NCBI GenBank assembly: GCA_030625775.1
Contig: DAOUQC010000033.1
Location: 1-48,132, forward strand
Direction of reading: 5' to 3'
From: Verrucomicrobiota bacterium
GTDB taxonomy: Bacteria; Verrucomicrobiota; Verrucomicrobiia; Verrucomicrobiales; DEV007
DNA: 48,132 nt
The position numbers and the translations under genes are program-made. The notes under the pieces were generated by a model. The model was not told the DNA's origin, did no database searches, and was given only the letters and a program-made list of their open reading frames with translations. Shown here in pieces: positions 1 through 48,132 of this stretch (position 1 is the stretch's first letter; the number at the start of each line of letters is the position of its first letter).

Positions 1-26
1 AAGACCTCATCTTCCAAGTCCTGTAG

Positions 27-52
27 AAAACCCGGCTCCAACCGGGTTTTTT
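27..52 (+). terminator. Rho-independent terminator of an upstream gene
   Basis: Inverted repeat AACCCGG (29-35) / CCGGGTT (42-48) with a six-base loop, followed by a T run to 52. It probably ends a gene lying left of the window. A frame ending in TAG at 24-26 could be the last codons of that gene, but seven codons are too few to identify it. Confidence 0.8.
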
Positions 53-122
53 CGTGTCCTTGCCAAAACCTCTTAAACGCCTGATGCTCTCCAAAGTTAT
101 CCTTCAATCAAAAAAGCCCTCG

Positions 123-899
123 ATGAAAGCTCAACTCCGTGCCCCTGCTCTGACCTTCATTCTTTGCCTTGCCTATTGGCTTACAATCGATGCTTCTTCC
201 CAGAGCAAAAGCGAAGCTCTGGAAAACAAAATACTAAGCGCTTTCAAAACCGGGGATTATTCCCTGGTGATTGATCTTACAAAAAAAACTTTCACCTCCT
301 CGCCCGTGGCCCGTCAGGCCAGATCAGCAGCCTATCAAAATCGCGGCGTGCAGTATTTTTTTGATGGAAAAATTACCGAGTCTATTGCTGATTTTGATCA
401 ATACATAATCATGAACCCTGATCAAGAACCTCATCACTGGCAACGAGGCATAGATTATTATTACGCTAATTTATATAAAAAAGGGAAAGCTCAATTCGAG
501 GTACATCAGACGGTCAATTCCCAGGACGTAGAAAACGCTGTATGGCACTTTCTCTGCGCTGTCCGTAGTCCGGGCGGCAATGTGGAGCAGGCGCGTAAAA
601 AATTCATTACCATCGACAGTGACCAACGCATCCCGATGAAAGAGATCCATGCTCTTTTTGCCGGAACGGGTAATGAATCTGCCGTTATTGCAGCAGCAAA
701 ATCAGGGAAGCCAAGCGCTGATAACCTGCGCAATCAATTGTGCTACGCCCACCTTTATCTGGGTCTCTATTTTGAGGCCCTCGGCAAAAAAGAAAAATCA
801 GCCAAACACATCCGCCTCGCAGCAGTCGACTACAAAATGGACCACTACATGGGCAAAGTCGCCCAGGTCCACGCCAAACTCAGGGCAAACAGTGAATGA
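123..899 (+). CDS. Secreted tetratricopeptide-repeat protein
   Basis: About 258 residues. I chose the ATG at 123 over the GTG at 54 because it puts a signal peptide (basic MKAQLR followed by a hydrophobic stretch ending near ASSQS) at the N-terminus. The GTG at 54 lies just behind the upstream terminator. The mature part has TPR-like helices: a repeat with NRGVQYFFDGK followed by ESIADFDQYI near residues 70-95, and a C-terminal one with AHLYLGLYFEALGKKEKS. The central VNSQDVENAVWHFLC segment recurs, as far as I recall, in hypothetical TPR proteins of Verrucomicrobia and Planctomycetes. No enzymatic motif is seen, so it is probably an envelope-located protein-interaction module. The partner is unknown. 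Confidence 0.75.
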   Translation: MKAQLRAPALTFILCLAYWLTIDASSQSKSEALENKILSAFKTGDYSLVIDLTKKTFTSSPVARQARSAAYQNRGVQYFFDGKITESIADFDQYIIMNPDQEPHHWQRGIDYYYANLYKKGKAQFEVHQTVNSQDVENAVWHFLCAVRSPGGNVEQARKKFITIDSDQRIPMKEIHALFAGTGNESAVIAAAKSGKPSADNLRNQLCYAHLYLGLYFEALGKKEKSAKHIRLAAVDYKMDHYMGKVAQVHAKLRANSE

Positions 900-984
900 C
901 CCAGTCCAAATACCCATTTCCCTCATCTGTGAAATCCTTGTTTCTCTTTTTGCTTCCCCTGCCCTCCAGCCCTAATATCCCATC

Positions 985-1824
985 ATGGCACACATTGGTG
1001 ATAGAACCTGTCTGGCAATAGTACGCGAAGGGCCTCCCGGCCTCTTTCTCGAAACCGAGGGCTATCTGGGCGATGTATTGCTACCTCGCAACGAAATGCC
1101 CTATGATTGGGAAATTGGAGACGAATTGGAAGTTTTCCTCTACACCGACTCCGAGGACCGACCTATCGCCACCATGAAACACCCCAAGGCGATGCCGGGT
1201 GAATTTGCCTATCTCGAATGTCTGGCGGTCACCGGCGTCGGTTCATTTCTGGATTGGGGACTGATGAAAGATCTTCTGCTGCCTTTCCGCGAGCAACGGG
1301 AACGCTGCGAAATTGGTCAGTCCTATGTGGTTTATGTTCACGTCGATCCCACCAGTGACCGCATTGTCGCCAGCCGTCGAATTGCAAAATACCTCAGCCA
1401 CGCCGAGCCTGGTTTTTACAGCGAGGGTGAAGAGGTCGATCTCCGCCTCTTCGGCAAAACCGACCTCGGTTACAAAGCCATCGTCAACGGCGAACACTCA
1501 GGCCTGCTTTTTGCCAACGAAGTCCATCGCAGATTGCGTGCCGGGGAGCGCACCAAAGGGTACATCAGCAAAGTCCGCCACGATGGCAAAATCGATCTCT
1601 CCCTCTACCCCCCGGGCAGAACCCATATCAACGAACTGGAAATCCGTATTGAAAAAGAGCTGGAAAAGCGTGGAGGTTTTTGGGAACTCTGCGACTCCAG
1701 CCCGCCGGAAGCCATCAACAAAGCCCTCGGCGTTAGTAAAAAAGCCTTCAAACAAGCTACTGGAGCGCTGTTCCGTCAGCGTAAGATTACTATCGGCAAG
1801 GATGGGATTCGGGTGGTTGAGTGA
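985..1824 (+). CDS. CvfB/YitL-like S1-domain RNA-binding protein
   Basis: 279 residues with the CvfB family layout. Tandem S1-like domains start with GDRTCLAIVREGPPGLFLE, then a segment with AVTGVGSFLDWGLMKDLLLPF, then a third S1-like part (GYISKVRHDGKIDLSLYPPG). A winged-helix-like C-terminus (INKALGVSKKAFKQATGALF) follows. CvfB proteins bind RNA and influence virulence or stress gene expression in Firmicutes; the role in this phylum is not established. The ATG at 985 has no Shine-Dalgarno sequence, which is common in this window. The gene converges on the nitroreductase with 20 bases between stop codons. Confidence 0.88.
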   Translation: MAHIGDRTCLAIVREGPPGLFLETEGYLGDVLLPRNEMPYDWEIGDELEVFLYTDSEDRPIATMKHPKAMPGEFAYLECLAVTGVGSFLDWGLMKDLLLPFREQRERCEIGQSYVVYVHVDPTSDRIVASRRIAKYLSHAEPGFYSEGEEVDLRLFGKTDLGYKAIVNGEHSGLLFANEVHRRLRAGERTKGYISKVRHDGKIDLSLYPPGRTHINELEIRIEKELEKRGGFWELCDSSPPEAINKALGVSKKAFKQATGALFRQRKITIGKDGIRVVE

Positions 1825-1844
1825 GTATGAGGGCAAGCCCCCCG

Positions 1845-2450
1845 TCAATCGAATACATTCTTGATGACCACCTCATCCAGCCCCAGTTGCCCCGGTCGAT
1901 CCCAGGCTTCCTTAATGCCTTTGCCAATGGCAACAAACATGGCAATCAAGTGATCATCCGGAAGCTGAATCAGTTGTGCCACCTTTTCAAAATCAAACCC
2001 GTCCATCGGGCAGGAGTCGTAACCCATTGCCTTGGCGGCAATCATAAGCGTTTGTGCTGCAATACCACAGGAACGCATGGCTTCATCTCTCTGCACTTGA
2101 TCCTTGTCCCGATAGTAGGCATCGATGGCTGGAAGCATAAATTCCTGAACTTCAGCTGGAGAATTTGCCCAATAGCGCGCTGGTTCTTTTTCCCAGGCTT
2201 TCAGATCGGCACAAATAACAATAAATAAAGAGCTATCAGTCACCTGCGCCTGATCCCAGGAAGCTTCCCTTATTGTTTGCCGCAAGCCCGCATCGTCCAC
2301 CACCACAAAACGCCAGTTCTGGATATTAAAGGCAGTGGGTGAAAGAAGGGCCAATGATAAGAGTTTGTTTATCTCTTCAGAATTCATGCTGTGACGAGTA
2401 TCAAAATGCTTGACCGATCGACGTGATTGTATCGCTGCTATTGTATTCAT
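1845..2450 (-). CDS. Nitroreductase family protein
   Basis: 201 residues, typical for FMN-dependent NAD(P)H nitroreductases. The N-terminus carries the FMN-phosphate-binding RRSVKHFD motif and the following SPTAFNIQNWRFVVV segment. The middle contains CGIAAQTLMIAAKAMGYDSCPMDGF, the conserved helix that lines the flavin. Members reduce nitroaromatics, quinones or flavins in the cytoplasm, and the substrate cannot be told from sequence. The gene starts 36 bases after the cation transporter on the same strand and may be cotranscribed with it and with the SGNH hydrolase farther upstream. Confidence 0.88.
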   Translation of the reverse strand: MNTIAAIQSRRSVKHFDTRHSMNSEEINKLLSLALLSPTAFNIQNWRFVVVDDAGLRQTIREASWDQAQVTDSSLFIVICADLKAWEKEPARYWANSPAEVQEFMLPAIDAYYRDKDQVQRDEAMRSCGIAAQTLMIAAKAMGYDSCPMDGFDFEKVAQLIQLPDDHLIAMFVAIGKGIKEAWDRPGQLGLDEVVIKNVFD

Positions 2451-2486
2451 AAATAACTCCTAACTCCTGAATTTTCTCCCCCCCCC

Positions 2487-3419
2487 TCATCCTTCCACCT
2501 GATGTTCGTTATGCACCGCATCGTGATCCTCGGCTGACTCCAGATGGGTAGTCAGATGCACTTGATCATCACACTCATCCGCCACCGCCTGTTCTATCTC
2601 AGTCGCCATTAAATGCGCATCCTTCAGCAGCAGCCCCTCGGGGAAAAGTAGATGAACTTCCGCCCACAAAGAATCACCTAGATCCCGGTAACGCAATTTG
2701 TGAAATTTCACTTTACGGGAGTCGGTCTCAGCCTTCAAAGCACCTTCCAATTTCTTGCCCAATACAGGATCCACTCGATCCATCAATCCATGCACCGAAC
2801 GGGACATCAAATGTAATCCTACCCATGCCATGTTACAGCCCACCACAATTGCACAAATGGGATCCCAGTATTTCCACCCAGTCGCCCAGGTCAACAGCAA
2901 ACCGATAATCACTCCAAGGCTAGTATAACAATCTGCCAGCACATGCTGTCCGTTTGCCTCCAATACAATCGAGCGCTGCTTTTTCCCGGTTCGCAGTAGA
3001 TACAAGCCCACTATCCCGGTCAGAACCACCACAATCGCCGTGAACCAAATCCCAACATCGGGACGACTGATCCGCGGTTCGCGAACCAAATCATTGACAG
3101 ATTCAAAAGCGACAAACATCGCTGCACCCGTGATCAAGGCCCCTTCAACCCCGGATGAAAAGAAAGCAATCTTAGCATGCCCGTAAGGATGAGTGGAGTC
3201 CGCCGGTTTGAATGAGAGCTTCAAGCTGAAATAAGCAAAACCCACAGCCACAATATGCACCACCGATTCCGCAGCATCACTCAGCACAGCAACCGATTCA
3301 CTCATCCACGCCCCCGCCCCCTTGAACACCAACATCACCACTCCCAAGGCAAGGGAGATACGCATCGCAAACATCAATTGCGCATGCTCTTCAGGACTGC
3401 GTGATTTTATACCCTCCAT
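2487..3419 (-). CDS. Cation diffusion facilitator (CDF) family metal exporter
   Basis: 310 residues. The transmembrane part (about residues 15-205) has LSDAAESVVH near residues 47-55, where CDF proteins place their metal-site Asp, and HPYGH at 77-81. The second metal-site motif HVLAD is at 159-163. GLMD at 211-214 marks the start of the cytoplasmic domain, which is rich in His and acidic residues at its end. CDF proteins export Zn, Fe, Mn, Co or Cd in exchange for protons as dimers. The first site has D-x-x-E-S rather than D-x-x-x-D, a known subgroup variant, so the metal is uncertain. It lies 41 bases after the SGNH hydrolase gene. Confidence 0.9.
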   Translation of the reverse strand: MEGIKSRSPEEHAQLMFAMRISLALGVVMLVFKGAGAWMSESVAVLSDAAESVVHIVAVGFAYFSLKLSFKPADSTHPYGHAKIAFFSSGVEGALITGAAMFVAFESVNDLVREPRISRPDVGIWFTAIVVVLTGIVGLYLLRTGKKQRSIVLEANGQHVLADCYTSLGVIIGLLLTWATGWKYWDPICAIVVGCNMAWVGLHLMSRSVHGLMDRVDPVLGKKLEGALKAETDSRKVKFHKLRYRDLGDSLWAEVHLLFPEGLLLKDAHLMATEIEQAVADECDDQVHLTTHLESAEDHDAVHNEHQVEG

Positions 3420-3460
3420 GTTTCAATTCAGCTCTAAATGAGTAGTAAATAATCCTGAAT

Positions 3461-4705
3461 TCAACGATTTACTTCAAAATATAAAATTGATGCTGAGTGA
3501 CCTTTACTCTTTTCTGGTTTTTTATCAATCAAGCGTAAAACCAACTGATGACGACCCGGGCTGAGATCGTCAGCAAAGGTCACACTACGCGGATAATTCA
3601 ATCCTCCACTGTGTTTGTGATAAAGCGTTTTTTCCTGCCACGTCCCACCATCCACACTCACCTCGACCATTCCTGCGTCCGGGCCAGCCAGAATAAATGC
3701 TCCTATTGATCGACCTTGAAAATTCAAATACAAAGTAGTGCCGGGTTCTTCCCCCCTTAATACTTGATACTTTTCATATCGGCTGCGAATTGCCCCCAAA
3801 GGCAGCAATTGCTTACTCACCTCGCCATATTTCCATCCGCCCAACCAGTTGGCATCCTGTACATCAACAAACGTCCCTCCGTCATAGTTGCCGCGATCAA
3901 GCGGCAGCGGCAAGGCGTGTGTTTTTGGAGAGCCTGCCTCATCCGGCGAACTTTCCATCCCGCGTTGCAAGGCAACTTTCATCAAATTAACCGCTACCTG
4001 ATAACCAAAAGGCTTTGGATGGGTGCCACCATAATCCTTCCATTTGTATCGACCTTCTTTTACCGCAGAGGCAATCTCCGCCGCTACATTCACCGAAGAG
4101 ACTCCGTAATGCCCGGCCACAGCTTCGTGAGCTGAAATGCTCAATGGGGTTTCACCTTTAAGCAAGGTTTCCAACATTTCAGGGTTCACATACTGGACCA
4201 TCAAAATATCCGCCCGAGGCTGTTCCTTGCGAAGGTGCCGAACAATCCCTTCCATTCCCCGGATACATTCTTGTCGAGTGTGGGCAGCATCCTGATCATC
4301 ATTGACCGCAAATTCCACAATCAACAAATCCACCCTGCCGCCGGACAAGACGTCGCTCTGCAAGCGAAATGCGCCGGTGGTCGAACAGGTTGAAGCAATT
4401 CCTGCATTGGTGAATTGAAAGTCAGCTTTAGGGAATTGTTTTTTCAACCATGCAGGTATCTGTGAACTGTGCCCGTGTTTGGCTTCAGTAATCGAGCCTC
4501 CCAGAGTAACCACACGAGTTGGTTTTCCAGATTCCGCCCTCTTGCTAAAACGCAGGAAATCCCCCCGCATCTTCACTCGGGGATTATCTACTGTGATCTT
4601 CGCCCGCAGATCTTGTTTCACCTCCTCAGCCACCACTTGCCCTGAAAAGCCCAGAACACATACAAATTTCAAAGCTGAAAATTTTACTCTCATCATTTTA
4701 GTCAT
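3461..4705 (-). CDS. Secreted SGNH/GDSL-type hydrolase
   Basis: 414 residues from the ATG at 4705. The open frame continues to 4870, but that start would overlap the divergent sulfatase gene and bury the signal peptide. From 4705 the protein begins MTKMMRVKF with a hydrophobic signal peptide ending near QVVAEE, preceded by a weak purine-rich site. SGNH blocks are visible: LGGSIT (nucleophile Ser about residue 71), then VEFAVNDDQD (Asn block), and GGTHPKPFGYQ (catalytic His region). The C-terminal 130 residues look like a beta-rich accessory domain (FQGRSIGAFILAGPDAG). Family members deacetylate polysaccharides or hydrolyse other esters. The divergent sulfatase suggests glycan desubstitution. 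Confidence 0.82.
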   Translation of the reverse strand: MTKMMRVKFSALKFVCVLGFSGQVVAEEVKQDLRAKITVDNPRVKMRGDFLRFSKRAESGKPTRVVTLGGSITEAKHGHSSQIPAWLKKQFPKADFQFTNAGIASTCSTTGAFRLQSDVLSGGRVDLLIVEFAVNDDQDAAHTRQECIRGMEGIVRHLRKEQPRADILMVQYVNPEMLETLLKGETPLSISAHEAVAGHYGVSSVNVAAEIASAVKEGRYKWKDYGGTHPKPFGYQVAVNLMKVALQRGMESSPDEAGSPKTHALPLPLDRGNYDGGTFVDVQDANWLGGWKYGEVSKQLLPLGAIRSRYEKYQVLRGEEPGTTLYLNFQGRSIGAFILAGPDAGMVEVSVDGGTWQEKTLYHKHSGGLNYPRSVTFADDLSPGRHQLVLRLIDKKPEKSKGHSASILYFEVNR

Positions 4706-4856
4706 CTTTCTGCTTCTCACCTTCGTGTGTTGCCTTCGAGTAGTATTTTCCGGCATTCTCGACTTCGTCTCGCTTGGGTGATTTTTTCTTTTCCCCGCAA
4801 TCACTTGCTCATTACACAACCATGCCCGACTTTTTGCAATCCCACACCTCAATATC
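4706..4856. promoter_or_regulatory. Divergent promoter region between SGNH hydrolase and sulfatase
   Basis: 151 bases separate the two divergent start codons (4705 minus and 4857 plus), so both promoters should lie here. I see no convincing -10/-35 pair and no clear inverted repeat. Confidence 0.4.
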
Positions 4857-6233
4857 ATGAAATTTTTCATCCTCCCCTGCGTCCTGTTTTTTCTATTTAT
4901 CTGCCCAGGTCAAAATGCCCAATCCAAAAGCGCTCCCCCCAATATTGTTTTCATCATGGTGGATGACCTCGGCTACGGTGATCTTTCAAGCTACGGTGCG
5001 CCCGACCTCAAGACCCCCAACATCGATGCGCTCTTTGCCTCCGGCATGCGCTTCGATCAATTTTATGCCAACTGTCCGGTTTGCTCCCCCACCCGTGCCG
5101 CTTTTTTAAGCGGGTCTTACCCTGACATGGCCGGCGTCCCTGGTGTCATCCGCACTCAGGTTCCCGGTCGTCCGAGCAATAACTGGGGTGATCTGGCCGA
5201 TGATCTTGTATTGCTGCCCACCCTGCTGAAAAAAAGCAATTACCACAGCGCACTCATCGGCAAATGGCATCTTGGACTCAAAAAACCGGACCGGCCAACT
5301 GACCGCGGCTTCGATCACTTCCACGGTTTTCTAGGAGACATGATGGATGACTACTACACCCATCTGCGTCACGGCAACAACTACATGCGCCTGAATGAAA
5401 AAACCATCGATCCCGAAGGTCATGCCACCGACCTTTTCAGTGACTGGGCGATTGACTACCTCACCGACCGCGCCACCCATCACAAGGACCAACCCTTCTT
5501 TCTATATCTTGCCTACAATGCACCACACACTCCTATCCAGCCTCCCGAAGACTGGCTGGCCAAAGTGAAAGCTCGCGAAAAAGGCATCACTGAAAAACGA
5601 GCAGAAATGTGCGCCTTCATCGAACACCTCGATTATGGAACCGGCCGGGTTCTCGATACCCTGAAAAAACTTAAGCTCACTGACAACACGGTAATCGTAT
5701 TCACATCTGACAACGGCGGCCACGTCGCAGCCGGAGCACGCAATGCGCCCCTGCATGGGGGCAAGCAGGAAATGTGGGAAGGTGGCATCCGGGTTTGTAC
5801 CGCTGTTTCCTGGAAGGGGAAAATCAAGCCGGGAAGCCGCAGCCCTCACCGTTCTATGACGATGGATTTTTATCCGACTCTAGCTGAAATCGCCGGTGCT
5901 CCCATCGCACACAATATCGATGCACGTAGTTTTCTCCCCGTGCTTTATGGCAAGCCTTTCACCGAGACCCGACCGCAACAAGTATGGATGCGTCTCGAAG
6001 GCGGACGAAAGTATGGCGGACTTCTCTATCATGCCATCCGCATTGGTGATTGGAAACTGCTGCGCAACACCCCCTTCGAACCCTACCAAATGTTCAACAT
6101 AGTCAACGACCCAGCCGAAGAAAAGCCTATCCCACGCGAGCAAGCTCCAAAAAAATACAACGAACTTTTCAATCAACTAAGCATCCACATCAACCGGTCA
6201 GGTAGAATCCCCTGGCAACGTGAGCAGGATTAA
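4857..6233 (+). CDS. Secreted S1-type sulfatase
   Basis: 458 residues with an N-terminal signal peptide (MKFFILPCVLFFLFIC, cleavage near NAQS). Type I sulfatase motifs are complete: metal-binding VDDLGYGD (35-42), the formylglycine signature C76-S-P-T-R80, IGKWHLG near residue 139, the APHTPIQPP segment, and SDNGG carrying the second metal-ligand pair. Cys76 must be oxidised to formylglycine by a sulfatase-modifying enzyme, which is not in this window. The enzyme removes sulfate esters, most likely from marine polysaccharides. Gene order (SGNH hydrolase divergent) suggests joint removal of ester groups. The exact substrate and S1 subfamily cannot be read by eye. Confidence 0.92.
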   Translation: MKFFILPCVLFFLFICPGQNAQSKSAPPNIVFIMVDDLGYGDLSSYGAPDLKTPNIDALFASGMRFDQFYANCPVCSPTRAAFLSGSYPDMAGVPGVIRTQVPGRPSNNWGDLADDLVLLPTLLKKSNYHSALIGKWHLGLKKPDRPTDRGFDHFHGFLGDMMDDYYTHLRHGNNYMRLNEKTIDPEGHATDLFSDWAIDYLTDRATHHKDQPFFLYLAYNAPHTPIQPPEDWLAKVKAREKGITEKRAEMCAFIEHLDYGTGRVLDTLKKLKLTDNTVIVFTSDNGGHVAAGARNAPLHGGKQEMWEGGIRVCTAVSWKGKIKPGSRSPHRSMTMDFYPTLAEIAGAPIAHNIDARSFLPVLYGKPFTETRPQQVWMRLEGGRKYGGLLYHAIRIGDWKLLRNTPFEPYQMFNIVNDPAEEKPIPREQAPKKYNELFNQLSIHINRSGRIPWQREQD

Positions 6234-6268
6234 ATGGCTCTTCTTAAAGCAGGCATTGCTACCCAATG

Positions 6269-6294
6269 TAGAACGATGTTCCAACATCGTTCTA
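6269..6294. repeat. Palindromic intergenic repeat, copy 1
   Basis: Perfect 12-bp inverted repeat TAGAACGATGTT / AACATCGTTCTA with a CC centre. It lies between the convergent sulfatase and helicase genes and could also act as a hairpin for both transcripts, although no strong T run follows. It resembles the repeats at 28979-29008 and 41226-41255. Confidence 0.7.
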
Positions 6295-6339
6295 TCTTAG
6301 AACAAAATGAGCCAACGAAGTTCGTTTGCTGATGAACAG

Positions 6340-8220
6340 CTAAGATCGGTGCCTGCGATCTCCTCCACCACGTCCACCACGTCCACCACGATCTTCCCGT
6401 CTGTCACTGCCTCCACCGCGCTCACCTCTATCTTCACGCTCATCATCAAATCCGCCACCTTCACTGCGGTCATGACCAAGCTTGAAAGTCCGCCCTCCCA
6501 ATCGGGATTTGCGGGTCTTGATCAAAAGTTCATCGACGACTCCCTGATTGACTTCGACCGTTGAATGATCATCGTGAATTTTAATCCTCCCCAGAGTGCC
6601 GTTGGGAATCCCTGCCTCACGGTAACACATACCGGCAATATCCCCCGGTTTCATACCCGCTTTTTTGCCAAGACTCAAAAACAAAGTTACCTTATCGCCA
6701 TCAGCCTGAGCTTCATTCCTGAAATTGCTAGGTCCCTCTGATCGATCCCTCGGGCGACGTTCCTCGTGCTGTCTTCTTTGCTCTGCTCGATCCCGGTTAT
6801 CCCCGCGCTCATTGCCTCTGCGTTCACTCCTGCGGCCCCCGTCCTTTCTCCGCCGATCCTGGCTGTCTTGACGTCCCCGACCTGCTCGTTCCGGACGATC
6901 CTCTTCAATAAATTGGCCCTCTCGATTGCCCTGGGCCTCCTTCAACAAAGTGAACAAAGCACCGGCGATGTCTGTCGCCGAAAATTCCTGATCGAGCAGA
7001 CGTTGCACCAACTCTTCATAAGATTTGAAGTCACCTCCTTCCAAACGCTCCTTAACCGTATCAAACAACAAATCTGCACGCTTTCCTTCGACTTGTTCCT
7101 GGGAAGGAATTTTCCTGCGATCTATCTTCTGACGAATAAAACGCTCAATGGTTTGCAAACGATAGATCTCCCGACCAAACACAAAGCTGATCGCCTTGCC
7201 TGATCTACCGGCCCGACCAGTTCGTCCGATGCGATGAACATAATCCTCCGGGTCGTAAGGGATATCGTAGTTGAACACCATGTCAATATCATCCACATCC
7301 AGTCCCCGGGCAGCCACGTCGGTTGCGACCAAAAGCTCGACCTGTCCGTCACGAAAACGTTTCAAAACGCGTTCTCTCAAATTCTGGCTGATATCTCCAT
7401 GCAGACGATCCGCAGCATAGCCTCGACCAATCAATGCTTCCGTGCATTCGTCGACCATGCGTTTGGTGCTACAGAAAACAATCGCCAAACGTGGTGGGTC
7501 CATATCCAGCAGGCGTGACAAAACCTCCAGTTTCGATCGACGACGCACTTCGTAATAACATTGGTCAACGGAATCAACAGTCAGGGCTTTGCGCTCGACT
7601 TCGATTGTTTGCGGATCTGTTGAATAGCGACGCGTCAGTTTTTCCACCTGAGGATTCATGGTGGCAGAGAAAAACGACGTTTGCCGTTCTTTCGGCATGT
7701 CCTTGAGCAACTCCTCCATATCGTCCTTGAAACCCATGTCCAGCATGCGGTCCGCTTCGTCCAATACGATACACTTGATCAAGTCTGTCTGGAAAGTTTT
7801 GCGGCGGAGGTGATCGAGCAATCTGCCTGGCGTGCCCACAACGATGTGAGTGCCCTGACGCAAAGCACGGATCTGGCGATCAATCGGCGCTCCTCCATAA
7901 ACCGGCACTGCCCGCAGTCCCTTCATGTGGGAACCCAGACGATGCACTTCGTCACAAACCTGCATGCACAATTCACGTGTCGGGCAGACGATCAAACACT
8001 GGGTGCGCGACAGCGATAAGTCGATCTTCTGCAAGACAGGCAAGGTGAAGGCCGCGGTTTTTCCGGAACCTGTCTGGGACAAACCAATCAAATCAGTCCC
8101 TTCCATAGCGGGGGGAATCGCCAGAGCCTGGATCGGTGATGGTTTTTCGTAGCCGAGGTCTGCAATCGCGGCAAGCAATTCAGGCGACAAGTTCAGTTCT
8201 GTAAATGACGGTGTTTCCAT
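6340..8220 (-). CDS. DEAD-box ATP-dependent RNA helicase with DbpA-type RNA-binding domain
   Basis: 626 residues. The helicase core (about 1-375) shows the Q motif ([10 protein letters not shown]), Walker [34 protein letters not shown], and in the second lobe [16 protein letters not shown] and [12 protein letters not shown] linker very rich in Arg, Asp, Glu and Gly follows. Then comes a DbpA-like RNA-binding domain (about 500-575: [21 protein letters not shown] to [15 protein letters not shown]), and an RGG-rich tail. This is the layout of CsdA/DeaD-type helicases that remodel rRNA and mRNA structure in the cytoplasm, often at low temperature. The long low-complexity tail suggests RNA binding or condensate behaviour, which is inference. 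Confidence 0.93.
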
Positions 8221-8393
8221 CTGTAATTCGTATCAAAAAATTTCAAAACCACGGCGCAAATCATGATCAGTCATGATATTGTACGCTCCCAGAGGAGGAA
8301 AGTCTCCCGTTCTAGACCCACCCTTCGCCGCAATTGGGCTCATTTGCAACGCAAATCGAACGCCCCCGGAATGATTAAGGACTCCCCCGAACA

Positions 8394-8427
8394 CAAAAAC
8401 GCCGTCCCTCGCAAGGAAGGACGGCGT
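8394..8427 (-). terminator. Rho-independent terminator of the DUF6370-like gene
   Basis: On the minus strand the stem ACGCCGTCC pairs with GGACGGCGT (8419-8427 with 8399-8407), followed by a run of five T. It lies 62 bases after the stop of the small secreted protein gene and separates it from the helicase gene downstream. Confidence 0.85.
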
Positions 8428-8488
8428 AAATTTTCCCAAATCAGTCAGTCAAATCAATTGATAACTGCCGGAAATAATTCTTTGTGAA

Positions 8489-8797
8489 TTATTTGATTTT
8501 GGAAACTGTGAATACTTTTTCACCGTCTTTTTCAGACACTTTCCCCGTCATGTTCACTTTTTTAGAACCTTTACACACGTTTTTGTGCCATTTTTTACCC
8601 GCTTCACCTTTCAAGAGGTAAACAACAGTCTTGCCGTCTTCTTTCACCTGCAACACGTTGGTGCATTTGTCAGCTGTGCCAAGATCGCATTTTGCACAAG
8701 TGGCGGTTCCTTTAAGAGTGGTATCAGCGGCAGATGCGTTGATAGCAGTGAATGCCATTACGACACCAAAGAGAGTAGCTGCGATTAGTTTTTTCAT
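8489..8797 (-). CDS. Small secreted Cys protein, DUF6370-like
   Basis: 102 residues with a signal peptide (MKKLIAATLFGVVMAF, cleavage near ASAAD). The mature part has CAKCDLG, then a lone Cys in KCTNVLQV, the VYLLKGE segment, and HKNVCKGSKKVNMTGKV, for four cysteines and one conserved His. I recall this pattern from DUF6370 proteins of Verrucomicrobia and Planctomycetes. The CxxC plus Cys and His suggests metal or heme binding in the periplasm, but no function is established. The gene is monocistronic with its own terminator, and its start is divergent from the gene at 8976. Confidence 0.75.
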   Translation of the reverse strand: MKKLIAATLFGVVMAFTAINASAADTTLKGTATCAKCDLGTADKCTNVLQVKEDGKTVVYLLKGEAGKKWHKNVCKGSKKVNMTGKVSEKDGEKVFTVSKIK

Positions 8798-8941
8798 GAG
8801 TTTTTTTGTTTTGAGTTCAGCAGTCAGTCGTCAGACAGACCATCCGCCTTACATTTTTTTTCAGCGGACTTATTATTTACCACATAACCGGGAGTTGAGC
8901 AAACGTTACCATAGCGGACGGGGATGAATGAAATTGACGGT

Positions 8942-8963
8942 TTATGTGTTAATTATGTGTTAA
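8942..8963. promoter_or_regulatory. Tandem 11-bp direct repeat upstream of the 8976 gene
   Basis: TTATGTGTTAA occurs twice back to back (8942-8952 and 8953-8963), ending 12 bases before the start codon at 8976. A unit of 11 bp is close to one helical turn, as expected for a regulator binding as a head-to-tail dimer. A TTGACG hexamer lies at 8934-8939, but no matching -10 box is clear. Confidence 0.4.
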
Positions 8964-8975
8964 GATTGCACCACT

Positions 8976-9854
8976 ATGGCGCATGATACCTTTAAAATCG
9001 GTGATCTCACCGCATTGATCGGTGATAATGACTCCCACAAGGAACACCGAGCTGGATACAACGGCATATGGTCACTGAAGCACAAAAGCAGTAAACGGAA
9101 TCTTTTTGTTCCCGGAATCACAGGACTGAATCTTGAGCACATTTTTTCTGGTGTGCATGAAGATGAAAGCAATGAAGTATTTTTTGAGCCTCGAAAGGCT
9201 TCCATGGTATTTAAAAAAACCTCCGACTCAACAGCTGAACTCTACCAGCCCCCAACTCCAACTCACCATCTGGAAAGCTGGACCCGCTTCGAATTGCATG
9301 CTCCTCATTACATCGACATGACTTTCCGTTGTCGTGCCACCCAGCATACTTTTGACAATGATTACATCGGTCTGTTCTGGGCCAGTTACATCAACGCCCC
9401 GGCAGACAAGAGCCTCTATTTCCGTGGTGGCCTTGAGTCCCACAAGGACAGCTGGAGCCAGTATTGCACCCAGTCACACAATGATGAAAGCACGCTTCGT
9501 CACCGGGATGATCATTACGCCCTCACTTTCGACGCCATCCAACGGGATACTCTTTACCGCCATTATTCTCCGATGCGTTTTGATCAGCATTTTTACTACG
9601 GAAATTTTGATGAGCATCTTTGGCTATTGATGTTCAAACCTCCGGATAAAGGTCACATTCGTTTTTCCCATTCTCCCTCGGGAGGTGGACAAAACAAAAA
9701 ATTCCAAACCACTAACCCTGCCTGGGATTTTCAATTCATCATTCCCGATTATGATGTGATGGTGGATTATTCATTCAGCGCTCGTGCCGTATTTCGCAAA
9801 AAATGTTCGCGCGAAGAAATCCTTAAAGAAGTTCTAAACTGGAATAAAATATAA
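8976..9854 (+). CDS. Conserved-looking protein of unknown function
   Basis: 292 residues with no signal peptide and no membrane segment. It is rich in aromatic residues, His and Asp. The composition suggests a beta-sandwich fold: FWASYINAPADKSLYFRGG, WSQYCTQSHNDES and FRKKCSREEI are candidate conserved stretches. I cannot assign a family. The middle part (RFELHAPHYIDMTFRCRA followed by YIGLFWASY) is reminiscent of carbohydrate-binding or concanavalin-like folds, which is only a guess. The stop codon directly abuts the start of the secreted esterase gene, implying cotranscription and related roles in substrate degradation. Confidence 0.7.
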   Translation: MAHDTFKIGDLTALIGDNDSHKEHRAGYNGIWSLKHKSSKRNLFVPGITGLNLEHIFSGVHEDESNEVFFEPRKASMVFKKTSDSTAELYQPPTPTHHLESWTRFELHAPHYIDMTFRCRATQHTFDNDYIGLFWASYINAPADKSLYFRGGLESHKDSWSQYCTQSHNDESTLRHRDDHYALTFDAIQRDTLYRHYSPMRFDQHFYYGNFDEHLWLLMFKPPDKGHIRFSHSPSGGGQNKKFQTTNPAWDFQFIIPDYDVMVDYSFSARAVFRKKCSREEILKEVLNWNKI

Positions 9855-10817
9855 ATGAAAACCCCCATTCAAATCAGCATTTTGGTCGGAGCCTTTTTCT
9901 CTTTGTTAGCACTGAACGCGGCTGACAAAATTGAGGACAACGGATCTCTGAACCCCGCACAAATTCCTGAAAATTTCACTGTTGCGGATAATATGGTTTA
10001 CAAAACCGTTAGCGATCAAAAACTCACCTTTGATTTCATTCAAACAAAGAGTAACAAAAATGAAGATGCCCCTCTCTTGATTCACATTCACGGAGGTGGC
10101 TGGAAAGGCGGCAGCAAAGAAACCTTTTACCGCCGCCTGTTTTTTGATGCGGCCCGCCCCCTGATCGAAAAAGGAATGAAAGTCGCCACGATCAATTACC
10201 GTCTCACAAAAAAGGGCGAAACCACCACTGTTGACAGTGTAACAGACTGCAAAGACGCCATTCGTTTTTTTGTCGCCAATGCCAAGCGCTTCGGAATCGA
10301 CCCAAAACGATTCATCTTGATGGGAGGATCGGCGGGCGGGCATTTGACCCTGATGACCGCATTGGCGCCTGATGCCGATTACCCAACTGAAGACTCCCGC
10401 CTCGACAATGAGCTCCCTCCCCTGGCCGGCGCGGTGCCTTATTATCCGCTCTGCCACTTTGGCGGTGATCCCATTATCATGCAGGGAACCTCCTACGGAA
10501 ACCCGGGACGTTTCACTGATATGCTTGGTGGGCCTTTAGAAGAAAAAGAAGAACTCGCCCGTCAGCTGAGCCCAGTCTATCTCATTAAAAAAGATTCCCC
10601 TCCGATTTTCATTCTCCACGGTGATGCCGACCCCGTGCTTCCCGTCTTGAGCGCACGTCTCTTTGTAGAAAAAGCCAGAAAACTCGGGGCCAGAGTCAAA
10701 TACCTCGAAGTAAAAAACGGCAACCACGGCTTTCGCACAGCTGACGATCCCAAACTCGACGGCATTATCCAACAGGTCACCGCTTATCTGGATGAGCAGA
10801 TCTACGGTAAAGACTGA
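9855..10817 (+). CDS. Secreted alpha/beta-hydrolase esterase
   Basis: 320 residues with a signal peptide (MKTPIQISILVGAFFSLLAL, cleavage near NAADK). Esterase motifs are complete: oxyanion-hole HGGGW (79-83), nucleophile elbow GGSAG with Ser159, the acid in HGDADPVLP (Asp259), and the catalytic His in NGNHGF (His291). This matches the hormone-sensitive-lipase/BD-FAE-like group, whose members cleave acetyl or feruloyl esters from glycans. The substrate here is unknown. Its ATG immediately follows the TAA of the unknown upstream gene. It converges on lutC with three bases between stops. Confidence 0.88.
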   Translation: MKTPIQISILVGAFFSLLALNAADKIEDNGSLNPAQIPENFTVADNMVYKTVSDQKLTFDFIQTKSNKNEDAPLLIHIHGGGWKGGSKETFYRRLFFDAARPLIEKGMKVATINYRLTKKGETTTVDSVTDCKDAIRFFVANAKRFGIDPKRFILMGGSAGGHLTLMTALAPDADYPTEDSRLDNELPPLAGAVPYYPLCHFGGDPIIMQGTSYGNPGRFTDMLGGPLEEKEELARQLSPVYLIKKDSPPIFILHGDADPVLPVLSARLFVEKARKLGARVKYLEVKNGNHGFRTADDPKLDGIIQQVTAYLDEQIYGKD

Positions 10818-10820
10818 AGA

Positions 10821-11441
10821 TTAATCCAGCTTTAAACAGATCTGCACCCCTGGCCCGTGTACCCCCTCGATGAGAATGCCTTCAATGTCGGCCGTTTTAG
10901 AAGGTCCGGTCACCCATATCACATTCGAACTGTCACCCAGATTTTCAATCGCCTCCGGAATCGTTTCGAATATCGGCTCATTCTCAATCACCGCCACATG
11001 CACCCAGGGCGCCAAGGCCGCCAATCGATCCACTGTATCTTCATCATTCAGAACCACCGTTCCTGATTCGGCAATCACTCCACTGGCTCTGGTTATGCCA
11101 AAAGTATAATCATCAACCTTATCGTGCTCATACTCATAGTGCACCTTCAGTCCTGACTCCTCCAGCACAGTGCCCACTCTCTCTTTCAAACTTGGATCAC
11201 AATACCCGCTGTCATTCCCCTCCTCTTTTAAAAAAACAAGTAGCTCACCTACTTCCGTCAGAGGACGCCCACTGACCGCAGCAAAGTTTTCACCGAACTC
11301 CAACCATCCACCCACCTCTCCCTCTCGATACTTCGCACAAATCAGAATCTCCGAATCATATTCAGGCAAAGGAGTTTTCTCCTGCAAATCTGACAAAGCC
11401 TGTCTGACCGCCCGCATAACTGTGTCCCGAGCTTCACTCAT
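10821..11441 (-). CDS. lutC: Lactate utilization protein C (LUD domain)
   Basis: 206 residues with the LUD-domain signature: FGITRASGVIAESGTVVL, then LAPWVHVAVIE, and the C-terminal NVIWVTGPSKTADIEGILIEGVHGP that closes the family. LutC is the third subunit of the cytoplasmic LutABC complex, which oxidises L-lactate to pyruvate. The gene overlaps the end of lutB by eight bases, so the two are translationally coupled. The N-terminal 90 residues are more variable, as in other LutC proteins. There is no lactate permease or LutR-type regulator beside the operon in this window. Confidence 0.9.
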   Translation of the reverse strand: MSEARDTVMRAVRQALSDLQEKTPLPEYDSEILICAKYREGEVGGWLEFGENFAAVSGRPLTEVGELLVFLKEEGNDSGYCDPSLKERVGTVLEESGLKVHYEYEHDKVDDYTFGITRASGVIAESGTVVLNDEDTVDRLAALAPWVHVAVIENEPIFETIPEAIENLGDSSNVIWVTGPSKTADIEGILIEGVHGPGVQICLKLD

Positions 11442-12849
11442 TCCTACCTCCTGAATTGACTCCGCCCCTCTCCTTCATCCATTTTCTGAACTCCCCGCCC
11501 CGCCACTTCGGCAAGGTCCTTATCTTCAGCCAGGCTTGCAGCGGCTGGATCGGCATCATTGTAATTGGCAAATGATTCATAGCCCGCGAAGCCGTCATCG
11601 CTGTTTGCCAGAGCTTGGGTGAGGTCGCCATTCTGGCAAAAGGTGCCATCGGAGGAGCTCCCGCAGATTTAATTCCCTCCTTGTTGGCCCGTGAACGCAA
11701 TCGCAGTAACAGCTCGGGAATCGGGATATTCACCGGGCACACTTCGTGGCAGGCTCCACACAGGCTGGAAGCTTTCGGCAAGTCAGCATATTTCGGGAAA
11801 TCATCACCAGCCAATAAAGGACTCAACACAGCTCCAACCGGCCCCCCGTAAACCGCTCGATAACCATGGCCACTCGTCTGCCGGTAAACCGGACACACAT
11901 TCAAACAGGCTCCACAACGAATGCAGCGCAAAATATCCCGTTCCTTCGACGCCAATACCTTACTCCGCCCGTTATCGAGAAATACGACATGCATTTCTTT
12001 TGGGCCGGAAGGCTGTGACTTCGAACGTGGGCCATTGATGAACTGGGTGTACACCGTCAGCTGTTGTGCCGTTGCCGAACGGCCCAGCAAATTAAGAAAC
12101 AATCCCAGATCCTTATCCCGTGGAACCACTTTCTCAATTCCAACCAGGGCGATATGCAAGCCATTGGCGGCCATGCCGAATCTGGCATTGCCCTCGTTGG
12201 TGACAATCACAATGCGCCCGGATTCTGCCGAGACAAAATTCGCTCCGGTCATGCCGGCATCACTCTGCAAATATTTCTCCCGCAGATGCTTGCGGGCCCG
12301 ATGGGTGATCGTCTGGGGATCATCATTGTAAGCACCCAGTCCGTGTTTTTCGAAACTCTCGGCAACCTGCCGCCGGTTCTTGTGAATGATGGGCTGAACA
12401 ATGTGACTTGGCGTGTCTCCGTCTATCTGAATGATAAACTCGCCCAGATCGGTTTCCACGCACTCTACCCCCTGTTTCTCGAGAAAATCATTGAGATGAA
12501 TTTCTTCAGTCACCATGCTTTTAGACTTCACCATCCGGGTCGCCCCCTTGTTTCTTAATATCTCAAGAATGGTTTCCCTCGCCGATTCAGCCGTTGATGC
12601 AAAATGAACCTTGGCCCCGTTTTTTGTCAAAGCCGCCTCAGCCTGCTCAAGATATTCATCCAGATGCTCCACTGTGTGCTGCTTGACCTTACCTGCAAGC
12701 CGCCGCAGCAAATCCGGGTCTTTGTAATCAGCTTCCAGCTTGGCCTTGCGCCCTGCCGTTCTGGTCACCACGCTCGACAGCACCGCATCACGGGTTTCCC
12801 GGGACAATTCACGGGCAAAATCATCGATTGGCTGGCTAGACTTGCTCAT
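11434..12849 (-). CDS. lutB: Lactate utilization iron-sulfur protein B
   Basis: 471 residues, the usual LutB length. The N-terminal two thirds is a LUD domain (KSKSMVTEEIHLNDFLE, then ESGRIVIVTNEGNARF). Next comes a ferredoxin-type cluster motif C309-x2-C312-x2-C315-x3-C319-P, and a second incomplete one, C364-x2-C367-x3-C371-P. The C-terminal helical tail ends near Trp-rich KWRGGEF. LutB carries the [4Fe-4S] clusters passing electrons from lactate oxidation. Its ATG overlaps the TGA of lutA by four bases and its end overlaps lutC, a tight three-gene operon. Confidence 0.94.
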   Translation of the reverse strand: MSKSSQPIDDFARELSRETRDAVLSSVVTRTAGRKAKLEADYKDPDLLRRLAGKVKQHTVEHLDEYLEQAEAALTKNGAKVHFASTAESARETILEILRNKGATRMVKSKSMVTEEIHLNDFLEKQGVECVETDLGEFIIQIDGDTPSHIVQPIIHKNRRQVAESFEKHGLGAYNDDPQTITHRARKHLREKYLQSDAGMTGANFVSAESGRIVIVTNEGNARFGMAANGLHIALVGIEKVVPRDKDLGLFLNLLGRSATAQQLTVYTQFINGPRSKSQPSGPKEMHVVFLDNGRSKVLASKERDILRCIRCGACLNVCPVYRQTSGHGYRAVYGGPVGAVLSPLLAGDDFPKYADLPKASSLCGACHEVCPVNIPIPELLLRLRSRANKEGIKSAGAPPMAPFARMATSPKLWQTAMTASRAMNHLPITMMPIQPLQAWLKIRTLPKWRGGEFRKWMKERGGVNSGGRNE

Positions 12850-13565
12850 TGACTGGCTAAACTGACATCCCGTAAAACCTGCACGGCATGTCGTGTTTCA
12901 ATGTCCATATTCTGTTTTTCTGCCAGTCCTCCCATATGCATCAAACAACTCATATCTGCAGACACCAGCAAATCCGGTGATTGCTCCAGCACGCTCTCCA
13001 GTTTCACCTGCCCGATCTCCCCTGACAAATGGGGAAAAGTCACCGAAAACGTTCCTCCAAAACCACAGCACTGTTCCGGCGTACCCACTTTCACCAGTTC
13101 AATACCTGAAATCGATCCCAGTAAAGTCTCCATCGCCGCTCCGGTATCGGTTCCACGGGTATGACAGGAATGATGCAGGGCGATGCGTTTGTTTAGTTCC
13201 CCCTCCCACTTTTTCACTCCAAGCCCGTTCACCAGAAAGTCGAACAACTCCCAGGTTCTGCCTGCCAGGCTCTCAACTTCTCCCGTATCTTGTTTGTCTT
13301 CAAACAACAATTGTGTGCCATGGAAATGCATCGCCGCACAAGATCCCGATGGCACAATGACAGGTAGATCCCCGGCAAAAACATCTGCAGTATATCGGGA
13401 CACCTTTTCCGCTGCAGGAAAATCGCCCGAATTAAAAGCAGGCTGACCACAACAAGTCTGGTCTTCTGGAAATATCACTTCACAACCAACGGATTCCAAT
13501 ACTTCCACAGTTGCCTTGGCCATATCAGCAAAAAACACATCCGACAAACAAGTCGCCATCAGCAT
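12846..13565 (-). CDS. lutA: Lactate utilization protein A, (Fe-S)-binding
   Basis: 239 residues from the ATG at 13565, matching LutA family length. A longer frame reaches TTG 13637, but 13565 has a purine-rich AGGGG about nine bases upstream and starts directly at the conserved MLMATCLSDVF. Both CCG-domain motifs are visible: QTCCGQPAFNSG and EQCCGFGGTFS, together with HHSCHTRG. These cysteines bind an iron-sulfur cluster of the heterodisulfide-reductase (CCG) type. The protein is the first subunit of LutABC. Its stop overlaps the lutB start (ATGA). Confidence 0.9.
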   Translation of the reverse strand: MLMATCLSDVFFADMAKATVEVLESVGCEVIFPEDQTCCGQPAFNSGDFPAAEKVSRYTADVFAGDLPVIVPSGSCAAMHFHGTQLLFEDKQDTGEVESLAGRTWELFDFLVNGLGVKKWEGELNKRIALHHSCHTRGTDTGAAMETLLGSISGIELVKVGTPEQCCGFGGTFSVTFPHLSGEIGQVKLESVLEQSPDLLVSADMSCLMHMGGLAEKQNMDIETRHAVQVLRDVSLASQ

Positions 13566-13692
13566 CACTTTTTCCCCTGCTGGTCTTGATATCGCTTGTG
13601 GCATTAATGTGAATACTGTTGAACTCCCCAAACTCAACGATCAACAGCGTTTGGGCAAGAGGGAAATAGGATGTGAAATTTCTGAATCCTGA

Positions 13693-14856
13693 CTACTGAC
13701 CGTTGGCTACTGAATCCTTCTCATTCCCCCCCAACTTCCTGGCCACCCATACAATCAAAACAACAGCGGCAAACAACAAAGCAGCACCAAGCAATGGCCG
13801 ATAAATAATCCAGGCAATCGCAATAGTTGCCAGGGACAAAGCAGCTGACAACAGGAAGGCGATGAAACCTGTTCCCACCCCGATAATATTTCCAACAACA
13901 GGAACCACATCAGCCAATACGGAAGCCAGTTTGAATACCATATTGAATCCAATCACCATTAAAATAAAACCGCCTACACGTAAGGCCCAGGTAAAGGTTT
14001 GGTTGTCATCGAGAGCTTTCTGGAACATCTCTTCTGCAGAATGGGTGCCCACCTGCAAAAGTTCAACTTTGCGCCCATTTGCTGCTTGATAAGGAATAAA
14101 GCTATTGCCCTTTTGTTGGGAAACCACGCTGACGTCAAGTGGGGCCACTGATTTAAAGCTCACTCTTGTATCCCCCACTTCTGGATTTTCCGGAGAAGCT
14201 CCCACATAAAACCCGGGGCCCGCCACCTTGACTGTAGCCTTTAAATTTTCAGGCAGCATTGCACCCTCTCCAACTGTTAGCGGACTTGACACATTGATTT
14301 TTGACACCAGGGAAGGCGACATCAAAAAAACTCCCAGATTAACCTTTTTAGCCTGCCACTGCTCTGAGGCATAGAGTAAGGACTTAGGATTTGCATGGCC
14401 CTCCTGAACTTCAAACCTGGATGAATCAATCAAGTGATCCGACCAATCCCGGGAATAACTATAGGCCTTCTTGGTTTCCATGCCGCCGCCCAATTTCTTT
14501 TTTTGTTCACTGCTAACCGATTCCTGCCACTGGAAAACCTCGACATTCCGCTCCAATTTTAAAGCTGCCGCACCCACACCAAACACAGGGTCTGCGAGCA
14601 CCTCTTTGGTCTCAGCCCGCCCTGACAGATGCACCAATTGCCCCTCTTTACCCACATCCACTTTAGCCGCTTCCACTGCGATCACCTTACGGCCGCCTTC
14701 TTCCAGAGCCTTCTCTCGCTTGACCGCACGCCCTTCATTCCAGAACAACAAAACAAAAGAAGCAACGATCAGGATCAACCCTACTACAATTCCCTTGAAC
14801 GCACTACCGAGACGGCTGAACCAGGACTCGTTTGTAACTTTTGTAAAATCGGCCAT
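13693..14856 (-). CDS. TMEM43 family membrane protein
   Basis: 387 residues with the bacterial TMEM43 layout. There is one N-terminal membrane helix (GIVVGLILIVASFVLLFW, about residues 23-40), a long soluble region of about 240 residues, and a cluster of three or four hydrophobic helices from residue 290 (LRVGGFILMVIGFNMVF, then FLLSAALSLATIAIAWIIY and GAALLFAAVVLIVWV). The family is named after a human nuclear-envelope protein, and bacterial members have no settled function. The gene lies 55 bases or more upstream of the lut operon on the same strand, and the association may be accidental. It is divergent from the fused sulfatase gene. Confidence 0.85.
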   Translation of the reverse strand: MADFTKVTNESWFSRLGSAFKGIVVGLILIVASFVLLFWNEGRAVKREKALEEGGRKVIAVEAAKVDVGKEGQLVHLSGRAETKEVLADPVFGVGAAALKLERNVEVFQWQESVSSEQKKKLGGGMETKKAYSYSRDWSDHLIDSSRFEVQEGHANPKSLLYASEQWQAKKVNLGVFLMSPSLVSKINVSSPLTVGEGAMLPENLKATVKVAGPGFYVGASPENPEVGDTRVSFKSVAPLDVSVVSQQKGNSFIPYQAANGRKVELLQVGTHSAEEMFQKALDDNQTFTWALRVGGFILMVIGFNMVFKLASVLADVVPVVGNIIGVGTGFIAFLLSAALSLATIAIAWIIYRPLLGAALLFAAVVLIVWVARKLGGNEKDSVANGQ

Positions 14857-15032
14857 TTTTATAAGTGTGAAAATTTCAATCAGACTGTGCAGATTAATGC
14901 CAGACTACAAGTCTCCTTTTATCTTATTGATTAGATAAGTCTATTAGAAAAACTATCCTTGTCGAAAATCCCAACAGCCCCTTGCAGGTCTTCATTTCCT
15001 CTGCAATCTTGCTACTGAAATCCTTTAAAATT
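14857..15032. promoter_or_regulatory. Divergent promoter region, TMEM43 gene / fused sulfatase
   Basis: 176 bases between divergent start codons. Only a weak inverted repeat TTATCT / AGATAA is seen near 14920-14940. No confident promoter boxes were found. Confidence 0.35.
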
Positions 15033-18000
15033 ATGACAATTTCCCGCAGCATTGGCTTAATCCTCTTTTTATTAAGTCCCACCCTACTTCTTACTCCCCA
15101 TTCGTCAGCAGCGGCCCCTAAAAAACCCAATGTTGTTTTTATTCTGTCAGACAATCACGGGGCTTGGACGCTCGGTTGTTACGGGAACAAAGACATCCGC
15201 ACCCCCCACATCGACAAAATGGCTGCCGAAGGTGTTCGTTTCACCAATGCTTTTGCCAATAACGCAGTCTGCTCCCCGACCCGTGCCACCTATCTCACCG
15301 GTTTGATGCTCTCTCAACATGGGGTGCACAACTTTCTTCACGGCGGCAATCTCCAGGTCGGCCCCGATCAGCGCAATACTCTGGCTGAGTTCACATCCCT
15401 TCCCGAAGTGCTTAAAAAAAATGGTTACTCCTGCGGCCTGGTTGGTAAATGGCATCTTGGGAACAATACCAAAAACAACGAAGGTCTGGATGATTACTGG
15501 ATCACTATGCCTGCCGGAGGCACCTCGACCTTTCACAACGCCCAGGTCATCGAGAATGGAGAGATCCGCAAAGAACCCGAATACCTGACCACGTTCTGGA
15601 CCGACCACGCGCTGAAATTCATTGATCAAAGCGCCAAAAACCCTGACAAACCTTTTTTCCTATTTTTGGCTTACAACGGCCCTTACGGACTCAGCCGTTA
15701 CCAACTGAAACCATCCGGCAATCGCCATGAGAAATTTTACGCGGACAAGGAAATGCCTTCCTTCCCGCGTGGTGTCATCCATCCGTGGGAATACAACAAC
15801 CGCGAGTATTTTGGCAATCCGGTCAGCATCCGGCGTTATGGTGAGGAACTCAGTGCCGTGGACGACGGCGTCGGAGCAGTGATGAAAAAACTCAAGGACC
15901 TGGGACTTGATGATGACACCCTGGTCATTTTTGCTGCGGACCAGGGATGGGCAGGCGGCCAGCATGGCTTCTGGGGAATGGGTGACCACACCCGTCCGAT
16001 CAATGCATTTGATTTCTCTATGAAGATTCCAATGATCTTCAGACAACCTGGTAAAATTCCTGCCGGAAAAACTCCTGACATCCATGTCACCAATTACGAT
16101 TTCATGCCCAGTGTATTGAGTTACCTGGGCATGGCAGATCAAATGCCGACGGAACCCAAATCACCGGGCCGGGATTTCTCAAAAGCCATGCTTGGAGAAA
16201 AAACCGACCCGTGGGACAACACGGTTTTTTACGAATACGAAAGCCTGCGCTGTGTGCGCTCGGGTGACTGGAAGTACATCGAGCGATATAAAGACGGTTA
16301 CGACGAACTCTACAACCTCAAAGACGACCCTGACGAGCGCCACAACCTGATTAATTCGGAAAAGACTGTCGCCAAAAAAGTCGCACTCAAAAAACAACTC
16401 GACGATTTTTTTGCAATCAATGTTCAGAAAAAATACGATCTCTGGAACGGTGGTGAATCCCAACCCAAAACTCTGGTCTGGGGCAAAGAAGCCCAGGATC
16501 GTCTCAAGGCTAACCTTACCAAAGGGCGCGGCACCATCCCAAGTGTGTTTGACCCATCGTTCACCCCGCCCTCCATGACGCTCCCTGATGGGTACATCGC
16601 CGAGGTTGCCGCTGCGCCGCCGCTGGTAGAGCGGCCGATGATGGCAGCCTTCGACGAATACGGCCGCTTGTTTGTTGCCGAAAGCTCCGGGGTTAATCTG
16701 AATGACAAGGAGCTCGACAAACAAAAACCCCACTCAATCAAGCTGCTCGAAGACACCGACAACGACGGTATCTTCGACAAATCCACTGTATTTGCCGATA
16801 AAATGACTTTCCCCCAGGGAGCCCTGTGGTTACAGGATTCGCTCTACGTCATGTCTCCTCCCAGTCTGTGGAGACTCGAGGACACCACCGGTGATGGTGT
16901 TGCTAATGTCAGGGAAGAATTAGTCACAGGATTCAAATACACGGGCAATGCTGCCGATGTGCATGGTCCCTTTCTCCATCAAAACGGCAGGATTTACTGG
17001 TGTCACGGACGCAAGGGACACACGGTAGTTGATACCGATACCGGACGCACCGTTTCAGACAACAAAGGGGCTCGCATCTGGTCCTGCTTTCCCGATGGTT
17101 CTGATATCCAGGTTCATGCCGGAGGAGGTATGGACAATCCGGTCGAAGTCGATTTTATGGATAATGGTGATATTGTCGGCAGCATCAACCTCTTTTACGG
17201 CCGCCCCCGTGGCGACACATTGAATCACTGGATTCACGGCGGAGTTTATCCTCGCTACGATCAGCAATCGGTGATCGATGAATTTAAAAGCACCGGCCCC
17301 CTGTTGAAAGAGTTCCACAACTTTGGCCATGTCGCGGTTTCAGGCATGATGCGCTACCGCACAGCAAGCGCCAATCCTGACTGGAAAGACAATATCTTTA
17401 CCACCCATTTCAACACCCAGAAAATCACTCGAACCGTGATCAAACAGGAAGGCTCCACCTACGCCTCGGTGAAAACCGAACCCTTCCTTAAAATCAACGA
17501 TCCCGGAGTCCATATCACCGATGTACTCGAAGACCCCAACGGTGACATACTGGTAGTTGATACCGGCGGATGGTTCCGTCAAGGTTGCCCGAATTCACAG
17601 GTAGCCCGCCCGGACATTTCTGGAGCCATTTACCGGATTCGCAAACCTGGTCTGCGGGATAAAAAAATGGACCAATGGGGCAACAAACTCGACTGGAAAA
17701 AAGCCAGCTTTGATGAAGTAGTCCACCGCTTGAATGACGACAGTTTTTCAATCCGGGAAAAAGCCAGCGCCTGGTTGGCTGAACGAGGCGAACCCTCCAT
17801 TCCCTCCCTTGCTGATGCTTTGGAAAGTGCCGACCCGGTGCTTCGCCGCAATGCCGTGTGGGCACTTTGCCGCCTGCCCTTCACCCAATCGCGACAGCTC
17901 TCAAGAAAAATGCTAACTGATCCGGATGAATCTGTCCGTCAAGCTGCTGCCCAGGCTGCAGGAATCAATAACGACCGAGGTGGAGTGGACGCACTCATCG

Positions 18001-19571
18001 CCCTGGTTCGTAACGACACCGCTCCTATTGCCCGCACCGCAGCCGCCTCCCTTGGCATGATAGGCAACAAAAAAGCGGTTCCCGGCATCCTCGCCACTCT
18101 TGATCGTGAAATGGATCGCCATCAGGAACATGCCTTAATATACGCACTCATCGAACTCAATGATTATGCCAACACCGCTAAAGCCTTGCAGTCGGACAAG
18201 CCCCTGGTTGTGAGCAGAGCCCTTTGGGCCCTGGATCAAATGGACGCTTCCAAACTGAGAGCGAGTGATGTATTGACACTACTCGACCGGGATGATGAGC
18301 AACTTGGAAAAACTGCTACCCAGATTGCAAAACGTCACCCGGAGTGGGATGGGGCAATCGCCAATCGTTTTTTTGACTGGCTGGATACGGATGAAAGCCT
18401 CAGTCCCTCCCAGCAAAAAACCATTGCCTTGCTGGCACCGGGTTTCATCAGTACTCCTCCGATGCAACCTATCATTGCGACTTTACTCAACAGCAAAACG
18501 GTCGAGCAACAAAAGCTCGCTTTTGCCGTTATTGAAGCCAGTGATCAGGCCCCTTTGCCCGAGACCTGGATCCCTGCTTTCAAATCAGCACTCGTTGATG
18601 GTAACACCAAGCAGCTCATTGCCGCACTTAATGCTCTGGCAAAAATCAAGACGGATGCCTTTGATGACAATCTGCGCAACATTGGCTCCGACATTAAACA
18701 AGACGCCATGATCCGTATCCGGGCGCTGCGTGCGGTTTCCACAAAAAATGCAGTTCTCCATCCGGCGGCCTACGACCTGTTGAAAGGCCTGTTGCAACCC
18801 GATGCCAGCCCCTTCCAGCGGCTTGAAGCCGCACAAATGCTGGGGAGTGCAAAATTAACTAAAGCGCAACTGATCGAAATCGCAGGACTCACACTCAATG
18901 CCGGCCCCATGGATCTGCCTCATTTGATCAAGGTCTTTGAAAAACAACGCAACCCGGAAATTGGCATGGCTCTCGCCAAAGCACTACCCAAATCCCCCGG
19001 TTTGGGTGCCATCGAAGCGACAGAACTGCAACGCATGTTCACACACTACGGAGCGGAGGTGACCAGGGAATTCCAACCTACACTTGATGACTTGTTGGCC
19101 AAAGCAGAACAGCAGGAAGAGCGCCTGGCTGCCATTGAACCCGAACTCGACAAAGGTGATGCCAAACGCGGAAAAGTCGCTTTCGTTGCAGGCAAAGGAG
19201 CCTGCATGACTTGCCACAAAATCGGAGAAGTCGGCAGATCGGTCGGCCCCGAGCTCACCCATATTGGACGCATCCGCACCAAACGTGATTTCCTCGAATC
19301 CATCCTTTACCCCAGCGAATCGCTTTCCCGTGATTTTGAATCCTTCTCAGTCACCATGAAAGACGGAGCCGTCCACTTCGGCTTAATCCAACGGGAAACC
19401 GCAGACACCGTTTATATTACCGATCTGGCAGGAACTGAACATCCTCTGCCACGAGCTAATGTGAAATCTGTCGACCCCGTTCCGGTTTCGCTCATGCCGC
19501 AAGGTTTGGAAGCGGCCATGACTCGCCAAGAGTTGTTGGATATCATCGCTTATCTGAAAGCAAGTCAGTAG
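15033..19571 (+). CDS. Secreted sulfatase - PVC dehydrogenase - HEAT - cytochrome c fusion protein
   Basis: 1512 residues from the ATG at 15033. The frame is open from 14982, but 15033 gives a proper signal peptide (SIGLILFLLSPTLLL, cleavage near SSAAA). Residues about 30-460 are a sulfatase with C80-S-P-T-R84 formylglycine motif, LVGKWHLG and AADQGW in place of the usual DNG. Residues about 500-870 are a PVC-type membrane-bound dehydrogenase propeller (PDGYIAEVAAAPPLVERP, DTDNDGIFDKS, DVHGPFLHQNGRIYW). Residues 890-1345 are HEAT-like helical repeats. Residues 1365-1510 are the PVC-type heme domain with C1391-M-T-C-H1395. There is no stop or frame change at the joins. Such domains normally occur in separate genes. 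The protein probably desulfates and oxidises a glycan in the periplasm, which is inference. Confidence 0.88.
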   Translation: MTISRSIGLILFLLSPTLLLTPHSSAAAPKKPNVVFILSDNHGAWTLGCYGNKDIRTPHIDKMAAEGVRFTNAFANNAVCSPTRATYLTGLMLSQHGVHNFLHGGNLQVGPDQRNTLAEFTSLPEVLKKNGYSCGLVGKWHLGNNTKNNEGLDDYWITMPAGGTSTFHNAQVIENGEIRKEPEYLTTFWTDHALKFIDQSAKNPDKPFFLFLAYNGPYGLSRYQLKPSGNRHEKFYADKEMPSFPRGVIHPWEYNNREYFGNPVSIRRYGEELSAVDDGVGAVMKKLKDLGLDDDTLVIFAADQGWAGGQHGFWGMGDHTRPINAFDFSMKIPMIFRQPGKIPAGKTPDIHVTNYDFMPSVLSYLGMADQMPTEPKSPGRDFSKAMLGEKTDPWDNTVFYEYESLRCVRSGDWKYIERYKDGYDELYNLKDDPDERHNLINSEKTVAKKVALKKQLDDFFAINVQKKYDLWNGGESQPKTLVWGKEAQDRLKANLTKGRGTIPSVFDPSFTPPSMTLPDGYIAEVAAAPPLVERPMMAAFDEYGRLFVAESSGVNLNDKELDKQKPHSIKLLEDTDNDGIFDKSTVFADKMTFPQGALWLQDSLYVMSPPSLWRLEDTTGDGVANVREELVTGFKYTGNAADVHGPFLHQNGRIYWCHGRKGHTVVDTDTGRTVSDNKGARIWSCFPDGSDIQVHAGGGMDNPVEVDFMDNGDIVGSINLFYGRPRGDTLNHWIHGGVYPRYDQQSVIDEFKSTGPLLKEFHNFGHVAVSGMMRYRTASANPDWKDNIFTTHFNTQKITRTVIKQEGSTYASVKTEPFLKINDPGVHITDVLEDPNGDILVVDTGGWFRQGCPNSQVARPDISGAIYRIRKPGLRDKKMDQWGNKLDWKKASFDEVVHRLNDDSFSIREKASAWLAERGEPSIPSLADALESADPVLRRNAVWALCRLPFTQSRQLSRKMLTDPDESVRQAAAQAAGINNDRGGVDALIALVRNDTAPIARTAAASLGMIGNKKAVPGILATLDREMDRHQEHALIYALIELNDYANTAKALQSDKPLVVSRALWALDQMDASKLRASDVLTLLDRDDEQLGKTATQIAKRHPEWDGAIANRFFDWLDTDESLSPSQQKTIALLAPGFISTPPMQPIIATLLNSKTVEQQKLAFAVIEASDQAPLPETWIPAFKSALVDGNTKQLIAALNALAKIKTDAFDDNLRNIGSDIKQDAMIRIRALRAVSTKNAVLHPAAYDLLKGLLQPDASPFQRLEAAQMLGSAKLTKAQLIEIAGLTLNAGPMDLPHLIKVFEKQRNPEIGMALAKALPKSPGLGAIEATELQRMFTHYGAEVTREFQPTLDDLLAKAEQQEERLAAIEPELDKGDAKRGKVAFVAGKGACMTCHKIGEVGRSVGPELTHIGRIRTKRDFLESILYPSESLSRDFESFSVTMKDGAVHFGLIQRETADTVYITDLAGTEHPLPRANVKSVDPVPVSLMPQGLEAAMTRQELLDIIAYLKASQ

Positions 19572-19786
19572 GAAGAACTTCCGACAAGCTTAACTTCACT
19601 AGCGGGATAGATTTCCATATCTGTCTCGACCCGCATCCATCCAACTGCACAGGCAACAGACATGAAAATTTGTACTATTTTTTATTCTTCTATTACCTTT
19701 TTGGTCTTAAATCTCTCCGGAATTAAACCAATCTAACTGTGAAACCAGCATTAGTCCCCCCACTAGCTGCACGTTGGAGGCAATCC
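19572..19786. other. Intergenic region, no gene recognised
   Basis: 215 bases between two convergent genes. It contains GGAAGAACTTCC (19571-19582) and a weak GCGGG / CCCGC pairing near 19602-19634. A 24-codon frame at 19662-19736 begins like a signal peptide but stops at once, with no continuation in another frame that I recognise. Confidence 0.4.
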
Positions 19787-20605
19787 TCAGACCACCGCTT
19801 CTGCCAAGCGCGATCGGGCTTCAACTATATCAAGCTCTTGCCGCTGCCGCCCCTCGAAAGAACTGATCACGTCATAGCCTGCTACTTCCAGTATATCCAA
19901 AGCCTGTACAAAAAACTCTGCGACGCGCTCAGGCTGGTGTGAATCCGAGCCCAAAACCACCGGGATTTCCCGAGCCTTCATCATTGCCAAAATTTCCGGA
20001 CCGGGATTCATCTCAGGAAAAATCTTGTGAAAACCCGAAGTGTTTAATTCCATAGCCACCCCCGTCGCTGCAATACGATCCAGGGTTTGCTCCAGCACTG
20101 GCATCAGGCGTTCCAGTTGCCAGTCATCAACTGATGCATTTTTGATCAGATCAGGATGTGCCAGACAGTCAAACAAACCGGCTTCCGCCGACTCGGCAAT
20201 ATGCTCGAAATACTGGCACTGAAACTGCCAGATATCGCCCGTATAAAAAGCTGCATTATACTCTGGCGTATGCCAGTGAACAGACCCAAGAATGTAGTGA
20301 AAATCAGCTGAGCCGTGGAGTTGTTCAAGCCACGACTCCATGCCGGGAAAAAAATCGCTCTCCAAACCAAGGCGCACTTCAAAACCCTCCGGCGCGGAAT
20401 CCTGGGCTTCCCCAACCAGAGCGATATAATCCCATATCTCATCGGGATCCATTCTCACCTGATGCGAAAAACGGTTTGGCATTGGGCTGTGGCAAGTAAA
20501 AACCACACCGTCCAACCCTGCCTTCCATCCCCTGTCCACATATTCCCAAAGATAACCAGTCGCATGTTTGCACAGGGAGGTGTGCATGTGAGAGTCTAAC
20601 AACAT
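19787..20605 (-). CDS. PHP-domain phosphatase, histidinol-phosphatase (HisK) type
   Basis: 272 residues with PHP metal-binding motifs: DSHMHTSLCKHA at residues 4-15, FTCHSP near 36-41, GLESDFFPG, SVHWH, CLAHPDLIK and the final GSDSHQPE. This order is typical of class III histidinol-phosphatases, which remove phosphate in the histidine pathway using a trinuclear metal site in the cytoplasm. Other PHP phosphoesterases have similar motifs, so the histidinol phosphate assignment is likely but not certain. No other his gene lies in the window, which is not unusual for this phosphatase. Confidence 0.85.
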   Translation of the reverse strand: MLLDSHMHTSLCKHATGYLWEYVDRGWKAGLDGVVFTCHSPMPNRFSHQVRMDPDEIWDYIALVGEAQDSAPEGFEVRLGLESDFFPGMESWLEQLHGSADFHYILGSVHWHTPEYNAAFYTGDIWQFQCQYFEHIAESAEAGLFDCLAHPDLIKNASVDDWQLERLMPVLEQTLDRIAATGVAMELNTSGFHKIFPEMNPGPEILAMMKAREIPVVLGSDSHQPERVAEFFVQALDILEVAGYDVISSFEGRQRQELDIVEARSRLAEAVV

Positions 20606-20788
20606 GGGAGGTATTATCTATAAATGCTCCACCTCACCAAGCAAAATATTTAGATGTTCAACAGCAACTCATTGGGCTTCAATTCGCTCCGACAACTGCA
20701 AAGCTTACGTTTAACTGCCATTTGGCTTTGATTGTCCTCCCCAGGTGCTCTTCAAGTTTTGGTAGCCAGGGTAATAACGCACATTATT

Positions 20789-20998
20789 TTACGCTATTAC
20801 ATCCTCAATCACGCGCCCATGCACCACGGTCAGGCGGCGCTCGAGCCCATTGTGATAATATGTTAGCCGCTCGTGATCAAAGACCATCAAACGCAAAATC
20901 GTTGCATTAAAATCATACAAGGTCAGCGGATTCTCTGCAACCTCGAAACCAAACTCGTCGCTCGCCCCGTAACTCGTCCCACCTTTCACCCCGGCTAT
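20789..20998 (-). pseudogene. C-terminal remnant of a DUF1501 family protein
   Basis: The frame runs from just after an in-frame TGA (20999-21001) to TAA at 20789 and encodes about 69 residues. It reads like the C-terminal end of planctomycete/verrucomicrobial DUF1501 proteins: KGGTSYGASDEFGFEV, AENPLTLYDFNATILRLM, DHERLTYYHNGLERRLTVVHG. Intact DUF1501 proteins are, as I recall, 400-500 residues, and the rest is absent upstream, where the frame is closed and the DUF5916-like gene begins. There is no start context. I therefore call it a truncated gene left by deletion. The usual partner, a DUF1549/DUF1553 cytochrome protein, is also missing here. Confidence 0.72.
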
Positions 20999-21071
20999 TC
21001 AATCACAACAAAGGCAGACAAGGGCTTCTAAGAGATTACTCCCATTACCCTGAAAATTGCCTGAAAAAAAA

Positions 21072-23216
21072 TCAAAACCGGAAGGTCCAGCCCACTTTGG
21101 CTACCATTTCACTGGAAAATTGCTGGAAATTTCCATCCTCAACATCAAAGCCCTGATTAACCACCAGATAAACATCACTGCCCGGTTTCACAATGTAACG
21201 AATACGGCTGTTCACGCCTACTTTGTCGGAAACGTTGTCGTATTGAATAACAGAATCCCAGGACAAATGAGTGTTGGGAGTGATCCTGAATCCCACCGAT
21301 CCCACTACCGTCTCAAAGTCCCCCTCCTCCAGATCAACATCATTGTATGATCCCCCCAGACTAAGACGAAAAAAACGTGAGGCTCGCCAGACCGCATCAA
21401 TGATAGTCCGGGTTCGCTTTCCACTGTAAAATTCTCCCAGGCCAAACCTGGCTTCAAAACCAAAAGGTCTGGCAGAACTTGTATCAAAGCCAAAATGCAA
21501 TCGATTAGTTGAATAATTCCCGGGAGCGATGGGAATACCGTCTTGAATCTCAAAGTCTTCAAACAATACCTCTCGCCTGAATTCTGGTGCGATATAAAAT
21601 TGGTCTCCAGCGGATGTCTCAAAATCAACCGAAGGCATATCCAGCCGTTCCGTCTCAATATCGCCGTCCGGATTAGTAAAAGCACTGGCTCCAAAACCAA
21701 CATCCAATTGCTGCATCCAGTCAAGCTTTGGGAAAAAACGATAGCGGGTAAAGTTACTAATTGATCCCCCGTCACGTTGCACAAAACCCAATGCCGGACG
21801 GAATTTTTCATCTACATTCTCCACATCCAGAATGAAGGACAAAGGCGTATTGCTGTATTCGAACCGAAGCCCGTAAGAGTTTCCGCGTTCACCGTTATTC
21901 TCACTGCCCATCATCCACAGGTAAACATCCAGCGAATTGTCACCGATCCAATTGCTGTCTTTGTAGAGAAAATCAACTCCCCCCAGATTGTTGCTGCCAT
22001 TAGTTCTGGGATCGCCATAGGATCCAATCAGGCCGATCTGGGATTCTGCCAGCACATCATAGGTGAAGCGCCCGATATAAGCCTGGTCTTTATCCAGTTC
22101 CTCCAGACTACCTAAACCCACCCCCAGCAAACCAATTCCCAATTTTCCAATTCGACCGGTCATTTTTGCGCCACCCCGGATATCCACTTTTTCCCCTCCG
22201 GCCGACAAACCTATCGTCCGGGAATGGAAGGCCAGTGGAGAACGTCTTTGCCCGCCAAATTCAAAATACTCTGCTCCCTGCAGGAAAAAATCCCGCTGCT
22301 CGGGAAAAAACAAGGGGAAGCGGGTAAGATTCACCCGTCGCGCGTCCACTTCAGCTTCAGCAAAATCGGTATTGAATGTGAAGGTGGCAGTTAGGTTTGG
22401 AGTTATTTGATAAAAAATATCTCCCCCAGCTTCAAAATCGTATCCCTCCTTTGCGTCTTTATCACCGTTATTGTTCCGCCATCCATGTGTCATATAGGGC
22501 TTCACATCGATACCCAGTCCTTTTTCCACCTCTTTGAGTCCGACAAGTACCCCGGCATCCTCCAATTTAAAAAAACCTCGGTTCCGGCTCGCTGCCGTCC
22601 AGCGCATTTGTTCCTGACGTCTTGGCATCCACCGCCCGAAATTAACCCCCCAGTTCATTTCATTAGGATCAAAAGACAAACTGCGGAAAGGAATCACCAT
22701 CTCGGCCGACCAACCTTTAGCGTCGATATGGCTAGCACCATCCCACAGCGCATCCCATTCCATTCGTGGAGCATTGCGGCGCGGGTCGATTTTACCCTCC
22801 CCCAAAGCACCGTTGGCATTGATCCTGAAATAATACCCGGATTTTCCCCGGCGAAAGGGATCCAGCACTATGAAAACATAATCATCCGATCCCACGGTGG
22901 CATCGCGTTGCATAACCGAATGATTGAGCTTTTGGATCTGCTTGTCTGAAGCACGAAATGAGATATATAAATTCTCAGCATCAAAACAAACCCGGACTTT
23001 TGTTTTTTGTGTAGCAGCAGCACCCTCATTCGGATTTCGCTGGGTGAAGTTTTCCGCTGGATCAGCTTTTTGCCAGCAATCGTCATCAAGCTTTCCGTCG
23101 ATTTTCGGAGGTGTTTCTACAGCATAAACTCGAAGCCTCGGCGCATCCTCAGCAAAGGATAGCGTACTCCACAGGCCAAAAAAGATCAGTAGTATGAATC
23201 GAAAATTCTTTTTCAA
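21072..23216 (-). CDS. DUF5916-like outer-membrane protein with CBM9-like domain
   Basis: 714 residues with a signal peptide (FILLIFFGLWSTLSFA). Residues about 28-225 look like a CBM9-type beta-sandwich: PKIDGKLDDDCWQKADPAENF, then VRVCFDAENLYISFRASD and WSAEMVIPFRSLSFDP. From about 240 the alternating pattern and the motifs FNTDFAEAEVDARRVNLTRFPLFFPEQRDFFL match DUF5916, a predicted beta-barrel. The last residue is Phe in GWTFRF, as in outer-membrane barrels. The family often occurs beside peptidases or glycan-degrading loci, but its function is unproven. The gene is divergent from glpD. Confidence 0.85.
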   Translation of the reverse strand: MKKNFRFILLIFFGLWSTLSFAEDAPRLRVYAVETPPKIDGKLDDDCWQKADPAENFTQRNPNEGAAATQKTKVRVCFDAENLYISFRASDKQIQKLNHSVMQRDATVGSDDYVFIVLDPFRRGKSGYYFRINANGALGEGKIDPRRNAPRMEWDALWDGASHIDAKGWSAEMVIPFRSLSFDPNEMNWGVNFGRWMPRRQEQMRWTAASRNRGFFKLEDAGVLVGLKEVEKGLGIDVKPYMTHGWRNNNGDKDAKEGYDFEAGGDIFYQITPNLTATFTFNTDFAEAEVDARRVNLTRFPLFFPEQRDFFLQGAEYFEFGGQRRSPLAFHSRTIGLSAGGEKVDIRGGAKMTGRIGKLGIGLLGVGLGSLEELDKDQAYIGRFTYDVLAESQIGLIGSYGDPRTNGSNNLGGVDFLYKDSNWIGDNSLDVYLWMMGSENNGERGNSYGLRFEYSNTPLSFILDVENVDEKFRPALGFVQRDGGSISNFTRYRFFPKLDWMQQLDVGFGASAFTNPDGDIETERLDMPSVDFETSAGDQFYIAPEFRREVLFEDFEIQDGIPIAPGNYSTNRLHFGFDTSSARPFGFEARFGLGEFYSGKRTRTIIDAVWRASRFFRLSLGGSYNDVDLEEGDFETVVGSVGFRITPNTHLSWDSVIQYDNVSDKVGVNSRIRYIVKPGSDVYLVVNQGFDVEDGNFQQFSSEMVAKVGWTFRF

Positions 23217-23453
23217 AAAGAATGTTAATGAGGGGTTTTCAGCAGCCTCCTACTTCAACCTACGATGAGCCTATATGCAACCTTCAATAAAATCAGATTG
23301 AATCAAGGGAATTGCCCTCCACAGACATCTATTTGAATCAATACCTCAAGCACACAAACTCTCTCCCTGCAGGTATTTGTTTCCCCTCTCGTATTTTTTA
23401 TGGAAGACTAGCCTGACTCGGGATTTGCCCAGTTAAACTTTATACCCAAGACC
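23217..23453. promoter_or_regulatory. Divergent intergenic region, DUF5916 gene / glpD
   Basis: 237 bases between divergent start codons. It must hold both promoters. I see no clear -10/-35 pair and no strong inverted repeat. A TTTATAC stretch lies about 15 bases before the glpD ATG. Confidence 0.35.
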
Positions 23454-24959
23454 ATGAATCGCTCGGAAATGATTAGTCAGATTGAGGAATCCTCGAAAAA
23501 CTGGGACATTGTCATTATCGGCGGAGGGGCTACAGGATTGGGCTGTGCCGTGGATGCCGCAGCAAGAGGTTTCAGCACTTTGCTATTGGAACAAGGGGAT
23601 TTTTCCCAGGGAACTTCTTCGCGTAGTACCAAACTGATTCATGGCGGGGTGCGCTACCTTCAACAAGGCGACATCCCCATGGTCAGGGACTCGCTGCGTG
23701 AGCGAGGCCACCTGCTGAAGAACGCCCCCCACCTGGTTAAGCCGCTGCCTTTTGTCATTCCTGCCTACCGTTGGTATGAGCCCTATTATTACACTTTCGG
23801 CATGAAGCTGTATGACCTGCTGTCAGGCAAACTGGGCATCGACAATTCACTACTGCTATCCAAACAGAAGGTCGCCGAAAAATTCCCTAATTTAAAAAGT
23901 GATGGCCTTACGGGAGGCACCCTCTATTGGGACGCCCAGTTTGATGACGCCCGCATGGTGGTGGCCCTGGCACGCACAGCTAGTGAGCAAGGTGCCTGCG
24001 TTCTCAATTATCTGAAAGTAGACAATTTAAACAAAGACAATGGTCGAATCAGGGGCCTTATCGCGACCGATCAGCTTTCCGGTATTGAGTATTCCATTAC
24101 CGCAAAAGCCGTTATCAATGCTACCGGTGTATTTGCTGATTCCATTCGCCAGCTAGATGAGCAAACAGCCCCGGAAATCATTGAACCCAGTCAGGGCATC
24201 CACATCGTATTGGATGCCTCCTTTCTCTCGGCCGATCACGCCATCATGATCCCTAAAACTGATGACGGCCGGGTGCTTTTTGCTATTCCCTGGCACGGCC
24301 ACCTTATGTTTGGAACAACTGATACACCAGACGTCCCCATCGACTTGGAACCCCGCCCGCTTGAAGAGGAAATTGATTATCTGATCGAACACGCCGGCCG
24401 CTACCTGCAAAAAGCCCCTTCAAGGGAAGACGTCTTATCTGTCTTTGCCGGTCTGCGACCACTGGTTCGTCCAGCTCACTCAAAAAGTGGCAATACTTCT
24501 AAAATTTCCCGGGATCATCACATTGATGTTTCCATGGCCGGCTTGATAACCATTGTAGGAGGTAAGTGGACCACCTACCGTCACATGGCAGAGGATACGA
24601 TCGACCAGGCCATTCAATCAGCCTCACTGACTGCCAGCCCCTGCACCACCCTTGACCTTGAAATTCATCGCAGTGCCGAAAGTGAACCTATCGCCAGGGA
24701 AGACCCGGAACTTGATCAGCTATTGCACCCTGAGTTCAAATACAAAAAAGCCACGATTGTCGCCGCAGCAAGACACGAAATGGCGCAAACACTCGAAGAT
24801 GCACTTTCCCGCCGTACCCGCTGCCTTTTGCTAAATCAAAAAGCCAGCTTGGAAGCCGCACCCGAAGCTGCCAATTTGATGGCAAAAGAACTGGGCAAGG
24901 ATAAAACCTGGATCAAAGAGCAAATTGATCTGATTTCAAAAGTAAACTGGATGATCTGA
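23454..24959 (+). CDS. glpD: FAD-dependent glycerol-3-phosphate dehydrogenase
   Basis: 501 residues, normal for GlpD. The FAD-binding GGGATGLG is at residues 23-30, followed by ARGFSTLLLEQGDFSQGTSSRSTKLIHGGVRY given here in two parts: LLLEQGDFSQGTSSRSTK and LIHGGVRYLQ. Further motifs are YWDAQFDDARMV, INATGVFAD, GTTDTPDVP and GGKWTTYRHMAED. A C-terminal helical domain completes the fold. The enzyme oxidises sn-glycerol-3-phosphate to dihydroxyacetone phosphate and passes electrons to the membrane quinone pool. No glycerol kinase or facilitator gene is adjacent. An ABC permease gene starts 54 bases downstream on the same strand. Confidence 0.94.
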   Translation: MNRSEMISQIEESSKNWDIVIIGGGATGLGCAVDAAARGFSTLLLEQGDFSQGTSSRSTKLIHGGVRYLQQGDIPMVRDSLRERGHLLKNAPHLVKPLPFVIPAYRWYEPYYYTFGMKLYDLLSGKLGIDNSLLLSKQKVAEKFPNLKSDGLTGGTLYWDAQFDDARMVVALARTASEQGACVLNYLKVDNLNKDNGRIRGLIATDQLSGIEYSITAKAVINATGVFADSIRQLDEQTAPEIIEPSQGIHIVLDASFLSADHAIMIPKTDDGRVLFAIPWHGHLMFGTTDTPDVPIDLEPRPLEEEIDYLIEHAGRYLQKAPSREDVLSVFAGLRPLVRPAHSKSGNTSKISRDHHIDVSMAGLITIVGGKWTTYRHMAEDTIDQAIQSASLTASPCTTLDLEIHRSAESEPIAREDPELDQLLHPEFKYKKATIVAAARHEMAQTLEDALSRRTRCLLLNQKASLEAAPEAANLMAKELGKDKTWIKEQIDLISKVNWMI

Positions 24960-25013
24960 TTTGCCTGCGTTCCAAGCGCTATTTTTTTGTAAGGTCAATG
25001 TAAATAGAACACC

Positions 25014-25748
25014 GTGAAAAAAATATTTAACTGGTTTCTGTTTCTGGTATTGGCGGTGGGCTTCTGTTTCTTTTTCTACGTTCTGATCAGTTATGACTAT
25101 CCCTGGCAACAAATTTACCCCTATCGATGGAATCTGGTAAAAGGCTGGGGAATGACGGTTATCATCAGTGTTTTTGCCCTGATCCTCAGCAGTCTTTTTG
25201 GTTCCTTACTGCTTGCCGGACAGTTGGGACAACACCGCGCCACCCGGATTCTTTCGCGCAGCTATGTGGAAATCATCCGAGGCACCCCTCTGTTGGTTCA
25301 AATCCTGATCATCTTTTACATGATGGCGGATGCCGCGAATTTACAGAATAAATTTGTCATTGGCACACTCATTCTTTCCTTCTTTTCAGGAGCTTACCTC
25401 AGTGAAATTTTTCGAGGGGGAATAGAATCCATCCCCAAATCGCAAATAGAATCAGCCCGGGCGATAGGCTTAACCGGAACTCAAATTTATCGTTATGTCA
25501 TAATCCCCCAGGCTATTCGCAGAGTGATGCCTGCGGTGACCGGCCAATTCGCCAACCTGATCAAGGATTCCTCTTTATTGTATGTAATCGGCTTGCGGGA
25601 ATTCACCATGCAAGCACGCGAAGTCAATGCTGCCACTTACTCTACTTTTGCAGCTTATATCCCTCTGGCCGTAGGCTATCTCATTCTAACCCTTCCTCTC
25701 GCTATCTTGTCGCACCGACTGGAAAAACGTTTCCGCTATGAACATTGA
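25014..25748 (+). CDS. Polar-amino-acid-type ABC transporter permease
   Basis: 244 residues starting at GTG 25014. It is strongly hydrophobic, with membrane helices near residues 5-27, 44-68 and 90-110 and more toward the C-terminus. EIIRGTPLLVQILIIFY and the EAA loop ESARAIGLTGTQIYRYVIIPQA are given here as typical of the HisM/GlnP family (the loop spans about 145-168). The protein forms the inner-membrane channel with the ATPase encoded next, overlapping by 11 bases. No substrate-binding protein gene is next to it, and the binding protein is probably encoded elsewhere. Substrate is likely an amino acid, with identity unknown. Confidence 0.88.
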   Translation: MKKIFNWFLFLVLAVGFCFFFYVLISYDYPWQQIYPYRWNLVKGWGMTVIISVFALILSSLFGSLLLAGQLGQHRATRILSRSYVEIIRGTPLLVQILIIFYMMADAANLQNKFVIGTLILSFFSGAYLSEIFRGGIESIPKSQIESARAIGLTGTQIYRYVIIPQAIRRVMPAVTGQFANLIKDSSLLYVIGLREFTMQAREVNAATYSTFAAYIPLAVGYLILTLPLAILSHRLEKRFRYEH

Positions 25749-26472
25749 ACTTCGACAGATCAGCAAGCTTTACGGCGAAACGCAGGCCTTGCGAAAATTG
25801 GATCTAATTGTCACTGATTCGGTAAATGTGCTGGTTCTGATCGGACCTTCAGGGGGGGGGAAATCCACCCTCATGCGTTTATTGGGCGGCCTGGAATCCC
25901 CCGACAGCGGAGATCTTTTTTTCAACAAGCAACACCTGCTGCAAAGCGAGACAGTCTTACTCCAACACCGTCGTCAAAATGGTTATCTATTTCAATCGTT
26001 CAACCTTTTTCCTCACCTGACTGCACTTGAAAACGTCGAACTCCCTCTCATTAAAGTACACGGAAAAAAACCAGCAGAAGCCAGGTCACTTTCGCTGACC
26101 GCACTGTCCAGGTTTCAATTGGACGATCATGCAGACAAGTACCCGGCCCAACTCTCCGGCGGACAGCAGCAACGAGTTGCCATTGCCCGTGCCATCGCCA
26201 TCAAACCCAGACTGCTCCTGCTCGACGAACCCACTTCAGCTCTCGACCCGGAAATGACGGCAGAGGTGCTGGCAGTCATTGAGTCCCTCACCCAAAGCGG
26301 GCAGCAGATCATTCTCTCCACCCATGAAATGGGTTTTGCACGTGCGGTGGCTGATAAAGTAGTATTCCTCGCTGACGGCAAACTCATCGAAGAAGGACCG
26401 CCTTCAGCTCTTTTTGAACAGGCTGAAAACAAACAAGTCCAGAGCTTCTTCAGTAAAGTGATGCGCTATTGA
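25738..26472 (+). CDS. Polar-amino-acid-type ABC transporter ATP-binding protein
   Basis: 244 residues, the size of GlnQ/HisP. Walker A GPSGGGKST is at residues 36-44, the Q-loop in YLFQSFNLFPHLTALENVE, the signature LSGGQQQR near 139, Walker B LLLLDEPTSALDP, and the switch His in STHEMGFA. It energises import through the permease encoded by the overlapping upstream gene. Odd feature: the three glycine codons of Walker A form an unbroken run of nine G (25852-25860), a slippage-prone tract. The gene converges on the TPR gene with six bases between stops. Confidence 0.92.
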   Translation: MNIELRQISKLYGETQALRKLDLIVTDSVNVLVLIGPSGGGKSTLMRLLGGLESPDSGDLFFNKQHLLQSETVLLQHRRQNGYLFQSFNLFPHLTALENVELPLIKVHGKKPAEARSLSLTALSRFQLDDHADKYPAQLSGGQQQRVAIARAIAIKPRLLLLDEPTSALDPEMTAEVLAVIESLTQSGQQIILSTHEMGFARAVADKVVFLADGKLIEEGPPSALFEQAENKQVQSFFSKVMRY

Positions 26473-26478
26473 AACGCG

Positions 26479-27387
26479 CTAAGCTTTTGCTTTGATCTTC
26501 TCCAGCAAACGTTCTGTCTTACCAAGTAACTTCTTGGCTCTACCTTCCTGACCATGCTCGTTGAGGAGATCCGCGTAGTTTTGTGTTACTATTTCGTAGG
26601 TCTCCCAATTATCATTCAGATTTTTTGCAAGAATCCCCGAGGCGCGCTCGTAATTCCGGCTCGCTTTGTCAAAATCGCCGAGGTCATGATAGACGGTAGC
26701 AAGGTTGCATGCTGATTGCCCTATATCAGGATGATCATCTGAGAGCATTTCACGACGGATTTTCAAAGCTCGCAGATGCATGTCGCGTGCCATTTCAGGA
26801 TGGCGCCACGCCCAGTACAAACCTCCGAGATTGTTGCACACCGTTGCAACAGTCAGATGATCAGGTCCGTTTAATTGTTCAAAAGCCTGCAGAGCAACAT
26901 CATAACAACGCTCGGCAAGATCCAGTTTGGTCTGGTTGCGATAAATCATCCCGACATTATTTGCCATGTTTGCAATGTCGGTTAATGGCGGATCTGCAAG
27001 CAGTTTGTAATGTTCGATTGCTTCACAGTAGAGCGGAATCACATCTTCTTCTTTACCCAGCTGATCACAAAGTGCTCCAAAAGCGTGTTTCATTGAGCCT
27101 AGATCTTCGTGGGAAAGCTCAACCCCTTCCTGTTTGGATAGCTCGAGGGCTTCCGCATACAAACCTTCTGCCTCCTCCACATCCCCCCGTTTTTTGCGCA
27201 GTGCCGCAATGTGGCAAAACAAGGCAAGCATCTCAGGAGCATACTCCTTGTCATTCTGACCATTGCGTCGAGCTGATTCGAGAGCGGTGGCTGCTATCTT
27301 AAAAGCTTCTTCAATTTTACCCTCGTCAAACAGTGTTTGAACGCGGTCACGCAATACATTTATTAACTTGGCTTGTCCCGAAGTCAT
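26479..27387 (-). CDS. Cytoplasmic tetratricopeptide-repeat protein
   Basis: 302 residues with no signal peptide. At least five TPR units of the kinesin-light-chain style are visible, for example NVGMIYRNQTKLDLAERCYDVAL, shown here as NVGMIYRNQTKLDLAERCY, then NNLGGLYWAWRHPEMARDMH and CNLATVYHDLGDFDKASRNY. Such proteins act as scaffolds. There is no catalytic domain and no informative neighbour on the same strand. The LysM lipoprotein gene lies 148 bases upstream. Role unknown. Confidence 0.82.
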   Translation of the reverse strand: MTSGQAKLINVLRDRVQTLFDEGKIEEAFKIAATALESARRNGQNDKEYAPEMLALFCHIAALRKKRGDVEEAEGLYAEALELSKQEGVELSHEDLGSMKHAFGALCDQLGKEEDVIPLYCEAIEHYKLLADPPLTDIANMANNVGMIYRNQTKLDLAERCYDVALQAFEQLNGPDHLTVATVCNNLGGLYWAWRHPEMARDMHLRALKIRREMLSDDHPDIGQSACNLATVYHDLGDFDKASRNYERASGILAKNLNDNWETYEIVTQNYADLLNEHGQEGRAKKLLGKTERLLEKIKAKA

Positions 27388-27535
27388 ATTATCCGATTCG
27401 AATCGTTTTTTATTGAAAACAAATTAACCACAAAGGCATGTCTTCCGCAAGAATTAGGAAAGCTCCAATTTCATGTGCCTGTTAAGAAGAGCTCCCGGTT
27501 GATTTTGACTTGTGGGCGGCCCAATTTAAAAGCTT

Positions 27536-28078
27536 TCAGTCCTGAATTTTAAGTGCTCCACTGCCACTGCTTTTTGGTGTAGCTGTGGCCGGAACAGCGG
27601 GGGCCGCGGGAGGAGTAGCTGCCGCAGAGGGGCGTCTGAACCCACCCGAGGCAGGTGGTGCAGATACAGGTGCAGGGGCCTTTTTAGCAGGAGTGATCGC
27701 AGCCGGGGCAGGAGCAGCACCGGACGGAACTTTTAAAACCTGTCCAGCCAGGATATTATCACCACTAAGCTGGTTGATCCGTTTGAGGCGGCCAATCGAG
27801 CTTTTGTGATTTTTTGCAATCAACCACAGACTGTCTCCTGTTTTCACAGTGTAATTAATCGTCGGCCCGATTTCTTCCGGCGTTAAGGGCGGCAAAGGCT
27901 CTGCCGGCACAGCCGCTGCAGCCTGTGTCACAGGAGCCGTTGCCTCCGCAGGCGTCAAATTCGTTCCCGCCGGGTAAGCCGTGCCCTGATCGTAATTTTT
28001 GTCCTTGCTCGAGCAAGCCATATTGATTGCTGCAAGGCCCAATACAAAGGCTCCCCCGATTTTTGTAAAATTCTGCAT
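27536..28078 (-). CDS. LysM-domain lipoprotein
   Basis: 180 residues. The lipobox INMAC places the lipidated Cys at 22, after a short hydrophobic signal. A Pro/Ala-rich spacer leads to one LysM domain at about 76-117 (YTVKTGDSLWLIAKNHK to NILAGQVLKVPSG). A second low-complexity Ala/Pro-rich stretch ends the protein. LysM binds N-acetylglucosamine-containing chains such as peptidoglycan, so this is probably an outer-membrane lipoprotein touching the cell wall. There is no catalytic peptidase domain. The gene is divergent from the TauE-like exporter. Confidence 0.85.
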   Translation of the reverse strand: MQNFTKIGGAFVLGLAAINMACSSKDKNYDQGTAYPAGTNLTPAEATAPVTQAAAAVPAEPLPPLTPEEIGPTINYTVKTGDSLWLIAKNHKSSIGRLKRINQLSGDNILAGQVLKVPSGAAPAPAAITPAKKAPAPVSAPPASGGFRRPSAAATPPAAPAVPATATPKSSGSGALKIQD

Positions 28079-28219
28079 ACCTAGCCATAGCAGATTCCAC
28101 CCCGAAGCGGAAGAGATTTATTTTGCTCCAGATTTCCTGGTAAATTTGATGTCCCATCTATCAAAAAGCAAAATGCAACTCTTGCCAGTAGTCACAAGCA
28201 CTGCTACGAGGGGATGGTG

Positions 28220-28963
28220 ATGCCCGACCTTTCGCTCAACATCTATCTAGTGGCTCTGCTCGGAGCATTTTCCCTAGGGGTATCAAAAACCGGCTTCCCG
28301 GGCCTGGCTATTGTCAATGTAATCATAATGGCTGAACTGTTCGGGGCAAAAGCTTCGGTCGGCATGGTCTTGCCATTACTCATTGTTTGTGACCTCATCG
28401 TCTACCCCCTCTTCCGCAAGCACGCTTCCTGGAAACAAGTTCTGCCGCTGGTCGCCCCTGCTGTCTGTGGAGTTCTGCTCGGCTGGTTGATGCTGGGACA
28501 ATTCAGCGACTCTGCTGCGAAGAAGACCATCGGCATCATCATTCTCTTCATGATCAGCTTCCAACTGCTTCGAGCTATGCGCACTGAATTCCTCACCCAT
28601 CTACCAGACTCCCCAACTTTTCGCTGGGGTGCAGGTCTTACCATCGGCGTCTCCACCACCCTGGCCAATGCCGCCGGCCCGGTTTATTCAATCTATGCCC
28701 TGGTTCACCAATTGAAAAAAAATGACTTCCTCGGCATCGGCGCCCGTTTTTTCCTCTTCCTCAATATATTCAAAGCCCCCTTCCTCGGTCAACTCAAGCT
28801 AATCAATGCCGATTCCCTGAAGATAGACCTCGTCCTCCTGCCAGGCATCTTCGCTGGAATTTTACTCGGTCGTCACCTGATCAAACTCGTCCCCCAACGA
28901 GCTTTTGAAATCCTGCTCTACATTTTTTCTTTCGCCGCAGGACTCAGGATGTTGCTGTCGTGA
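28220..28963 (+). CDS. TauE/SafE family exporter
   Basis: 247 residues from ATG 28220, chosen over ATG 28214 because GAGGGG (28208-28213) sits six bases before 28220 but abuts 28214. It is a polytopic protein with about eight hydrophobic segments. The conserved SLGVSKTGFPGLAIVNV in the first half and GVSTTLANAAGPVYSIY in the second half form the two related half-repeats of the TauE/SafE fold. Family members export sulfite, sulfoacetate or similar organosulfur anions. Given the sulfatases nearby, a sulfur anion is plausible, but this is inference. Confidence 0.88.
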   Translation: MPDLSLNIYLVALLGAFSLGVSKTGFPGLAIVNVIIMAELFGAKASVGMVLPLLIVCDLIVYPLFRKHASWKQVLPLVAPAVCGVLLGWLMLGQFSDSAAKKTIGIIILFMISFQLLRAMRTEFLTHLPDSPTFRWGAGLTIGVSTTLANAAGPVYSIYALVHQLKKNDFLGIGARFFLFLNIFKAPFLGQLKLINADSLKIDLVLLPGIFAGILLGRHLIKLVPQRAFEILLYIFSFAAGLRMLLS

Positions 28964-28978
28964 CAAATAGAAATCTAC

Positions 28979-29008
28979 TGTAAAACGAAGTTGGAACTTC
29001 GTTTTACA
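28979..29008. repeat. Palindromic intergenic repeat, copy 2
   Basis: Perfect 14-bp inverted repeat TGTAAAACGAAGTT / AACTTCGTTTTACA with a GG centre. It lies between the TauE-like gene and the end of the kbl region. Sequence is nearly the same as the repeat at 41226-41255 and related to that at 6269-6294. Confidence 0.8.
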
Positions 29009-29022
29009 TATAACAACTCAAT

Positions 29023-29112
29023 CTATTCCCCCTTCAATTCCTTCATGTCCTTGATGGTGAAATTCCTCTCTTCGATTCTGCTCTCACCCACCTTCGCTTC
29101 ACCACCCCACAT
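29023..29112 (-). CDS. Possible 29-residue small protein
   Basis: A short frame from ATG 29112 to TAG 29023, overlapping the end of kbl by 14 bases. It encodes a very charged 29-residue peptide beginning [12 protein letters not shown] and ending KDMKELKGE. The amino-acid pattern looks like coding sequence, and [16 protein letters not shown] faintly recalls the C-terminal end of class II aminoacyl-tRNA synthetases. It could be a gene remnant or a chance frame. No Shine-Dalgarno sequence is evident. Confidence 0.2.
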
Positions 29113-30304
29113 CAGCTCGCACCTTCACAAAAGCCTGCACCGCTTCTTCCAGATCATCCTCTGAATGCCCCGCTGATACCTGCGTCCTGATTCTTGCCGC
29201 TCCTTTTGCCACCACCGGATAGAAAAAACCGATCGCATACACCCCGTTTTCCAAGAGTTTCACTGACGCCTGCTGGGCAATTTTGGCATCACCCAGCATG
29301 ATGGGTACAATTGGATGGGGTTCCTCCTTACCGGGAATAACAAAGCCCTCCTCTTCCAATCGCCTGCGATAATAGGCCGTATTGCTCCACAAACGATCCC
29401 TTCGTTCAGTCGATTCTGAAATCATTTCCAAAACCTTGATCGATCCACCGCAAATGGCCGGTGCCAATGAATTTGAAAATAGATACGGTCTCGCCCGCTG
29501 TCTCAGCAAATCGACAATCTCTTTACGACCACTCACATATCCACCACTCGCTCCACCCAAAGCCTTGCCGAAGGTTCCGGTCAGAATATCCACCCGGCCC
29601 ATGCAATCATGGTGTTCGTGCGTACCTCTGCCACTTTTTCCCATGAAGCCCGTGGCATGACAATCATCTACCATCACCAGGGCCTCGTATTTTTCAGCCA
29701 GATCACAAATGCCATCCAAACGGGCAATCGTGCCATCCATGCTGAACACCCCGTCCGTTGCAATCATGATTCGCCCCGTCCCCCCCACATCGGCTCTCGC
29801 CTGCTTCAATTGATCCTCCAAAGCTCCAAGGTCATTGTTAGCATAGCGATAGCGCTTCGCTTTGCACAGGCGAATCCCATCAATGATACTGGCGTGGTTG
29901 AGTGAATCGCTCACAATCGCATCATCGGCACTCAACAAAGGCTCGAATACCGCTCCGTTGGCATCAAAACACGCTGCAAAAAGAATCGAATCCTCCGTTC
30001 CCAGGAATTGCGAAACCGCCACCTCCAGTTCCTCGTGAATCTCCTGCTTGCCACAAATAAAACGTACGGAAGACAAGCCATAGCCCCATTTCTCCATTGT
30101 CACCGCCGCTGCTGCTGAGATTTCCAAATTATCCGACAAACCCAAATAGTTGTTGGCACACATATTGATCACCTCCTGGCCATTTTCCGCCAGTCGAATC
30201 CTAGCTGCCTGAGGACTGGCAATCGTGCGCTCACTCTTCCACAGCCCACTCTCCCGGATCTCCTCCAAATTGGCCTCCAATGCTTCCTTTATCTGATCAT
30301 ACAT
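29099..30304 (-). CDS. kbl: Glycine C-acetyltransferase (2-amino-3-ketobutyrate CoA ligase)
   Basis: 401 residues from ATG 30304. The frame extends to 30385, but 30304 has GGAGG about nine bases upstream and begins with the family's usual N-terminus [19 protein letters not shown]-enzyme motifs of the alpha-oxoamine synthase family are present: [21 protein letters not shown] and the PLP lysine in [15 protein letters not shown]. The enzyme cleaves 2-amino-3-oxobutyrate with CoA to glycine and acetyl-CoA in the cytoplasm. It is encoded 98 bases after tdh, whose product makes the substrate, so the two form the threonine-to-glycine pathway. Confidence 0.95.
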
Positions 30305-30402
30305 AAATTCTGCCTCCAAATTCCTAATTCTAAATTGCCTTCGAATGATAATCTCCGGCTGTCTTCGCTTCGCTACGGCTCCCAATTCCTAATTCTCTCC
30401 CC

Positions 30403-31431
30403 CTACTCCCAATCCAATACCACCTTCCCCGATTCTCCACTACGCATCACCTCAAAGCCCTTGTTAAAATCCTCATAGCCAAATCGGTGGGTGATCACCG
30501 GCGAAATATCCAGTCCACTCTGTATCATCGCTGTCATCTTATACCAAGTCTCATACATCTCCCTTCCGTAAATACCCTTGATAGTTAATCCATTGAATAT
30601 AACTGAGTTCCAATCGATTTTAGCAGTATTTGGTAAAATTCCAAGAAGGGCGATTTTAGCTCCATGGCAGGCATTTTTGACGATATCCTCCAGCGCAGGA
30701 GCTGCTCCGGACATTTCCAGGCAGACATCAAATCCCTCTTTCATTCCCAGTTGTTTTTGAGCTTCCTCGACGGCCCCTCCTTCAGCAAGATTCACCACCA
30801 CGCTTGCCCCCATTTGTTTCGCCAGATCAAGGCGATACTGGTTCATGTCGGAAATAACAATATGACGTGCTCCCGCATGTTTGGCGATGGCCACGCACAT
30901 GATACCGATCGGCCCCGCCCCGGTGATGAGAACATCTTCTCCCAGCACATCAAACTCCAAGCTGCTGTGAACCGCATTACCTAGCGGATCAAAACACGAT
31001 ATTTGCTCCAGGGGAATTTCCGGATCAGCATGCCACACGTTGGTCATAGGGATCGAGATGTATTCGGCAAAAGCGCCCGGGCGATTGACTCCAACCCCCT
31101 TGGTATCTGCACACAGGTGACGGCGTCCTGCCAGACAATTGCGGCAATGCCCGCAAACGATATGCCCTTCACCACTGACGACCTCTCCTTCGTGAAAATC
31201 GTGCACATTGCTTCCCACTGCGGCAACACGTCCAACAAACTCATGCCCAACCACCATCGGCACTGGAATCGTTTTTGCCGCCCACTCATCCCATTCATAA
31301 ATATGGACATCGGTACCGCAAATTGAAGTCTTCACTATCTTGATCAACACATCGTTGATGCCAATTTCAGGCTCTGGCACATCCTCAAGCCACAGTCCAA
31401 GCCCCGCTTCCTTTTTTACCAATGCTTTCAT
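30403..31431 (-). CDS. tdh: L-threonine 3-dehydrogenase
   Basis: 342 residues, one more than the E. coli enzyme. It is a zinc-dependent medium-chain dehydrogenase: catalytic zinc Cys38 in [22 protein letters not shown] with the ligand His-Glu pair, structural zinc cysteines in [15 protein letters not shown], and the NAD site GAGPIGIMC. The [15 protein letters not shown] motif is characteristic of threonine dehydrogenase. It oxidises threonine to 2-amino-3-oxobutyrate, the kbl substrate. The gene is first in a minus-strand operon with kbl and is divergent from the Tat-exported oxidoreductase gene. Confidence 0.95.
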
Positions 31432-31535
31432 ATCAACAATTCCAATTTATAGATTTAATTATTTACACCATCTGGAGTGCAGACCCAAATTGTATGACAA
31501 GCAAATTAAGCAAATCACTCTCTCTAAAACGCTTT

Positions 31536-31541
31536 TATAAT
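31536..31541 (+). promoter_or_regulatory. Candidate -10 box for the 31670 gene
   Basis: A perfect TATAAT stands at 31536-31541 in the AT-rich divergent region (31432-31669). The expected -35 position holds AATCAC, a poor match. If used, it gives a leader of about 120 bases. Confidence 0.25.
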
Positions 31542-31669
31542 AAGCCTACATAAATTATCCCTATTCGCGTTTATTGGCATCCATTCGCGGTTCTCTGTCA
31601 CAATACCTAATCCCACTGGACAGTGAAAAGATCCTGCCCCACATTCCCCGAAACAATCCCAAAGAATTT

Positions 31670-32995
31670 ATGAACAAGAACCAAGATTCATCCAAGCCAA
31701 CTGAAATCGCTTCACGCCGGGCTTTTCTCAGTAAAACCACCACTGCAATTGCTGCCGGAGCAGTGGCCTCGAAACTTGCTTTTCCCAGTATCACCCTGGG
31801 TGCCGAGGATAAGAAAAAACTCAAAATCGGCTTGGTCGGTTGCGGTGGACGCGGAACAGGAGCTGCGGTTCAGGCCATGACTGCCGACGACAATGTCGAA
31901 CTCACCGCCATTGCTGATCTCTATGAAGACAAGATCATGAAGCAACAGCGATTGATCGCCCGGCAGAACCCCAAAGCATTCAACGTCCAGCACACCTTCA
32001 CCGGACTCGACTCATACAAAAAAGTAATCGACTCAGGCGTTGATGTTATTCTGCTCACCACACCGCCAGCTTTCCGACCGGCACAATTCAAAGCCGCCGT
32101 CGAAGCAGGCCTTCATACCTTCGTCGAAAAACCGATTGCTACCGATGTAGCTGGAGTAAAAGATTTCATCGCCACGGGCAAGATCGCCGCCGATAAAAAC
32201 CTCTCCGTTCTCTGTGGACTCTGTTACCGCTATTCTCAAAATGGCCGGGAACTGTTCAAGCGTATTCACAATGGTGACCTTGGTGAAATCAAGGCCGTGC
32301 ACAGCACTTACTACGCCAGCCTGGCTTACGCCATGCCTCCTGAAGAAGATCGTCCCGAGGGCATGAGTGATACCGAATGGCAACTCAAAAACTGGCACAA
32401 CTACACCTGGGCCAGTGCCGACGGATTGGTCGAACAGGCCATCCACAGCGTCGACCGCGCATCCTGGGCAATGAACGACGAGATCCCCGTCGCTTGCACC
32501 GCCTTGGGAGGACGTCAGCGTCCTAACAATGTAAGCAATACTTACGATCACTACCATGTGACCTACGAATACAAAAATGGCACCCGCGCCCATGTTGACT
32601 GGAGCCAATACGGCGCCGGAACCTACAAGGAGAATCTGGATCATATCGTGGGGGCTGATGGCACTGCGACTTTTGGTGACAAAAAAGCTGAGATTGTCGG
32701 CAAAAACCCTTACCGTTTCCGTAGCCGCAAAAAGACCAACAAATACCAGGTCGAGCACGATGAGTTTTTTGCATCGATCCGCAGCGGCAAACGACACCAC
32801 GATGAAGAGTGGGTCGCCCGCAGCACCATGCTGGGAATCATGGCACGTCATGCCGCCTACACTGGTAAAAAAATCACCTGGGAAGATATCAACAACAGCC
32901 CGGAAAAACTGGTGCCGGATGATCTGAAACTGGACGGCAAGTTGCCGGTTCGCCCGATGTCCATCCCCGGTGTCGCAGAAACGCAGAACGCTTAA
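31670..32995 (+). CDS. Tat-exported Gfo/Idh/MocA family oxidoreductase
   Basis: 441 residues from ATG 31670. The frame opens at 31574, but 31670 gives a normal Tat signal: basic n-region, then SRRAFLSK and a hydrophobic stretch to about residue 45. The NAD(P)-binding GLVGCGGRGTG follows, then EKPIATD, with the EKP motif of the family, and a C-terminal beta-sheet substrate domain. Exported members bind their cofactor in the cytoplasm before Tat export. They oxidise, reduce or cleave sugars, and some act as glycosidases. The substrate is unknown. A strong terminator follows at 33025. Confidence 0.9.
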   Translation: MNKNQDSSKPTEIASRRAFLSKTTTAIAAGAVASKLAFPSITLGAEDKKKLKIGLVGCGGRGTGAAVQAMTADDNVELTAIADLYEDKIMKQQRLIARQNPKAFNVQHTFTGLDSYKKVIDSGVDVILLTTPPAFRPAQFKAAVEAGLHTFVEKPIATDVAGVKDFIATGKIAADKNLSVLCGLCYRYSQNGRELFKRIHNGDLGEIKAVHSTYYASLAYAMPPEEDRPEGMSDTEWQLKNWHNYTWASADGLVEQAIHSVDRASWAMNDEIPVACTALGGRQRPNNVSNTYDHYHVTYEYKNGTRAHVDWSQYGAGTYKENLDHIVGADGTATFGDKKAEIVGKNPYRFRSRKKTNKYQVEHDEFFASIRSGKRHHDEEWVARSTMLGIMARHAAYTGKKITWEDINNSPEKLVPDDLKLDGKLPVRPMSIPGVAETQNA

Positions 32996-33024
32996 GGCAA
33001 TTCAAGTTCCATTTGGAACCCGGC

Positions 33025-33055
33025 AAAAAGGCGCAGTTCAAACTGCGCCTTTTTT
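33025..33055 (+). terminator. Strong rho-independent terminator
   Basis: Perfect 14-bp stem AAAAAGGCGCAGTT / AACTGCGCCTTTTT with a two-base centre, ending in a T run. It lies 30 bases after the stop of the Tat-exported oxidoreductase. A and T tracts on both sides make it possibly bidirectional. Confidence 0.9.
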
Positions 33056-33113
33056 GTGCCGTGATTTCAAAACCCTCATATCGGCACAGCTTTAAACCCA
33101 AACAGCTTCGTAT

Positions 33114-33362
33114 TTATTTGCCTCCGGCCGTCTTCGTCTCGGATGCGGAATCATCGGCTGCGCTTCCTTTTCCTTCCTCGCCAGAAACCGCCACTGCCCC
33201 TTTGATCAAACGACAAAACTCCTTCTTCGTCGCGACATGATGAGTTCCTCCCTCTGCATGCGCTTCATCGATTTTTTTATAGCCAACCGAAAGGCGTTCG
33301 AGCGTCACGATGCGATAAAGGTCACCGCCCTGGCGCCAAAGTTGATTCTGATGAAGTTTCAT
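33114..33362 (-). CDS. Small conserved-looking protein of unknown function
   Basis: 82 residues without signal peptide or membrane helix. It begins MKLHQNQLWRQGGDLYRIVT, continues LERLSVGYK and GGTHHVATKKEFCRLIKGA, and ends in a Ser/Glu/Ala/Lys-rich tail. I recall similar small proteins beginning MKLHQNQLW in Verrucomicrobia, but no function is known to me. The body looks like a compact beta-rich domain with a basic face and might bind nucleic acid, which is a guess. Confidence 0.65.
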   Translation of the reverse strand: MKLHQNQLWRQGGDLYRIVTLERLSVGYKKIDEAHAEGGTHHVATKKEFCRLIKGAVAVSGEEGKGSAADDSASETKTAGGK

Positions 33363-33419
33363 AAAGTCTATTTACAGTAAACAGGGGCACCCTGCCTGAT
33401 TTTTCTCATACTTCCCTTT

Positions 33420-34241
33420 TCACCCCTGCAACTGCTCATTGCGCCAGTCGCGTGGAGACAAGCCGGTTTGTTTTCGAAACCACCTCGCAAAGTAGTTGCG
33501 ATCTTCAAACCCAGCAGCACTCCCCGCTTCTTGAACCTGCAATTTCAGGTTGCACAGTAAAGTTTTCGCTTTCTCCAACCTCGCCTCGGCAAGCAACTGA
33601 CTCAGCGTCAATCCGCATTCCCGTTTCAATACCCGGTTGAGATGATCTTTTTGTAAACCAATCTGTTCCATCAAATTAGCCAGCGTCATCGTTTGTAACT
33701 CTCCATTTTTGATAGCTCGACGAACCTTGTCGCTGACGGGTCGTGCCAACTTGTTTTTCAAAGAGCCCAGTGCCACTGCCAGCAAAATACCTGCCACGTC
33801 CAGAACAGCAGCGGCCTCTCTTGCTTGAATAGCAATGTCTTTCCGGGTTTCTGAAACTGACATCAACCAAGACAAACGTTGACGCATGAGCGTAAGATCT
33901 TCCGCATTCAAGCGCGAGACAGGTTGCATGGTGACTGCGGAATCCGCTATCTGGAAATCCACCACCAGGCACAGGGGAACCTGCGGACTGCGCTTCTCAA
34001 ATGCATGCGGAACTCCTGCGGGAACACAAAGCAATGATCCGGCACTCACCGAATAATTTTCACCATCCACCTGCTGGAGCCCATGCCCGGAAAGGTAAAG
34101 CAGACATTGGGAGAAATCATGCCGATGCGTCTGTACCCATTCCACCTCAGGCAGATGCTGATTCACACAAAGCCGAAGCACGGCGAGTCCTGACGACTCA
34201 ACCTGTAGATCTTCAAACAACAATGGACGGAAATTCTTCAC
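33420..34241 (-). CDS. AraC family transcriptional regulator
   Basis: 273 residues starting at GTG 34241. The N-terminal half is a cupin-like sensor: HRHDFSQCLLYLSGHG, then SAGSLLCVPAGVPHAFEK. The C-terminal half (about 170-270) holds two helix-turn-helix units: MTLANLMEQIGLQKDHLNRVLKRE region and the AraC signature AGSAAGFEDRNYFARWFRKQ followed by TGLSPRDWR. It likely senses a sugar or derivative and controls the divergent isomerase gene. An inverted repeat 10 bases upstream of its start (34252-34284) is a candidate operator, suggesting autoregulation. Confidence 0.9.
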   Translation of the reverse strand: MKNFRPLLFEDLQVESSGLAVLRLCVNQHLPEVEWVQTHRHDFSQCLLYLSGHGLQQVDGENYSVSAGSLLCVPAGVPHAFEKRSPQVPLCLVVDFQIADSAVTMQPVSRLNAEDLTLMRQRLSWLMSVSETRKDIAIQAREAAAVLDVAGILLAVALGSLKNKLARPVSDKVRRAIKNGELQTMTLANLMEQIGLQKDHLNRVLKRECGLTLSQLLAEARLEKAKTLLCNLKLQVQEAGSAAGFEDRNYFARWFRKQTGLSPRDWRNEQLQG

Positions 34242-34251
34242 CTGGAATATG

Positions 34252-34284
34252 ATAGCACAAATAATAATATCGTTTTTGTGCTAT
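34252..34284. promoter_or_regulatory. Inverted-repeat candidate operator between AraC gene and sugar isomerase gene
   Basis: ATAGCACAAA (34252-34261) and TTTGTGCTAT (34275-34284) are a perfect 10-bp inverted repeat with a 13-base AT-rich spacer. Half-site centres are 23 bp apart, about two helical turns. It lies in the divergent region. A T run after it could alternatively make it a hairpin. Confidence 0.5.
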
Positions 34285-34357
34285 TTTTCAAGCAATCGTT
34301 CTATCACCTACATCGCCTTTGTTTTAGAATCCCCTCATCAAAGCAATTTATCGAAGC

Positions 34358-35194
34358 ATGTCCAAACCATCCCCTCCAGAAGATCTCTCCCGTCTGTGCG
34401 TCCACACAATCACCACCAAACCCTGGAGCATCGAGAAGGCCATGGACAAATACGCAGAAGCGGGCATCGGTGGAATCACCGTGTGGCAGGATGCTCTGGA
34501 TGACCGAAATGCTGCCCTGACAGGCGACCAGCTTCGTTCACGGAATCTTAAAATAGTTTCCCTCTGCCGCGGTGGTTTTTTTCCCGCAATATCTGAAAGC
34601 GACCGGCAAAAAGCGATTGATGACAATCGCCGTGCCATCGAATTAGCTGCTGAACTCGGCGCCCCGTCCGTAGTGCTTGTCTGTGGAGCCGTGCCAGGCC
34701 AGCCGCTCGAAACTTCCCGCCAGCAGATCATCGATGGCATCACCGCTATTCTGCCTGATGCCGAATCTGCAGGTATTCGACTGTCCATTGAGCCCCTGCA
34801 CCCCATGTATGCAGACAACCGCTCGGCGATCAATACCATGGAGCAAGCCAATGCTGTCTGCGCCCAGATTAATCACCCCCTGCTCGGCATTGCCGTCGAT
34901 GTCTATCACCTCTGGTGGGATGATCAGCTCGAAGCTCAAATCAAACTTGCTGCCGAGAACAATCGCCTCTTCGCTTTTCATATTTGTGACTGGATGAGCC
35001 CCACCTCTGATATCCTTAACGATCGCGGCCTTATGGGAGAAGGCTGTATTCCCGTGAAAACCATCCGTAAGTACATGGAAAAGAACGGATTCAACGGGTT
35101 TAATGAAGTGGAGATTTTCTCCAATCGCTGGTGGCAATCCAATCAGGACGATTTCCTCAGGCAAATCAAAACCGCCTACATCAACAACTCTTAA
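34358..35194 (+). CDS. Sugar phosphate isomerase/epimerase family protein
   Basis: 278 residues of the AP-endonuclease-2-like TIM-barrel family. Metal-ligand regions are visible: GITVWQDAL, VLVCGAVPGQP, LSIEPLHPMY with the first Glu ligand, AVDVYHLWWDD with the Asp and His ligands, FHICDW and FNEVEIFSNRWW with the last Glu. Members isomerise or epimerise sugars or inositol derivatives in the cytoplasm. The divergent AraC gene and the oxidoreductase gene 200 bases downstream point to one sugar or inositol pathway. The substrate is unknown. Confidence 0.88.
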   Translation: MSKPSPPEDLSRLCVHTITTKPWSIEKAMDKYAEAGIGGITVWQDALDDRNAALTGDQLRSRNLKIVSLCRGGFFPAISESDRQKAIDDNRRAIELAAELGAPSVVLVCGAVPGQPLETSRQQIIDGITAILPDAESAGIRLSIEPLHPMYADNRSAINTMEQANAVCAQINHPLLGIAVDVYHLWWDDQLEAQIKLAAENNRLFAFHICDWMSPTSDILNDRGLMGEGCIPVKTIRKYMEKNGFNGFNEVEIFSNRWWQSNQDDFLRQIKTAYINNS

Positions 35195-35219
35195 ACTCAA
35201 AAATCAATATCCAAACAGA

Positions 35220-35330
35220 ATGAACATGGATAGACAGGATGAACAGAATGGGAATTAAATATTCCAGAAATCACCTTTTTAAAATCCTGTATATCCTGTT
35301 CATCCATGTAAAACCCTCCTCCGTGTTTCC
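35220..35330. repeat. Short dispersed-repeat-like intergenic sequence
   Basis: The 200-base gap between the isomerase and oxidoreductase genes contains CATGGATAGACAGGATGAAC near 35226 and, facing it, ATCCTGTATATCCTGTTCAT near 35286, an imperfect inverted pair. It is followed by CCGTGTTTCCGCGCCTCCGT. Wording of this kind recurs in intergenic DNA of many bacteria. No gene is seen. Confidence 0.4.
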
Positions 35331-35394
35331 GCGCCTCCGTGAGAGACCTCCCCACCCTCCTAAATACTAGCTCCTTACTGCTACCTTCTAATCC

Positions 35395-36555
35395 ATGAAA
35401 ACCCACACTATCGGCATCATCATGAACGGCGTCACCGGACGCATGGGCACCAACCAACACCTCATACGCTCCATCCTCGCCATTCGTGAGCAAGGCGGTA
35501 TCAAAGTCTCCGACGACGAGGTGATCCAGGTCGATCCCATCCTCACCGGTCGCAATGAGAATAAACTTAAAAACCTTGCCCAAGCCCATCAGGTCAAACG
35601 ATGGAGCACCGATCTGGATGCGGCCCTGGCCGATGATCACAACCAGATCTTCTTCGATGCCTCCACTACTTTACTGCGTCCCGCATTCATCGAAAAAGCC
35701 GTTGCTGCCGGCAAAGCCATTTATTGTGAAAAACCAACGGCTACCAGTCTCACCGAAGCCATCCGCCTCGGTCAACTCTGCCGCGATGCCGGAGTGAAAA
35801 ACGGCGCTGTTCAGGACAAACTCTGGTTGCCTGGTTTGCGCAAACTCCAGATGCTGATCCAACAAGGCTTTTTCGGACGCATACTCTCTATCCGCGGAGA
35901 ATTCGGCTACTGGGTTTTCACCGGCGAACACGACGACCAGCCACCGCAACGCCCCTCGTGGAACTACCGTGAAGAAGATGGCGGTGGCATCATCATCGAC
36001 ATGCTCTGCCACTGGCGTTATGTGATCGACAATATTTTCGGTGACATCAAATCGGTCAACTGCCTCGGGGCGACCCATATCCCAGAACGGCACGATGAAT
36101 CCGGCAAGCCTTACGCCGCAACCGCAGACGACGCCTGTTACGCCACCTTCGAGCTGGAAAACGGCATCATTGCCCAATTCAACAGTTCCTGGGATGTCCG
36201 CGTGCGGCGCGACGATCTCTTCACCATGCAGGTCGACGGCACCCTGGGATCAGCCGTAGTTGGCCTGCGGGATTGCAAAATCCAATCGCTGGGCAGCACT
36301 CCCAAACCGATCTGGAATCCCGACGTCGACCAGTCTATCGATTTTTACGAAGGCTGGCAGGAGGTCCCCGATTCGACCACTTACGACAATGCCTTCAAGA
36401 TTCAATGGGAGCTGTTCCTTCGCCACGTCGTGCTCGACCAGCCCTTCCGCTGGGATTTGATGGAAGCTGCCAAAGGCGTCCAACTCGCCGAAGCAGGCCT
36501 CGAGTCCTGGCGCGAGCGCCGCTGGATTGATCTTGAGCCACTTGCCTCCGAATAA
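35395..36555 (+). CDS. Gfo/Idh/MocA family oxidoreductase, cytoplasmic
   Basis: 386 residues with no signal peptide. The N-terminal Rossmann region reads GIIMNGVTGRMGTNQHL, an atypical dinucleotide-binding loop. The EKP motif is in YCEKPTATS, the middle has QDKLWLPGLRKL, and the catalytic region GGGIIIDMLCHWRYV includes the conserved Asp and His. It probably oxidises a sugar or inositol together with the isomerase encoded 200 bases upstream. Both are on the same strand under likely AraC control. The substrate is unknown. Confidence 0.88.
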   Translation: MKTHTIGIIMNGVTGRMGTNQHLIRSILAIREQGGIKVSDDEVIQVDPILTGRNENKLKNLAQAHQVKRWSTDLDAALADDHNQIFFDASTTLLRPAFIEKAVAAGKAIYCEKPTATSLTEAIRLGQLCRDAGVKNGAVQDKLWLPGLRKLQMLIQQGFFGRILSIRGEFGYWVFTGEHDDQPPQRPSWNYREEDGGGIIIDMLCHWRYVIDNIFGDIKSVNCLGATHIPERHDESGKPYAATADDACYATFELENGIIAQFNSSWDVRVRRDDLFTMQVDGTLGSAVVGLRDCKIQSLGSTPKPIWNPDVDQSIDFYEGWQEVPDSTTYDNAFKIQWELFLRHVVLDQPFRWDLMEAAKGVQLAEAGLESWRERRWIDLEPLASE

Positions 36556-36770
36556 GCGCCTCGCTATCGGTATCTCTATCGATTTCCAAATACGACCAGT
36601 GATACTGATCCGAGGAGATGCTGCTTTGCCGTCATCTTTTCAGTTTACAAAGCCGAAAAACCACTTAAATTCCGCGCTCCAAGAGCAATATCAATCGCCG
36701 TAGGTCCCTGGGTTCTGGCAAATGCCGGTAACGACTGCTCTCCAGGGGAAACCCGGCAACCAAAAACAAC
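36556..36770 (+). promoter_or_regulatory. Leader region of rpoA with possible promoter and pseudoknot
   Basis: A promoter-like pair TTTACA (36644-36649) and TAAATT (36666-36671) with 16-base spacing starts a leader of about 95 bases. Within it CCCTGG (36706-36711) pairs with CCAGGG (36742-36747), and TGCCGG (36723-36728) pairs with CCGGCA (36753-36758). The order A-B-A'-B' is an H-type pseudoknot. It ends 12 bases before the rpoA ATG, which has no Shine-Dalgarno sequence. Confidence 0.4.
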
Positions 36771-37850
36771 ATGTCAGATACAGTTAAATTAGCACGTTTC
36801 GAGATCCCAAACCGTCTTGTTAAAGACGAAGATACCGCCACCGACACCTTCGCAAAGTTCACCGCTGAACCTTTCGAAGCAGGCTATGGCCACACTATTG
36901 GTAACTCGCTACGTCGGGTATTGCTTTCCTCACTTGAAGGAGCGGCCATCACTTCAGTGCGTATCACTGGAGCCCAGCACGAGTTCACCTCCCTTCCAGG
37001 AGTGAAAGAAGACGTGACTGAAATCATTCTCAACTTGAAGCAAATTCGCTTCAAGCATTTCGAAAACAAGGAGCCTGCTACTCTTTCCATCAATGTCACC
37101 AAAGACGGAAAAGTGACCGCTGGTGATATCGAAGCGATCTCCCAATACGAAATCGTCAATAAAAGACAGCTTATCTGCACACTCGACCGCAAAACCAAAT
37201 TCCAGATGGAAATGGAAGTGCGAGTCGGACGTGGATTCAATACCGGCGAAGACAACAAACATCCGGAAATGCCAATCGGCGTGATCGCGATTGACTCTAT
37301 TTTCTCACCGGTTCGTCGTGTAAAATACGCTGTGGTCAACACTCGTGTGGGACAGCGCACCGACTACGACAAGGTGGTTCTCGAAGTCACCACCGACGGA
37401 CGTATGGATCCGCCGGATGCCTTGTTACAAGCTTCTGCAATTCTCCGTCGTCACCTCGACGTCTTTGTCGACTACGATGATGATCTGGTGGAATTCGAAG
37501 AAGCACCTGAATCCCAGAGCGAAGAAAACGCCGAGTTGAAAAAACTGCTCAATATGAGCGTCAACGAAATTGAACTTTCCGTTCGTGCGGCCAACTGCCT
37601 GAACAACGCCAACATCACGTCCGTTGGACAGCTGGCAATGAAGAGTGAAGCAGAAATGCTCAAATACCGTAACTTCGGCAAAAAATCACTCAACGAAATC
37701 AAAGACAAACTTGCTGAACTGGGTCTGTCACTGGGTATGCAGTTCGATCCGGTTCTGCTGGAAACTCCATTTGGAGCTCCGCTGCTGGCCACCGAAGCGA
37801 AACCAGACGAAGGTCCGGGTCTCGCATCACTCATCAATCAAAACATTTAA
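36771..37850 (+). CDS. rpoA: RNA polymerase alpha subunit
   Basis: 359 residues. The N-terminal domain shows EAGYGHTIGNSLRRVLLSSL, EGAAITSVRI and GVKEDVTEIILNLK, the dimerisation surface. The second subdomain has SIFSPVRRVKYAVVNTRVGQ, DYDKVVLEVTTDG and P-D-A-L-L-Q-A. After an acidic linker (DDDLVEFEEAPESQSEE) the C-terminal domain (about 265-330) has two helix-hairpin-helix elements (ELSVRAANCLNNANITSVGQ, GKKSLNEIKDKL) that contact DNA UP elements. It is essential for transcription. rplQ follows after 21 bases. The usual upstream partners rpsM, rpsK and rpsD are not present. Confidence 0.98.
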   Translation: MSDTVKLARFEIPNRLVKDEDTATDTFAKFTAEPFEAGYGHTIGNSLRRVLLSSLEGAAITSVRITGAQHEFTSLPGVKEDVTEIILNLKQIRFKHFENKEPATLSINVTKDGKVTAGDIEAISQYEIVNKRQLICTLDRKTKFQMEMEVRVGRGFNTGEDNKHPEMPIGVIAIDSIFSPVRRVKYAVVNTRVGQRTDYDKVVLEVTTDGRMDPPDALLQASAILRRHLDVFVDYDDDLVEFEEAPESQSEENAELKKLLNMSVNEIELSVRAANCLNNANITSVGQLAMKSEAEMLKYRNFGKKSLNEIKDKLAELGLSLGMQFDPVLLETPFGAPLLATEAKPDEGPGLASLINQNI

Positions 37851-37871
37851 TCTTTTAGTTAAAATAGACTC

Positions 37872-38279
37872 ATGAGACATCGTCGGAAAACCGTCAAACT
37901 GCAGCGACCTACCGCACACCGGAAGGCCATGCTTGCCAACCTGACCTGTAGCCTGATCGAGCACGGACGCATCAAGACCACTTTGGCGAAAGCCAAAGCC
38001 CTGCGCCCGATTGCTGAACGTATGGTGACACTTGGTAAAAGGAACACCCTGCACACCCGTCGCCGGACTATTTCCCTGCTCGGCAGCAATCAACTGGCAC
38101 AGCGTTCAACCAAAACACTATTCGAAAAAATCGCCCCGGCATCAAGTGATCGTCAGGGAGGTTACACCAGAATCACCAAACTCGGTCAACGCCAGAGCGA
38201 CTCTGCTCCAATGGCATTCATCGAGTGGGTAGACGTCACGCACGCAGGTGCAGAGGAGGACGATCCTGGCGAAAGCTAA
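37872..38279 (+). CDS. rplQ: 50S ribosomal protein L17
   Basis: 135 residues. The N-terminus MRHRRKTVKLQRPTAHRKAM and the following LANLTCSLIEHGRIKTTLAK are the classic L17 signature. The conserved middle (GGYTRITKLGQR) and AFIEWVD near the end are present, and the protein ends in an acidic tail. It binds 23S rRNA near the peptide exit tunnel. It is cotranscribed with rpoA (21-base gap) and followed by a strong terminator. Confidence 0.98.
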   Translation: MRHRRKTVKLQRPTAHRKAMLANLTCSLIEHGRIKTTLAKAKALRPIAERMVTLGKRNTLHTRRRTISLLGSNQLAQRSTKTLFEKIAPASSDRQGGYTRITKLGQRQSDSAPMAFIEWVDVTHAGAEEDDPGES

Positions 38280-38303
38280 AATATCGACTACCAAAACTTA
38301 AAC

Positions 38304-38337
38304 AAAAACGCTCTCTGGAAACAGAGAGCGTTTTTTT
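38304..38337 (+). terminator. rplQ: Terminator of the rpoA-rplQ operon
   Basis: Stem ACGCTCTCTG / CAGAGAGCGT with a GAAA tetraloop, extended by A/T pairs and followed by seven T (38331-38337). It lies 25 bases after the rplQ stop codon. Confidence 0.95.
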
Positions 38338-38592
38338 GTGGGCGAATTGGTAGCCGTTAAGAGAATTAAAACATGAATCAAGCCCGGATAAAGTAGCTTC
38401 TTCTCTCACATCAAAAAATGGAACTCCTACTTATTCGTATTCATTTGGACGTTTCGCTCAACCTTTCAAGGTCGCCTGTCTCATTTCATTCGGCTGTGTC
38501 CGTTTGTGGTTCCTCATCTCTCCCCTTTCCACATCAGTAAGCCTTCTCTTCCCTTGCGTTCTCCGCACCTTTGTGAGCCCCCCCTCTCCCCC
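38338..38592. other. Intergenic region without recognised gene
   Basis: 255 bases after the rplQ terminator and before the stop of the minus-strand dehydrogenase gene. No coding frame is convincing. Near 38555 the sequence CCTTGCGTTCTCCGCACC followed by TTTGTGAG resembles short intergenic repeats seen in many bacterial genomes. Confidence 0.4.
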
Positions 38593-41094
38593 TCACTTAA
38601 ACATCGGATCATCCGGATTTCCCTGGGATAACAAATACGCCAGCAGATCCAGCACGTCATCCTTAGTCAAAGTATAGACCAATCCCGGCGGCATCATCGA
38701 CGTTGGCGATGCGTTCTGTCCCTTCAGCGCATTGCGGTCAATGCTTACCGTATCATTCGGATTGAACATGTTCACGTTCACCTGGATCTTATCGCCATTC
38801 AAATTCATGATCCGCCCCACTACCGTGCTGCCATCTGTTTTAGTAAAAATCGTCGCCCCATACTGATCACTGATTTCCTTATCCGGCTCGATGATTGATT
38901 CCAGCAAATCACGTGGACTGAACTTCCCCCCGGCACTGGTCAGATCCGGCCCGATCGAACCACCCTCCTGCTTGAATCGGTGACAGGCAAAACAAGTGCC
39001 GGCACCAAACATTTGACGACCATTATTAAAATTTCGCCCACCTTCCAGGCCCACGTTAATTACATCATCGAAGTCCGCTACCTTCCACGCCTTGACAAAA
39101 CCGCGGGGTTCAAAAGTGAACTGTGGTGTTTTGCTATCTGCTTTGGCATCGATAATATTTTTTAAAGCTACTGCTTCATTCTTCGACAAATTGGCCAGGG
39201 CATCCTTCTTCATGTTCTCCACAAACAAGCCGAAACTCGCACCACCTTTGTAAGCGGAAGCCAAAGTAAACCATTTGAAAAAATCCTCTCTCAAAGGCAT
39301 CGTCCATCCCGCTTTCAGGTGACGCAACGATTTGGCGTAGGCCATTTGCTCCTCCTGGGATGGTGCCGCCTTCAACAAGGCGACCCCCTTTACCGCCGCC
39401 TTCGGAGCCTGCAAATAAACCAACAATTGCAACAGCTCGGTATTCAATTCCGGAGTTCTGGCTGGCAAAAACGGATTCAGGTGAGTGATCACTGCCAAAC
39501 GGCTTTCATCATCTGGTTGCCCCATCCGGATAAACACCAAACTGTAAGCCCTGACCAGGTCAACACGGCGCTTTTCACTCAAGCTGTTCCAATCAATTTT
39601 ATCCAATCGCTCCAACAGTTTTCCCTGCAAGCTTTTGTCCCCATGTCTTGCCAAGGCAATCGCCCCATTAATCGCCGCCGCCGGATCCTTCTCTGCCAGC
39701 ACCCGATCCTGCCAGCTGGCAACCGGCTGACTTTCCACCGCAATCCTGGCAGCGAAGCGCAAGTGCCGGTCAGGATCACCCAGATAGGGCCAGACTTTCA
39801 CCAGAGCTTGTGGGTTTTTTATGCCATGAAAAACCTCAAGACGCCTTCGCAGGGATGAAAGCTTACTTGGAGCAACTCCCAGATTATCCCCTGGTTTTTC
39901 CTTCCCCACATAAGTCACCCGATACAAACCGGACTGCACTTTCCGTCCACCGATCGTGAAATACATCGCACCATCTGACGGATGGATCAGAATATCTGTC
40001 AGTGGTAAAGGCCGTCCGCTAATAAATTCCTCAAAATCTGCAGAGTAACTTGCCCCGTCCGCCTTCAAGTGAACGGCATACAATTTGCCGTAACTCCAGT
40101 CGCAGGCATAAAAAGCATCCTGATACTTTTTGGGAAATTTTGCACCATAACCGAATCCCACACCCGTTGGTGATCCCGGCCCGATGTCCACCACTGATGC
40201 CAGGCTGTCTGGATAATATGCCGGCCATTTTCCTCCCCCATTGCGCCAACCGAATTCTGCCCCACTGGTCACGTGATTGATGCGTGTCGGACGATACCAG
40301 GGAGTATTCATATCCCACTCCATGTCGGCGTCATAAGTGAAAAGATCTCCATTGCGATCAAATGCCGCATCGTACTGATTGCGGAAGCCTGTTGCAATCA
40401 ACTCCCAATTCTTACCATCCGGATCCGTCTTTGCAATCCACCCACCCGGCGCCATCACCCCTTTCATAAAACCTTTCCCATAGGGACGGGGTAACAACTG
40501 ATCCTCGTCCCAGACCTGAGGAACTCTTGATCGATTCACTTCGGTCACCGGTATCTGATCACCCACCACCACGTAAATCGAGGCACCGTCAGGTCCAAGT
40601 AACACCGCATGCGGCCCGTGCTCCCCTCCCTTATCCGCAAATTTTCTCAACAGTTTTACCTCGTCAAATTTGTCGTCACCATTACTGTCTTTCAATCGAT
40701 ACAATCCCCTCCCCTGGTTGATCTTGCCGTTCACCACCACATAAAGACTATCAAAAGCAAAGAGCAGCCCTTGAGCTTCACCGATATCCAGATCAATCTT
40801 CTCAACATCCCCTTTGGATAAAGTTTCGCCCGGCTTAGGTGGTGCCATGCGATAGAGAGTTCCATACTGATCCGATACAATCAGCCGCCCCTTGTTGTCG
40901 TAACACATGCTGACCCAGGACCCCTGTTCAGCCTTTGGGACGGAATACAACAACTCCACCTTGAAGCCTTCTTTCACTTTCAACTCATTCACAGGAGTTG
41001 CTTGTGAGGCAGAGTTATTTTGAGCTTGCCCGCCGCCCACCAGGGCGATGAACAGAAACTGATAGAGGAAAAGTTTAGTGAGCTGTCTGGACAT
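38593..41094 (-). CDS. Secreted PVC-type dehydrogenase with HEAT-like region and cytochrome c domain
   Basis: 833 residues with signal peptide (LFLYQFLFIALVGGGQAQ). Residues about 36-400 form a beta-propeller dehydrogenase of the PVC type: VKEGFKVELLYSVP, DSNGDDKFDEVKLL, EHGPHAVLLGPDG and ATGFRNQYDAAFDRNGDLF. Residues 420-650 are helical repeats. The C-terminal heme domain has C701-F-A-C-H705, then GGSIGPDLTSAGGKFSPRDL and EPDKEISDQYG. The plan equals the second half of the fused protein at 15033. It probably oxidises a sugar or alcohol in the periplasm and passes electrons to the bound heme, but the substrate is unknown. Confidence 0.9.
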   Translation of the reverse strand: MSRQLTKLFLYQFLFIALVGGGQAQNNSASQATPVNELKVKEGFKVELLYSVPKAEQGSWVSMCYDNKGRLIVSDQYGTLYRMAPPKPGETLSKGDVEKIDLDIGEAQGLLFAFDSLYVVVNGKINQGRGLYRLKDSNGDDKFDEVKLLRKFADKGGEHGPHAVLLGPDGASIYVVVGDQIPVTEVNRSRVPQVWDEDQLLPRPYGKGFMKGVMAPGGWIAKTDPDGKNWELIATGFRNQYDAAFDRNGDLFTYDADMEWDMNTPWYRPTRINHVTSGAEFGWRNGGGKWPAYYPDSLASVVDIGPGSPTGVGFGYGAKFPKKYQDAFYACDWSYGKLYAVHLKADGASYSADFEEFISGRPLPLTDILIHPSDGAMYFTIGGRKVQSGLYRVTYVGKEKPGDNLGVAPSKLSSLRRRLEVFHGIKNPQALVKVWPYLGDPDRHLRFAARIAVESQPVASWQDRVLAEKDPAAAINGAIALARHGDKSLQGKLLERLDKIDWNSLSEKRRVDLVRAYSLVFIRMGQPDDESRLAVITHLNPFLPARTPELNTELLQLLVYLQAPKAAVKGVALLKAAPSQEEQMAYAKSLRHLKAGWTMPLREDFFKWFTLASAYKGGASFGLFVENMKKDALANLSKNEAVALKNIIDAKADSKTPQFTFEPRGFVKAWKVADFDDVINVGLEGGRNFNNGRQMFGAGTCFACHRFKQEGGSIGPDLTSAGGKFSPRDLLESIIEPDKEISDQYGATIFTKTDGSTVVGRIMNLNGDKIQVNVNMFNPNDTVSIDRNALKGQNASPTSMMPPGLVYTLTKDDVLDLLAYLLSQGNPDDPMFK

Positions 41095-41108
41095 AAGAAA
41101 TAAACGGT

Positions 41109-41144
41109 TTTAATGCTTTCCGTATTCATGAGGAAAGCATTAAA
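41109..41144. promoter_or_regulatory. 13-bp inverted repeat upstream of the 38593 dehydrogenase gene
   Basis: TTTAATGCTTTCC (41109-41121) and GGAAAGCATTAAA (41132-41144) form a perfect inverted repeat with a 10-base centre, 14 bases upstream of the start codon at 41094. Half-site centres are 23 bp apart. It may be an operator or a 5' leader hairpin. Confidence 0.45.
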
Positions 41145-41225
41145 CCCACCTTTCAACAAGAAACGTATTCACATATTCAAAGGCTTCCCATATCAACATC
41201 TTCTCAAGCCGTCACAAAACACTTC

Positions 41226-41255
41226 TGTAAAACGAAATTCCAACTTCGTTTTACA
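41226..41255. repeat. Palindromic intergenic repeat, copy 3
   Basis: TGTAAAACGAAATT / AACTTCGTTTTACA with a CC centre, 13 of 14 pairs. Almost identical to the repeat at 28979-29008. It lies downstream of the Tat-exported oxidoreductase gene. Confidence 0.75.
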
Positions 41256-41306
41256 AATAAGGACAACCTCTTCCTTGATTATGCCTTGCTCAACATTCGA
41301 TATTTC

Positions 41307-42674
41307 CTACCCCAGAACCCAGCCTTTACGATAGGCCCTGCCAAGATACTTTTCAGCATCGGGAGCATTCGGGAATTTCATATTCTTCGCATCCCACTCA
41401 AGTTTCTTACCCGCACGGAAAGCCACGTTACCAAGATGATTAGCCTCGGTCAACGGCCCTGCATAGGAGAAAGGTGACCCTGTCGGTGATCCCGTTTTAC
41501 ACGCAAGAATCCACTCTTCGTGGTGACCCGGGGATTTGGCGATTGTCTGTGGGGGATAATTGAAATCCTTGAAGTCTTCTTCGGGCAATAAAATATGTTT
41601 ACCATAGTCAGCCAGCAGCATTCCCTTGTCGCCAATGAACAACACTCCGTTGGCCCACTGCGGAATTCCCTTGTCATGCCAGATCTTCGGTTTCTCAGCT
41701 CCCTGGTGCCACGTGAGTGAAACCGGTGCCATCTTACCGCGGGCTCCGTATTCGTATTTCGCCCACATCGATGCGGGTGCAATTTCAGGGTGTGGCGAAG
41801 GGCCGCCCGCTTCGATCGACAGTGGCGCATCCAAATTTAAAGCCCAGAACGGCAGATCATTGCGGTGACTTCCCAAATCCGACATCGTGCCATTGCCAAA
41901 ATCCCACCAGCGATACCACTTGGGTCCAGGGAAATACACATCATTGTAAGGTCTCATCGGTGCCGGACCGACCCACAGATCCCAATCCAGCGTATCTGGC
42001 GGTGTCATCGCCTCTTTCGGACGCTCCTGGGTTGATACAATATCCTTGTTCTTTTGGGCGTCCTCCGGCGACTGCCATCCCCAGGCACGCGATACCCAGA
42101 CGTGAGCTTCTTTCACATTTCCAATCGCACCGGACTGCACCAACTCAACTACCCGACGATAATTTTCACCCGCATGGATCTGGGTGCCCATCTGCGTAGC
42201 CACCCCAGCATCCGCCGCAGCTTTGGTAATGATGCGCGCTTCGTGCACATCACGGGTGATAGGCTTTTCACAATAAACATGCTTTTTCTGCTGCAAGGCT
42301 GGCAGCGTGGCAAAGGCGTGGGTGTGCTCAGTGGTACTGACCACCACCGCATCAAACTCCCCTTCCTTGAGCTTGTCGTAGAGGGAGCGAAAATCTTTGA
42401 ATGTTTTAGCTTTGGAGTGTTTTTGTTTTGCACTGGCCAGGTTCACCGCATTCACGTCGCACAAAGCAACAATATTTTCTTCACTCACCTTTTTGAGGTT
42501 GCTGCCTCCACGCCCTCCCACTCCAATCACCGCCACATTCAATTTCGAACCAGGCGACTGACAAGAAACAATAGCGGGGAATCCCAACGAAGCGGCTCCG
42601 ACTGAAACACCGGCTTGAAGAAAACGTCTGCGTGAGCTTCCTGAATAGAGAGGGGGATTATTTTTTGATGACAT
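41307..42674 (-). CDS. Tat-exported Gfo/Idh/MocA family oxidoreductase
   Basis: 455 residues. The N-terminus has a Tat signal [10 protein letters not shown] followed by a hydrophobic segment to SCQSPG. The nucleotide-binding [17 protein letters not shown] and the EKP motif CEKPITRD follow, and the C-terminal domain holds [29 protein letters not shown] and [12 protein letters not shown], typical of the large family variant with a bacterial C-terminal domain. It acts in the periplasm, probably on a sugar or glycan. It is divergent from the sialidase-like gene across a large palindrome, so the two are likely co-regulated. Confidence 0.9.
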
Positions 42675-42761
42675 AAGACTGACAATCTACAGACCTTTGG
42701 CAGGGCAGGTCAAGTGCTCGCTTGAGCTCCTGAAGAAAAACAACCCCACCCGAATGCACCC

Positions 42762-42807
42762 AACAAGTCAATAGGAGTGTCCGGCCGGACACCTCTATTG
42801 ACTTGTT
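42762..42807. promoter_or_regulatory. 46-bp near-perfect palindrome in divergent region
   Basis: Arms of 23 bases pair with two mismatches: AACAAGTCAATAG at 42762-42774 faces CTATTGACTTGTT at 42795-42807, and the centre GTGTCCGGCCGGACAC (42777-42792) is a perfect palindrome. It lies between the divergent starts at 42674 and 42906. It could be a regulator site, a repeat element or a hairpin. Confidence 0.6.
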
Positions 42808-42905
42808 CGTGTAGAGCAATGATAGCCGCTAGCACCATTCTGGTCACAAATAGATACCAACAACAAACACTTGCACAAGGTGCACAGAAAAATGAAAATA
42901 GTTTC

Positions 42906-44165
42906 ATGAGACGTCTCAGAGAAACTCCTCGCCCCCCCCTCTGGCAAATTGCTCTTACCCTGTCCCTGTCCCTTGTCGCGAATGCTTCAGCACAAGACAA
43001 AACGGCATTCAAGCCTCTACCCTTTCAGGTTCAACTCGATACCATCCTCGAACACGATGACGGCAAATCCCTGTGGTTCCAGCCACGAGTGGTTAGCGTG
43101 CCTGAGCTTGGCAAGAACGGGCAACCCGCCGTCTTCCTGACTTTGCAAAAACTTCTCGGTCGATCAGATTACTTTTCCGGCCTGAGTGTCATGCGAAGCA
43201 ACGATCTCGGTAAAACATGGAGCGATCCGGATCTCCGCCCCGAACTCGAATGGATCCACGAAGGCAAGGTCGATATCGCCGTCGCAGACGTCACCCCGGA
43301 CTGGCACCCGCAGACAGGTAAGGTTCTCGCCGTGGGTGCCCAGGTCCGTTACAGTGTCGATGGCCACCAACTGGAGGACATCAAACGAGCTCATCAAACA
43401 GCTTATGCTGTGCTCGACCCCCAAAGTGGCAAGTGGACAAAATGGCAGCAAGTCAAAATGCCTGACGATGAGCAATTTAATTTTGCCCGCAGCGCCTGCG
43501 GCCAATTTCTTTTCGAAGACGACGGCAGCGTTTTGTTGCCCTTCTACATCGGTAAAAGCGCTAAAGTTCCCCACTCCGTTACCGTTGCCCGGTTCTCTTT
43601 CGATGGCAATCAACTCAAATATCAAGAGCATGGCAATGTCTTAAGCCTGAAAACCGAACGCGGTTACGCTGAACCTTCCCTGGTGAGATTTCAAGGGTGC
43701 TATTTCATTACCATCCGCAGCAACAGCAGCGCCCACGTGACATCAGGTACTGATGGCCTGAACTACGCCCATCCCAAAGACTGGACCTTCGATAATGGCC
43801 AACAACTGGGCTCCTACAACACCCAACAGCATTGGATTTCGCACAGCGATGGCCTCTTCCTACTCTACACACGCCGCGGAGCCGACAACGATCATATCGC
43901 CCGCCACAGGGCACCCCTTTTCATCGCCCAGGTTGATCCCGCCAAACTTCATATCGTGCGCAAAACCGAACAAGTCCTCGTTCCCGAACGCGGAGCCATG
44001 ATGGGAAATTTCGGAGCTACCAATGTCACCGCCAAGGAATCCTGGGCCGTCGTCTGTGAGCATTTCCGAAAGGACGAAGCCCGCAAACGCGGAGCAAAAG
44101 GATCTTTATTTCTTTCCAGAGTGATCTGGTCAAAACCCAATCGATTGGTGGGCGCAGGCAAATAA
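42906..44165 (+). CDS. Secreted sialidase-like (BNR/Asp-box) glycoside hydrolase family protein
   Basis: 419 residues from ATG 42906. A longer frame opens at 42777, inside the palindrome, which is not a credible start. From 42906 there is a signal peptide (LWQIALTLSLSLVANASAQ). The mature part is a beta-propeller with an Asp-box (RSNDLGKTWSDP) and several further repeats such as SVDGHQLEDIK, YAEPSLVRFQG and HISHSDGLFLLYTRRGADN (partial sequence). It resembles exo-sialidase-type proteins. I cannot confirm the full set of catalytic residues, so it may hydrolyse another exo-linked sugar. Confidence 0.75.
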   Translation: MRRLRETPRPPLWQIALTLSLSLVANASAQDKTAFKPLPFQVQLDTILEHDDGKSLWFQPRVVSVPELGKNGQPAVFLTLQKLLGRSDYFSGLSVMRSNDLGKTWSDPDLRPELEWIHEGKVDIAVADVTPDWHPQTGKVLAVGAQVRYSVDGHQLEDIKRAHQTAYAVLDPQSGKWTKWQQVKMPDDEQFNFARSACGQFLFEDDGSVLLPFYIGKSAKVPHSVTVARFSFDGNQLKYQEHGNVLSLKTERGYAEPSLVRFQGCYFITIRSNSSAHVTSGTDGLNYAHPKDWTFDNGQQLGSYNTQQHWISHSDGLFLLYTRRGADNDHIARHRAPLFIAQVDPAKLHIVRKTEQVLVPERGAMMGNFGATNVTAKESWAVVCEHFRKDEARKRGAKGSLFLSRVIWSKPNRLVGAGK

Positions 44166-44207
44166 TCTGATATCACTCCCAAATAATTTAATTCACCATT
44201 CAAAACT

Positions 44208-44226
44208 CCTTCCGTGAAACGGAAGG
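44208..44226. terminator. Short hairpin between convergent genes
   Basis: CCTTCCGT / ACGGAAGG with a three-base loop, placed between the stops of the sialidase-like gene (44165) and the regulator (44231). No T run follows, so termination is uncertain. Confidence 0.45.
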
Positions 44227-44230
44227 CATC

Positions 44231-45316
44231 TCACACCGTCGCCCCCGGCAAAAATTCCGGCATCAGGCGGATTGCATTGGCTGGCAGCATTCCTGTTTCA
44301 GCCAATTGCCGGGCTGCTGAGGATAAGCGTCGGGCAAAACGATCAGCGTCATTGGTATAACGTGTGATCGGCGGACTGATCGATTCCATAAATGGATCAT
44401 CATCACGGGAAATTACTGCCACATCTTCCGGAATACGTTTACCAAGTTGCAACAAATGCACAAATACGGTGAGAGCATGGGTTGCACGAGCCACCACAAA
44501 AGCTGTCGGTGGATTTTTCTGTTTCAAAGATTCATCCAGTAAGGCGCAAATATGATCCGTGCTGCCGTCATGCCGCAATACATGCAAACATGAGCCTTCG
44601 GAATTCGTAATCAAATCCTTCAACCCTGCTTCACTATCGGTATCACCACCAAATACTTCACGGGGCAAAACCAGGGCGATCTGTCGATGGCCTTTTCTCA
44701 ACAAAACAGCACCGGCATGATGACAGACCGCACGGTGATCAGCATCAATAGAGGGAAGCGGTATATCCGGTTGGGATGACCCCATGACCAGACAAGGCAG
44801 TTTTTTGTTCACAAACCAGCGTTCCAATGGCTCCTTGGAATACAGCAAGACCCACACATTGCTTGGATTTTGTTTCACTAGTTTCTCCAGTGCTCTGGCG
44901 GGTTTAGCAGAATAGCAGGCTTTGTCTGCATGCACCTTCATAGCAAAACCCGCCTGAGACAAGGTTCTGCGAATAACATCCAGAACCAATAAGGCCGAAG
45001 GACTCATGCCGGTTAACGAAGCTGTCGAAATCACCCCGACCACTCGCTGGCCTGGATCCTTATCAAGTTTGGAGAGTTTCTTTTTAATATGCCAACGACG
45101 ATTTTGGACCTTTATCCATCCGCCACGCTCCAACTCCTTCAGAGCCGTACGCAAGGTGCTGCGACTGACTTGCAGTTCCTCACTCAAACTTCTTTCATTC
45201 GGAAGCATCTCTTGCCACAAACCTGTTCGTATCCCCTTGCGCAAACTTTCTGCGGTTTCGGCAACCAGTGAACATCTCTGTGGCAAAATGGACAATTCTG
45301 ACTTTTTGTGATTCAT
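44231..45316 (-). CDS. GntR-HTH regulator with periplasmic-binding-protein-like sensor domain
   Basis: 361 residues. The N-terminal winged helix-turn-helix (about 14-75) reads LRKGIRTGLWQEMLPNERSL and SEELQVSRSTLRTALKELER, a GntR-type domain. The remainder (about 90-355) is a LacI-type sugar-binding domain (VVGVISTASLTGMSP, PSIDADHRAVCHHAGAVLL, GHRQIALVL, PEDVAVISRDDDPF). This fusion type is common in Verrucomicrobia as sugar-responsive repressors. Its start codon abuts the operator GGTAT-N7-ATACC at 45317, so autoregulation is likely. The same operator precedes the rraA-like gene. Confidence 0.9.
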   Translation of the reverse strand: MNHKKSELSILPQRCSLVAETAESLRKGIRTGLWQEMLPNERSLSEELQVSRSTLRTALKELERGGWIKVQNRRWHIKKKLSKLDKDPGQRVVGVISTASLTGMSPSALLVLDVIRRTLSQAGFAMKVHADKACYSAKPARALEKLVKQNPSNVWVLLYSKEPLERWFVNKKLPCLVMGSSQPDIPLPSIDADHRAVCHHAGAVLLRKGHRQIALVLPREVFGGDTDSEAGLKDLITNSEGSCLHVLRHDGSTDHICALLDESLKQKNPPTAFVVARATHALTVFVHLLQLGKRIPEDVAVISRDDDPFMESISPPITRYTNDADRFARRLSSAARQLAETGMLPANAIRLMPEFLPGATV

Positions 45317-45333
45317 GGTATGAAATTAATACC
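45317..45333. promoter_or_regulatory. GGTAT-N7-ATACC operator, copy 1
   Basis: GGTATGAAATTAATACC is an inverted repeat with a seven-base spacer, directly upstream of the divergent regulator's start codon at 45316. AAGCATGGGTTTGCAAA follows at 45336-45352. The same unit recurs at 47985-48020 (33 of 36 bases identical). It is the likely binding site of the adjacent GntR-type regulator. Confidence 0.65.
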
Positions 45334-45382
45334 ACAAGCATGGGTTTGCAAACCATTGGAAAAAAAGAACTGTATATCTACC

Positions 45383-45484
45383 ATGTTCTCATTTCCACAA
45401 AATCGTTCTTCTTTTTCTTTTGGCGATCTCTTCCTACTCAAGTGTTGGAACACACCTACAATCTATAAGGGCCAGAAACTGATC
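45383..45484 (+). pseudogene. Duplicated 5' end of an rraA-like gene, fused in frame to the hydrolase gene
   Basis: ATG 45383 starts 27 codons whose translation ends LLKCWNTPTI, matching the rraA-like start at 48052 (LKRWNTPTI) with the same length and no gap. The last 39 bases are about 77% identical between the two copies. The frame stays open and runs into the hydrolase gene. The match includes operator and leader, so the whole block appears to be a duplicated, decayed gene start. Confidence 0.6.
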
Positions 45485-47923
45485 ATGAAAGCAAGGACGA
45501 TGATTTCAGTAATAACGATTGCGGTGTGTGGCTCCAGCTCACTTGCTCTGGCTGAAGACCTTGCCGCCTATTGGAGCTTTAACGATGCTGACGGATCAGA
45601 TGTAGCCTACGATTCATCCGGCAATGGATATCATGCGGATGTTGCGGGAAATGCTGAGTGGGTCCGCGGACAAGTTGGCGGGGCTCTGCGATGTGATGGA
45701 ACGACACGGCTTAGTGTAGCGAATTTTACTGAACCCATCTTGCTTCAGGGGAGTGAAGATGCCGCATTCTCAATAACAGCCTGGGTCAAGCCGGCAGGTC
45801 CGCAAGATGGCTACGACAGATTCATTGTGGCAAGATCAGGCAAACACGGAGGACTATTGGCACATAGCAGGGATGGCACAAACTCACTCGGCTTCTGTGC
45901 TTATTCCAGCGAAAGCCGAAGTACACGGGTAAATACACCGGCAATTGACGACTTCAGCGTCTGGCTCCATTTGGCGGTGGTCTATGATCAACGTTCGATC
46001 GTGTTTTATCTCAACGGAAAGCCTATAAAACGAGCGACCTTCAAAGGCCAGTTCCTGAACTACGGGAATGCACTTGGAATAGCCGGTGTCGAAGGCTATT
46101 GCTTCAAAGGGGATATCGACGAAATCCGCATCTACCGCAGCGCTTTGAATCAGGAGCAGGTAAAAAAACAGTTCCATGACAACTCTATTGTTGAAACACA
46201 GAATGTAACGTCTCCCCCGATTCCTAAGATAAGCCTTGAGCCCAACCGACCTGTACTGGCGAAGCCACTTTTTGATAAAAAATACGTAATGGCTCACTGG
46301 ATGGGGATCAACCCCATGGGTAGTCCCGACAGGTTCGATTATTCCGCATATCGTCCTGATGGTGTTGCGAGCAATGTAGGGGGTGCCTGTCTGTTTTATT
46401 CCCCCATGACAAGCTGGTTGGATAAGTCGACAGAGGAATTTGCCGCCCTGGAATTGACTGCAGCTAAACGCATAGGCATTGACGGGTTTTGCAAGTTCAT
46501 CTCCATTGACACTTGTGATGCGCGAGGTCACGACGGCTGGGATCGCCAGACAAAGAAGATTGTAACTTATCTTCGGGAAGCAGAAAAAATGAAACTTGAT
46601 TTCAAGTTTGCACTGTGTCTGACACTCCCAAAAATGACCTTACCTACGACGGATGAGGTGAAATTGCGTATTTGGGCATCCCGTCTCCGTGCCCTGATGC
46701 ATGAGGTGAACGATTCGCCAAACTGGTTGCGCACACCTGACGGGCGAATCGTTTTTTTCACCTGGGCGCCGGAAAGAATGAGCACTTCGGCAAGAAGTGC
46801 TGCAGGCCTTTTCGGGAAGCCTGACGTTGAAGCCGAAGTTCGAAAACTCGCTGAGTCTTACGAGAAGCTCATGCAGCTTTCCGGTATTGAGGCGGCCATC
46901 GTCTGGGATGTGTTTTCCAGTGTTCATATGCGTACAGCCACAAAAGCGGATCTGAATGAGCAGTTCCGACGTTACGTAGATGCCGTCAACACTTACTTTC
47001 CTGGAGTAGAGGGTAGTATAGGAGGCGGAGCCCCAAGGGTGAAACAGACCGACTCCGACTGGAACTATTGGGCCAGCCAATGCAAGAGCAGGGACCGCTC
47101 TTACGGACAGAGCATTGTCAATGACATGTTCTGTTCAAAAGCATCAACGCTCGACCGGAAAGGTGGAAATATACTGTCTATCGCACAATTTCAGAAGGCT
47201 AATCTGGACGATATGAGCCGTGCCTATTACCCTTTTTCGGGGGCAAGCAACTACCGGACACTCTGGGAGGATGCCATCCGTAACGATGTCCCGTTTGTCA
47301 TGCACTACACCTGGGATGACTTTCTGGAAGGGCATCATATGGCACCCGAGATTAACCACAACTTTGCCTTTGCCACCTTACTTGATTATTACAAGCGTAT
47401 TTGGCGGACTGGAGACACTTCAGTCTCGAAAGATGTAGCACTTGCCTTTTACAAAAAATACCCGTCAACGGCTGTTCCATCCCATTTTAATGTTTCCTTA
47501 TATATCTCTCCTATCAACCTCCCGAAGGAATACCACCCTCAATATGTCCGTGCTCAGGATATCATTGATGTTGTAACTATTCTGACAGCACCAGCTGAAC
47601 TCTTTGTGAATGGGAAAAAACGATGTGAGGCACCAAAAGGAATCCACAGCATTCAGATTCCTATGGAAATCGGGCCTGTCCATATCGAAGTGCGCCGCAA
47701 AGGAATAACAGTCGTCGATCTCACCCCACCAGAATGGATTACGGATAAACCTTATCGAACGGACCGGTTCACTTATGCCTATTCAAGCGAATGTGAAAAT
47801 ATATATAAAGAACTGTTCGGCCATACGCCTGCGGTTATTTCAGACGAATACGCTCAGGACGAAGACGGAATACCGAACTGGTACAAACGCTACAAGCTCA
47901 AGCGGCCACCCGTGGTTGAATAG
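45485..47923 (+). CDS. Secreted LamG plus GH71-like glycoside hydrolase
   Basis: 812 residues from ATG 45485, chosen because it begins a signal peptide (MISVITIAVCGSSSLALAE). The frame is open back to 45308. Residues about 28-220 are a LamG/concanavalin-like domain (AAYWSFNDADGSD, FSITAWVKPAG, VFYLNGKPIKRA, DIDEIRIYRSALN). Residues about 260-610 resemble the GH71/GH99-type alpha-glucanase fold (FDKKYVMAHWMGINPMG, GIDGFCKFISIDTCDARGHD, DDFLEGHHMAPE). The C-terminus ends with DEDGIPNWYKRYKL, a thrombospondin-type-3-like calcium motif. It likely hydrolyses an extracellular glycan. The assignment to GH71 is by eye. Confidence 0.75.
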   Translation: MKARTMISVITIAVCGSSSLALAEDLAAYWSFNDADGSDVAYDSSGNGYHADVAGNAEWVRGQVGGALRCDGTTRLSVANFTEPILLQGSEDAAFSITAWVKPAGPQDGYDRFIVARSGKHGGLLAHSRDGTNSLGFCAYSSESRSTRVNTPAIDDFSVWLHLAVVYDQRSIVFYLNGKPIKRATFKGQFLNYGNALGIAGVEGYCFKGDIDEIRIYRSALNQEQVKKQFHDNSIVETQNVTSPPIPKISLEPNRPVLAKPLFDKKYVMAHWMGINPMGSPDRFDYSAYRPDGVASNVGGACLFYSPMTSWLDKSTEEFAALELTAAKRIGIDGFCKFISIDTCDARGHDGWDRQTKKIVTYLREAEKMKLDFKFALCLTLPKMTLPTTDEVKLRIWASRLRALMHEVNDSPNWLRTPDGRIVFFTWAPERMSTSARSAAGLFGKPDVEAEVRKLAESYEKLMQLSGIEAAIVWDVFSSVHMRTATKADLNEQFRRYVDAVNTYFPGVEGSIGGGAPRVKQTDSDWNYWASQCKSRDRSYGQSIVNDMFCSKASTLDRKGGNILSIAQFQKANLDDMSRAYYPFSGASNYRTLWEDAIRNDVPFVMHYTWDDFLEGHHMAPEINHNFAFATLLDYYKRIWRTGDTSVSKDVALAFYKKYPSTAVPSHFNVSLYISPINLPKEYHPQYVRAQDIIDVVTILTAPAELFVNGKKRCEAPKGIHSIQIPMEIGPVHIEVRRKGITVVDLTPPEWITDKPYRTDRFTYAYSSECENIYKELFGHTPAVISDEYAQDEDGIPNWYKRYKLKRPPVVE

Positions 47924-47984
47924 ATTTTTACGCTATGCCGCCAAAGTTAAGAGGCTCCAGACGGATTTTGAATTCCTTTGCTAC

Positions 47985-48001
47985 GGTATGCAAATAATAC
48001 C
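47985..48001. promoter_or_regulatory. GGTAT-N7-ATACC operator, copy 2
   Basis: GGTATGCAAATAATACC, an inverted repeat like that at 45317, followed by the same AAGCATGGGTTTGCAAA (48004-48020). It lies 50 bases before the rraA-like ATG. A purine-rich AAAGGAAAAGGAAT (48027-48040) in between is the probable ribosome-binding site. Confidence 0.65.
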
Positions 48002-48051
48002 ATAAGCATGGGTTTGCAAAGCAGATAAAGGAAAAGGAATATATTACCACT

Positions 48052-48132
48052 ATGAGTTATTCCCAAAAAAACACCCCTACCCTCTCCCCTGCAGACCTTT
48101 ACCAGCTCAAGCGTTGGAACACCCCCACGATC
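48052..48132 (+). CDS. RraA-family protein, partial at window end
   Basis: The first 27 codons are present and the frame is open at the right edge. The end reads LKRWNTPTI, which matches the start of RraA-like proteins (regulator of RNase E activity / 4-hydroxy-4-methyl-2-oxoglutarate aldolase superfamily), commonly found in sugar-catabolic loci of this phylum. With so few residues the assignment is tentative. It is preceded by the operator at 47985 and by a purine-rich ribosome-binding site. A decayed copy of the same start precedes the hydrolase gene. Confidence 0.5.
   Translation, partial: MSYSQKNTPTLSPADLYQLKRWNTPTI

Follow-up and report, generated by a model that had tools for sequence, protein, structure and literature searches.

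The window analysed is the whole of contig DAOUQC010000033.1 (48,132 nt; assembly GCA_030625775.1, Verrucomicrobiota bacterium, designated G000 in comparisons). Near its right end, a gene on the minus strand (44231-45316) encodes a transcriptional regulator that combines a GntR-HTH domain (Pfam GntR, 42.9 bits; cut-off 27) with a Peripla_BP_3 domain (65 bits; cut-off 26.5). A putative operator of the form GGT-N11-ACC (operator 1, 45317-45333; arms GGTAT/ATACC by eye) abuts the regulator's start codon. On its other side, transcribed divergently, lies a 34-codon 5' stub of an rraA-like gene (45383-45484, plus strand), which continues in frame into a gene for an 812-amino acid LamG-GH71 protein (45485-47923, plus strand). 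Following the GH71 stop codon, a 61-nt spacer (47924-47984) with no detectable relation to the 3' end of the rraA-like gene or to the corresponding locus of two congeners leads to a second putative operator (operator 2, 47985-48001; motif scan) and to the start of an intact rraA-like gene (48052-48132, plus strand). Within 6 kb, paired GGT-N11-ACC motifs are found at operators 1 and 2 only. Candidate promoter elements were identified by eye on the plus strand: a -35-like TTGCAA at 45346-45351 in copy 1 and at 48014-48019 in copy 2, also present in both congeners, and a -10-like element, TATATC at 45373-45378 (4 nt upstream of the ATG, placed by comparison with copy 2 and the congeners) and TATATT at 48040-48045 (6 nt upstream of the ATG). 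The latter spacing is that of the PhyH gene in both congeners. A consensus scan for promoters and terminators performed at chance level and did not pick up the TTGCAA of copy 1.

Extending the window rightward yielded the complete rraA-like gene. An adjoining contig, C139, overlaps the window's end exactly over 141 nt and completes an ORF of 256 amino acids after copy 2; thus, an intact native gene with the same upstream region is retained beside the copied start. The overlap begins one base past the first difference between operators 1 and 2. The product matches PF03737 (RraA-like/aldolase family; 72.8 bits, cut-off 24.5) but scores far below the NCBIfam equivalog cut-off for RraA proper, the RNase E regulator (20.5 versus 136 bits). 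Judged by these profiles, the name rraA used in the initial annotation is a misnomer, and the gene is RraA-like.

The initial annotation described a block at 45317 recurring at 47985, and both copies were found there. Its count of 33 identical bases out of 36 in the operator-leader part was reproduced (3 mismatches), but its estimate of about 77% identity for the coding ends was not: codons 1-27, aligned without gaps, are identical at 49 of 81 nt (60%), and values of about 76-85% are confined to codons 19-36 (41/54) and 19-27 (23/27). The 27 codons do recur; however, similarity runs on (YKGQKLI versus FNGWEQI) up to codon 34, at 45484, the copy 2 part of this extension lying past the contig end. 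The repeated block (operator, leader and 34 rraA-like codons) thus spans 45317-45484. Across the 34 codons the copies share 63 of 102 nt and 15 of 34 amino acids. When copy 1 was slid along the plus strand of the joined 61-kb stretch, position 48052 was the best other place (63/102), the runner-up reaching 44/102. Local alignment of the copies scored 128, against a maximum of 32 among 500 shuffles. To the left of the operator, similarity between the copies was not significant (anchored extension, P = 0.25).

Differences between the stub and copy 2 number 10, 12 and 17 at codon positions 1, 2 and 3, respectively, and by this count the stub shows no sign of protein constraint. As proposed previously, the first copy is in frame with the hydrolase gene, no stop codon occurring between the ATG at 45383 and the GH71 stop. 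Since the frame stayed open in 27% of neutral simulations, its retention is weak evidence. That the operator is better conserved than the stub is only suggestive. An operator-leader block bounded by eye has 4 mismatches in 39 positions, versus 39 in 102 for the coding part (p = 0.001), but the difference is not significant when boundaries are set otherwise (17-nt motif alone, 2/17, p = 0.051; whole operator-to-ATG stretch, 16/66, p = 0.066).

The LamG-GH71 protein, with a signal-peptide-like N terminus by eye, matches Laminin_G_3 (77.2 bits) and Glyco_hydro_71 (51.4 bits, cut-off 34; profile positions 151-374 of 375). The activity associated with GH71 would be that of an alpha-1,3-glucanase. 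It is the only GH71 match in its own genome, and neither congener (genomes 73% and 95% complete) yielded one. Among 94 other relatives at least one has GH71 (G020, at 32% identity), as do at least 4 of 386 other genomes of the phylum sample, both counts being lower bounds based on a few scored candidates per genome. Matches to this protein in other genomes cover the GH71 part only. The gene therefore appears to be a newcomer to the lineage. Its composition does not mark it as foreign (GC 0.490, similar to its surroundings).

AraR is a GntR-HTH regulator with a sugar-binding sensor domain. The present regulator resembles it in joining a GntR HTH to a sugar-binding-like domain; it differs in that its GGT-N11-ACC binding site is predicted here from intergenic gaps. 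AraR-type GntR regulators are treated in PMC4218819. In relatives the regulator typically faces an rraA-like gene with no gene in between: of 45 divergent pairs, 38 are separated by 79-121 nt, and the motif is present in 37 of these 38 narrow gaps, which suggests its role as operator. Nine tandem-oriented pairs were left out of the count, as were loci L150, L151 and L183-L187. The order regulator-operator-rraA-like gene is thus the common state in the relatives sampled, and in this sense the refuting condition set earlier, an upstream block unrelated to rraA in relatives, did not hold. Within the genome itself the strict operator pattern occurs three times. Two of the sites, operators 1 and 2, would be bound by the regulator. 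The third, on contig C88, is situated immediately beyond the end of a gene, where two genes converge, with an antisense ORF starting 76 nt further on; it was rejected as a regulon member and taken as a chance occurrence. A paralogous locus was also considered as the source of copy 1. A regulator paralogue on contig C136 (59% identical) has its own operator-like palindrome and faces a gene named by eye as an HpcH-type aldolase, but that contig contains no match to the rraA-like gene, and the locus was discarded as a source.

In the remaining 7 of the 45 pairs, cargo separates the regulator from the rraA-like gene. Four of the seven have the motif on either side of the cargo, and three of these four pass the duplication test; counting the window, these figures become five of eight wide loci (G000, G038, G063, G079 and G475) and four of eight (all but G475 of those five). 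In the window the test gave a score of 126, versus a maximum of 34 among 400 shuffles. The failures comprise G001 and G002, with a single motif on the regulator side, G070, with a motif on the rraA-like side only, and G475, whose two motifs cannot be aligned. At the corresponding position both congeners have a PhyH gene but no second operator, so they are not empty sites. Loci passing the test fall in three lineages on the tree, and it seems that several lineages have undergone similar insertions at this switch. A regulator-gene remnant left of operator 2 is visible in the G000 alignment but is not significant (P = 0.25), nor is it in G079, unlike in G038 and G063; a common route for all loci is therefore not established.

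The reading we favour, at a probability of roughly 0.7, agrees with the initial proposal that the hydrolase gene was placed inside a regulated rraA-like locus and that the promoter and gene start were copied in the process. The GH71 gene has the look of an insertion, since in relatives the regulator faces the rraA-like gene directly and no GH71 was found in the congeners. On this view, a LamG-GH71 gene not previously present in the lineage would have entered between the regulator and its divergent rraA-like partner, and the event would have left operator, promoter and the first 34 or so rraA-like codons in two copies. Copy 1 would remain beside the regulator and lead into GH71 as a natural fusion to the rraA-like start, while copy 2 would lead into the intact gene. 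GH71 would thereby capture the promoter and gene start, be expressed from them, and join the same regulon. With one shared operator turned into two, the regulator would keep its site and the rraA-like gene its control. Operator binding, promoter activity, joint regulation, the GH71 start codon in use and the recombination route are all deduced from the arrangement of the DNA.

Two other histories would also produce flanking copies. The whole operator-rraA-like unit might have been duplicated in tandem, one copy then decaying while GH71 replaced all but its first 34 codons. Third positions differ at 17 of 34 codons between the copies, about as many as between copy 2 and congener G002 (20/34), so the duplication may be old, and an rraA-like gene in G040 has a large internal gap. 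Such decay is unlikely, though worth keeping in mind, given that no trace of an rraA-like 3' end survives between GH71 and operator 2 and that two rraA-like genes occur in none of 97 loci (some genomes counted twice). Rather doubtful is a Campbell-type single-crossover integration of circular DNA from a related donor, in which GH71 was already joined to an operator-rraA-like start. Direct repeats flank the insert, the two copies are further apart over their coding parts (39/102 differences) than copy 2 is from the congener gene (31/102), and G038 and G063 show the same layout with other cargo. However, a search of 72,556 plasmid records returned four matches, to the LamG part only, which also led us to reject plasmids as the source of GH71, and both operators contain the half-site GGTAT/ATACC, absent from both congeners, so that a local origin is favoured.

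That GH71 was wrongly joined to the locus during assembly is very improbable. The contig end does fall inside copy 2, but everything from the regulator through copy 1 and GH71 into the beginning of copy 2 lies on a single contig, the copies are too different for repeat collapse, and gene order on both sides matches that of G002. As for two independent operators beside gene starts alike by chance, sites bound by one regulator would converge, but 34 codons aligning without gaps at 63/102, versus 44/102 at the next best place, and the score of 126 leave this idea almost no credence, in keeping with the original argument from similarity extending into codons.

Laboratory studies have already shown promoter capture by duplication; what would be new is its recurrence in nature at a single divergent operator. 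Our literature search found no paper on this locus, which is no proof of absence. As described in PMC11111574, which cites Li and Bock (2019) and Anderson and Roth (1978), horizontally transferred genes capture promoters by spontaneous tandem duplication, a silent or transferred gene being fused to a nearby promoter without need of long homology. That work concerns laboratory selection, whereas the present locus is natural, has one GH71 copy where a fresh tandem duplication would, we infer, carry two, and has the captured promoter at a divergent operator with a fusion to 34 native codons. In promoter co-option by deletion, as presented in PMC5526668, a rearrangement likewise puts a gene under a neighbour's promoter, but by deletion, whereas duplication here keeps a native promoter-gene copy.

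How newly arrived genes acquire suitable control has been studied mostly in the laboratory. In the present locus a trace of this process is preserved: the incoming hydrolase gene has received copies of an operator, a promoter region and a gene start, and relatives show the state without GH71. It is conceivable, if speculative, that across Verrucomicrobia and relatives the operator in the regulator/rraA-like gap repeatedly serves as a docking site where unrelated cargo enters by operator-copying events. The cargo kinds seen are a glycoside hydrolase, an oxidoreductase with a second gene, a toxin-antitoxin-like pair and a secreted-looking protein. If so, genes would join the regulon ready-regulated, and the leftover repeats would permit later exchange of cargo. 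On the same speculative reading, the contig break within copy 2, with its overlap starting just after the first operator difference, may point to a coexisting strain that lacks GH71. We propose as a principle that when DNA inserts into a divergent operator, the insertion is usually maintained only where each flank retains an operator or the inserted gene becomes part of the operon. Other lineages, in which the motif flanks unrelated cargo on either side, point to just such a simple rule: an insertion can split a shared divergent operator only if the operator is duplicated or the cargo joins the operon.

The window comprises one entire contig, C75. Extending it rightward, as the initial annotation had proposed, supplied the complete rraA-like gene: contig C139 of the same genome begins, on its reverse strand, with an exact copy of the window's last 141 bases, and the gene starting in copy 2 of the duplicated block (48052) continues there. 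Its product (256 amino acids, beginning MSYSQKNTPTLSPADLYQLKRWNTPTIFNGWEQI...) matches PF03737 with 72.8 bits (cut-off 24.5). The score with the NCBIfam RraA equivalog is 20.5 bits, far from the 136 required, and the better partial matches, which include 4-carboxy-4-hydroxy-2-oxoadipate aldolase models, also lie far below cut-off. The gene is therefore named RraA-like; the claim that the start of an "rraA" gene is duplicated around the hydrolase gene holds with the name so corrected. The contig overlap starts at 47992, one base past the first difference between the two operators (45323 A, 47991 C). This hints that the assembler break could come from a coexisting GH71-less strain with the A-type operator directly 5' of the rraA-like gene, other causes being as possible.

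The two blocks begin at 45317 and 47985, precisely where the initial annotation had placed them. Their operator-leader starts differ at 3 of the first 36 bases and at 4 of the first 39. The 34 rraA-like codons of copy 1 (45383-45484; hereafter the stub), compared ungapped with copy 2, are identical at 63/102 nucleotides and 15/34 amino acids. Coding identity is thus lower than the 77% claimed for 27 codons (49/81 measured), a figure that fits codons 19-36 only (41/54). A scan of copy 1 over the joined 61-kb stretch (+ strand) placed it best, itself aside, at 48052 (63/102), the runner-up reaching 44/102. The copies reach local alignment scores of 126-128, with shuffles peaking at 32-34, which confirms the duplication; at the level of sequence, chance similarity of the two blocks is ruled out.

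The similarity of copy 1 to the full rraA-like gene extends to codon 34 (YKGQKLI versus FNGWEQI), directly 5' of a further in-frame ATG (45485, + strand) that opens MKARTMISVITIAVCGSSSLALA, signal-peptide-like by eye. The reading frame is open from the stub through GH71 (45383-47923), and the protein from ATG 45485 matches LamG (77.2 bits) and GH71 (51.4 bits). Coding differences between the copies number 10, 12 and 17 at first, second and third codon positions, which does not depart from an even spread (p = 0.37); between the working genes of copy 2 and the congener G002 the same codons show 5, 6 and 20. The stub's amino-acid identity does not exceed that expected from neutral drift (P = 0.10 in stop-free simulations), and copy 1 breaks 6 (Q18, R21, N29, W31, E32, Q33) of the 15 residues invariant at positions 1-34 in ten working genes. 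These comparisons give no visible sign that the stub is maintained as an RraA-like protein. Its open frame is weak evidence for translation, since it stays open in 27% of neutral simulations without indels.

Matches to the GH71 protein were found in at least 2 of 95 relatives' genomes at 1e-20, the own genome and G020 (32% identity over residues 248-780), and in at least 5 of 387 genomes of the phylum sample at 1e-30, own included; these are lower bounds, as up to 10 and 2 candidates, respectively, were scored per genome. Like that of G020, the non-own phylum matches cover the GH71 part only (31-35% identity). Neither congener (G001 and G002, 73% and 95% complete) gave a match among the candidates scored. 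The GC content of the gene (0.490 versus 0.501 for the joined stretch) is no guide to its origin.

Relatives were surveyed in 386 genomes of the order, own included. Among 105 non-own rraA-like places, the regulator (in the window, the GntR-HTH and Peripla_BP_3 gene at 44231-45316, - strand) is divergent within 8 kb in 45 and in the same direction in 9; the other 51 have no regulator within 8 kb among the matches listed. Divergent pairs are mostly 79-121 nt apart (38/45, measured between matched parts). One rraA-like gene facing a regulator (G040; L053 8495-8909) lacks about 116 internal residues, only 1-76 and 193-256 matching. The motif GGT-N11-ACC occurs in 37 of the 38 narrow gaps; its rate in eight loci with wide gaps is 0.46 per kb, operators included. 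It is likely to be the operator, as predicted here. Both blocks of the own locus carry it (GGTATGAAATTAATACC and GGTATGCAAATAATACC), and it is absent from the 2526 nt tested between them. A third exact match to the operator pattern in the own genome (C88; L144 6903-6920), just past a gene end and between convergent genes, is probably due to chance. On C136, an HpcH-type aldolase gene (by eye) stands opposite a paralogous regulator (L145 11703-12788; 59% identity), and the operator-like GGTTCTATAATAGAACC lies between the two.

The 39-nt operator and leader block, bounded by eye, has 4/39 mismatches between copies versus 39/102 in the coding part (p = 0.001). With bounds from the survey of relatives (17-nt motif, 2/17) or the whole operator-to-ATG stretch (16/66), p is 0.051 and 0.066, so that better conservation of the operator part than of the stub is suggestive, no more; this weaker contrast slightly lowers our confidence in the reading of an insertion with duplication. 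By eye, TATATT lies 6 nt 5' of the ATG in copy 2 and in both congeners' PhyH genes behind the operator, and TATATC 4 nt 5' of the ATG in copy 1; such spacing would fit transcripts starting at or near the start codon. A consensus scan found promoters and terminators at chance level only. At 45343-45354, copy 1 has a perfect 12-nt palindrome, GGTTTGCAAACC (copy 2 counterpart GGTTTGCAAAGC, by eye), whose TTGCAA core could act as a putative -35 element both ways.

Comparison with relatives lacking the hydrolase gene supports an insertion, although the congeners, the sole two in the sample, proved to be modified too. Wide gaps occur in 7 of the 45 divergent pairs, making eight loci with the own. 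In G001 and G002 a regulator-side motif is followed by a PhyH dioxygenase gene (PF05721 in the G002 copy tested), and no motif precedes the rraA-like gene; in G001 (L038 1439-2193) two overlapping frames match (1-84, 69-251), reflecting either a frameshift or an assembly error. G038 carries two genes, one for a Gfo/Idh-type oxidoreductase and another without Pfam match, on the other strand. The 786-nt gap of G063 (L148) holds a ParE-type toxin gene (26.6 versus 23 bits) and a small partner frame without Pfam match; G070 has, by eye, a shortened relative of this pair. G079 and G475 encode similar secreted-looking proteins (by eye), that of G079 without Pfam match. The motif flanks the cargo on both sides in five of the eight (own locus, G038, G063, G079, G475), or in the own locus and G038 only if inner bases must pair too; G070 has it on the rraA-like side only. 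The duplication test (score/shuffle maximum) was passed by the own locus (126/34), G038 (85/35), G063 (94/34) and G079 (48/33), and failed in G001, G002, G070 and G475. The operator blocks of G063 are 50/53 identical, and its toxin-pair insertion is probably recent. In G038 and G063 the repeat extends left of the operator into the regulator's first codons (0/1000 shuffles reach the score); no such extension is seen in the own locus (P = 0.25) or in G079. On a midpoint-rooted FastTree tree of regulator and rraA-like protein, the wide loci are distributed over three lineages. One is the window's genus (support 1.0), another groups G038 with narrow-gap G552 and G049 (0.951), and the third unites G079, G475, G070 and G063 (0.975). 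This points to at least three insertions, unless narrow relatives lost cargo many times.

We consider it probable (roughly 70%) that DNA was inserted at the divergent operator with duplication, the GH71 gene gaining the promoter and gene start of copy 1. A single operator would have served two divergent genes before the event, which would have left operator, promoter region and rraA-like gene start in two copies, with GH71 now downstream of copy 1. The initial reading, a hydrolase gene placed in a regulated rraA-like locus with promoter and gene start copied, is supported, the full gene following copy 2. The event may have been an illegitimate duplication that captured DNA at the joint, the integration of DNA already carrying the operator segment, or the decay of an entire tandem copy.

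By such an insertion, regulator, GH71 and rraA-like gene would come to share one signal. On C139, the rraA-like gene is followed 3' by genes for a beta-helix protein, one product lacking a family match and an M14 peptidase-esterase protein, among others, in the order of G002 over the fetched part of its locus; together they may form a cluster for degrading some carbohydrate. In laboratory work, duplication is reported to be able to bring a transferred gene under a promoter (PMC11111574), and capture of a promoter through deletion has been described as well (PMC5526668). The literature searched yielded no natural series of such events at one operator. We regard the own locus as a clear instance, from nature, of an event whose type is known; its recurrence deserves a survey.
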